Below, piece after piece: positions 1 to 51,289 of a stretch of DNA of 51,289 nucleotides. Source of the stretch: Spirogloea muscicola (lineage: Eukaryota; Streptophyta; Zygnematophyceae; Spirogloeales; Spirogloeaceae); assembly GCA_009602725.1 (NCBI GenBank), contig WELB01000039.1:224331-275619 (forward strand). The letters are read 5' to 3'. A program made the position numbers and the translations under genes. Position 1 is the stretch's first letter; each line of letters opens with the position of its first letter. The notes below the pieces were generated by a model. It ran no database searches. It was not told where the DNA came from and saw nothing but the letters and a program-made list of their open reading frames with translations.

Positions 1-200
1 GCTGGTCGCGCCCTTGCAGCAGCCTCTGGCTTGCGCAGCGGGGTTGCTCTTCCTCCCCTCAGCTCATCTGACTTCCTACTGCTGACACGGGGGTATTGAG
101 GGCGCCCTGTCTGCCTAGCCTTTGGCTCCGTCATGAACACCTGTATGCATCTGGCTGGCATTTCACAGCCGATTCTTTCATATCAGCAGCCGCTTTCTTT
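1..200 (+). mobile_element. 3' end of RLE-type non-LTR retrotransposon (copy 1, truncated by window edge)
   Basis: From base 1 an open frame runs to a TGA at 97-99 and encodes the family C-terminus: AGRALAAASG near the start and the ending LLTRGY-stop. The same ending recurs at least six more times in this window. The 3' untranslated part (100-200) contains a hairpin unit, GGCTGGCATTTCACAGCC at about 152-170. Bases 1-200 match 19721-19920 with one mismatch (base 24). The 5' part lies outside the window. The repeat ends at base 200, exactly where an unrelated minus-strand exon begins. Family assignment comes from the longer copy at 10600-12321. Confidence 0.8.
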
Positions 201-865
201 GAGGAAGGGCCTGAGCAGCGCAGACAGTGGTGACACTTCTACGGCAGAGGTAGTGGTCACAAGCGCAGCGGTCAGCACCCGCTGCTTGAGGTCTTCGACG
301 AGCGCCGCGTGCTGCTCGCGAGTCAGCGGGGAGGGTGACACTTCTACGGCAGAGGAAGCGTCCGCAAACACAGCGGTCAGCAGCCGCTGCGCGAGGTAGT
401 CGTCGCGAGTCAGCGGAAGGGGCCGGCAGAGGTGCACGCCGTGGGCCTGGAACTCGCCCAGCAAGCTATGTAGGGCGCAGAGCAAGCTGCACACGGCGTC
501 CAGCTCCGGAATCTGCGCTTGCGAGAAGAATGCCGCCACTGCTGCCTGCACCAGGAGCGGCACACGGCACGGCGGTAATTAGCCGCCCTATTAACGAGCT
601 CGGCCGTGCAGGGGCATGCGGCGGGCGAAGACTCGATCTCCCCGACTCAGCGGCTTCGATGCGAGGGCGATCAAGCAGCCGCTACCTGTCGGAAGTAGTA
701 GGAAGGCGGGTGGGCCGGAGCGTCGGCGGCCGCGGCGCCGCTGCCGTTGAGCATGGCTCGGAAGGCGGCGACGGCTGGCGAGGGGCGGAGGGCCGGGGCC
801 GCAGCTGCTGCCGCGGCGCGGGGGCGGTGGCTTGGGCCGTCGGCGGGGGGGCCGGCCGCGGGCAT
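183..865 (-). CDS. Predicted two-exon protein with a 35-residue tandem repeat, unrecognised
   Basis: Exon 1 is 865-686 (60 codons, Ala/Pro-rich, ending SYYFRQ before a GTAGCG donor). Exon 2 is 545-183 (120 codons plus stop, after a TGGTGCAG acceptor). Both junctions are phase 0 and give a 180-residue protein. Exon 2 looks like real coding sequence: AAVAAFFSQAQIPELDAV and then a leucine-rich helical stretch. It carries two 105-bp tandem units (near 229-333 and 334-438) that encode related segments, PLTRDDYLAQRLLTAVF... and PLTREQHAALVEDLKQRVL..., each ending SAVEVSP. The stop at 183-185 lies inside the LINE tail that ends at base 200, so the original C-terminus was probably lost to that insertion. 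I do not recognise the family. The region above the ATG (870-1050) is GC-rich and promoter-like. Confidence 0.5.
229..438 (-). repeat. Two tandem 105-bp units inside the unknown gene
   Basis: The block GGTGACACTTCTACGGCAG starts at 229 and again at 334, giving a period of 105 bp (35 codons). Both units stay open in the same minus-strand frame, so the repeat expands the protein without breaking it. Confidence 0.7.
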
Positions 866-1073
866 GGCGGCGGGACGAGGCAGTGATGGTGGAGCTAGTG
901 AGCGGTCGCGGAGGGGGGAGGAGGAGCGGGGCGGGGAATGGTGTCAGGGACGAGGCGCGGCGCGGCGGCGGAGGTGGTGCTGCCGGGGTGGTCTGGCCCG
1001 GGGTGAGCGGAGGGGCACTTTCGGCGCACTCCTGACACGTCCCCCCGCAGCTTGTGGGCCCCCCCCTCCCTCC

Positions 1074-1150
1074 GTACATTTGTCCAATATGCGTGCCTTT
1101 GTACTTGGCCACACATGGCCTCCCCATCTCTTAAAATACACGCATTTCCC
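1074..1150 (+). repeat. Direct repeat, left copy of a second LINE-tail type
   Basis: A block of about 77 bp starting GTACATTTGTCCAAT and running through the small hairpin TTGGCCACACATGGCC to CATCTCTTAA recurs at 1563-1638 with few differences. The two copies flank a divergent LINE 3'-end ORF. The simplest reading is that this is the 3' tail of an earlier insertion of the same family. Confidence 0.7.
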
Positions 1151-1638
1151 TCCACACACATTGCTGGCCACGCAGTGGGAGGTGCTGAGCAGAAAAAGCT
1201 CCGACACTACTCAGACTACCCCCGCAGTGACCACCTCCTCCCGGCCGCAATCGACACTTTCGGCTGCTTGGGTCCTCGCTTCCATACCCTACTCGAGAAC
1301 ATAGCGAGTCTGGGATATGCACGACGCGAGGATATGCTCCCAGCCCAGATGGGTATGCCGGCAGCCTATCTGTCATTTCTGCGACATCGAGTGTCAACCT
1401 GTCTGCAACGAGCTCAGGCGTATGCTCTGCATCAGAAAGCTGGTCGAGCCTTAGCTGCTGGCACAAGAGCTAGTCAATTGCCGTCCGGTATTCGAGCGTC
1501 AGCTAGCGACCTCTATGTGCTGACTCGTGGTTACTGAGCGGGTCAGCTTAGCAGCAGGTGACGTACATTTGTCCAATGTGCTTGCCTTTGTACTTGGCCA
1601 CACATGGCCTCCCCATCTCTTAATATACAAGCATTTCC
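1151..1638 (+). mobile_element. Divergent RLE-LINE 3'-end fragment (family B)
   Basis: An open frame from about 1187 to the TGA at 1535-1537 encodes KLRHYSDYPRSD, AAIDTFGCLG, then QKAGRALAAG and the ending LYVLTRGY-stop. It aligns by eye with the endonuclease C-terminal region of the longer copy (KELKYADHPPED, AIDTHGTLD, RAGRALAAAS) but is clearly diverged. It is followed at 1563-1638 by a tail containing the GGCCACACATGGCC hairpin instead of the GGCTGGC-GCCAGCC type used by the other copies. It is 5'-truncated, as is usual for LINE insertions. Confidence 0.65.
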
Positions 1639-1992
1639 TCTATCTGCCCACGAGGGATGTACAGTCATCCCTCTCTAAGGTTATCCTCCATTAGCTTATA
1701 TCCTTTATAACGTTATCACATCTTGGCAAACCGACTCGGTTTGCCAGGAGAAGGTTATATTCCTCTATTCTTTCCAGACTTTATACTTTTCTCTCAAATA
1801 TAAGCTTGTACCCATATGTAATATACAGGTTTATATATTATACAGTCATCCACTCTCTAAGGTATCCCCCATTAGCTTATATCCTATATAAGGTTATCAA
1901 ATTCTGGCAAATCGAGTCGGTTTGCCAGTACAAGGTTATATTCCTTTATACTTCCATACTTCATATACTTTTCTCAAAATATAAGCTTATAC

Positions 1993-2305
1993 CGACCGTG
2001 CGGCTGACCGTGCGACGGCGTGCCACGGGCGACGGACCAAGCGATGGGCCGTGCGACCGGCCGTGCGACAAACCGTGCGAAGGACCCTAAACCCTAAACC
2101 TTAAACCCGAAACCCTAGACTCGACCTGTGTAAGATTATATCCTGTTGATCGTTATTCAAAACCGTATAATCTAAGAGACGGATGATTGTATGTGGGACG
2201 GACCGCGCGACGGACCGTGCGGCGGACCGTGCGACGGCGTGCGACGACGGACCGTGCGACAGACCGTGCGACAGACTGTGCGGCGGACCGTGCGACGGTC
2301 GTGCG
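1993..2305 (+). repeat. GC-rich degenerate 12-bp minisatellite
   Basis: Degenerate repeats of roughly GACGGACCGTGC fill 1993-2083 and 2193-2305. They are interrupted by telomere-like repeats and an AT-rich stretch. The contrast with the AT-rich flanks is abrupt. No coding sense is apparent. Confidence 0.75.
2084..2117. repeat. Interstitial telomere-type repeat (CCCTAAA)n
   Basis: About five partly degenerate copies of CCCTAAA lie back to back. This is the plant/green-algal telomere unit on its C-rich strand. Weaker traces lie near 17475-17495, 17590-17630, 29070-29140, 29803-29830 and 42078-42090. Confidence 0.8.
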
Positions 2306-2592
2306 ACATGTACCTTTAAATCCTGTTTAACCATTGGATAAACCTCCCCAACCGACCGTATAACCTTAAGAAGGATGACTGTACTTGCCCTCCGCACCTG
2401 GCGGCTCCGGCCGCCCACCACTCGATGCACGCGTTCCCCCAAGCGGCGGGCGTTGCGAGCGGGCCCCCTCCCAGGAATTTACTAAGCAAGCGAACATCCT
2501 TCGTGGGTGCTTGCTTGCTTCGCGGGCCCCCTTCTCGTACTTTGTTCATTCTTTCTTGGGCTGGCTTGTCCAGACCCTATCCTCAATGGGCC

Positions 2593-3252
2593 TTTTGCAG
2601 CTCACATGCTCAGGTGCGCACGGGGCGGGGAGCGGACAGGAACACACGACCTGCTGCGGAACGCCATGTTTGGAATCTTTGTCGAGGCCGGTCACACGGT
2701 GGCGCTCGAGAGTACCAGCATCATGCCTCCGACCGCTGGGGCGGATGGCCGCGTCCACACCCGGCGGGCCGATCTCGTCGCCAGCGCGCTCGGCGGGGGG
2801 CCTCGGCTCATCGCCGATGTGGTCACGACTGACTGTGTTGTCTCCGGCAGCGCCAAGTGATCGTCGGAGGAGGCGGGCTACGCAGTCCGCCAAGCGGCGG
2901 ACGCCAAGGAACATAAATACGCGGACCACCCGGTGGGCGACGAATTTGTTCCCCTTGCAGTCGACGAACACGGGGCCTTCGGCGCAAAGTGGCTCGACTT
3001 GCTTCACCACCTTGCGCAGCAGGCCGCGGCCCGCCGCCACGGGCAGCAGGGTGAGCAGCCCGGCTTCAATGTCGCCGGGTCCCTCGCGCAGGTCTTCCGC
3101 ATGCGGTTGGCCGTCTCGCTTCAGCGGTCCCTTGCGTTCGCAGTCCACTTGCGCGCAGGCCGAGCTTTGGCGGCGGCCTCCGGCTTCCGTCAGGGCGACG
3201 TCTTTCCCCCGGCTAGCTACTCCGACTTGCATCTCCTGACTAGAGGTTCTGA
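2593..3252 (+). pseudogene. RLE-LINE 3'-end fragment with in-frame stop (copy 2)
   Basis: One frame runs from the zinc-knuckle-like segment HMLRCARGGERTGTHD through the endonuclease core (RRADLVA, then LIADVVTTD) to AKEHKYADH, FVPLAVDEHG and RAGRALAAASG, ending near 3250. It is broken by a TGA at 2858-2860; the upstream and downstream parts stay in the same frame, so a single nonsense change explains the break. The RLE fold uses a PD-(D/E)XK-type active site. The visible D...DVVT...K spacing fits this, but the assignment is by pattern only. The reverse-transcriptase part is missing, so this is a 5'-truncated dead copy. Its 3' tail continues to about 3660. Confidence 0.8.
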
Positions 3253-3660
3253 GCGTCCTCTGGCTGATGTCTTCGTCCTAGTCCAAAGGCATGGACTGTA
3301 GTGTAGTTCCTTTTCGGCACCTCTTTCTTTGGCTTGGGATATTGTCCATTGTTTTTGGGCTGGCTTTGCCAGCCACTCTTCTCTATGGGCGAGCACTCTT
3401 TTTTTGGCTTGGGATATTGTCCATTCTTTTTGGGCTGGCTTTGCCAGCCACTCTTCTCTATGGGCGAGCACTCCTTTCTTCGTGGGCGCGCACTTCTCGC
3501 TTGCACAGCTGTGTGAACGAGCGCTTGCGGCCCCTTTGGGACCTCGTCCATGCTTGCCGTGCTGGCCTCTCACGAGAGCCTCTCCTTTGATCATTCTTTT
3601 TCGGGCTGGCTTGTCCAGCCCCTATCCTCAATGGGCGAGCCCTTTGTTCTCACGAGAAAG
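3253..3660 (+). repeat. LINE 3' tail: tandem 75-bp hairpin units
   Basis: GGCTTGGGATATTGTCCATT starts at 3331 and 3406, giving two near-identical 75-bp units. Each contains the stem-loop GGCTGGCTTTGCCAGCC and ends with a CTATGGGCGAGCAC block. A further diverged unit (GGGCTGGCTTGTCCAGCCCC, then CAATGGGCGAGC) lies at about 3600-3645. The position directly after the ORF of copy 2 makes this its 3' untranslated tail. Confidence 0.75.
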
Positions 3661-5360
3661 AGTCCCCCAATAGTAGGCAGTGCCTGCGAGAAGAAGTGGC
3701 TCTCCCAATGGCGGCAAGGGCTGTGAGAGGCCAGCCCAAAAGGCAGCCCTCGGCCCTGTCGTGCTATATCCCGTCGGTGGCTCATTGGTGTCGGTGCTGA
3801 CAAGGATGCAGAGGTGGCTTCTCACGTGGACATTCAAGGGTGCGTCACTTTCTAATTTGGTGTGAATATGGGGTCGCGAGCACGGCATCTCCAACCCGCT
3901 TCGGTCAGAAAAGATACGTTTGATCCGGTCGGCGTTGGAGCATCATCCGGATCCGGCGCCAGCGCCTCGCCCATCAACGGTGCGTAGGCTCCTTCGCCGC
4001 CATGGTCAATGAGTGCCTCGGCGTGCAGCGCATTGCCCTCTTGCCACCTTCGCCACACAAAGCCCCTGGAGTATTAAGCCAAGAAAGCTCACGAAAGCGC
4101 GTCGAAGGCGTGATATGCCTTGATGAGCCGTGAGGAACCGGTAGGGCAGTGGTGTAGAAATGGTAGGTAGTGGAAGTGAGTTTCGGGCTACACTAGCCTT
4201 GAGGCTGGGGAACCCAAATGGGCCCAATGGCCCACCCCAACAAACAATGTCATTCTTTATTTGACCAAGCATAAAGGGTGTGGAGGGCCGGAGCCGAGCA
4301 ACTCGCTCGGCCTAGTAAATGGAGATCGGAAGGACAAGTCACAAGCAAAGCGTACGAACAAGAAAACCAGAACGAGCCAAAAAGTAAATTGTTCATTTCA
4401 TTCCAAGTTCTCAGTTGCCAACCACGTCATCTGTTGGTTACTTCTATTCTGTTACTTTCTGTTGTGTTGTTTTCATTCGACATCAAAGAAGTCCTAAAGT
4501 CCTCGAAGACCTTCTTTCAGCTCAATCCATTGAGTGCCCACCATGTGAGATTGATTTGGTTGCCTGCTTCTGCACTAAGCTGACTTCTCGACGTTATATG
4601 GCAGTCGACGCCCTGTGGCACGACAGCCCTTTGAAAGTAGCAGCATCCGCCATGGGCACAATCAGAAATCTAATGTACACATTTTCCCGCCGGCAGCTGC
4701 AAAGCGGGGGGGGGCCTGACAGGCGCCCCTGGCGGGCCAGGCGCCAGGGGCGGGCCCCCGAAGCTTGCGCCCGCCTGCCCGGCCCAGCCTTGCGGCTCCC
4801 GTGCCGCGGCTGCCAGCCGCAGCCACAAGACCACGTGCCGCAGATCGCCACGTGGTCCTGCGCCGAGCGCGTGCCGCGCGGCCGGGAGCGCCCCAGCTGC
4901 TTGCCGCGTGGCGACGAGCCCCGCCCTGTGGAGAAGGGCCTTCTGTTAGTGCCCTATTAGGGCTAACCGAACCCCCAGAACGCCGGAGCATTACCGTCAC
5001 TCAGTTGGGGCTCAGGCGACGACGAAGCTTGGGGCTCGGACGACGCGCCGCGCTACATCCTCGCCTTCTTCCCTATGGCAAAGACGGCCTTCTTGCTCAT
5101 GGCGGTGACGGCGGCAGGCTCCGGAATGAAGCAGGCCAGCAGCGAATCAAGGAAGGTGGCGTGGGTGCTGGCAAGCAAGGAGGAGCAGTGGGCAAAAGAA
5201 CAAGGGCTCGCCCATTGAGGATCGGGGCTGGAGTCTAATAGTCAAGCATGTCGTCCACGTGTGTGCTTGGGTGCAACACACTGTTGTGGAGCGGCGATAT
5301 CGTTCGTGCCAGAGCCGCGCTGTGTGGAGCTATAAGATCTGACAAGCCCTCAATTGGTCT
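3661..5360. other. Intergenic, no supportable gene
   Basis: The stretch holds an inverted hairpin-tail unit (about 3705-3760, with GGCTGTGAGAGGCCAGCCC), unassigned sequence to about 4680, and a very GC-rich block (4690-4930) with a run of ten G (4706-4715 area). A minus-oriented copy of the CCTCAATGGGCGAGCCC tail block lies at about 5190-5235. None of the open frames here resembles a family I know. Confidence 0.5.
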
Positions 5361-5363
5361 TCC

Positions 5364-7947
5364 ACGTCGGGACAAGGACGAGAGCCTCGCAGGGGAGCAT
5401 GTTCGAGAGGGCCTCACCTGCGTAATCTGTGTCATATGAAGCATGTGTGTACCATGTCATCTGACGCTTCTGAAAGTACTGCATCTACTGTCAGGCAGCT
5501 GAGGCAGCAAAGAACAGCTCGGGAGCTTGTCCGGAGGAAGAGTGTGCTCAAGTTCTCCACTCTGCCAGGGTAGCTTGCAGATTGCTCCTGCACTGATCCC
5601 GAACTGTCTGGTCAGCGCACAGCTTACTCCAACCTGCTGCAGCTGGCAGCTCAAGACGTGTAGCTGCTAATAGCATGTAGCTGTGATTGAGCAAGGACTC
5701 CGCTTTGCCACGTTGCAGAAACATTGATTGTTGAAGGTGACTCTGCTGGAGGCAGTGCCAAGCAGGGACGCGATCGTCAATTCCAGGTCAGTATTCATTC
5801 CTTGCTTATAAGCGAGCTGAGCATCTTCATTAGATCCTTGTCCCTCCATGGAGGCCAAGCTTGCTTGTCCCGAATGGAAAGACATCAGATTAGTAAGGAA
5901 GCTGGTGTCCTCGGGCGGCACTATCAACATACGATTGACGTGAAGCAAAGTGCATGACAGGCTGTGCTACCCCCTTTGAAGGAAGACCTGAATTCCGAGT
6001 GGAAGGACGATCCGGCGTTTTACAAGAATCAGGAGCTTCAGGACCTCATCCTTGGGCTGGGCCTTGGCTTGAAGGTTTTGACTGGCACTACACTGTTCAA
6101 GCATTACTTAAGAATGTGTTGAAATTGCCTGATGTACGAGTCGCAGGACATACTTTACCTGCTGTTGTCAGTGATGGATAAGAAATGGATAAAATCTCTG
6201 CAGGGGGAAGACTTTGACAATCAAGCGCTGCAGTACCACAATATATTCATCTTGGTCGATGCCGATGTTGATGGGGCTCACATTCGGACACTTTCGCTTG
6301 ATATTCCTCTTCCGGTACCAGGTATGCTAGGGCCATCTTGCTTGCAGACTGCACCGGCCATCATTGAGGATGCTTCCTGGTCAGTGTTGCATGCACCAAC
6401 CTCATCATCACTCAGATATTTGCAGCACTCATCTGCCTGCACGTGCATCTTGCACTTCTCTTGGCCGCAGAGGGAGCTCTTTGAGAGAGGGCATATCTAC
6501 GTGGGCGTTCCACCTTTTTACAAGGTCAAAACCACTGGCTATATTGTTGCTACTTGAACGCTGGGGCCTTACCAAGGCTTGCTACTGCTGTGCCAAGTTG
6601 GAGTTTTGGTTGTTGCTGTACGATTGTATGCCACTGGCTGAGGACCATTTTCAAAACACTGTGCTCATCGCCTGTCAGCAGTCACGCTTAGTCCACTGCA
6701 GCAGGTATCTTGGCAACTTACCCCGTCACTGATGCTGTGCAGGTTGAGCGTGGACGGCACGTGCAGTATTGCTACAGCAATGACGAGCTTCTGAGGTACC
6801 TGGCCAGCTTGTCTCCAACTACGTCTCACAATATCCAGCTATTTGAAGGTATGTACAGTTTGGAGCCCGCTGTTTGGTTTTCTGCACTCTTTTCGATAGA
6901 TTCAAAGCCGTAAGTGCACCAAGCATGCTTTTGCAGTGTACAAGCTCTGAATTAAATACTGTGCCTCACTGGATGATACCACTTTGTTTCTGTGGGTTGA
7001 TCACTGCTGCCTTAGGGCTAGGGAGATGATGCCTGAGCATCTCTGGGAGACAACGCTTGACCCTTCCAAGCGCACCTGAAGCAGCTCACAGTGGAGGAGG
7101 TGGCAGAAGCCAGCCAAGTCTTCTCCGTCCTCATGGGCAACAAGGTCCGGTGACTTGCCACTTCTATATTTCTCACTTGTTCTGCTGGTGTTCCTTGTTC
7201 AGCTCGTGAAAGGCTGTAATGGGCAGTTTGCTGAAAGTAGCCATGAGTATCTTGGTTGCTTGCCTCCTGTATGCAAGCCGAGTTGACAATAATGGAGGAG
7301 CATTTGCAGGTCCAGCCTCGCCTACAGCTCGTTGAGACCATGGCGCCTTGGGATACTTTGCAGATGCTAGACGTGTAAAAAGATAGACTCTCCCCCATGT
7401 CCTGTTACATAGAAAGCATGATGTTGAACCTACATGTTAGAACGTTTGAGTGACTCGCTGTTAAGGGGCGGTGCTTTGGTGAGGCATGCTGGTGCTGAAC
7501 TCACAGCATGCCTTACCTCTTAGTTATACTTAAGAAAAGTTTGATGACTTAGTTGTAACCACTCATCGCCTAGGTGTAGCCTGATGTAGGTGTCACTACT
7601 TGTCTCACCCAGCGCTAGCAGACAGTGGGTTGAAAATTTAAAATTTTTGGTATGACAGTTGAGGAACGATTCTTGAGGTTGCTCATCAGGGAAATTGAGT
7701 AGATGACGCGCGCATATACCCCAACACCAAAATCAATGAGCTGGGGATGTGCTCCTTAAGCTTTTGTGTGTAAGATAGCTTGTAGCAAGCCTTCACCACA
7801 TTGCTGCAGCTTAGAATGGTGACTAACAGTGAGACAGCGACTGAAAGGCCACCATGCGAACACCAGGTGATGTTAGCGTGGGGGATAAGTCGTCTACGCA
7901 TGATGCTTGCTGCCATTACCTGCGAGCAGGCCAACTGGGACATCTAG
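5364..7947 (+). pseudogene. GYRB: DNA gyrase subunit B (organellar type), decayed 5'-truncated copy
   Basis: Exon remnants in order encode the GyrB transducer and TOPRIM regions: 5364-5434 (LAGEHVREGLTCV), 5495-5610 (TARELVRRKSVLK), 5719-5786 (IVEGDSAGGSAKQGRDR), 5961-6074, 6204-6321 ([15 protein letters not shown]), 6471-6524 ([12 protein letters not shown]), 6743-6848, 7016-7144 (EMMPEHLWETT), 7310 on, and a possible last exon 7930-7947 ending NWDI-stop. Splice sites are mostly intact. The ATPase domain is absent and an exon between the first two remnants is missing. Lesions: TAG at 5571-5573 where Lys is expected; a frameshift in exon 5495-5610; a frameshift before the RTL/FRYQ segment near 6300; and two one-base deletions in exon 7016-7144 (GGGAG and ACCTGAAG). 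In plants and algae GYRB acts in chloroplasts and mitochondria, so a working copy should exist elsewhere in the genome. Confidence 0.85.
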
Positions 7948-7949
7948 TC

Positions 7950-8505
7950 GCATTGATAAGCTTCACATTGATTCGCTCCGCATCCAGGCTGTCCAGGAGC
8001 AGGAAAACGAGCGATGGACAGCTTTGACACAAAATCTTCCTGCTCCAAAGGCAGGCACAGGAGCGCCCATAGCGGGAAGTCTGTCAGGTTATGGGCCCAC
8101 CGGGCGGCTCGCTTCCTGTGCTCAGTCCCAAACTATCTCGTGAGCCGAAGTCGCTATTCTAGAAGTTCAAGATGGCAAAGTTGCTCCACTATCAAAACAA
8201 TTGGTATGCTGTAAAGCCCACAGCAAATGGAGGGCTATGTCGGCCCTTCTCTTGAGAGAACATCATTGCCTCAGCGATTCTTGTGGCGGATCTGTCTGAT
8301 GTAGATGAGATAGATATGTATAGATGATGTAGTAGTGAATGAGAAAGATAATCGGAGCTTGTGATGGATGACTGCCAATTATAGTAAAAGCGACGGAAAC
8401 ACGAAGCAATCAACAGTATCGCGAGGACCACATCCGGGACTGATATCCGGTGATTGTCACAGTAATGGTAATGGTAAAGTATCGACATTTGAATGGTAAC
8501 GGAAT
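7950..8505. other. Intergenic, unassigned
   Basis: No gene is recognised. A short open stretch near 7965-8140 (IDSLRIQAVQEQENERW, followed by a Gly/Pro-rich run) could be an exon remnant but matches no family I can name. Confidence 0.4.
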
Positions 8506-8512
8506 CTCAACA

Positions 8513-8624
8513 GCGCCCAAGTATAGGGTCTTTGAACCAGTAACCAATATCGCGCCCAAGTATAGGGTCTTCGAACCAGTAACCAGTATCGCGCCCAAAT
8601 ATAGGGTCATTTGTCAGTATCAAT
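8513..8624 (+). repeat. 39-bp tandem repeat, about three copies
   Basis: GCGCCCAAGTATAGGGTCTT starts at 8513, 8552 and 8591 (period 39). The third copy is partial and diverged. Since 39 is a multiple of 3 the repeat stays open, reading APKYRVFEPVTNI-type units on plus, but no flanking coding context supports translation. Confidence 0.75.
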
Positions 8625-8807
8625 GCGTGCAAGATAGAAGCACTTGATACAATGACTTTCGAGACTACGGCGGAGTCTTGATTTGAGCAAGAGCAAGCGT
8701 GCCTTGCCAATGTGCCGGTTGTCGTGCCTGCCCGTATAGCGCCCTATCCGCGTCGAAGTGCCACACCTGAGGCGGATTGAAGCTCCGCCTACAGGCTAGG
8801 ATTCTGC

Positions 8808-9323
8808 TTGACTAGCAGCAGCCTGCCCTGCATGGCCTCACTACCAAGTAAGCAGACATGCATAGGATGTGGCAGAAGAATCACCACACCAACGAGTCAC
8901 AAGACGGATCTCAGCTCTCTCCTCGCAACCCTCTCTTCCGCGTGCGCCTCCTGCGCCGCTGCGTGGTCACCCCCGCCGGGGGATCTCTCCCGCTTCGGCC
9001 CTCTGGCCAACCTGGCCTGGAGTGCCTACCCTGCGCGGCTGCCAAGCCCTTGCAAACCCCTGACGGCGGCTGCGGCGGCGGCGACGCTAGGGTCTTTCTC
9101 CAGCGAGGAACTGGCGGAGAGATGGCCTCTCTCCGCCCTCCGATCTCTTAAGATCCCACCCCGCGAGGGGGGGGTCAAGGCAGTAGGTACAGGGACTGCA
9201 CACGGCGCCCCGGGGCTCTCCAACCAACCCGGGTTGCACCCTACCCAGCGAGTCACCCCATGGGTTACCCCCGCTGAGGTTCCCTATACCACCTTCCTAC
9301 CTGAGATATCCGACCAGGGTTAG
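8808..9323 (+). other. Open frame of 171 codons, unrecognised
   Basis: A single continuous frame has a CIGCGRR motif and a second Cys pair (CASC) about 30 residues later, then low-complexity Pro/Ala sequence. The two Cys pairs could bind zinc, but spacing and context fit no family I know. It lies between repeats and may be a fragment of a mobile element or chance. Confidence 0.25.
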
Positions 9324-9443
9324 CCCTGCTCGCCCTCTAGCCGACGCTACGACGACGCTACGCGCACGGGCATGACACGGTTGACGTAACGGTCAAATGG
9401 AGTTCGTCGGTAGTAGGTTCTCTAGCAGACGACCTAGCACGCC

Positions 9444-9897
9444 AGCCCATGTAAGGAATGCTGTGGATCGCCAAGCCCGGGCTGCCGGCAGAGCAAGGAA
9501 AAAGCAAGGAGGCATTGGAATGGGGCAGCAACGGTAAAAGTGAGCAACGGTTGCTGCAGGGGCAAGGGTCCAGAGGTCCGAGGTTGGGTGAAGAACTCAC
9601 CTTTCGCAGCGCCTCCTTGCCTGCCATGGCGCACACGCCGTGTGAGCGCTGGCGAGGGCTTGTCTCCTCTGATACCATTGGAAGAGGATTGCTGTGGATC
9701 GCCAAGCCCGGGCTGCCGGCAAGGAAAAGCGGGGAGGCATTGGAAGGGGGCTGCAAAGGTAGAAATGAGCAACGGTTACTGCAGGGGCAAGGGTCCAGGG
9801 GTCCGAGATTAAGTGAGTTCTTCACCCAACCTCCCCGCTTTCCCTTGCTCTGCCGGCAGCCCGGGCTTGGCTATCCACGGCATTCCTTACAGCCCGT
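9444..9897. mobile_element. Non-autonomous inverted-repeat element with internal direct repeat
   Basis: The left end (9451 on, GTAAGGAATGCTGTGGAT...) and right end (to 9890, inverted GTAAGGAATGCCGTGGAT...) are inverted repeats sharing about 55 bp, including CCAAGCCCGGGCTGCCGGCA. A direct copy of the left arm starts at about 9692, and both halves share AGCAACGGTTRCTGCAGGGG. Flanks AGCCCAT (9444-9450) and AGCCCGT (9891-9897) could be a 7-bp target duplication with one mismatch. No transposase is present. Confidence 0.55.
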
Positions 9898-9947
9898 GCC
9901 TTCCTGGCACGTCCGGAATGCACGCTCGATGTCCGCTGGTGTATCAG

Positions 9948-10052
9948 CGGTGGTGGTGGCGGCAGCAACAACGACGACGACAGTATTGGTGGTGACGGCA
10001 GCGACAATGGCAGCGACGACGACAGCAGCGACGGAGGCGGCGGCGTCGGCAA
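9948..10052 (+). repeat. Imperfect trinucleotide-rich tract
   Basis: A run of GGT/GGC, CAG, ACG and GAC triplets with frequent interruptions. It is low-complexity and has no coding support. Confidence 0.6.
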
Positions 10053-10224
10053 ATCGGCTTGGAGGAAGAAACTGGATCGAGTAAACTGCTCGGTGCCAGC
10101 CCTCGGCTCGCTTGGGTCGCAAGAAGAATGGAATTGCATTCGTTGAAGCAGGCTCTTTGGCCCATTTGGCTCCCCCTCCACCCTCGATGCCAAGGCCAGT
10201 GTAGCCTGAGACCGCTATTTCTGC

Positions 10225-10579
10225 CCTGCCCCTTCACCCTTGATCGAAAGAAAGTGCTCGCCCATGGAGAAGAGGGGCTGGCAAAGCCAGCCCAAATAGA
10301 ATGGAACAACGTCCAAAGCCAAAGAAGGAGGTGCCGAAACAGGACTACACTACAAAACACGAGACGATGCAGAGGGAGCTCAGTACCCGCGAGTGAGCGA
10401 CATCAAGTCCGAGTAGCTCGCTGCAGGGAAAGAGGCACTCCGCCGAGACCCAGAGGCGGCAGCCATAGCACGGCCCGCTCGCGTGTGGACGGCGTGGGCG
10501 AGGGAGCGTTGAAACGAGACCGCCAGGCGCATACGGAATACCTGGGCGAGCGAACCGGCGCGTTGAAGCCGCCGTTGAA
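10225..10579 (-). mobile_element. RLE-LINE 3'-end fragment, minus orientation (copy 3)
   Basis: Read on minus, 10573-10380 encodes AGSLAQVFRMRLAVSFQRSL, RAGRAMAAASG and the ending LMSLTRGY-stop (stop at 10380-10382). Its tail continues leftward to about 10225 with the hairpin GGCTGGCTTTGCCAGCC and the CCATGGGCGAGCAC block. It is very short and 5'-truncated. Its truncated end abuts the truncated 5' end of the plus-strand copy at about 10580-10610, so the two lie head to head. Confidence 0.75.
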
Positions 10580-10599
10580 GCCGGGCTCTGCAGGCTACC

Positions 10600-12321
10600 G
10601 CGGCGGCACAACCGGGAGTCCTACTCCCCACCTTCGCGGACGACACCACCATAGTCGGCCCTCCGGAAGACGTGGCGGCGGCCTTCGTCACCTTCGAGCT
10701 GCAGCTGGCCACCCTCGGCCTGTCCACCCGGGCGTCGAAGTGCGCGGCTTGGTCTCCCTGCAGCCTCCCACCCACCCTGACGCTGCCCACCGGATGCCTG
10801 ACTCCAGCAGATGGCTTCACCCTGCTGGGGGTCCCCATCGGCGCGCCGTCCTTCGTGGAGGGGCAGCTGGAGCCCGCCTCGCGAAGCATCTTCAGCCTGC
10901 GGCCCGGCTGCCCGAGCTGGACGATATGCAGCTGTCGTTGGCCATGTTGACCAAGGCCATTGGGCAGCGGCCCCAGTACTTGACGCGGGCCACTCCGCCG
11001 TCCCTAGGGGCGTTGGCGGCGTACGCGAATTCTAACGCAGGCATGGTGGCGAGCTTGGCGGCCCTGGGCCGCCACCAGGGCTTCCTCCAGTCGCCAGCCG
11101 CTAATCACCAGGCGGCGCTACCCCTCAGCCACGGTGGTCTTGGCCTGCGCCCGCTCGCCCGTTCTTGCCGGGCGGCATACCTCGGCAGCTGGGCGCAGAC
11201 TGCCGCCTCCGTGGCCCAGCGCTTCATGGTCCACGGCCGGCGTGCACTGGAGCAGGCGGTGGTGGAGGTCGACACGGGCGCGCTGCCGTTCCAGTGTCGC
11301 TTCGCTCCGCCCACCAGGAGCTGCTCGCGGCGCACCCGGACCTGGCAGGCCAGGCGGTCTCCTTTGCGCACCTCGCGCACACCGCTGACCTGCGCGTCCA
11401 GGCGCGCTTCGCGGCCGTGGTCGACAAGGCCGCCTACACCACCGCCGTGCTGCAGCTCCCCGAGGCCGACCTGCGCGGGCGCGCGAGACTTCAATCGGCC
11501 TCTTCCCCGGAGGCAGCGGCGTGGCTTCAGGCCCTCCCCATCAACGACGCCCTCACGCTCCCCCGGTGGATTCGCACTGCCGTCCACCGGCTCCTGGGAC
11601 TGCCGCCTCCATGTCTCCAGGGTGTGCGACAGTGTGAAAGCGGCGAGCTAGGGGCCGAGTTTGGGGAGCTGGCCGCTCATGTTCTGCGCTGCGCCCACGG
11701 CGGCGAGCGGACAGCGGCCCACGACCGCCTCCGTGATGCAATGCACTGCATCCTGGTGGATGCTGGCTACTCGGTGGCAGCGGAACACTCCGGCGTCATG
11801 CCGCTCCAGGAAAGGGCTGACGGTCTCCACGCCCGTCGCGTAGACCTGGTGGCCACCCCACAGGCCGGCGGGCCACGTCTTCTCCTGGACGTGGTGACCA
11901 CCGACGCATACGACCGCTCCCACCCAGCCCAATGTGCCACCAAGGCGGGGTATGCGGTCGCCTGCGCCGCTCGGGCAAAGGAACTCAAGTACGCCGACCA
12001 TCCGCCGGAAGACGAGTTCTTCCCGCTGGCTATTGACACCCATGGGACTTTGGACGCTCGGTGGCTCGAGCTGCTCAACCAGCTCGCCCGCCACGCCATC
12101 GCCCGCCGCTTCCATGGGAGCCCATGGACTTTCCTGCAGCCGGGTCGCTGGCGCAAGTGTACCGCATGCGCCTGGCCGTCTCGCTGCAGAGGTCTATGGC
12201 CCGCGCGCTGCACCTGCGTGCCGGCAGAGCCCTCGCTGCTGCCTCTGGCTCTGGCCAGGGGACCCACTTCCAGGAGCCTAGCGTCTCTGACCTGGGCTGC
12301 TTAGCAGGGGTTACTGAGTGA
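10600..12321 (+). pseudogene. RLE-type LINE, reverse-transcriptase C-terminal part plus endonuclease (copy 4, longest)
   Basis: The polyprotein can be followed across three frames. The first has the RT catalytic box FADD at 10633-10644 (LPTFADDTTIVG). The second, from about 10900, has LPELDDMQLSLAMLTKAIG. The third, from about 11290, runs through a CCHC-like knuckle (HVLRCAHGGERTAAHDRLRD) and the RLE core (ARRVDLVA, LLLDVVTTD, AKELKYADH). A last shift near 12120 leads to AGSLAQVYRMRLAVSLQRSM and RAGRALAAASG, with the stop at about 12319. At least three frameshifts in 1.7 kb mean it is inactive. The RT N-terminus is missing (5' truncation). RLE-bearing LINEs (R2-like and Dualen/RandI-like lineages) are known; which lineage this is needs a phylogeny. 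The tail after 12321 lacks the GGCTGGC hairpin seen in other copies. Confidence 0.85.
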
Positions 12322-12873
12322 TTCGTTGCTGCTTTGTTTCAAGAAAGGGAGGCCAAGCCTAGCCAGTACACTGCTGTGGATTTTGGAAGAGGGGGCTAAG
12401 GTACAGAACGAAAAGCACAACCGTAGGGGGAGTCTAGTAACCACGCACTTGGCAGTACTCGTTCAGAATGTGTTGTACAGAACACGGGCTTCTCCTGGGA
12501 GTGGCGACGGCCGTGGGCACGGAGGCCACCCGGCAGTCAGCTGTGATGCCAGCGCACCGGTGCTGAAGACCGGCACGGTTTGCTGCGACCGGACGGGCCC
12601 CGGTCCCGACCGGCGGGCCGGCCACCAGAGGTGCAGCCGCCCCCGCTGGGCACCGGCCCCCGCCGGGGGACGGGGGGGTGGAAAGGCGAGGGGCCCAGAC
12701 CGTGGCGAGAGCGGGCAGCGGGGAGGGAGGAAGGGCGGGAGGAGGGAGGTCGGGCTGTTTGACTCCCCGTGGCGCAGCCCGAGCTTAGGGCCCGCCCGCC
12801 ATGGCGGCCGCCGCGGCGTGATCTTCGGTGCCAGGCCCGCCGCGCCGCCCGCCGCNGCAAGCGCGGCAGCGCC

Positions 12874-15388
12874 ATGGACCTCGACCTCGACCGCGACCTC
12901 GCCAGCCCCGCCAAGCGGCCGGACAACCGCGGCGGCGGCGGCGGCCACGGCGGCGGGCTCGAGCATGGTGAGCCGCGCGCGTGCTGCAGTGCCTCAAGCG
13001 ACTGCTGCGACTCTTGCGGCTTGCTCCATCGCTCCGATAGCGCTTCTCAACGAGACCAAGAGGCCCTTGCCTCGGGCCTGAGTGGCAGCGGCGCCCGCAA
13101 ACGGCATCTCACTGACGGCGTTGCTCGTGTCCTTCCGTTTCCCCACCATATCACCTCCGCACGCTCGCCCTCCCCCATATCCTTCGCCTCATCCGCCCTC
13201 AGCTCGCCCCGATCGTCCGTCCGCTCACGCCGCCCGCCTGTCCTCTCTCTCCTCCGCGCCCTGCCATCCGCCGCCCCAGATGATGTCAGTGAGATCTCGT
13301 CCGCCGTCCGCTTCCTTGTGTCCAACGCGACCGCGGGGTCGGTCATCGGCAAGGGCGGCGCCACGATCTCGGAGTTCCAGGCCCAGTCGGGAGCTCGCAT
13401 ACAGCTCTCGCGCGCCCGGGACTTCTTCCCGGGCACTCAGGACCGCCTGATACTGCTCAGCGGCACCGTCAGTGCCATCCTCACGGCTCTGCACCTCATT
13501 CTCTCCAAGATCACTGCGGAGGTATTCGTCCACCGCAGTTATTGGACCTGATTGTCGAGCGTTCCTTGCATCTACTTACCACAACTAGCACAGACGACCC
13601 TGCTCTGCTGTTGCGTGATTCACCATGATCTATTCGCTACTAGATGCTGCTCGTGTTGCTGCTGACCTAGACATGCTCCTGTGTGTCATTCTTCTGTGCA
13701 GGAAGCGGCTGAAGATCTTCGAGCAGAGGATGGCAGGCCTCGACAGATTGTCCGCCTTGTGGTCCCGCATGTGGTGTGCGGAGCCATCATTGGCAAAGGA
13801 GGCGCCACTATAAAGTGAGCTCTTGGTAGAGTCACGCGAAGTGCAGGCTGACATGCAATTCTGGTGCTAAGTCCCTGTTTTTGTGTCTGCTGATTGGAGG
13901 AACTTGCATCTCTGGTGCCAGCCTGAGACCTCAGTAACATCTTGTAGCCCCTACCTTCCACGTGAGCACAAGCTGCTGGTATCAGTGGGGAAGATTGAGG
14001 CAATATGGATCCAATATATTGCTGGTATTGATCCTGTGTCTCTTATTACTGCAGGTCGTTCGTTGAGGATTCTGGCTCAAATATCAAGTTGTCATCCCCT
14101 GACCAGAATCCTCCAGGGGTCACAGACCGAGTGGTCACAATCAATGGCTCCCTTGAGCAACAACTCCGCGCAGTCGCTCTCATTGTCACTAAACTCTCAG
14201 AAGATCCTAACTATGCTGTATCTGGCAACCTACCACTGTCCTATCCCAGTAAGTACTCATCTGAGCTGATGCCCTATGGTAGTGATCCAGATTTCCAAGA
14301 GCGGTCAACTTCACCTCCCATTCTGAGGCTGGAGTTGTAAGTGGAGCATGAATGCTTATTCATAAATTGCACGCCTGAACGAATCGACAAAGCCCTTTTC
14401 CTGATCCTCCTTGTGCTGCAGCTGTACCCTCCATAGGTGGCTATGGTATGGGGTCAGTGCCTGGGGCTGTGCAAGCTCCAATACCGCGCAGCAAGCTAAC
14501 ATATGAGGTGTGTTGCATTCCTGATAGCTACCCGTCCTTAAAGCTTATGACAACGGCTAACACGTGCTGCACTCATGGTCGGCATGCATCGCAAGACACT
14601 TGCCTCTGTCTCTTGGTCAGAGTGATCTGTTCTTATCAAAAGAGTTGTCTTCTCTATGCAGCATGTAGGCATCAGATACCGATGAAGAGCTTTTCTTTCT
14701 TACGTGCAGAATGCCTCCATGGCGCCGAGCATAGTTGCAACAACAGTCACCGTCGCTGTGCCAGATGAGCACATGGGCGCTGTTGTGGGAAAAGGAGGGA
14801 AGAACATCACTGAGATTCAGCAGGTGAATTGTTAAGCTGAGTCTGTGGCAGCTCTGCTCTTATGCACCTTTCACAGAAGTGTGCTGCAGATTTTGTCACA
14901 CCACTTGGCTGCTGTGACTGACAGAAAGTAGGTAATTAGGAAGTGTCATCATATATTTATCTGATTGACATCATTGGTGCTCTAGCAGGTGAGTGGCGTG
15001 AGAATAAAAATTTCAGACCGAGGAGATTATGTAGCAGGTACCAGAAACAGGTGCACATCGGAACCGTGACTGAGAAATCTGACCTTACTGGCCTGCTCTG
15101 CATGACCTGTCAGATACTCTAAGTAGTGATCAGTCTTGTTGAAATGTTGTCCATCTTCGACGCTCTTGGTGCACTGCATCTTGGACTTCATAGTAAAAGA
15201 AGTGCATTGATGATGTTGCTGCTTGTCAACTTCTTTGACATTTTCTCAATGGGTATCGATGGTGCAGGAAAGTATCAATGACAGGTTCTGCAGACGCGGT
15301 AGCTGTAGCGCAGCTCATGATCACACAGCGTGTACAACGGAGCGCAGCATCAGATTACAGTAATGGTGGTCAAGACATGGGGATCTGA
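12874..15388 (+). CDS. BTR1: Three-KH-domain RNA-binding protein (BTR1/NOVA/PCBP-like)
   Basis: Eight exons, all with consistent phase: 12874-12967, 13280-13521, 13702-13814, 14055-14248, 14422-14507, 14710-14823, 14989-15050, 15268-15388; total 341 residues. KH1 (about residues 32-112) has [16 protein letters not shown]2 (from about 125) has [15 protein letters not shown]3 (from about 245) has [14 protein letters not shown]. All three keep the GXXG loop that contacts single-stranded RNA. Spacing and flanking sequence ([37 protein letters not shown]) match plant BTR1/NOVA-like proteins. The start ATG is preceded by GC-rich sequence with one N at 12856. A TGTAA motif lies at 15703. It probably binds mRNA 3' regions in splicing, stability or localisation; the targets cannot be read from sequence. 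No lesion was seen. Confidence 0.92.
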
Positions 15389-15702
15389 AAACGACCTATC
15401 ACTGTTAGATGGTGCCCACTATTAGAGTGTCAGCAGAACATGCCCAGGCCACCCATTACGTGTCCTCAGCAGATCTCCAGCGCACTCCGAGCAAGCAGCA
15501 CCCGAGCTCAACAGAGGCAGCAGCACCAGAGAAGCACCAAAGTAGCTCACAACTGCTGGTTCGCAGCCATCACATCTCCGCTCGTGCAAAAGCCAAGCAA
15601 GACCACCCCACTCTCCATAAGGCAATGGCTCGCTGTGACTGAGCATCCTGAGGCCTGTCATTCAGCCTGCCCGCACAGTGAGCAAGACCTCCAGTATTGC
15701 CA

Positions 15703-15707
15703 TGTAA
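15703..15707 (+). terminator. TGTAA polyadenylation motif of the KH-protein gene
   Basis: TGTAA is the usual green-algal poly(A) signal. It lies 315 bp past the stop, within the convergent spacer to the uL22m gene. Confidence 0.55.
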
Positions 15708-15841
15708 TAAACGTGATACTCCTCTGAGTTCAGGATGCAGTACTAAAATGTCATCCACCCATGTTTGCCCTCGGCCATGCCCCATGCATAAGGGCCTCGG
15801 ACAGCTTAGCACGACAGTTCCAATGACCATCTGCCATATGT

Positions 15842-15846
15842 TTACA
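15842..15846 (-). terminator. TGTAA polyadenylation motif of uL22m
   Basis: Plus-strand TTACA reads TGTAA on minus, 170 bp past the uL22m stop. The convergent genes therefore have closely apposed 3' ends in the 15390-16015 spacer. Confidence 0.5.
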
Positions 15847-16015
15847 GGACATACAGAATAGAAGTTCAGCTCAGCCTGCAGTTTCATTGCAGGCAAGATA
15901 CACATGAGGGAGTTACTAGATGCACCATCCTGATGGTGCTTACCAAGTTTTATAGAACTTTCAGATCACATCACTCGCTATTGCTTGTGGTTATCATTGC
16001 CTGGAAAGCGTGATC

Positions 16016-17850
16016 TCAGGATGTTGTCCTTCTAGCCTCTCTTCTTTTGGCTGCAGCTTCCCGGCTCCAGTGCCAGAGGGTGTTGACGAGTTTGTGCGGC
16101 GACAACCGAGTGGCAGCTCGTGGTCGTCGCTGCCATGAATGCAGCACCCTGCTCCTTGCAAGCAGAGCTTCTTGCTCTGGCGTGATCTCTTGAAGACGTA
16201 CAGTCAGCATGGACTTGGGCCTTGTCCTGACTCCTGCCTTTCCCCGACCATGGATTGACATCCTTTTGAGGAATATGCCTTTGCCAACGAAGGCCTCCGC
16301 TGCATTGCACAGTAAGATATGGAATGATGCACGAAATTACTGACAGCTGACAAGGCATCAGCAATAATGTCGACAAGTGTATGTCACCACATGCTTGCTG
16401 TTGGGTAATCTCTTGCCTAAGACATAATGTGGGCCTTGCAGTTGATATAGAACATATAGTATTACTTAACCAGTGCTGCAAACATATTGAGCACCTCCTG
16501 CCAGATCTTCATCACTTAAAGATGTCACAGCACAACATCTTCGCACTGCTGGAATGGCAACCTGCATATACATATAGTGCCACTAAGGTGCAAGTGCTTT
16601 CTCACCCACAACGAGCTTGCTGACATCAAGTCCATGGTTCTGAGCTCCATTTGCCTTGGCTGCCGTGACCACCTGCCAACCAAGCTTGCTAGTATCAGCT
16701 TACATCTCCACGTTGACGATGACTTTGGGACATGCAACGGACTCGACCAGCTGAGAGTCCCTCTACACCTAGCCACTATGCAATAGTGGCGAGCAAATAC
16801 CATGGCGAATACCAAACAAGTACACTAGCACTACCTTTGCTACTGTCTTCGCAGCCCGCTTTGGAGAAACCGCCAGCTGTTGGAGGGCCTCCTCGACGCG
16901 CATGCCCCTCACCAGTGTCGCCACCAGATTGAGCTTCTTGGGGCTCTGAACAAGCATGACTTGACGTGAAGGTGTGCCCATCTCTGAAGGTGCGCCCATC
17001 TCCAAATGACCCATCACAGCCCAGATGAAGTCATTGCAGCGGCAGTTACAGCAAAGTAGAAAATGTGCAATATACATCACTGCCAGGCAATCACTGAGAC
17101 CAAGTACACCCACCATCTTGATCTGTGTGAGAACAGCCCTGGCCTCCCGAGGCTGCAGACTGCCCTCACCGACAAGGGGCCGAGGCCTCTGGAGGAGCGG
17201 CGACACCAGCGGCACAGGAATGCTTCCAAGAGAAGGGGCTTGTGCAGTTGGAGCCAGTGCGCTGCATGTCGAGCCCAGCCCCTGCTCGCATGTGAACAAT
17301 GCACGCCAAGTGGTCAGCCAGGCTGCATATGCATGGAGTAAGCAGCAAGGGCAGGGCCAAGTAGGACCTTGTATTCAAGGGTGCTAGGTGCTCACGGCAT
17401 ACCAGGGACCAAGAAGGGGTCCTTACTGCCCATTCCCATTTATGCTAACTTCGAGTCTGGACCTAGTACATCACAGATTGTGGGTTTAAGGGTTTAGGGG
17501 ATGGAAGCTCTAAGTGGAGAGTTGAAAAAAGGGCGGGGTTTGCAGGTGGAGCAAGGGCAGGGAGGCCCGCAGAGCAGCGACGACCCAAAACCCTCATACT
17601 GTAAACCATAAAATCCAAACCCTAAGCACTCGGGCGCGCAGCTTCACATTACTGCCGAGGCAAGCGCAGGCCCGATATGGTCATCGGGACAGTGCCGTAG
17701 CTGACAGACCCAAAGCCCTGGCAGAGCACGTCTGGCCAGCAGCTCACCCGGCTCGGCTGCGCTGCCACCACCGGCAGTCGCGCCGAGGGCCCCGGCGACG
17801 CCGGCGGCGGCCGCGGCGGGACGGCCGGCGAGGCGCAGGCCGCGGAGCAT
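16016..17850 (-). CDS. MRPL22: Mitochondrial large-subunit ribosomal protein uL22m
   Basis: Five minus-strand exons: 17850-17748, 17322-17114, 16945-16835, 16672-16606, 16299-16016; phases match and total 257 residues. The uL22 core is clear: AVLTQIKM/SPKKLNLVATLVRGMRVEEAL, then NGAQNHGLDVSKLVV, then the conserved loop HGRGKAGVRTRPKSMLTVRL. An N-terminal leader (MLRGLRLAGRP, Ala- and Arg-rich, no acidic residues in its first 30) and a long C-terminal extension, rich in Arg and Trp, point to the mitochondrial form. uL22 lines the peptide exit tunnel. Exon 1 is the least certain: it was chosen for its strong GTGAGC donor, phase fit and a CCG-rich leader like those of neighbouring genes. An alternative first exon (ATG at 17597, MRVLGRRCSAGLPAL) with a weaker donor is possible. 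Confidence 0.88.
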
Positions 17851-19575
17851 CTGGCAGCGACGGCGGCGGCGACGGCGACGGCGGCGGTGGCGGCGGCGGC
17901 GGCGGCGGCGACGGGGCGAAGAACAAGGCTAGGAGCGTGAGACCTAACCCTAATCGTCGTCTCCGAGTTATTAATAAATAAATAAGAAATAAAAAACAAG
18001 CGGCTGCTGATATTAAAGAATCGGCTGTAAAATGCCAGCCAGATGCATACATTGAGGACGCTGATCAAAAGAAAGAGAAACAGCTCTTCCGATTTACGGC
18101 AATGGCTGTGAGAGGCCAGCCCAAACGAACGTACAAGACACAACGAAGTGAGCTCTTCCACAGGGGGCGGGGGCTGTCAATGTCCAGCCCAGACAGAATG
18201 GACAAGGATCAAGCAAGAACACTCTTCAAGTAGAGGGCTATGGCTGTGCATGGTTCCGCCTCATCAGTTGAGCATGTGCGGCCCACTCTCTATTTGGCAA
18301 GCTTCAGTCCGCCTTACACAAATCTGGCGTGGTTGACAAAGCCCACCTTGCTGGGTAGGAAAGGCATAGAATGTGGGCTTGCGCACTGCGTGCATCAATG
18401 CTCATCCTGACATTGAGCAGGCAGCAGAGCTGACAGTCGCGCAAATATAGCTTGGGTGCTTGCTTGGTGTGTTGCCAATTCAGGTGCTTGCTGATGGGCC
18501 CATCCGGTTCATCTAGGAGAGCTTGCTCGCTTCATGATGGCAAAGGACAAATGTATCACGGTCGTACTTACAATCACCTGCCAAAGAGCTCGTTGCTTAG
18601 CTACAGGCTCACCTGCTGCACAGGCTCATCCTTGTGGCTCGCCCCAAGTGACAGGCCACCATTCAACGGCCAAAAGACAAAGCTCTTCAGCTTAGACAAC
18701 CCCCTCGGTTGTTGCCTCCTATTGATGCGACTACAATGGTATCTCAGACTCCCACGCCACAGCCCTGCCACTGCATGCAGGTCGGGTGTTGGTTGCAATC
18801 TCTAGCTAGTTCTGGCTTCTTCCTAGGTCTAGCTTGGCGCGTTTGCTGTTCCAGGGTGGCCTTAGGATGCTTTGCAGCCCCCGTCAATCTTCGCAGGTTA
18901 ATCCTCTGCAGCTATTTGCCTTTGTAGCTCCTCTATCTGGGTCAAGGACTTAACATGAGGCTGTACTTGTCCAAGAGTTTTCCTGACACATTTTACACTG
19001 TGAAGGCCGGTAGAAAGGAGAGGCATATAAAAGAAAAGACATGGGCACGGAGAGGATGACATAAGTACCCATATAGATCCCTGCCTGCAATCGGATTTGT
19101 ATGTGCCCACCTATGGGTACTAACGTCACGCAGTTTCGTTAGTTACCTTAGCTTAGGGAGTTTGTTTCAGGTTGCCCTTTTCCCCCCTTTTTTCGCATTA
19201 GCTTTTGCCTGAACAATGGGTTAGCTTGGACGGCCATCCTTTCATTCCATGCGCACCTCGCGCATGATTTCTCCCTGCTGTCAAGCCGACAACCAATGGC
19301 CGGCCATGCAAGCCATGCAGGAGGTCCAGCCACCGACTGCCAACCGCCCCGTGTGCACGTCCATCGCCTGCGCAAAAGGCCGAGAGAAACGAGCTCTTCC
19401 AATAGGGGGCGGGGATGTGAAAGGAAGAAAAGCTAGCCCAGAAAGAATGACAGCGCTGAGACACAACGAAGCAAGTACCACGAAGAGAAGTGAGCTCTTC
19501 CACGAAGGATGGTCAACTCAGTAACCTCTAGTGAGCAGCCGCTTGTCAGACTGCAAGCCTGTGAGGCCTTCGAAC
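17851..19575. other. Intergenic with hairpin-tail repeats
   Basis: Contains CCG-rich sequence (17870-17930), an inverted copy of the 141-193 tail block at 18001-18052, two minus-oriented hairpin units around 18085-18200 (with GAAGAGCT boxes), and another near 19395-19500. A short minus-strand open end (SLTQIEELQRQIAAED-stop at about 18898-18950) preceded by a TGTCAG acceptor might be a relic exon. No gene can be supported. Confidence 0.45.
18001..18200 (-). repeat. Dispersed hairpin-tail units, tandem, minus orientation
   Basis: On minus, GGGCTGGACATTGACAGCCCC and GGGCTGGCCTCTCACAGCCAT occur about 75 bp apart, each followed by GGAAGAGCT. Next comes a copy of the block ATGCATCTGGCTGGCATTTTACAGCC found after the LINE ORF at 141-193. 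No LINE coding sequence accompanies them, so they look like independent tail copies. Confidence 0.65.
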
Positions 19576-19584
19576 CTTGTCAAT

Positions 19585-19920
19585 TCTTCTCGGGCTGGCT
19601 TATTCACAGCCATTGCCCCCATTGAGAGAGCCACTTCTCTCTATCTCTATTTCTACCAGCCTTCAGTCAATCTGGCCGCGCTTGCTTATTTATTGCCAGG
19701 CGATTGCTTTGCATCGCCGGGCTGGTCGCGCCCTTGCAGCAGCTTCTGGCTTGCGCAGCGGGGTTGCTCTTCCTCCCCTCAGCTCATCTGACTTCCTACT
19801 GCTGACACGGGGGTATTGAGGGCGCCCTGTCTGCCTAGCCTTTGGCTCCGTCATGAACACCTGTATGCATCTGGCTGGCATTTCACAGCCGATTCTTTCA
19901 TATCAGCAGCCGCTTTCTTT
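19585..19920 (+). mobile_element. RLE-LINE 3'-end fragment (copy 5), near-identical to copy 1
   Basis: A hairpin unit (GGGCTGGCTTATTCACAGCCATTGCCCCCATTGAGAGAGCC, shown in part, from about 19591) precedes a 5'-truncated ORF end: HRRAGRALAAASGLRSG to LLTRGY-stop at 19817-19819. Bases 19721-19920 equal 1-200 except one position. The two copies diverge abruptly after 19920. Confidence 0.8.
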
Positions 19921-20508
19921 TTCTTTCTTAGCCCAGAAAGGGGGAACAAGGATGGCACTCCCAGTAATGAAGAGCTTCTGCTTGTGCTACAGACTGATGC
20001 AGGGTGCGAGTGTCAACCGGCCCCACTGGGGGGGTGGCACCGGCAGCCGTCGTCGGCTCCGCCCAGCGCCGCCGCCACCGTGTTCGCGGCGCCTGTGTCC
20101 CCCGCTCCGCGCCCGGCGCCGGGGGGCCCGGATCCGCCGCCCCCGTAAATTCTTTTCCGACCAAAAGCGGCCATCCCCCGCATCCACCGCCCGCCCGCTG
20201 CCGAGCGGAGCGAACGAACGAACGGGCTTTTCCCCATCACCGACTGATTAAGGGCTTCCCCCATTGGGAGTGCCACTTCTCCCCCATCATCCGACCACCA
20301 GCCCACCGTCTCCGGCCGCCCCGCTTGCCCCTCTAGAAGGGAAAAGGCCGCCCCGCCCCCACCGGCTCCGGCCACAGCCATCGCCGCCCCCCNCCCCCCC
20401 CTCCCCCTCGGCCTGCCGCTGCCGCAGTCTCCGCCCGCCTGACGCCGCCGCCGCCGTCGCCGCCGCCGCCGCCGCCCCTGCCGCCGCCGCGGGAGGCCGA
20501 CCGCAGCC
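19921..20508 (+). promoter_or_regulatory. GC-rich leader/promoter region of GMPP
   Basis: After the LINE end the sequence becomes C- and CCG-rich up to the ATG at 20509, with an N inside a C run at 20393. No separate gene is supported. By position it must contain the GMPP promoter and 5' leader; no TATA-like box was found. Confidence 0.45.
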
Positions 20509-22582
20509 ATGAAGGCGCTCATCCTCGTCGGCGGGTTCGGGACGCGGCTGCGGCCGCTCACGCTCAGCGTGCCGAAGCCGCTGGTCGACTTCGCCAACAA
20601 GCCGATGATCCTCCACCAGGCACCGCCCTGGCCCCGCTTCCACCCGATCTCTACCACAGCGCCTCTGCCTGCTCAGCAGATCCGCAGATCTGGTGTTGCG
20701 CCATTGTGGCCGCAAGCATTGATTGCTGACCTCTCTGATACGGATCCAGGGCTTCATGCCTACTTGGGGGATGAGCCGAGGCTCAGCATTGTATCACTTA
20801 CAACGGCCTTGACTGACAAGTCTATTTCTGCGTTGCTCCTGCTCAGATTGAAGCTCTGAAAGCTGCAGGTGTGACTGAAGTGGTCCTGGCCATCAACTAC
20901 CAGCCCCAGGCAAGTTGTTGATATCCTTGGTCTTCAACCTGTCGTGCTGTCTGCCCTCAAGGATCGCTTACCCGATCGGTGTTTGTCTTCGAGACGGCAA
21001 GGAATGGCATCACTCGGAAAGGCCAGTCACAATGCTCATTCAGGCCCTCTTCTTATCAACAGGTCATGTTGAGCTTCCTGAAGGATTTCGAGGCAGCCCT
21101 AGGAATCAAGATCGTGTGCTCGCAGGAGAAGGAGCCTATGGGGACCGCTGGTCCTTTGGCACTCGCTCGCGACATCCTGGCTGATGGTTCCGGAGATCCC
21201 TTTTTTGTTCTTAACAGCGACGTGATTAGCGAGTATCCCCTGGCAGATATGCTGGCCTTCCACAAGAAGACAGGAGCTGAAGCTTCTATTCTCGTCACAA
21301 AGGTACAATCAGACCTCGAGTTTCCTCCCACACTTACAGAGCCCCAACACTGGAAAGGCTCGAATGCTTTGTCCAGCAGCAAAATGTAGCCTAACGATGC
21401 TGCATTCTGTTGTTCAGGTTGACGAGCCTTCCAAGTATGGAGTTGTCGTCATGAATGAGGAGGATGGCACAGTGCAACGATTTGTTGAGAAGCCACAGAC
21501 ATTCGTTGGCAACAAGATCAATGCTGGAATCTACATTCTAAACCCAGAGACTCTGGACCGCATCGAGCTCCGCCCTACGTCCATTGAGAAGGTTGTCTCC
21601 TTGTCCTTGTCCCACATTTCTTTCTCTGGCTTGCCTAATCAACTTCGAGCTCAAATGCGCAGGCGGTCTTCTCCTTCATGTACGGTTGTGAGTTGACAGT
21701 CTGCAGTGCTGGCTTGTCTTTCTATAGCTCCACAACCGCATCAAGACTAGTCTATGACTCTTCATGCGATTAATTGTTGGTCAAAATAGAGTCTCTGCCT
21801 ATCTCTGATAACGTTCTTAGAGCTCTGTGATTGCAGGAGGTCTTCCCAAAGATTGCTGCAGAGAACAAGCTCTTTGCTATGGTCCTTCCAGGTTTCTGGA
21901 TGGACGTTGGTCAGCCTCGTGATTACATTCTTGGGCTTCGGCTCTACCTGGACTCTCTCCGGAAGCGCTTGTAGGTCATTCTTGAAACCAAGCAATATGC
22001 CATTGTTATCTCTTCGGATTCAGCAGGCATTCAAAGTCAGGCAAAGTGTATATTTGCAGTATGTAGTGGTGCAGCTGGCATTTCCTCCTCTGACTTGGGA
22101 CCTGGCCTTGTCCCTGTCCACAGCCCTGACAGACTGGCACATGGAGGCTTTATTACGGGCAATGTCTTGATTGATGAGACCGCAGAGATTGGTGAAGGGT
22201 GTCTCCTGGGACCAGATGTCTCAGTGGGACCTGGATGTGTCATTGAGCCGGGGGTCAGGCTTTCACGGTGCACAATACTGCGTGGTGTCCGTGTAAAAAA
22301 GCACGCCTGTATTTCTGGCTCCATCATCGGCTGGCACTCCAGGATTGGCCAGGTAATAGCTTGCAACCTATCCACTTCTGCAGATTTGAGCACAGAGATG
22401 TCCAAGCATAACTCACAATCTTGCTGACACATGGATTGCATTTGCAGTGGGCGCGTATTGAAAATATGAGCGTCCTTGGGGAAGATGTGAGTGTCCTTGA
22501 TGAGGTTTACTTGAATGGAGGGGTTGTCCTCCCACACAAGGAGATCAAAGCCAACATCCTGAAGCCGGAGATCATTATGTGA
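20509..22582 (+). CDS. GMPP: Mannose-1-phosphate guanylyltransferase (GDP-mannose pyrophosphorylase)
   Basis: Makes GDP-mannose from mannose-1-phosphate and GTP in the cytosol, feeding N-glycans, GPI anchors and, in plants and algae, ascorbate. Seven exons: 20509-20619, 20847-20909, 21063-21302, 21418-21591, 21837-21970, 22124-22352, 22448-22582; total 361 residues, the typical family length. The N-terminal nucleotidyltransferase signature [11 protein letters not shown] and PKPLVDF, the [16 protein letters not shown] block and [13 protein letters not shown] are intact. The C-terminal left-handed beta-helix has hexapeptide repeats ([19 protein letters not shown]) and ends LKPEIIM. Introns 1 and 2 use GC donors (CAG/GCACCG and CAG/GCAAGT) because the protein junctions [10 protein letters not shown] and QPQ/VMLSFL allow no GT site. 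No coding lesion was seen. Confidence 0.95.
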
Positions 22583-24106
22583 GGGATTGCAAGTGTATAA
22601 ACGCATGAGTTAGCACAGACCAATAGTGGACTTCTAGATCAGAGGCACTTCCACACTTGAGCTTCGTGTGAGAGTAGGTGCAGCACTGACACTACCCAGC
22701 AACAGAGTTTCACTAGCAGCAAGTGTAGGTCGCCTGTCCCCTTCAACTACAGGTAGAGACAGGCGTTGCAGCCTGACTTGCTGTGTTTTGATTTCGTCGA
22801 CGATGTACATGGGTGTTTTATTAGTGTGTTCCGAATGTCTTCTTTCCCTTGCAAGCCTTGCGCAAACAGTAACCTCGGTTGCTGAACACCAATTTCCAAA
22901 TTTCACATAACAAGGGCATGGTTGGCATGGCCGGTGAGTTGTGCTGATGCCGTGGAAGCTCTTCAAAGAGGACGCTGTCAGCTGTCAGCTCCGCGAAGCC
23001 AGGTGAAGCAGACAAGATAGCCTCTTCCAAACATTATGCAGCTTTAGCAGGTAGATCTATGAACCTTTAAGAGGACACAGAAGGTGCGCGTACAACAATA
23101 CTTTCATGAGGAAAATGAAGAGGATGATAGATATAGCTGTTCATAAGCGGCGGGGGTTTTTCATGATTCAGCTTCACTAGACTTAACAAGAGAGCCAGCA
23201 AGACGAGGCCACCACTTCACGACGAGGACGCATTGCCCTTATAAGTGGGAGATTACTTGGAGCTTCTCAAGTTGCTGTAGGCTGTAAGAAATCCATGACT
23301 AGGGGCCAAAGGAGTTGGTCGGGGAATCCACTGCCAGCGGGAAGGACAGAGGGAAGCTCCAACACGGACAGTAGCTCTGAGATTCCAGCCTCGCCCAGCA
23401 TAACGCACGGTCAAGATATAGGGCTTACCTTGTATGCCTCGCCTTGGCAGAGACGCAGAGCGCAGCATACATTGTTGTGTTCTCTGTAGAGTGTCCTCCT
23501 GATGGTGAATGCCTGCACGCATCTTGCAGCTGTGGGCCCTTGAGCTTTCTCATGCATGATGACTGCAGCTGTTGACTAGGATTGTCGGGCACTCGATCAT
23601 AGTAGCCACTTGCGTAGCTGCATGGTTTGCGATTTGTCACCCCTTTCAAAAGTTTCCCTCTCCAGTTGGGCCTGCATTTCACAGCCATCACCCCCTTTTC
23701 AAGAGCTACTCTTTAATGATGTATCTCGACCCTTCTGGGCTGGCTTCTTCTTGTTGGGGCCTTCCCTCTTGACCTTGTCCTAACCTTCTAGCTGGCCTTT
23801 CACAGCAACCGCACCTTGTGGAGAGCATTTGGAGAGCTTCCAATTTTAAGCTGGCCTCTCACAGCCATACTCACTTAACAATTATTTCCTAAGCTGGCCA
23901 GTCACAGCCATCGCCCTCCACTGGACGAGTCTTTCACTCAGGCCCTCCATCACCCGATACACACTCCATCCCCTTCGGAAGAAGAGCTTCCAGTTGAGGA
24001 ATGCGGCTCACAGGCACATTCCCAGCATATTACAGCCAACACCTTGCTGCTTCTTCTTCATTGGCTTACATCCGAAGAGCTCGTTGTGCTAGCTTCAGCG
24101 CTTTCC
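22583..24106. other. Intergenic with an array of hairpin-tail units
   Basis: 22583-23640 shows no recognisable gene. From 23640 to 23960 at least four units of the type TTGGGCCTGCATTTCACAGCCATC / AGCTGGCCTCTCACAGCCAT follow one another, with no LINE coding sequence in between. Confidence 0.5.
23650..23940 (+). repeat. Array of hairpin-tail units
   Basis: Units centred near 23670, 23795, 23860 and 23905 share GGCYNGC...TCACAGCC (a short imperfect stem-loop) followed by a C-rich segment. They match the LINE 3' tail elements and precede LINE copy 6. Confidence 0.65.
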
Positions 24107-24400
24107 CTGTCCGTCAGGGCGACGTCTTTCCGCCGGCTAGCTACTCAGACTTGCATCTCCTGACTGGAGGTTACTGAGCGTACCCCTGGATAATGTCTTC
24201 GTCCTAGTCCTTCGCACTCTGGCTCCTTCAGACCTTGTCCATTCCCTTGGGCTGGAATTTCCCAGCCACCAGTCAATCTGGCCGCGCTTTTCCCCTGGCC
24301 CCTTCGAACTTCGTCTTTCGTTTTACTGGGCTGGCCTCTCCCAGCCACCGCCCTCGCCTGGAGCGTCTTTCTCTCTTCAATGGGCGAGCCCTTTTTTCAG
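24107..24400 (+). mobile_element. RLE-LINE 3'-end fragment (copy 6) with tail
   Basis: Only about 24 codons remain (VRQGDVFPPASYSDLHLLTGGY-like ending, stop at 24176-24178), nearly identical to the end of copy 2. The tail follows: ATGTCTTCGTCCTAGTCC as in copy 2, then two hairpin units (GGGCTGGAATTTCCCAGCCACC near 24250 and GGGCTGGCCTCTCCCAGCCACC near 24330) and a CAATGGGCGAGCCC block near 24378. Confidence 0.75.
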
Positions 24401-24961
24401 TCTGCCTCTCATGCGCAACCGCGCGCGCCATCTCTGCAGAAGCGGCGCCGCCGGTCGCCCCCCCGGGTGAGAGATCCGGGCCCCCGGGCCGGGACCGGGA
24501 CCGGGACCGTGTGCTGCCCCGTGGGGCAAGGCCGGGCCTGGCAGCGCGGAGACGGGACCGGGGCGGTCAGGCTCGACCGGCGCCGGTCGGCGTGGGCGCC
24601 CACGTGGGGGCGCGCGGCGGCGCCGCGGGCTGGCTGCGGGCGGCCCAGGAGTGCGTATTGGCAATCGAGGCCCAGGGAGGGGTGACCCATTTGACAACCG
24701 ACTTGATCACGGCCCGGAAGGGGGGTCCTAGAGCCCGCCGCCGCAGGGACCCAGCGTCTGGGAAAGCGCCCCCCTCCCTCCTCCGCCCTCCTCCATCCTC
24801 CCCGCCCCTACAAATTAAACCTCTGGGCCGGGCCTTTTCCCAGCTCTGGGAGCTGCGGCGCCGATCACGACAACCGCTCGGGCTCGGGCCCGCTCGCTGT
24901 GCGCAGGCTGCATTGGCTTCCACGCGCCGCAGCAGCGCCGCGCGACCTGCGCCCTGAAGCC

Positions 24962-27748
24962 ATGGTGGTGCAGTGCGCGTGTCCGCCCGTGGCCTCTACC
25001 TCGGCGGCGTGCCCCGGCGCCCTCCGGCTGATCTCGCTGCCGGCGGCCACGAGTGCCCCCTCCGCGAGGGCGCGGGCGGCCCCGATCGCCGCGCGCAGGC
25101 TGCACATGTCGGTCTCTACGCAGCAGCAGGAGAGCAAGGAGGCCGCGGAGGCCAAGCTCTGGGGCGGCCGCTTCGAGGAGACGGTCACTCCGGCTGTGGA
25201 GAAGTTTGGGCAGTCTGTGTCCTATGACAAGAAGCTGTACAAGCATGACTTGATGGGGAGCCGTGCTCACGCCACCATGCTCGCTGCTCAGGTGCAGAAT
25301 CCGCACCATTCTTAGCAGTGCTCTCTTATGAGGAGCCCAGAATCGTTTCCATTGAGAGGCTCTTTTGGTCAGCAGTCAAGCTAGCAGAGGCGCGATCATG
25401 TCTGTGCTGGCATGCTGTCAGCGCCCTTACTTTGCTGCTCAAGCAAGCTAACGTTCAATGCAGTGTGTCAGATTCCTGCATGCTGGTGATTGGAGTCCTC
25501 CTGGCCTACACTCCCTGATCTTGTTTTGCCTCACAATTTTGCAGGGCTTGATGTCAGAGCAAGAGCGGGACGCTATCATCAATGGACTCAATGCCATTGA
25601 GCAGCAGATCGAGTCTGGGGAGTTTGTATGGCGGGCTGACAGGGAGGACGTTCACATGAACGTGGAGGCTGCTCTTATTGACCAGATTGGCGAGCCGGCC
25701 AAGAAACTTCACACAGCCCGCAGCAGGAATGACCAGGTCTGCACAGACGTGCGGTTGTACTGCCGCGACGCTATCGATGACATTGTGGACCGTACTCACA
25801 AGCTCCAGGTGAGTCTCTGAAGGCAACAACTAAAGTAGGAGATTCTCGTCCCTCCGAGGTGCTCTTCCAAGCATCAAAAGTCTTTTAGCTGCAATGCAAT
25901 GTGAGCACAACACGTAAATGAGATGCCAATCATTTCAGAGGACGTATGACTCACTTCCCGACTTGATTGGCTGCTTGACTGCAGATGGCTCTTGTGAAGC
26001 TTGCTGCTGCCAATGCAGGACTAGTAGTGCCTGGGTACACGCACCTACAACGGGCTCAGCCCCTACTTCTCCAGCATGTCCTCCTCGCCTTTGTTGAGAT
26101 GGTTAGTCCAACATCCACAACCAAGGCTGAGAGATTATTATACAGACTTGCTAGGGTGCCATGGTGGACTGGATGTTGTAATTACTACGCTTCACGCTCA
26201 TCTGCTTACTACCACCACAAGAATCAATGTTGCAGGGCCTAGATCATCATTCTAACTTCAGGAATTTGTCTTGGACAGCTTGAGCGAGATGCTGGTAGGT
26301 TGGCTGACTGTCGCGCTCGCCTCAACTTCTCTCCCTTGGGGTCATGTGCGCTGGCTGGCACCGGGCTTCCAATTGACCGCCACGCAACTGCTGCTGCTCT
26401 TGGCTTCACGGCTCCACTGAGGAACAGGTATGCTGCTCGCCGAGTATGGAGTGAGCAAGCAGAGCAAGCAAGGAAGACAGAGAAAGAGAGAGAGAGAGAG
26501 ATACCTATTTCACACATGCATATATGCACATACTGGGCGGTGGAGGGGGGGGAGGCTCAGTTGATGAATATAAAGGAGGAAGAAGCCCATGTCATACCTG
26601 ACTGTAGAGGTGGGAATGCACTATAATCATTACCGTGATGAGTTGCTCTTAGTCAGAATAGACTAGTTAAGGTACTTAAGGTGCTGAACGTAAATGTGTG
26701 CAGTGTGGACGGCGTTTCAGATCGCGACTTTGTCATCGAATTTCTGGCAGCCAATTCTATCATCGCCATCCACACCTCAAGATTGGCGGAGGAATGGGTG
26801 CTCTGGGCCACCGAAGAGTACGGATTCTTGACACCAAATGACAGGGTCTCGACTGGCAGCAGCATCATGCCACAGAAGAAGAACCCCGATCCGATGGAGA
26901 TCGTGCGGGGTAAAACAGCAAGAGTAGTAGGGGACTTGACTACACTGTTGGTGCTGTGCAAGGGTCTTCCGCTTGCGTACAACCGGGACCTGCAGGTCGG
27001 CCAGCTCTCATCTTCACACTCGGTGACTCTATCTTAACGCCACAGGTGCAATAGAATGGGTGCATGTTCACTGAGTCATACAATCTAACCTAATGCTTCT
27101 GCAGGCAGCCACAACCACAGTGGTAGCTTATTGGGACTTCTGTCAGTGACTAATGCTCTGGGTGGTCAAACTACAGGAAGACAAGGAACCTCTTTTTGAC
27201 AGCGTGGAGACTATCATAGCTGTGCTCGAGGTGACAGCAGAGTTTGCAAACAATGTGACCTTCAACAAGGATCGCATTCAGCAGTCCCTTCCTCAAGGAC
27301 ACTTGGATGCTACAACCCTGGCTGATTACCTGGTCTACAAGGTGAGCTCTCCACCCAATTTCTGCCTGCTGCTGTGTCTTTTCAGCAGCTCTTCATTCCA
27401 ATAGCACCTTGAGCCAAGGTTGACGGACTGTCCTTTCCCTCATTGCATTATCGTGATATCTTTTGCCAAGTGGTGTGCCGTCTGCTTTTGGCTGTGCAGG
27501 GTATGCCCTTCCGCACCTCACACGATGTCGTAGGCAGAGCCGTTGCCCTTGCTGTCTCCAAGCGTGTGGAACTGCAAGCACTGTCCTTGGAGGAGCTCAG
27601 GAGCATCAATCCCATCTTTGAGGATGATGTCTACTCCTTCCTCGGGGTCGAGAACTCCATAGGCAAATTCAGGTCTTACGGCTCAACAGGTGCTGCTTGC
27701 GTGTCCGAGCAGATGGCTTTCTGGCAGAAGAAGCTTGGCATGGCTTGA
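24962..27748 (+). CDS. ARG7: Argininosuccinate lyase, chloroplast-targeted
   Basis: Last step of arginine synthesis: argininosuccinate to arginine plus fumarate, in the chloroplast of green algae. Seven exons: 24962-25291, 25545-25808, 25985-26101, 26279-26427, 26704-26995, 27177-27341, 27500-27748; phases agree and total 521 residues. Residues 1-60 form a Ser/Ala/Arg-rich transit peptide; the mature enzyme begins near KLWGGRFEE. Signature motifs are present: [20 protein letters not shown], and the fumarase/aspartase-family signature [13 protein letters not shown]. The catalytic His of the THLQ block and the mobile-loop Ser of SSIMPQKKN are present. The C-terminal domain ([21 protein letters not shown]) is complete. 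Intron 4 contains a GA microsatellite. TGTAA motifs lie at 27909 and 27943. ARG7 is the name used in Chlamydomonas. Confidence 0.96.
26479..26501 (+). repeat. (GA)n microsatellite in ARG7 intron 4
   Basis: A run of about eleven AG dinucleotides, slightly interrupted upstream, sits between exons 4 and 5. Confidence 0.8.
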
Positions 27749-27942
27749 AGATTGTCTGTGGCTGTGCAGCTCCTATGCTGCAGTCCTCAGCTTTTGAGTC
27801 GAAAATTCTTTGCTCCAACCGAGTTTCTCTGTTTGTAGTAATACATGCATCTCTATTCTGCAGCTTGCTGTCAATGACAGCCTTACACAAGCACAGCTGC
27901 TTGACTATTGTAAAGAGAATGGGCTCAATAATTTCTATACAG

Positions 27943-27947
27943 TGTAA
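27943..27947 (+). terminator. TGTAA polyadenylation motif of ARG7
   Basis: Lies 195 bp past the ARG7 stop; a second TGTAA lies at 27909-27913. Together they mark the convergent boundary with TRS33. Confidence 0.55.
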
Positions 27948-28284
27948 TGAGTTGCTTTCTTGACTGAAAGCTCAAAATCCTGGATCCTTCCCATCAGCAA
28001 TACGAGGACTTGACACACTTCGTCTGCAGCAATTCGGCTCTGTTGACCTCCATAAGGGTCGTCTGAAGTGCGCAAGTCCTGCGGCTGCTCAGTGCCAAGA
28101 AAAGTCTGCAAGGGTAATCTGCGATACTGGTAAGTGTCACTTGATGTATATTTAATGTCATCAACACAACTTGTCTGCAAGTCTGACATGAGCTGCCGGT
28201 GCAAACATTGTGAGGTGAGCTTGAAGGGCAGCAAGCGAAGGTCCTCGGCACTGACCAGATGCTTATCAATCAAAAGTGGCGACC

Positions 28285-29719
28285 TCATGATTTGATTCTG
28301 ACAGTAAATGAACCTGCACTTGCACAGCAGCAGCTATCTGTGTCACAAGACCCGAGCTGAACATTGATCTGAAATCGCACAGCATTTATCTCACGTGCCA
28401 AGTTCTCCTGTCCATGGTTCCAAACACCAGAAGAGCACTGCTCTTCAGCAAATGCAGGACAGTAAACTCACATGCAGGCAATGTTGCAATCTCAGCAGAT
28501 ACTGCACATGGCACTCCCAAACTTGTAAGAGCCCCACGGATGAGGCCGCAGGAGAAGTACAGATACTGGCCAGCGGCCTGCGTTGCGGAGACTAGGCCAC
28601 CATCTGTGTGCAGAGATATACCGGAAATGAGCGCGTGTCCATGACAAGGCTGCGGAACCAGGATGCAAGGGCTGCTACTCCAGGCTTGTGTTCGGGTCAT
28701 GAAAGCACTCAAAAATCAGCGATCAAGAGATTTTCAACTTATGACCTAGCAATAGGATGTGGCACGATGGTCCCGAGATCTGAAAGCACGGCGTCTCGCC
28801 AGGTAGCCAGGAGCTCTTGGAAATGCTTCCTTTCTCACTCACCCTTGGTCGTGGGCACTTCATGCGGGGGCGTGCCAGCTGGAGAGATCCGCGTGAGCCA
28901 GCGGAAGCGGTTGTCCTGGAGGACGAAGACGCCCTGCAGGACAGGATGGTCTTGTGCTCACCATGAGTTGCCCTGACGAACCATTGCAGCAGAAGCTCCA
29001 TACTCGCTTCTCCAGAGCGAATTGGGCTGCTAAGAAGGGGCCCCAAGAGCATCCACACAATGAGACTTAGTCTTAGGGGTTAGGATTTCAGATGAGGGTA
29101 TAGGGTCTAAGGTTGAGGGTTTTGGATTGAGGGTTTATGAAGAGGAAGAGGCGTCGGACCCACCCGGTGGTTGGTCTTGAGGTTGTCCACCTGCTTCTTG
29201 AAGACCTCCGCCCAAAAGTCCTTGCAGATGAACTTGATGACGTCCAAGTGGTCGGCAAACCGCGGCCGCTCCTTGGTGTACCTGCGCGCCGCAGCGGCCG
29301 TCCCGGACCTTGAGCTCGCTAGCTCGCTCGCTCGCCCCACTCGCTTTCTCGGGAGCAGCGGAGCAGCGGCCATGGCTGGCCTGTCCAGCGCCGCCCTGCT
29401 CTTGGCCTTAGCCTGTGCTTGCGGCTCTTCTCTATCCTCTGCTTGTGGGCGCGCCGGTGGCGGGTGCCCGCAAAGGCCGCAGCATGCCATGGCTGGAGCA
29501 GAGGAGCTCCCGGCTCGCGACTCGAGCCGGCAGGCCGCCATGGCGCCGCGCCGCGCACCTCTCGGCGAGCTGCTGGCCGACCTGGAACCCGATGGCCTCG
29601 ATGCGGCGGCCCGCGAGGTCGGGCCGCCCGCCGCCCAGCATGCCGCCGTACGCCGCCACCAGCTCCATGCCCAGCACGTCCACGCAGGCCTCCGCCACCT
29701 CCCGCGCCGCCATCGCCAT
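28285..29719 (-). CDS. TRS33: TRAPP complex subunit 6 / Trs33
   Basis: Core subunit of the TRAPP tethering complex that acts as a Rab GEF in ER-Golgi traffic. Five minus-strand exons: 29719-29559, 29281-29164, 28933-28843, 28603-28472, 28313-28285; all phases fit, 176 residues, close to the usual length. Diagnostic segments in order: [51 protein letters not shown], the buried strand [28 protein letters not shown] and the C-terminus [12 protein letters not shown]. The last exon has only 29 coding bases and was identified from the family ending. The gene is divergent from OST3 with 171 bp between the two ATGs. The start is the first of two nearby Met codons (MAMAAREV). Confidence 0.93.
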
Positions 29720-29890
29720 CGCCGCGCCGCCGCGTTCTCCGCCGCCGCCGCCGGCGGCGGCGCCGCGCACGGCTCCCCGCTGGCCACAGATCACCACTGA
29801 AGCCTTAAACCCCAACCACGGCCGTTAAACCCCGATATCCATTGATCAGAAGCTAGCTACCCCCAGGGCGTTGCTTCCCAAACGTCCGCC
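29720..29890. promoter_or_regulatory. Short bidirectional promoter between TRS33 and OST3
   Basis: The 171 bp between the two start codons must serve both genes. It contains CCTTAAACCCCAACC and GTTAAACCCCGAT (29803-29830), which resemble the AAACCC telo-box core of plant housekeeping promoters. That functional reading is inference. Confidence 0.5.
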
Positions 29891-31225
29891 ATGGCGGCGC
29901 CGGCCCCGCCGCCGCTGCTGGCGCTGCTGGCGTCGCTGCTGCTGGCCGCCGCGGCGGCGNTGGCGTGGTGCGGCTGGACGGCGGGGCGTTCGAGCGCTAC
30001 CGCGGGCCCCCGGAGCCGCGGCCGTACCGCATGGCCGTCTTCTTCGACGCCAAGCAGCTGCGCGACAACTCCGAGCTGCGCCTCCGCGAGCTCCGCGCCG
30101 ACTTCGGCCTCGTCGCCGCCGCCTTCCGCAAGCACCACCCCGCCGGCTCCGACGCCGCCAACGCCGTCTTCTTCTTCGAGATCGAGTTCTCGCAGGCCAA
30201 GGTGCGCGCCTTCGCCGTCCCTCCTCCATGGCTGCTCCTAGTGGGCTCCCTCTGCCGTCGTCGTCGTGACGGACCCATCACTTTGGTGCTGGACCGCTTC
30301 TGGCATCGCGCATGGCATTGGGGCCTTCTGATGTCACAGAGCTCCCACTAACCGGGCCTTCGTCTCGTCTCGCCTGACGTGGGCCAGGACGTGTTCCAGC
30401 GCTATGGCATCAGCATGCTGCCGCACTTCCGGGTCTTCGGGCCGGGCCGCGACGAGCCTGCCGACGAGATGCGCTTCGACCAGTTCGACCGCAGCCTGGA
30501 GGGCATCGTGGCCTTCGTGCAGCACCGCACCAACGTCAGCATCGGCCCCGTGGCACGGCCCCCGCCCATCAGCAAGCAGGCGCTCGGCATCATCGTCGCG
30601 GTGCTGGTCGTCGCGGCGCCGTACGTTGGCACCAAGCTCATGACGATGCGCACGCCGCTGCACGACGCGCGCCTCTGGGCGTTGGCTGGCGTCGTCATAT
30701 ACTGGTTCTCCGTCTCCGGCGGCATGTACAATATCATCCGCGGCATGCCTATGTTCATGCAGGACCGAGAGCGCCCAGGTACACGGCCCACACCTATCAC
30801 CACATTCCTTGCGAATCAAGGCACCTGCATTCACCACCGCCTGTACTGAATGAGCCTCAGGCCTTTGACTTGGTGGTTAGTGCCACCAGTGTCGCTGAGT
30901 GGCCACATTTGTGCAGTTTCCGCTGACTCGTGTTGCCAACGGCTCTGCTGCGGCACCAGGAAAGATAGTGTACTTCTTCAAGGGCTCTGGCGCACAGCTG
31001 GGCACGGAGGGATTCACCTCGGGCGGCCTCTATTGCTCCGTGGGCCTCATCCTTGCGGCCGCCACGCACCTCGTGCCGCGCATCCAGTCCAAGACTGTGC
31101 AGCGCGTCGTGATGGGTACCTGCCTGGTTGTCGCCTACGGCGCCGCGCGCCAGCTCCTGGAGCTCAACAAGTGGAAGCAGGGGGGTTACTGGGCCCACGC
31201 ATACTGGCCGCGCGGATGGCGGTAG
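29891..31225 (+). CDS. OST3: Oligosaccharyltransferase subunit OST3/OST6, frame interrupted by an assembly N
   Basis: Subunit of the ER oligosaccharyltransferase that assists N-glycosylation of selected sites. Exons: 29891-30201, 30388-30778, 30960-31225 (TAG). Residues 1-23 form a signal peptide (LLALLASLLLAAAAA). A lumenal thioredoxin-like domain follows (PYRMAVFFDAKQL, FFFEIEFSQAK, YGISMLPHFRVFGP); like other plant/algal members it lacks a CXXC pair in this region. Four membrane spans follow (ALGIIVAVLVVAAP; LAGVVIYWFSVSGGMYNIIRG; a span beginning LYCSVGLILAAATH; VVMGTCLVVAYGA), ending HAYWPRGWR. Exon 1 as given is 311 bp and changes frame at the N at 29960. The two halves are in different frames, so the N stands for a gap of unknown length and is not taken as a mutation. 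A TGTAA lies at 31427. Confidence 0.92.
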
Positions 31226-31426
31226 CTCTTTACGCCACCACAGTGCACATTGCCCCGGCTTTTTGACTGCAAATAAGCCCGTGAGCCCTTTGTCCCTGCT
31301 TTGTCGCCAAAGCAGCAGGTGGATGAAATTAATTACAGCTTGTGTACGCGACACTGAGGTGCTAGCCGGATGCCCATCTTGCTTGTCCAGCAATGCTCTC
31401 ATGTGTGTACCACCAACTTTTGCTCC

Positions 31427-31431
31427 TGTAA
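31427..31431 (+). terminator. TGTAA polyadenylation motif of OST3
   Basis: Lies 202 bp after the OST3 stop, with no further coding sequence before it. Confidence 0.55.
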
Positions 31432-31919
31432 GTCAAGCACCTTGATTTGCAGCAATTGTACTGGACATCAACTTGCTCTGATTGCGCAATCTGGTCCTGC
31501 TGCAACCACCACAACCAGCCTTGGCTGTAGCTCGTGACAGGGAAGTGAAAGCTGCGCCAGTAGATTGCGGAGTGACTGGGCCGAGGAGGAGGACGACCTT
31601 TAGGCAGGACGATCGTCGTATGAACGGTCAAATGAAGCTACAAAGTATCTAAGCAGAGATATACAGGTTCTCTTCGGCTGTGCAAAAATGTCAAGTCCAA
31701 GTCATGTGCAGGATATGAGCAAAAAGCGGCTGACTGGCCACCACTATGCCCTCCTAGCAATAGTGGCAGCGGTGCACTATGCAGAAAGTCGGCCTCTACT
31801 GACGCAGCAGTAAGCCTCGCTCTCAAGCAGAGCAGCTGGCAACGCCGAGTATGATCTAGCATGTGGTGAGGTGCCACTGAGGTCTAGGTAAGGTGGCCTT
31901 TCGTGCAGCGAGGCGGTTC

Positions 31920-34072
31920 TCAGAAGATGTCGTCCAAGAGGAGTCCTGTGGCAAGGCCTGCTGCACCACTCAGGAGGACGCCCGTGCCAATGCCGCCGTG
32001 GTGCCCGCCATGGTGACCGCCATGGTGGCCATGTTGGTACCCGTAGCCTCCACCATAGCCTCCACCATAGCCTCCACCATGATGACCATAGTGACCCCCG
32101 TGCTGGTGGTGCTTGTGCTTGTACTTCTTGTGCTTGTGCTTGTGATTGTACCCATGGCTGCCGTGGTAATATGGCCCTGGCCCTGGGTATGTTCCAGGAT
32201 ATGGGTATTGTGCTGCATGGCCAAGGCACGGCCTTGTGTTCAGCTTGTGGAGCCAGACCAGAGGGCAAGGTGGCGAGGCCACACCCAACAGCGATGTCAT
32301 TCGTACCAAGTGATGGATGCATGCTACAAGCAGATGATACTATGGAAGTGCTTCCATCAGATGCTTGAAGCAAGTCTAAGCAGGTGGGTAGCCCCCGTAC
32401 GGTCCTTGAGGTGGAGGTGGAGCGTATCCATAAGCAGGAGCTGGCTGATATGGTTGTGGCGGGTAGGCTGGATAAGGGGCTGGATAAGCTGCATCACTCA
32501 GGACGTCTTTCATCAGAATACAGAAAAATTGAGTGAAAAGGACGATGATGATGACAATGGCCTAGACAACAAGAAAAGAACAACAATCACAACATCACAA
32601 TGGCCATCCAGCAATAACTATCATTCAACAACAATGATGCCAGCAGCTAGATGACTACTTGAACCTCCAATGCTCCAAATCTTGACATATGCCATGTCCA
32701 TCTACTCTAGCAATGCTTGGTCTGAATACTGGGCTTTAGGGTAGTCAACTCACAGTGAGGCAGCGGAAACGGGCTGTACTGGGCAAACGAGTGGTGGTGG
32801 CCCTTTTCCACCTCGCGCAGTGGCTCAGTTGCGCCTGCACAGACAAGCATCGTGCTCCACAATTTTGGAGCAATTGCAAGCAGCAGAATACATGCTGGCA
32901 AGCACTGCAGTGACTCAGCAAACAGCTGCGTGCGCTGTCGGTGCTTCATTTACCAAAAGCAGCAAGCAAGAAAGAAGTGAAGGCGCAACAGGAATAACTG
33001 GGTGGCACCATGGACCGCCTGAGTGGCCAGCGCCCGGGGCGAGGGTGGGGGCTCGCACCTGCCGGTGGGGCTGGGTACGCCGTCACAGGCTCATCGGGAG
33101 CTGGTGAGGCCTCCCCAGTGTCCGCGCTCAGTGGAGGGTAGGGGTTTGCGCCGGCCGGCGGAGCTGGAGGGTCCAACTCTGTCGGAGCTGACGGGTTGAC
33201 ACCACTGAGATGAGGATAAGCTCCAGGTGCTGCAGCAAGCGGTGGAGCCGATGGCTCACTGAGGCCCCGGCTTTCGACTCCTGGCAAGCCTGCAGCGCTT
33301 TCTGGCGGCACCTCTTTCGGCCGCGGCTGATGCTGCAGCACAGAAGTAAGCGCAAGCTGGAGGTGAGGTGAGCCACCTCTGGACCACTGCAACAGGCCCA
33401 GCACTTAACATTCTCAAACATAAAGAAAAAACCAGCAGGTGTCATCCCTGAGCAAGTGCAGCGTGTGATGTACGTCTTCGTATGAGCTTGCTGTTGTACT
33501 TGGCAAGTTTGGCCTTCGTTTGTTACAAACACACGAAATTTTCCCTGAGCAGGGGCATGACAAGGAGCAGGTGCAAGGCAATGCCCAACATACTCCGAGA
33601 TGCCGGAGCTGCAGGAATGCATGGCAGACTGGTGCAAGTACCAACGTCGACGCATGCATGCGCATGGAGCGGGGGGACCCACCTCGGAGGCGAGCACCCG
33701 GAGCGAGAGCTGCAGGCTGGCGGCGACGCGGCCCGACGGCTCCACGAGCGGGCACACGACCTCGTCTGAGCCGTCGGCGCAGGCTCTGGCCACCGGCACG
33801 CTGCGGAAAGGCCGCCATGGCTGTGCTCAGCGTCGCAATTGGCGACGTGGGGCCAATGGCCGCGAGCTGGTCGAGGCCGGCGACTGCCGCGGAGAAAGCC
33901 CCGGAGAGGCGAGAGGTGCAGCAGAGGGCTCACACGGCGGTGGCGAGGACGCCCTTCTGACCGTCGCCGGAAACGGCGGCGGCGGCGGCGGCGGCGGCGA
34001 GGCCGTCGTAGACGGTGATGGTGACTTGGGGCGGCGCGCCGTCGCCCTCCAAGGCGAACGCGAAGCTCTGCC
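31920..34072 (-). CDS. SRC2: SRC2-like C2-domain protein with Pro/Tyr- and Gly/His-rich tail, 5' end missing
   Basis: Exons on minus: 34072-33934, 33800-33683, 33332-33059, about 32488-32393, 32212-31920. The first two carry the second half of a C2 domain (PPQVTITVYDGL, VVPVARACADGSDEVV, GRVAASLQLSLRVL). Next come Pro-rich repeats (YPAPYPAYPPQPYQ), then HKHKHKKYKHKHH and GGGYGGGYGGGYGYQ, and finally a small hydrophobic Gly-rich segment (GVLLSGAAGLATGLLLDD). This layout is that of plant SRC2 proteins, which are membrane-associated and stress-induced. The exon at 34072 begins after a CTCCTTCAG acceptor in phase 1, so earlier exons with a start codon and the first C2 half must exist. The space up to LSM6 holds only GCC repeats, a hairpin-tail repeat and an N. 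The donor of exon 4 is unclear: a phase-fitting GC donor at about 32392 is the best option. Confidence 0.75.
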
Positions 34073-34099
34073 CTGAAGGAGCCGGCGCAGGGCATCCAT

Positions 34100-34108
34100 G
34101 GCGTCGGT

Positions 34109-34142
<34 letters not shown>

Positions 34143-34496
34143 GGGGGTGAGGATTCGCGGCGCTGCAGCGGGCAGTTGGCCCTTGATCACGCTAACCCGG
34201 ATCAGTTACCGGCGCCGTTACGCTTAACCTAACCCGCTTGCCTCGCCCAGGATTTTTGAGAACAAAAAAGACTCTTCCAGGAGAGTGCTTTGGCTGAGAT
34301 AGGCCAGCCCATTTCTATTTGTATTGCTTTTGTATTGTTGGTATTATAGTTATAGACGGCCAGTTTAATGGATGCCGCCTGACNGACCAGCAGCCGGCGG
34401 TGGCGGCGGCGGCGGAGTCTGCGCCGCCGCGGCGTTGCGGCCGTCGAGGCGGAGGTCCTCCGGTGCCGCCGCCGCCGGCGGGGCGGCGCATGAGCC
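34100..34496. other. Spacer between SRC2-like gene and LSM6, with repeat and gap
   Basis: Contains a (GGC)n run at 34110-34145, a minus-oriented hairpin-tail unit (GGGCTGGCCTATCTCAGCC, with a GGAAGAGTC box, about 34268-34315), an N at 34384, and the GC-rich LSM6 leader. Either the repeat insertion or the collapsed gap accounts for the missing 5' exons of the minus-strand gene. Confidence 0.55.
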
Positions 34497-34971
34497 ATGT
34501 CCGCCAAGACGCCGGCGGACTTCCTCAAGTCCATCCGCGGGCGGCCCGTGGTCGTCAAGCTCAACTCGGGCGTCGACTACCGAGGTCCGCCATGGAGCTC
34601 GGCACCGCCTGGCGTCGGCCACGTCCATGGAGCTCTCGCTGACAGCGCTTGGGGACGGCGGGCGTGGGCTCGCAGGCATCCTGGCGTGCCTGGACGGGTA
34701 CATGAACATCGCCATGGAGCAGACGGAGGAGTACGTCAACGGGCAGCTGAAGAATAAGTACGGCGACGCCTTCATCCGCGGCAACAACGGTGAGGCCCCT
34801 CTGCAGCCTGCCACTAGCTGGTTGCTCTGTGGTCTTGAACATTCTTGCTTCCTAAGAGCACACCTCACGACGCCAAAGCCTGAGAGAACCTTTCCGTGAA
34901 CCTTTCCGTGTCTGCTGCTTGTCGCAGTGCTCTACATCAGCACGACCAAGGAGGACGTGACTGACAGATAA
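34497..34971 (+). CDS. LSM6: U6 snRNA-associated Sm-like protein LSm6
   Basis: Three exons: 34497-34584, 34676-34789, 34928-34971; total 81 residues, the family size. Sm1 motif: PADFLKSIRGRPVVVKLNSGVDYRGILACLDGYMNIAM (seen across the first splice). Sm2 motif: YGDAFIRGNNVLYIST. LSm6 is part of the LSm2-8 ring on U6 snRNA and the LSm1-7 ring in mRNA decay. It ends TKEDVTDR-stop. Nothing is odd apart from the N 113 bp upstream. Confidence 0.95.
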
Positions 34972-37097
34972 AAGAGAGACTGCCATGCACACTCGCCATG
35001 ACTGTGCCAACCTCCAGACTGCTGATACACATAGGCTAGCTAGCCTTCCAGGCCTGGAATTAGCAGTGGCACAGGTTGTCCATATGGACCACCACGGTTG
35101 TTAGGACGAGAGGCAGCTTGTATTCTTGTTTGCCTGGAAGATGAGACTCTGAAGTCATTGGGTGGGCTCGGTCCAGTGCCTCAGCCTGCTGTGGTTGGTC
35201 TCTAGAAGTGCACATTGTGCACAGAGTGTCAGTGGCCGCACCCTCCCGTGCTACTCTTGCTCGTGTGAGGCTCTCAAGGTGCAAGCGGAGCAGTACTCTA
35301 ACAGGTGAACAATGTGTTGCTGGCTAGTAGGATGTCAGGGACTGCATGCCCTGAGATCTTGGCACACTAGTTGAAGCTTCCCTATGCTTCCCTTGTGTCA
35401 CGCACTGCGCTGGCCGCGCTGCGCCAGCAGCCCACATGGACTGGAAGTGCTCCTGTGATGCCCATACAAGCTGCAAGCACCCATCTGACAGTATTCTTCC
35501 TTGCATGGTATCACCAAATGAAGCGGCTGTTGGTGTCCCCAGAAAGAATGCAATTGAACCTGCTCGCTAGTGTGACAGCACAATCAGCTGCTGACTTGGG
35601 CTACAAGTCCTTCATTGGAGGAGCTTTTGCTAGTAGGCTTTCCTTTCTCTAGGATTGCAGGCCTTCAATTCGTGCATCACAACGCCCCAGCTTTGCCCTG
35701 CATCACAGTGCTGGAACTTTGTGCATTGCAGGTCCGGCATCTGGGTTCCGCACCTCGCTTGATCAATTCTTCTCTGCTATCTTGCGAGTTTGAAAGGCAC
35801 CCAACAGCGAGCAACTCAAATCCTCGTCACCTCCGCAGTTGGACATGGTGGCTAATCCCGCCTCCTTGCGTCCCTTTCTAGCCTCAATATATCTGAGTTC
35901 TCCCTGCTGAGGAGGGTGTTGACGGGGCAGCACTCGACCTGATGCACCTACTACTGTCAGTGTCGCCTCCCATCTTTGCAGGACTTGGCTGGTGTATCTT
36001 TTCTTCTAAAAGCATTTGACTGCCCTTGCAGCAGCAACACTTTAGTATGATCTGCAATTCGTGCGGCTGGCGCCTCTCCTAAGTTAACAACTTTGTCACC
36101 CTTGCTGAACTGGCCATTCACAGCCACTGTTCTGATTCTGGAGCCTCTTAGCGCTCTTGATGTAAGGGTTTGCCTTATTTGATTGCCCTGACAAGCAACC
36201 AAAACTGCACAATGGCATATCTGCGTTGACGCGTCCTGATGCCAACGCGTCCTGATGCCAACCCATTTGAGGCCTTCTTTGCCCTTCTTTTACTTACATG
36301 AAGCCACGCCTAGGTACTGCATTGCTCTAGCACTTAAATGGATCAATACTTGCTCAATCAGTCTGCAACTTTCTGCAGTGCATCTCAGGAGTGTAGTTGT
36401 CAAGTTGCTATATTAGTTAAGCAGATTGAGAACTAGAGAAAAGAGAGGAGGATGTCACCATTGGGCTGAATCTATCTCCTCTCTATGGGCGCGCACTTTC
36501 TTAAAATATTGGGTGAATCTTTCCAGTCCATGGACTAGCACACTATCTAACAATAATGATCAGAACGTGAGCAATGCTCATAACACTTGTCATCTTACGT
36601 CTCTGCAATACAGGTATGACAGGACAGCTTCTCATTACCCTTTGTCACAATGCCGATGCTGAGGAGAAGTGGCATACCCAGTATCTTATGAAGCCTGCGG
36701 CAGGCTGGAGACAAATGCAGAGGAAGGCTGCACACTTGACGTTCGCACCAAGTTCTGGACCGCTGACAGCCCGCCTGCTCAAATCCGCTCCTTGGCAGGC
36801 GTCATCTTATTGAGTAGGACTTGTCCAGTTTCAGCCCAGATGCTATGAGAGCCTGCGTGATGTCATTGGCGTGATCTGATATTTCAAGCAGCGCTTCGCT
36901 CAAAGATGGATGCTAGCAGGTTAAGTTTGCCGGTAAGTGCAATATTGCTTGAACTGCGTAACACAGTCGTGAAGGACAATCACCTTCTATTCTGGGTGCA
37001 CTACTACCACATTAGTATGACACAGCCAAGGTCTCAAATTGGAGGCCTCTAGCCCTTGTATAAGAAGATCTTGGTTGCAGACTGCTCTGACCCATCG
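34972..37097. other. Gene-poor spacer between LSM6 and CHLD 3' ends
   Basis: No complete gene was recognised. There is a hairpin-tail unit near 36106-36125 (GGCCATTCACAGCCACTG) and a 16-bp direct repeat. A plus-strand open stretch after a CAATACAG acceptor at 36612 (LLITLCHNADAEEKWHTQYL) could be a relic or orphan exon but matches nothing I know. Confidence 0.45.
36229..36260 (+). repeat. Two tandem copies of a 16-bp unit
   Basis: ACGCGTCCTGATGCCA occurs at 36229-36244 and 36245-36260, exactly duplicated. Confidence 0.85.
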
Positions 37098-40000
37098 CTA
37101 CCGGCTCTTGAAGTCCGTGAGCGCCTCCTTAGTAGCGGCAGATACTACAGCATCTGACGCATTTGGGAGGTAGTAATATTTCCCTGAGGTACAGAACATG
37201 AAAGTGTCAAACATCTTGAATAAGACAATACTGAACTCATCACTTGTACGGGCTTCACAAACAAGCACAGTAGATATGTGGCATCTAGGCGGCATCTGGC
37301 AGAGATCAATTTATGAAAGTCCGGAATGTCACCATTTGCTACTCGTGCTATTTCCTTGGCAAAGCCGGTGGAGATAAACTTGTTCTCTGTGTCGATGACT
37401 AACAATGACATCCCTGACTTCAATATCTTCGCAGCAACGTCAAGTATCTCCTCCTGTACGACAATACTATGTCAAGCAACTCCTGACCAATAGCGCTATC
37501 TATATTCTTAAGCTTCTATACAAATTTCATATTGGAAAGCTCTCCCATTCAAAAAACGTTTTGGAAGCCCTGTCGCCCAGAAGGTGATTTTTATACACAT
37601 GATGAAATCAATGCAATATGCATGTCTTAGGACAGTGCAATGTTCTCACCTCTACAAAGAGTGACAAAGGGCACTGACCTTAAGCTGTGCCTGCGTAGGC
37701 TTGGGAGCATCTGGCGCATTGGCGTCAGGATCACCCACAGACTTCTTCAGTGATACATTAGCCCTTCCATCTGTGATTGCCACGATCATAATGCGCCCCA
37801 CATCACCGCTCTTTTCTGCGTTGAGGCCAACTCGTACAGCCTGCTCGTGCACCGCAAGTACTGCTGCTTAAGAAAGTGAAGAGGCTTGATACCACATGTA
37901 CACAGGACACAGAACATGACCGATGTGTGAACCACAACTCGTATGACCAGAGTCAGGGGCTAAGCTTCTGACATCTATTTTATCAGTTTGACAGAGAGAC
38001 AGCAATCCGCTGCATGGTAGAGCATAACATATGGTGTAGAAGGTGCACCATCTAAACCAGGCAAATGCTGCACAGAAATATAACGTGGGTATTCCACCCG
38101 ACAAATGAGGCATATTCTCACTCAACAGACATGCAGCTAGCCAGTGGATATCGTTAAAGAGCAACGTGACCGGCAAGGTTGTTGGTGTTGTGGACGAGAG
38201 ATCTTGCAAGGCACTCACGGCGGATGACATTAAGTTGCTGTGTCTCAGGGTATGGATGTATGATATGAGAGCGTAGTGAAGAGCAAGTAGCTTTGAAGAG
38301 GGCTCTCATATTCTACATCCATACCCTGAGACACAGCAACTTCAATGTCATCCGCCGTGAGTGCTTGCAAGATCTCTCATCCAGTCCACAACAACAACAA
38401 CCTTGCCGGTCACGTTGCTCTTTGACGGATATCTACTGGCTAGCTGTATGTCTGTTGAGTAGGAATATGCCTCATTTGTTGGGTGGAATACCCACGTCAT
38501 ATATCTGTGCAGATTTTGCCTCAACTTTCTAGATGCAGCAGTTACTGCATCAACATGTGGTCTTGTAACTCTAGGCGCAGGCTTCTTGCAAGAGGTTGCT
38601 GGTTGTGATAAGAATAATCCATATTTGAAGACATCCTCCGTGTATCTCATGGGGCAACATAACTTTAACTGTCTTGAAGCACGGATTGTCAGTTTAGCTG
38701 GTGGGCAGAAATGCTCACGGTTGTCAAGCCGTGGGCTAATGGAGATCCACCACCACACGGTAACCTATCCAATCGCTTCCTTGCCATTGCAATGGACCGA
38801 GAGGGTGGTAGAAGCACCTCCGCTGCATCGCCCCTGAAAGGTATGATGGATACCTGACCAAGAAGGCACCTCCGGCAAGTCAATGTCTTGGAGTCCTGAA
38901 GAGTCACTGTGGCTTACAGGAGCGCAAATACCAGCCACAGCATAAAACCGTATATCAAGGTCCGAGGTGTATCCTACTTTGACCAAAGCATCCTGATGAT
39001 GTTATACTCAGATGTAGATTGCAATGGTGACACTTGTCTGGTCTCACTTGATCTCGGCTCGTATAAGATTCTGCCAGCAACTGCATTGCTGCCCCCTTAG
39101 CATTATTCATTCTGTTCAACGCCATACTCCCGCTCGCGTCCACGACGAAGATGACCTGCAACATATTACAGAACCAGGCATCTTGACAACCTGTGCATTC
39201 ATAGCATAATTATAGGATCGTCACATTTTCGGCAGAAGCCTTGAACTCTTACAAAAGGAGTCTAGACAGTTGACATGTTCCTCGGTGACTTTACGTAGCC
39301 CAGCACTTGTATGCGCTTGTGGTACGAAATTTACCAATGCACCGGCTTTCCTCGCCATACGCTTGGCTCGCATGTCAATCTGCTCCACGTACACCTTCCT
39401 AGAGCTTCCATTCTCCTCCCCTCTTTGTCTTCTTAGCTTTTGGTACGGTGCAGCTGCCCTCAAAGTGGCGTCCACAGCTAACCTCCTCACAGGACCCTAG
39501 CGTCACCCAGCACCACATCAGCGATTAAGTCCTGCGCTGCCCTTTCCAATATGAGGCTGCTGGCTCAAGGACGCTGCTGGGGATGTATTGGCCATGTCAT
39601 CTACAATCGGTGTCGCTCTGAAGCTTGCACTGAAACAATGAGGGTCCGCCACAGGACAAACGAAGCAGGTACTGCAGCGCCAGGAGGATCACTTGTCTCA
39701 ATCTGCAATGGAGATGCTCCTAAGGTAAGCGAGCTATGATGGCACCTTGGGGAGCATCGGCTTTATGTAGCGCCCGCGGTCTTCTGAGAAGATGACATTC
39801 TTCGCCCGGCCAGCCTTGCCTTTCCGGCGCTGCGCCATCTGGGCAAACATCAGGAGCTGGGGATCCACCATGCCACCCTCTGCCCCAAAGACGAACTCCT
39901 CTGGAACCTGGTTTGCCTGCTCCTCCTGGTCATCCTCGTCCTCATCCTCCTCCTCCTATCCTCTCGCTCAGAACCAAAGCAAGCCCATCAGCGTTCTGTT

Positions 40001-42914
40001 GTTGAGTGTAGTGCAGTAGGGATGCAACATGTGAACTCAAAGGCCAGCCTCCAAGATTGTAACCTTCAGACATAGACCCCACAACAGACAGACCTTCATG
40101 GATGACTGTGGAGGTCAGAGTATGACAACAGCAACAGAAGACTATCACCTTGTCCTCGTCCTTCTCCTCCTCTTGGTCCTTGTTCTGCGGGGGTGGCGGA
40201 GGAGGGGGCTGCTGCTGCTGCTGTTGGTCCTCATTTGGCATCTCAATCACAGTGGCCCGCGGTATGATCACAAGCTCAACCTGGAAATGTGCAAACAAAG
40301 CAAGAAAGGGCTGTGTAAGACAGCAATGTATGCCATCCTCAAGTGGTGTCTCCTAGCTTTGACCACTTTCATCAACGAGCGGGAACAAGTATCACACAAC
40401 ACGCCCAGCCCCTTGTGACCTGCAGCACATAAAAGTGGTGAGGCACAGCTGGCTAAGTTGCAGGCCACTTGAGGCACACCCTGATTGCACTCCCTGTCAG
40501 CTTGATGGCTGTGTGCTTCAAGTGAGGAGCTCAGCTCACCGCCTTCCGCAGATCCTCCGCATTGACTCGTTCCCGGCCCTCCAATGCCGCAGAAGCCTTC
40601 GCCACTCTCATAGCAAAGAGCTCAGCTCGATGGCCCTGCAATTCCAGGCGGAGGCCCACTGAAAACCTAAGGTGCTGTGTGATGTCAGAAGTGCATGTTC
40701 AGCGGCTTCATTGGAACCACAAGAGGCGGTGAATACCATGCAAACCCCCCGGATGGCTTCAGTCACCAGGTACTTGACCTGCTCCTGGGACATCGTGACA
40801 TCCTTCAGCCACTCCCTGGCAAGAATGACCTGCGCCATCAACAACTGGTGACCTTACGACCCCTCACAAGCCAGTTGCAAGCGCTGACACGTCCATGCAG
40901 GCCCAAGGCTTCAGTGAGCGCCGAGCTGCAAGCTGCACTGATTGAGCAGGTCCATGCTGCACTGCCAATTCAGGGCTGCAGAAAGAAGGCGTCCGCACCA
41001 AACTTTGGTAGGGTTCAGAGCCTGAGGTTTACGGCCCCCACAGACCTGAGTTCGTGCAGCCTCCGTAGCTTCTCGCGTATCGTTTATTAGCCCTGAGGCA
41101 GTATTTTGGAACTGCATGGCCACCTCCACTGCAGCCACCCTGTCGTCAAAGTCCTGGACGACGTCCGCACTGACAGCCCGTACCCAAGAAGGGCTCAGAT
41201 GTCAGCGTTCAGGGGTAAGCCACCTGTGTCTTCATCATGCAATGCTACTCCAAGTCCAAAGAGGCCTGCCCAATTAGCTACCTACATTCATGTCTCAATG
41301 GCAGCCCTCAAATTTGTCACTGCAATTGAGGCCCTCCTAACCACTTTGGCAGAAACCTTAAGCTGCCGTAACATCAACTTCAACTGCGACATCTATCTCC
41401 CATTGAGATGCGGCCTCACTTAAGGTTGATGGCAATGCGGTCAATGAGGTGCTCGCGCACGTTGCCCTCCTCAGGGTTGAATGTCGCTATGAGCAGCGGC
41501 TTGCACGGGTGCTTGCAGCTCACACCCTCGCGCTCTACCACATTGACGCCATCCGTCAAGATGCCCAGGAGCAGATTGACAACCCCGTCATCCAGAAGGT
41601 TAATCTCATCCACGTAGAGGACGCCACGGTGCGCCTCGGCCAGCAGGCCTGGCTGAAACACCGTCTGCCCGGTCCGCACGGACTCCTCTACATCCACGGA
41701 GCCGATCAGGCGGTCCTCTGTGATACCGAGGGGAATCTGCATGGAGCAATTGATGCAGGCAAGGGCATACGTGAGTTGACAGTCCACATGAAGCCTTTTG
41801 TTAAGTACATGCTATGTTCACGTGTACCAGTCCTGCAACTCTTGTGGATGCCTCAGGACCAGGTAGCTGGAGGAGACCTGAACGAAGGGCGCCCGCACGA
41901 CCTCAGTCTTGACGCTGCCATCTGCATTGTACTGCAGCTTCTCCGACAACCCTGACTCCCACCTGCAAGCACCTCGAGAAATATCGTCCTCAGCCAGCGT
42001 GCCTGGTAGCCAGGGCAACTACGTCATGCTCATAATTCCCAGCACCACCTTCCCTGGCTGTTCAACAGCAGGACTTCCTTAAACCCTAGTAGCTGAATAG
42101 CATTCGTCAGAAGACGGCAGGAAGGTCCATCAGGGCGAGCCACCACGGGGGCCACCAGCAGCTGCATCGAGACTCGGATGGAGGGCGAGCTTTCAAAGTA
42201 CCAGCAGCTGGAGGGAGAATCATGTAAGCATCTCGCGTGGCATTTCAGACACAGTGAGCCTGCTGCATCGGAGCTTGCGCCTCACTCGTCTGGGCGTGTC
42301 GGGTCGGCGTTGGCGAAGCTGCCGGCCACGACCTCGATAGGTGGGAGGATCGAGTGAAGGCCCCGAGCCATGACTGTCTTGGCCGTGCCGCGCTTGCCGG
42401 CAATTGCAATGCCACCGCAGCTCATGTCCACAGCGCCCAGCAGCAGCGCGGACTTTATCGCTTCCTGCAGGACCAATGCGGCAGCAGCTTCAGCTCAACC
42501 GAGCGACAAATTCGGATGCACAATGACATGATAGCCAGCTGACAATTGTCAGACATGGGCCGCAACGGACCCCAGAATGCGACCATCCGTGAGCACCTCA
42601 CCTGGCCGACGACGGCAGCCAGCGGGAAGAATTGCCGACCGAATCGATCGCGGTCGCCATCGACGTCCTCGGGCAGAGCGACGGCTCCCGCAGCGCGCTC
42701 CTCGGCTGCCGACGCTGCCGAGGCCGCAGGTGGGGCGTCGACGGTGGCGACCGCCCGGCAGCCCCTTCCGTGACGCCCGTGGCGCGCCCTGCCGTAGCTG
42801 CGGCGAGTTCCGGCTCCGCCGCCCGGGCGCGCGGCGGCGTGGAGCTCGAGGCCGCGGAAGGAGCTCCGCAGCGGCGCGCGGCGACCGGCGGAGAGCGGGA
42901 GGTCGTCCGGCGCC

Positions 42915-42915
<1 letters not shown>
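37098..42915 (-). CDS. CHLD: Magnesium-chelatase subunit D, start codon hidden by poly-T/N
   Basis: Part of the chloroplast complex (with CHLI and CHLH) that inserts Mg into protoporphyrin IX, the first committed step of chlorophyll synthesis. Fifteen exons on minus: 42915-42602 (partial), 42464-42286, 41962-41878, 41736-41420, 41169-41046, 40829-40737, 40635-40540, 40280-40149, 39955-39746, 39496-39335, 39155-39048, 38853-38719, 37840-37679, 37453-37333, 37183-37098. Exons 2-15 give 669 residues. Motifs: an AAA+ core ([42 protein letters not shown]), a Gln/Pro/acidic linker ([13 protein letters not shown] then EEEKDEDK), and a C-terminal von Willebrand A domain with the MIDAS DASGSM and ITDGRAN. 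Exon 1 encodes a transit-peptide-like leader and [15 protein letters not shown]. Its ATG is not visible because poly-T (42916-42959) and an N intervene. No lesion is seen elsewhere. Confidence 0.95.
38049..38534. repeat. Large foldback inverted repeat in CHLD intron 12
   Basis: Arm 1 (about 38049-38272) and arm 2 (38302 to about 38534) are inverted copies. For example, GGGTATGGATGTATGATATGAGAGC at the inner end of arm 1 pairs with GCTCTCATATTCTACATCCATACCC of arm 2, and CGTGGGTATTCCACCC pairs with its mirror near 38480-38505. The loop is 29 nt. Similarity looks high but imperfect (single mismatches every 10-20 bp). It sits inside an 878-bp intron between intact exons. Confidence 0.85.
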
Positions 42916-42959
<44 letters not shown>

Positions 42960-42960
42960 N
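42916..42960. other. Run of 44 T followed by N (assembly gap)
   Basis: The T run ends in an N and then unrelated C-rich sequence. It interrupts the 5' end of CHLD exon 1. Homopolymer plus N strongly suggests an unresolved or artificial join. Confidence 0.8.
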
Positions 42961-43255
42961 CCCACCCCCCTCCTGGCCGCAACCCGCCCGGGCCTTCTCC
43001 CTCCCTCCTCCTCCCATTGGTTAGGGCTGCGCGGACCAATGGCGCGCGCCATGGCCGGATCTGGTGGACGACCGGGAAACGGAACGGAACGGAACGGTGC
43101 CCGGGGCCAAGTCGTCGCCCCCTGACAAGGGCCTTGTCGCGACCCGCGCTGGCCCCCCCCACCTGCCTCAGAAGACGACTGCCTCCAACCATCCACGTAT
43201 ATTCCAATTCATCCAATCCGGCTGTGGGCCCCGCAGCCGCGCCGTGCACGCAGCC
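42961..43255. promoter_or_regulatory. Divergent spacer between CHLD and PGAP6-like gene
   Basis: GC-rich sequence with a short GGAAC(GGAAC)n run (about 43075-43098). It must hold the PGAP6-like promoter and probably the CHLD promoter. No TATA-like motif was identified. Confidence 0.4.
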
Positions 43256-46200
43256 ATGGCGCCACCGCCGCCCTCGGCGAAGGCGGCGGCGGCGGCCGCG
43301 GCGGCGGCGGCGCGGTCGACGCCGCTGGCAGTCCTGGTGGCGCTGCTCCTGTCGGGCGCCTGTCTCGGGGCCGTTGCCGGCCCGGTGCTCCGCACGGTCG
43401 CCGTCCACGACTTCCCCTACCGCAGCGTCGGGCCCTACGACTGGGCCTACTTCCCAGGTGCTCGCACTGCCTCTAGGGCTTGGACAGCTCACATTCCGAT
43501 GTGATGCCGTCAAGCGCCATCAACCGGGTCAACGCCATTATCGTCGCTGCCCGAAGGTGCCAGAAGCTGGCACAGATGCCGCTGGCGTCTGGATGACTGA
43601 TCAGCGCACACGGTTGTTTGGCGCGTGGTTGCGCAGTGGACGTTCCTGTCGGGGCGGCTGTGCTTCAAGTCGTTCTTATCGCTCAGTGGCCGCATGTAAG
43701 GCTCCGTCTTCGCTTCCCAACATACTCGGCCTGGGCCCGTGTGATGAGCTTGCTGCAGTCCCTGGAGTTGGTCCTTGCTGCCTTGACACGATCGCGAGCT
43801 TGGCGAACACGGTGTCCTGCGACTGCCGTCAGTGAATTCCTGATCATGTTCTGGCTCAAGAGGCTCAATTAAGCGAGGCACGATGATGCTATCCCAAGCT
43901 CTCAGTATGCTCGTCACACTCCTCTGAGCAGGGGGAGGGCAGTGCAACTGTGTGCTTTCGTAAAGGAGGACCACCCCTCGCCTCGCTGACAGCAGGTAAG
44001 GCTGGTCCCTACTCAGCCGCTGTTCTGGCTCTGACAAGCTCCTCAATTGAGCACCTACTGTTTCAGTGATTCAGAGTTGGTGAAGAGGCCAGCATTAGGC
44101 TGTTCTGGCTGTCAGGGTACTGCATGTGTGCTTCATACGTGCCACTCTTATGCGGCAGTGAAGCCTCCTGCTACGCCTGTGCAGAAGAAAGCCTCCTAGA
44201 TGCTGCCATTTTAGCAGCCAAACACAATTCCAGCAGCCCAGGCACCTGTGCGCCGTTCACAAAGAGCACCTCCATTGAAGTCAATTCAGCTCACGTGCGG
44301 TGACAGCACATTGCCTGCAGCACATGCTTCCAGTAATAAGTGTGTTGAGTGGTGCAGCCACATACAAGATCTCTATGTTGCAGCTTGAGTTAGCTAATGC
44401 AGGCAGCCTGCACATGATGCACCTTGACGATAGCATGTATCTTGGACTGAGGAAGTAATACCTGGCTGACAGGACCTGCCTGGTGTCTGGCACCTTGGTG
44501 TTTTCAGCGTTGCCAATTCTAGTCGTACTCAGTCTCAGATGGTACATTATTCCTCCTGTATCCTCTTCATATAGTCTTATAGTCTGACCAGCACTTGCAC
44601 TGCTCAACTGAGCTTAAGTAGCTAATCACCATGGATGGCTTGAGCTAGCTCAGATGATTGTCTGATCTTACAATCGGACCAGTGATACCACATCAAAGCA
44701 TGTCTGTGCAGATTGAGAGAGGGAATGTGTACAAGTTTGGACTACGCATCACAGTCACGAAGTGTGCGCTTGGCACACTGGTTGGAGGCACTTTGTGTCA
44801 GCACCATATTACGCCTCTGCCGCTTACCGCACCAACAGTCACTCCACCCTCTGTTCAGACTGACATTCAATCAGAGTCTCATGGAAAGGTCGAAGTGTCA
44901 ACAGGACAACAGCTGATCGGGCCTTTCTCAAGATCAGTACTTGAACTGCCTGCTGACAGTGGCAGTAGCAAAAGCCAAACTGAGCGCCAGTGCTTGGCTC
45001 CAGGGCAGTGGAAGTACTATGCCTTGAGCATTGATGAGCCGGCGGCCAAACTGCAGGTCCAGCTTACAGAAGGGAATGGCGGCAGACAAGAGTGGCCCTT
45101 CAAGGTGTTCTTGAAGCATAATGTTCTGCCTACAAATGCTACGGGAGAATCCTTATCAGTCGTGGACGTTCCTGCTTCAGGGACCTGGTACGTTGGGGTG
45201 GTCAGGGCAGAGGACTCTACTGCATCCGAGGAGCAATGTTTCTCAATGAGCTGGACTGTGCATGTCTGTGAAGCTGGTACAGCAGGCGAGGAGTGTGTCT
45301 GGGGCTTGACGGCACTAGAAGTGAGCATTGCTGGTTCCCCTGCAGGCTTCCTTCTGTGTAGCCATAACAATGTTTGTGATCATAACCGATGAAGGGAACA
45401 CCTGGCAAGTAGTCCATAACTGTCAGATTAAGCAAGCTTGTGTAGATATGGCCATTGACATGTGCATGCTAATGCATTGTTAAGCTTCAAGCATCATCTA
45501 AGCATGTAAGTCTCACACCAATGCCTTGTCCCTGGCTCCTTCCAGCAACAATCTCCATGACAGTCCTGCAACTTCTGACCAAGGGGACCCCCCTTCACCT
45601 GTTTCTGACTCAGAAAGTGGCTCCAAGATACACTTATGAATCCCAATTTGACAGTACGTACATGCCGCCGGGCATGGACCCACCCGATTGGCCAGGGCGG
45701 CTCTTTCGCATCCTTTACAGCCAGACGCCACGCCTGAGCAAACATGAGTCGGTAGCTGCCATGCAAGCTGTGAATCAGCAGCCAATGGAACCCGTGTTGA
45801 ATAGTCGCTCTTCACAGCTGATCTGCAGTGGCCAGACTGCAGAAGTGTGGGCCTACTTTTCAGCCGACATACCCCTGGGCTCGTCTGGGACTGTATTGAC
45901 ATTCGACCTGCGGCTCATTCAGACAGCTGAGGCAGCTCTTGGTCTTGGTCCACTTGCGGAGGAGGAAGAAACAGTTCCATGCATGGAGATCTATGCGCGC
46001 CACGGAGCACCTCCTACACGGCTCATGTACGACATGAAGATGGCTCCAGATGCAGCTTACAATCAGACTTATGAGTCCTTGTCTCCAGGTAATAGAGCTA
46101 CGAGGCTTATCACACAGTATCGCTTGGATATCACTTATCCAGCACCTGGGAAGTGGTATGTAGGCGTACGGGTTGCCTATCCGCTTGGGAAAGAGGTTGC

Positions 46201-49003
46201 ACCCATCTATCAGCAAGAGATGATGGTCACTCTCCATGGATGCCCTCGACACTGCTCCAACCACGGGACTTGTCACTCAATGTTTGACGCCAGCAGTGCA
46301 CTCATCTTGTAAGTTGTATACCAAGTTTCTGATCTAGAAGTCATTCTCCCTAGAGCTGCTGACATGCAAGAAGAATGCCAGCAGTGCAGTCACTGTACTG
46401 TCATACATCAATCTTGTACTATAGAAGGTGCTATTCCACCCTACAAAGACAATAGAGATATCAAGATTGAGGTTAGCGTCGACCAGCGTTTGCTCTTCAA
46501 ATTTGAGTTGCACTGAGGCATTGAGTGGACACTCAGTGTTGGGCTAGGTGTGGGCTTCTGACCACAAAATTGAGTTGCCCATGAATGAGGCCTTCCCTTG
46601 GGCGACATCTTGGTATTTGTGTCAAACACCAAGATCTTTACTCTCTGTGCTGATTCGACTGTACTGTCCACAGTTATTGCTACTGTGATCGAACACATGG
46701 GGACTATGATTGCTCCCAGGAACTTCTTTCCCCTGATGGTGAGTAGTTGGATGCAGGCAACTAATATCTGGCATTTACTTGTCTAAATGAAGATATTCTA
46801 CAATACTGCTATGCATATCCATGTCACATATGTGCGGCTATCCTGGTCATGTCCGTCATTGTGGCCCTATTGAAGAACCAAGTATAAACATTGCATAGTG
46901 AGATTCACATTGCAGTATATTGGTGTCAGTTGTGCGCCACCATTTCTTTCACTGTCCTCAGCTTGATTGGACTAAAGTGCAGGTGAGAATTGGCATCTTT
47001 GGGCACTGGTACTATCAAATGCTGCTGCTACATTGCCAGCTCTGTGGGCACTTCGACATAAGGCAAGTCGTGTGAACCTTGATACGTTTGCATAGTGGCA
47101 AATGGTCAATCAGGGTTACCTGGGACGCTTGAGATGGATGCAAAGTCAAGGGTCACACCCACAAGCGTCTAGCACACTAAAGATTGAGGGTATATGTCAA
47201 TTTGCAAGTTGTCTGCAATTCCATCACAATATTTAGTTGCAATGCAGGCCTATCCAGAGTGGGTTGTATACACAAGTTCAGGAGTATCTAGTGCTATCTA
47301 TCACCAGTGTGATGCTGGCGGGAGTTGTTTGGCTGCCTTTGGGACTCTTCAGGTATTTCTCTCTGCATCACAAGCTGCTCAACTTCAAATTACCCTGTCA
47401 CCAATGCCTTGCTTGTGTTCTGACTCTGACCTGCTGAGCTCATCTCCTCCATCTGAGCTGTCACTCGTCTTTGACTGTCGCTACATACAGCTGATCGCTA
47501 CAGCTCAACACTGTTATGGCAGTTTATAGATTTTTTCTTGGCCTTCATGGCTGTGGTTGTCACATTCCTCTATGCGGCTGCCTTGGATGGTAAAAGCAAG
47601 CTGGTTGCTACTGACGTTGTCTTCATTATATCTGCCATCCTTGCACGCGATAATGCCACAAGGTCAGGATGGCCCTCTCGGCCGCAGCCACCATCATGTA
47701 TGGCAGCATAATTCTACAGATTGTTTCAGCTCTCTTCCGATGTTGTGTTTGCTTGTTTCTGTTGCTGCATGCACCAAGGCTACCATCTGTACGCATGAGG
47801 ACTTTGACGCTCCAAAAGAAAGGCTTGGTTGATAGTGGTGTAAAGTGCGAAAGCGCAAGTAGCTGAGTTCAGCTTTACTCTGTTCTAGCAGCTGACTTGG
47901 ATTTGTCCTCCTCCCAACAGCGGCAGAAACATTCCATACGTGATCCTCATGGGCGTTGCTGGCCTCCTCGTGGGCCTGCTCCTTGAGTATGGTTGTTTTC
48001 ACAGCAGTAAGCAACGCCCGCGAACTCGCACTGGGTACGACTTACGGTAAGTGACCTTTCTTCATGGATGTTGAGCTGGTCTTCCCCACCTCTGTGTTGT
48101 TCTTGATCCTTTGTTGCATGGACCATCTGAAAATGTCAGTTGACTCCTTCTTCTATCACACCATCTCGTTGAGCTGTTTCTTGTAATAAATCTTGTTGCA
48201 CAAGTGCAGGTCCTGCTCCTGGTGCGCGGATGCTTGGGCGTGGTTCAAGCAGGTGGTGAGAAGGTTTAACTGGTACTACATGCTGGTCGGTTGCTTCATG
48301 GTCGGTATGGCGCGGCTGAGCTGGTACTATGAGAGAGCAGCCACATATTGGTTGTGGCACAGGTACACAACAGCTCGCATGTGTTTCACATTCGTTGATT
48401 CACATCTTTGTGTCTGTGCTTAATTCATCGGAACACCTTTACTTCTAAAATAGGCAGCTCTGCTCGATGTTCAGACATTGAGTAACCATATTTTGGCACG
48501 AGCTGCTGATAGCAATCGCACTCCACGTTTGTCGGCGCTGTTTGTCGTGTCATTGGAGATAGTCGGGGTGGGGAAATTAGCTGCTGGCCGTTTCTATCAT
48601 GCAACAATAGAAAGTTATTGACCATGCGCTGTGGTTGTTGGATGGCAGCATGTGGCACGTCAGTATTTATACGGCAGCTTACTTCTTCCTCTGCGCGACT
48701 GGGGAGCAAAAGGAGGCCCAGCGTTGCAGCACTTCGAGCGGGGTCGAGGGCGAGGAATCTCTGGGCAACGCAGCGAGCCTGCAAGATTTGTCGTTGTCGG
48801 CTGCTCCATTCTGCAGCCTTGTGGACAAATACAGCATTCATGTGTCCATGGTCGGCAACGGCGTCGGACCCCTTGCTGAGGGGCCTGGCCGGTTGCAGCC
48901 CCGGCTGGAAAGCGACGAGCTTGAGAGGGGGGCGGTGGCAGCTGGTGATAGGGACCCATCGGATGACGAGGAGGCACCACTAGTGGCTCGTGGTCATTTG
49001 TAA
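43256..49003 (+). CDS. PGAP6: PGAP6/TMEM8-like membrane protein (CREST superfamily, EGF domain)
   Basis: Confident exons: 43256-43457, 43637-43695, 43932-43995, part of about 44712-45320, about 45547-46308, 46674-46738, 47248-47352, 47523-47662, 47921-48046, 48210-48362, 48649-49003. One or more exons at 44000-44700 and 46750-47240 could not be fixed. Order of parts: signal peptide (PLAVLVALLLSGACLGAVAG); a long extracellular beta-rich region (PGQWKYYALSID, GTWYVGV, PGKWYVGVRVAYP); an EGF-like module (CPRHCSNHGTC, then YCYCDRTHGDYDCS); then several membrane spans with the CREST residues: S and H in SSAIYHQCD, D in FIDFFLAF, and HxxxH in WHSMWHV. CREST members are metal-dependent lipid hydrolases or receptors; animal PGAP6 trims GPI anchors. 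Substrate here is inference. The cytosolic tail is acidic. Divergent from CHLD. Confidence 0.85.
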
Positions 49004-50166
49004 CAGCAGCATGGGCTGGCCCACAGGGGTGTGTGAGTAGGTCACCTTACTCTTATTAATTAGGTGTAGTACGTATATAGTAGGCCAGCTTACTCTTAGA
49101 ATGTGACATTGCACGAGATGTTGATGGTAGCATTAAGGGGGTTTTCTGTATCGTTCGTGTTGTCTGGCTAGCAGTGACATGGCTGACACTGCCGGCAGCG
49201 TCAAGGTGCCCAAGCTGTCTTGGCTGTGGGGGCCACTGCATGCTCCACCGCATGCCAGCTACACTGATGCCATTTGCATCCTCTCCATAAACTTGCCAGC
49301 TGTAGACTCGGCTGCCAGGTTCTCATTCTTGTGCTGGCGAGGCAAACCATTGCTGTGCCTCAGTGCCGCCGCACACCGGCGGCTCTGCATTCGAAGCACT
49401 GCTGGACCTTCCGGAGTGCCCTCAGAAAGCTTCTGATTGCATGCTGGCAGGCAGGCGTGCTGCACAGGAAAGCCGGAATCCGGCAACTGCTGCTTATGAA
49501 TCTGCGTCAGAATGTTCTCCCTGGGCTTTTCCAGCTATAATAGCCGGTCGAGGCCCTGAGGAGCACTGTGCACATGGATCCTGAATACTAATGTGACAGA
49601 TTAAATGACCAGCTAGAAATGGCCAGCTCTGACTAGCAGCGGCTGCCTCTATGGGCTGCTGCTGCAGCGAGCAGCACTACCAGCAACACGCAACCCAACT
49701 TGTTCAGCTTGCGCAGTGCTTCATGGACACTCATAGCCTCGTCTGACTCCGTGGGTATCTAAGGTTCCTGCTGCCGGGTGCCATGCAGCGCACCACTGTT
49801 TTGTATCCTTGTATCTACCTACTTGCTACCTCAGATGGTACAGTCTTCTGCACATCGCTGACATGGCTGCGAAAGGTCTGAGCGGGAAGGAGGAGGCAGC
49901 ATGAAAGCGCTCGTAAAAACACAGCAGCTGCCATGCCACTCTGCAGGAGGCCGCGGAGAATGGCCGCCTGCATGTGGGACGAGTCCGCAGGCTTGGGAAA
50001 GCGGGGGGCTTGCGTGGCTGACATATTGCAGCAACTAGCCTTCAGGTCATCAGAGCGAGCTGGAAACAGAGCAGGCGGGGCATGAAGGCTGGCGGCTGCA
50101 TTTGTCGGATGACGTGACGGCGCCGGCTTGTGGTGCAAGGAGGAGTCGGCTAGCAGGCACGGTGGG
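49004..50166. other. Intergenic, no supportable gene
   Basis: Several short open frames (for example 49179-49436) have no recognisable motif or splice context. The stretch separates the PGAP6-like 3' end from the convergent globin gene. Confidence 0.45.
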
Positions 50167-51059
50167 TCAGGTCCGCGCTGCGACGCCGAGCTTGCTCTTG
50201 GCCATGGCACTGTCCACTTCCTCGGCGTCGCGGTCGGGCACCGGCACGATCGGCACGTTGACCTCCAGGCGGATGAAGGCCGCCTGCCAAGCGCGCGCCG
50301 CTTGGCAACGGCATCAGGTTCCTAGCCAGTTGCTTGACCACCACTTGCCCATGACCACCCTCCCTCCTCCATCCTCCGCCATCCAGCACTGAGCCACCCC
50401 CCCGGGCTCACACCCTTCCTCTCTTGCCCTCTCTCCCCCCCTCTCTCCTCTTCCTCCTCTCTTGAGCTAATGAAGCAAGTTCATAGCTCATCAGGTAAAT
50501 TGGATAGAATGACTGGAACCTATGTTCATTCACAAGGTACCTGCACCCCGAGTTGCATAGCTTGCACTTATAATCAAATCTTAGCCTTCATTGTCCCCCA
50601 AACCCCCCTCCCCTCTTACCTCCCTCCACCACCCTCCTTAGGCGTCGCGTGCGCAGCCATGAGAAGGGGTACAGTTGGCCGGCAGAGGCGGAGCACGGGG
50701 TCAGGCTGGGAGGCAAACCTTCATGGTGTCGGCCAGCGCGTCGTAGGCGATGGACCAGGCCTCGGCGACCGGGGGCGTCCAGCGCTCGGCGAGGGCGCGC
50801 TGCAGAGTCCACACCAGCGCCTCCTTGACGATCGCAAAGTGCTCCGGCTGGACGCCGTACCTGCGAGCACGCAGAACCCCCACCCAACAATTTGCGGCGG
50901 CGACATCAGGCCCCAAGCTTGCGCGACTGCCGCAGGGCTGGGGGCAGGCAGCGGACAGCGGATGGCGCACAACGCGTACCCCATGTGCTTTCTGCCGAGG
51001 TCCACGAGCCGCGGGCCCACAGCCCCAATCGCCTCGTGCCAGAATCGGATGGGGCCCTT
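50167..51059 (-). CDS. Globin-domain protein, 3' part (5' end beyond window)
   Basis: Three minus-strand exons: 51059-50980, 50860-50719, 50283-50167 (TGA). They encode the C-terminal half of a globin fold: RFWHEAIGAVGPRLVDLGRKHMG, then YGVQPEHFAIVKEALVWTLQ and WTPPVAEAWSIAYDALADTMK, then a 38-residue tail (FIRLEVNVPIVPVPDRD). GRKHMGYGVQPEHF matches the F-helix/FG corner of bacterial-type single-domain and flavohaemoglobin globins, with His of KHMG as the expected proximal haem ligand. The reductase domains of a flavohaemoglobin are not present after the globin. Upstream sequence (51062-51289) is GA-rich and intron-like, so the N-terminal exons lie past the window end. Possible roles are NO or O2 binding; the sequence does not decide. 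Confidence 0.85.
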
Positions 51060-51289
51060 CTCGCCTGCGCCGCGTGCAAGTTGCCAGGCAGCGGCCAGCG
51101 GCTCAGAGGGAGGTTGAGGACACGGAGAGAGGGGTACTACGACATAAGGAGGGGGGGTGTGCTGGAGACTGAAAGAGATGAAGGGACGAAGGGAGAACCA
51201 GAGAGAGGGGCAAGAGGAAATGGGAAGAGCGGGAAGCTCGATGAGAGCACAAAGGAGCAAGGCGCGAGAAAGTTGGGGGTCGGGGGGGA

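Follow-up and report, generated by a model that had tools for sequence, protein, structure and literature searches.

Short units with a hairpin recur along the 51,289-nt stretch of DNA analysed here (the window; GC content 56%), some of them behind the ends of LINE-like open reading frames (ORFs) and others apart from any such frame. Are these units the 3′ tails of LINEs, or a separate, SINE-like parasite using such tails? An initial sequence-only reading had considered the latter. We find that the module is a real repeat that is rightly tied to tails of elements that we take to be LINEs, and that its scattered copies look like broken-off LINE tails rather than a separate parasite. All evidence on the module comes from this one window. 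In the following, a minus sign after a coordinate marks the minus strand.

The hairpin module

The module is ∼60–75 bp long and is made up of a pyrimidine-rich lead, a GGCTG...CAGCC hairpin, a TGG(G/A)NGAGC box and a CTTT-like end. Its core motif CTGGCYTYTYACAGCC occurs 11 times in the window at ≤2 mismatches, as compared to 0.42 expected occurrences. By themselves the boxes occur at or close to chance level (CAATGGGCGAGC, 11 seen vs. 7.4 expected; TGGAAGAGCTC, 6 seen vs. 1.8 expected), and the significance rests in the whole unit and its hairpin core, not in the boxes alone. The box at 3629, given earlier as CCCATTGGGCGAGC, is CAATGGGCGAGC.

A profile built from 18 seed units gave 23 matches in the window at E ≤ 0.011, a number that includes the 18 seeds themselves along with five new units (144, 5231-, 18252-, 19449-, and 23652). 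When the loci were removed one by one, each along with its close relatives, the profile still recovered 17 of the 18 seeds at E < 0.01, the sole exception being 18040 (E 0.026). Twenty first-order Markov shuffles of the window yielded no profile match at E < 0.01 and two at E < 0.1. All 12 places named in the sequence-only reading carry a profile match at E ≤ 0.011, the weakest being 5231- (E 9e-4) and 19449- (E 0.011). The proposed period of about 75 bp is seen at 3321–3470 only, where two units are 97% identical; elsewhere neighbouring matches lie up to 121 nt apart. Nothing in the window reached the Rfam gathering scores. Five weak Rfam matches (up to E 5) were returned for 1–36300, and one of them, to the RT-3 RNA (E 2.5), overlaps the 19384–19449 unit on the opposite strand. 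Searches of viral contigs, genome contigs and phages with tblastn gave no confirmed relative outside the window.

The 6-bp stem was compared across 18 units. Standard pairs fill 82% of the cells vs. at most 54% when the arms are slid against each other, and 7 units have the sixth pair. Pairing was much the same after shuffling (132 of 500 shuffles scored at least as high), and none of the six pairs was altered on both sides, which is a weak test because the stem hardly varies. Compensatory changes are not seen; the stem is thus kept as sequence, and covariation lends it no support. We also folded 17 modules along with the different tail at 1562–1638, 18 sequences in all. Three had z < -2.5, all of one subfamily (3336, 3411, and 10313-), and several were near 0. 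In some folds the TTGTCCAT lead paired with the ATGGGCGA box to form an outer stem. This candidate was rejected, since cognate flanks paired no better than swapped ones (p 0.88, 12 representatives).

LINE-like ORF ends and their tails

We identified eight ends of ORFs in the window, all from a single protein family. Those on the plus strand belong to ORFs at 1–96, 1151–1534, 2588–3247, 11642–12303, 19688–19816, and about 24085–24174, and those on the minus strand to ORFs at 10383–10559 and 19516–19550. Protein matches at E > 0.01 were dropped with the exception of 19516–19550, which has a weak protein match (E 0.99) and an exact ORF-end motif in its DNA at 19516–19535. For this motif 0.04 matches are expected at ≤3 mismatches, a figure to be read knowing that the motif was written from ORF ends including this one. 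Six of the eight ends are followed on the same strand by a module 48–89 nt downstream, the ends at 1534 and 12303 being the two without one. This confirms that the units follow LINE-like ORFs, as had been proposed. It also means that the units at 19395–19500, previously counted among those standing alone, are not alone, as the minus-strand ORF end at 19516–19550 lies upstream of them.

Neither a reverse transcriptase (RT) nor an APE domain was found with 30 Pfam queries on chosen frames, some of them duplicated, the copies in the window being 5′-truncated fragments. The uL22 query described below was the sole one to reach the cut-off, and two others gave E 0.17 and 0.49. We therefore infer that the element is a LINE from its C-terminal ORF, its 5′ truncation and its tail.

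The ORF-bearing copies differ in length and in the number of modules. At 1–200, cut by the window edge, the ORF end is followed by a module (match at 144). A 5′-truncated ORF end with its tail module at 19688–19923 is 99.5% identical to this copy over 19721–19920, and the two LINE ends are apparently recent copies. The 5′-truncated C-terminal fragment at 2588–3247 has an internal stop at 2858–2860 and is 58–59% identical to the 11672–12140 frame. Directly upstream of it lies a module at 2541–2591 (profile match 2541–2604; 92% to 3585–3636). Its ORF end is followed by two 75-bp modules in tandem at 3321–3480 (97%; profile matches 3336–3404 and 3411–3480), and then, at 3537–3651, by a doubtful module (3537, E 0.07) and one of another subfamily (3587–3651, E 7e-11), which lies 340 nt past the ORF end. 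On the minus strand, the ORF end at 10383–10559 carries a single-module tail (10245–10571; 74% to 3061–3403), and the one at 19516–19550 is followed by one or more modules (19380–19550; profile match 19449–19384). Just downstream of this tail, at 19300–19376 on the same strand, a short ORF fragment is recognised by 15 residues (19309–19353, 73%, E 0.002). On the plus strand at 24085–24399, a 5′-truncated ORF end reaching to 24174 (24110–24210 is 92% identical to 3186–3284) precedes two modules (24228 and 24306) and a doubtful third (24374, E 0.14).

At 1073–1638 (plus strand) a divergent LINE consists of a tail-like 77-bp repeat (1073–1151), the ORF fragment 1151–1534, and the 77-bp repeat again (95%); the second repeat carries a hairpin different from that of the module. 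The longest fragment, at 10900–12318 (plus strand; start at about 10900 estimated by eye), contains a post-RT-like region, a cysteine/histidine stretch and a possible endonuclease C-terminus, and the profile search found no module after it. AlphaFold models of its C-terminal region gave the order H-E-E-E-H-E-H at low confidence, with mean pLDDT of 47 and 66 (two models). We take this order to fit the topology of PD-(D/E)XK endonucleases. Two Foldseek searches with these models gave no match at E ≤ 0.001. TDP2 chains were on top, and R2 chains ranked 18, 44, and 45 in one search and were absent among the best 50 matches listed in the other. Based on these models, the C-terminus of the element may be a restriction-like endonuclease.

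Lone units, chains and their possible origin

We sorted the 23 profile matches by their position relative to ORF ends. Nine follow an ORF end, singly or in a chain (144, 3336, 3411, 3587, 10313-, 19449-, 19864, 24228, and 24306). Another six stand in chains that run up to an ORF fragment (2541, 19570, 23652, 23770, 23843, and 23875). Among these chains, the one at 19570–19686 (plus strand) consists of a module and a second module in which homology starts at the hairpin (about 19660), and the one at 23645–24079 (plus strand) has four units by profile (23652, 23770, 23843, and 23875, all at E < 0.003) and two doubtful ones (23729, E 0.48; 24025, E 1.5). The description of 23650–23940 as a place without LINE coding sequence holds only in part, as this chain stops 147 nt before an ORF fragment.

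The remaining eight matches stand apart in five groups: lone modules at 3687–3742 (minus; 87% to 19592–19638), 5194–5231 (minus), 34258–34313 (minus; refound when left out, E 3e-5) and 36090–36155 (plus; refound when left out, E 4e-5), and a chain of four units at 17991–18252 (minus). Two of these groups resemble tails that belong to ORF-bearing copies. The final, 3′-most unit of the 18 kb chain is 92.8% identical to 19862–19930 and 96.3% to 142–195, the tails of two such copies, and 5197–5232 is 94.6% identical over 37 nt to 3614–3650, a module of the chain that follows the 3247 ORF end. For the groups 3742-, 34313-, and 36090 the self-comparison gave no close match to an ORF-bearing tail. 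That all lone units are LINE remnants is therefore unproven. In every unit of the five groups the 3′ part of the module is kept and the 5′ limits vary (profile starts 3–37); homology starts within the hairpin for 5231-, for 18252-, and for the unit at about 19660 on the plus strand.

Eleven pairs of neighbouring matches lie no more than 200 nt apart. In 9 of them both units share a strand (label permutation, p 0.03), and random placement of the matches gave 2.4 such neighbours on average and 9 at most. Moreover, 4 of 7 testable 5′-truncated ORF starts lie ≤160 nt downstream of a same-strand module, 3 of the 7 within 60 nt. With 3.2% expected per start this corresponds to a binomial p of 3e-5, which is only a guide because the starts were set by eye, the one at 19376- rests on a 15-residue match, and the clusters are not independent. 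The starts with no module ahead are 10640-, 10900, and 19555- (3 of 7). This count excludes the copy at the window edge and also the ORF fragment 1151–1534, the latter because the 77-bp repeat ahead of it is a separate tail type defined by the pair itself. The ORF fragments that start after modules suggest either end-to-end copying or insertion onto older tails.

Subfamilies are mixed within chains: at 18 kb the final unit corresponds to the 19.7 kb LINE tail, and two earlier units carry GGAAGAGCT boxes. The 18 kb and 19.4 kb arrays have three blocks in common in the same order (17, 13, and 18 nt; 94–100%), with 2 of 5 better block matches falling off this order by pairing the first unit of one array with the second of the other. 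This resemblance suggests that a multi-module tail may have been inherited. In the 75-bp tandem at 3321–3470 similar pyrimidine tracts are found at the tail end and at the unit start, as expected under re-copying or DNA slippage alike. At 19.7 kb, the closest matches in the window to the two units ahead of the nearly identical LINE piece do not exceed about 89%. Few copies bear on this point, and it weakly hints that the LINE might have been inserted later onto an older tail.

Several explanations can be weighed against these data. A reading of the lone units as non-autonomous, SINE-like elements that have their own promoter and borrow the LINE tail would agree with the occurrence of module-only copies in five isolated groups, and with the 3′ end that these copies have in common with LINE-like ORF ends, as in SINEs that share their 3′ end with a LINE. 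The SINEX elements listed for Chlamydomonas also share RandI LINE tails, several of them having heads of unknown origin (PMC3747384). No common 5′ head emerged, however, when the 200-nt stretches ahead of six groups, lone or leading, were compared: the 15 pairs scored 14–22, the two pairs at 22 being at the 95% point of random pairs, whose mean is 18. One strict B-box pattern had zero matches in the window, and ARAGORN found no tRNA. In the flanks of seven elements the longest exact direct matches were 5–8 nt, as in random flanks, a test that decayed or inexact target-site duplications (TSDs) escape and in which the match for 5231- is the unit with itself and that for 3742- has one side inside the unit. 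A 52-bp TSD was considered around 2592–3584, but its upstream copy fits about equally well if it is taken for an entire tail carrying a small deletion. With variable 5′ limits, neither a shared head, B box, tRNA nor clear TSD among the handful of copies compared, and a stem free of compensatory change, the SINE reading is not supported here, and we regard it as distinctly unlikely.

Ordinary DNA processes have a somewhat better claim. Slippage or unequal exchange could duplicate modules, and chains could arise by chance nesting in a retrotransposon graveyard; the 97% identity of the 75-bp pair with its similar pyrimidine tracts, as well as the close spacing of 23770, 23843, and 23875, fit this. 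Chains of mixed subfamilies, the excess of ORF fragments after modules and the same-strand bias speak against it, and on balance we find it a rather unlikely account. The 77-bp repeats (95%) flanking 1151–1534 and the 52-bp repeats (92%) flanking 2592–3584 might suggest that the tail is the terminal direct repeat of an LTR- or Penelope-like element. The repeats of these two loci differ in length and content, however, and self-comparison at E ≤ 1e-3 gave no matching upstream copy for 10245–10571 and 19688–19923, which makes such an element very improbable.

We consider it fairly probable that the module is the 3′-terminal recognition module of a set of related LINEs, that the lone units are aborted copies, and that the chains arose by template switching or tail insertion. 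The reverse transcriptase of the element would bind the module at the 3′ end of the RNA and start target-primed copying there. Because copying would begin at the 3′ end and often abort, in some cases at the hairpin, many copies would consist of the module alone or of the module with a short piece of ORF, and the former would be the lone units. Additional modules and head-to-tail chains could form when copying of one template carries on into another template's tail. Alternatively, an already chimeric RNA could be copied, the same tail could be recopied, or a new copy could land at the end of an old tail. Once made, a two-module tail might be inherited. A more far-reaching version, in which the LINE machinery favours its own 3′ tails as landing site or next template, so that truncated copies dock successively into same-strand chains and module-only copies of 50–75 nt spread without a head, appears unlikely to us.

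Related systems and the surrounding sequence

The claim that no described family has this arrangement was too strong. SINEX elements of Chlamydomonas share tails with RandI/Dualen LINEs, and (CTTT)n ends are given for a RandI-tailed SINE and (CTATTT)n ends for RandI LINEs (PMC3747384). The tails in the window are pyrimidine-rich and CTTT-like at the 3′ end, not poly(A), and they form no clean repeat array. With RandI/Dualen and SINEX they have in common a probable green-lineage host, non-poly(A) 3′ ends and short elements with a LINE tail (PMC3747384). Dualen differs in that it encodes an APE beside an RLE (PMC4640811), whereas the element described here is known from 5′-truncated C-terminal fragments. 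Some LINEs need their 3′ end or a stem-loop located there, and a short 3′ hairpin is a feature of stringent-type LINEs such as UnaL2, SART1, and some plant L1 elements, the tail repeats of UnaL2 being thought to permit template slippage (PMC3747384). The stem of these plant L1 elements is backed by compensatory changes, whereas the module in the window is repeated and its stem shows none. Clusters of nested copies are formed in green algae by the Zepp and Zepp-like (ZeppL) LINEs (PMC3446292; PMC8226300), which resemble the present chains in this respect. Zepp is, however, an L1-type element with poly(A) ends (PMC3747384; PMC8226300), and the elements in the window end in a hairpin module and a pyrimidine-rich stretch.

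SINEs with RandI/Dualen tails and nested LINE clusters in green algae are thus already known. In the available text of the literature on LINE tails and algal LINEs we found no description of tandem hairpin modules or of ORF fragments docked on tails, and the chain arrangement of the tail modules is moderately interesting. In vitro, the R2 reverse transcriptase copies physically separate templates continuously, and the need for such template jumping in life has been doubted (PMC8857657). By analogy with R2, if the chains result from end-to-end copying, the genome would here preserve traces of template jumping by a LINE enzyme, a process described in vitro, and would also show how a minimal LINE tail could turn into a mobile unit, possibly an initial stage in the making of a SINE. 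Otherwise the locus would be a LINE graveyard of the ordinary kind, whose clearly marked 3′ end would be of use in the annotation of algal repeats.

The window contains an exon of a uL22 gene at 16772–17374 on the minus strand (Pfam PF00237, E 2e-10). Its top match among solved structures is the Arabidopsis mitochondrial uL22 (44 residues, E 5e-10). As the exon is nearest to a plant mitochondrial protein, a host of the green lineage is likely, and we regard the host as probably algal.

Several other features were observed in the window. A tandem repeat of 181 bp (1.8 copies) at 1660–1993 has an internal hairpin of the CTGGCAAACCGA...CGGTTTGCCAG type. Degenerate ACCCTAA telomere-like repeats at 2084–2117 lie near a 12-bp GTGCGACGGACC array (2193–2307). 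At 9450–9891, two repeats (9454–9591 and 9685–9816) are 86% identical and enclose a minus-strand TGGTATCAGAGG, which we take to resemble a tRNA-Met primer-binding site; the region is a possible remnant of an LTR retrotransposon. A long foldback at 38059–38521 has nested inverted arms of 94 nt (90%), 44 nt (95%), and 41 nt (95%), and in its layout looks like a foldback transposon or a long-hairpin precursor. Finally, a poly-T run of 44 nt is followed by a single N at 42916–42960, and the five single Ns of the window may be collapsed gaps.
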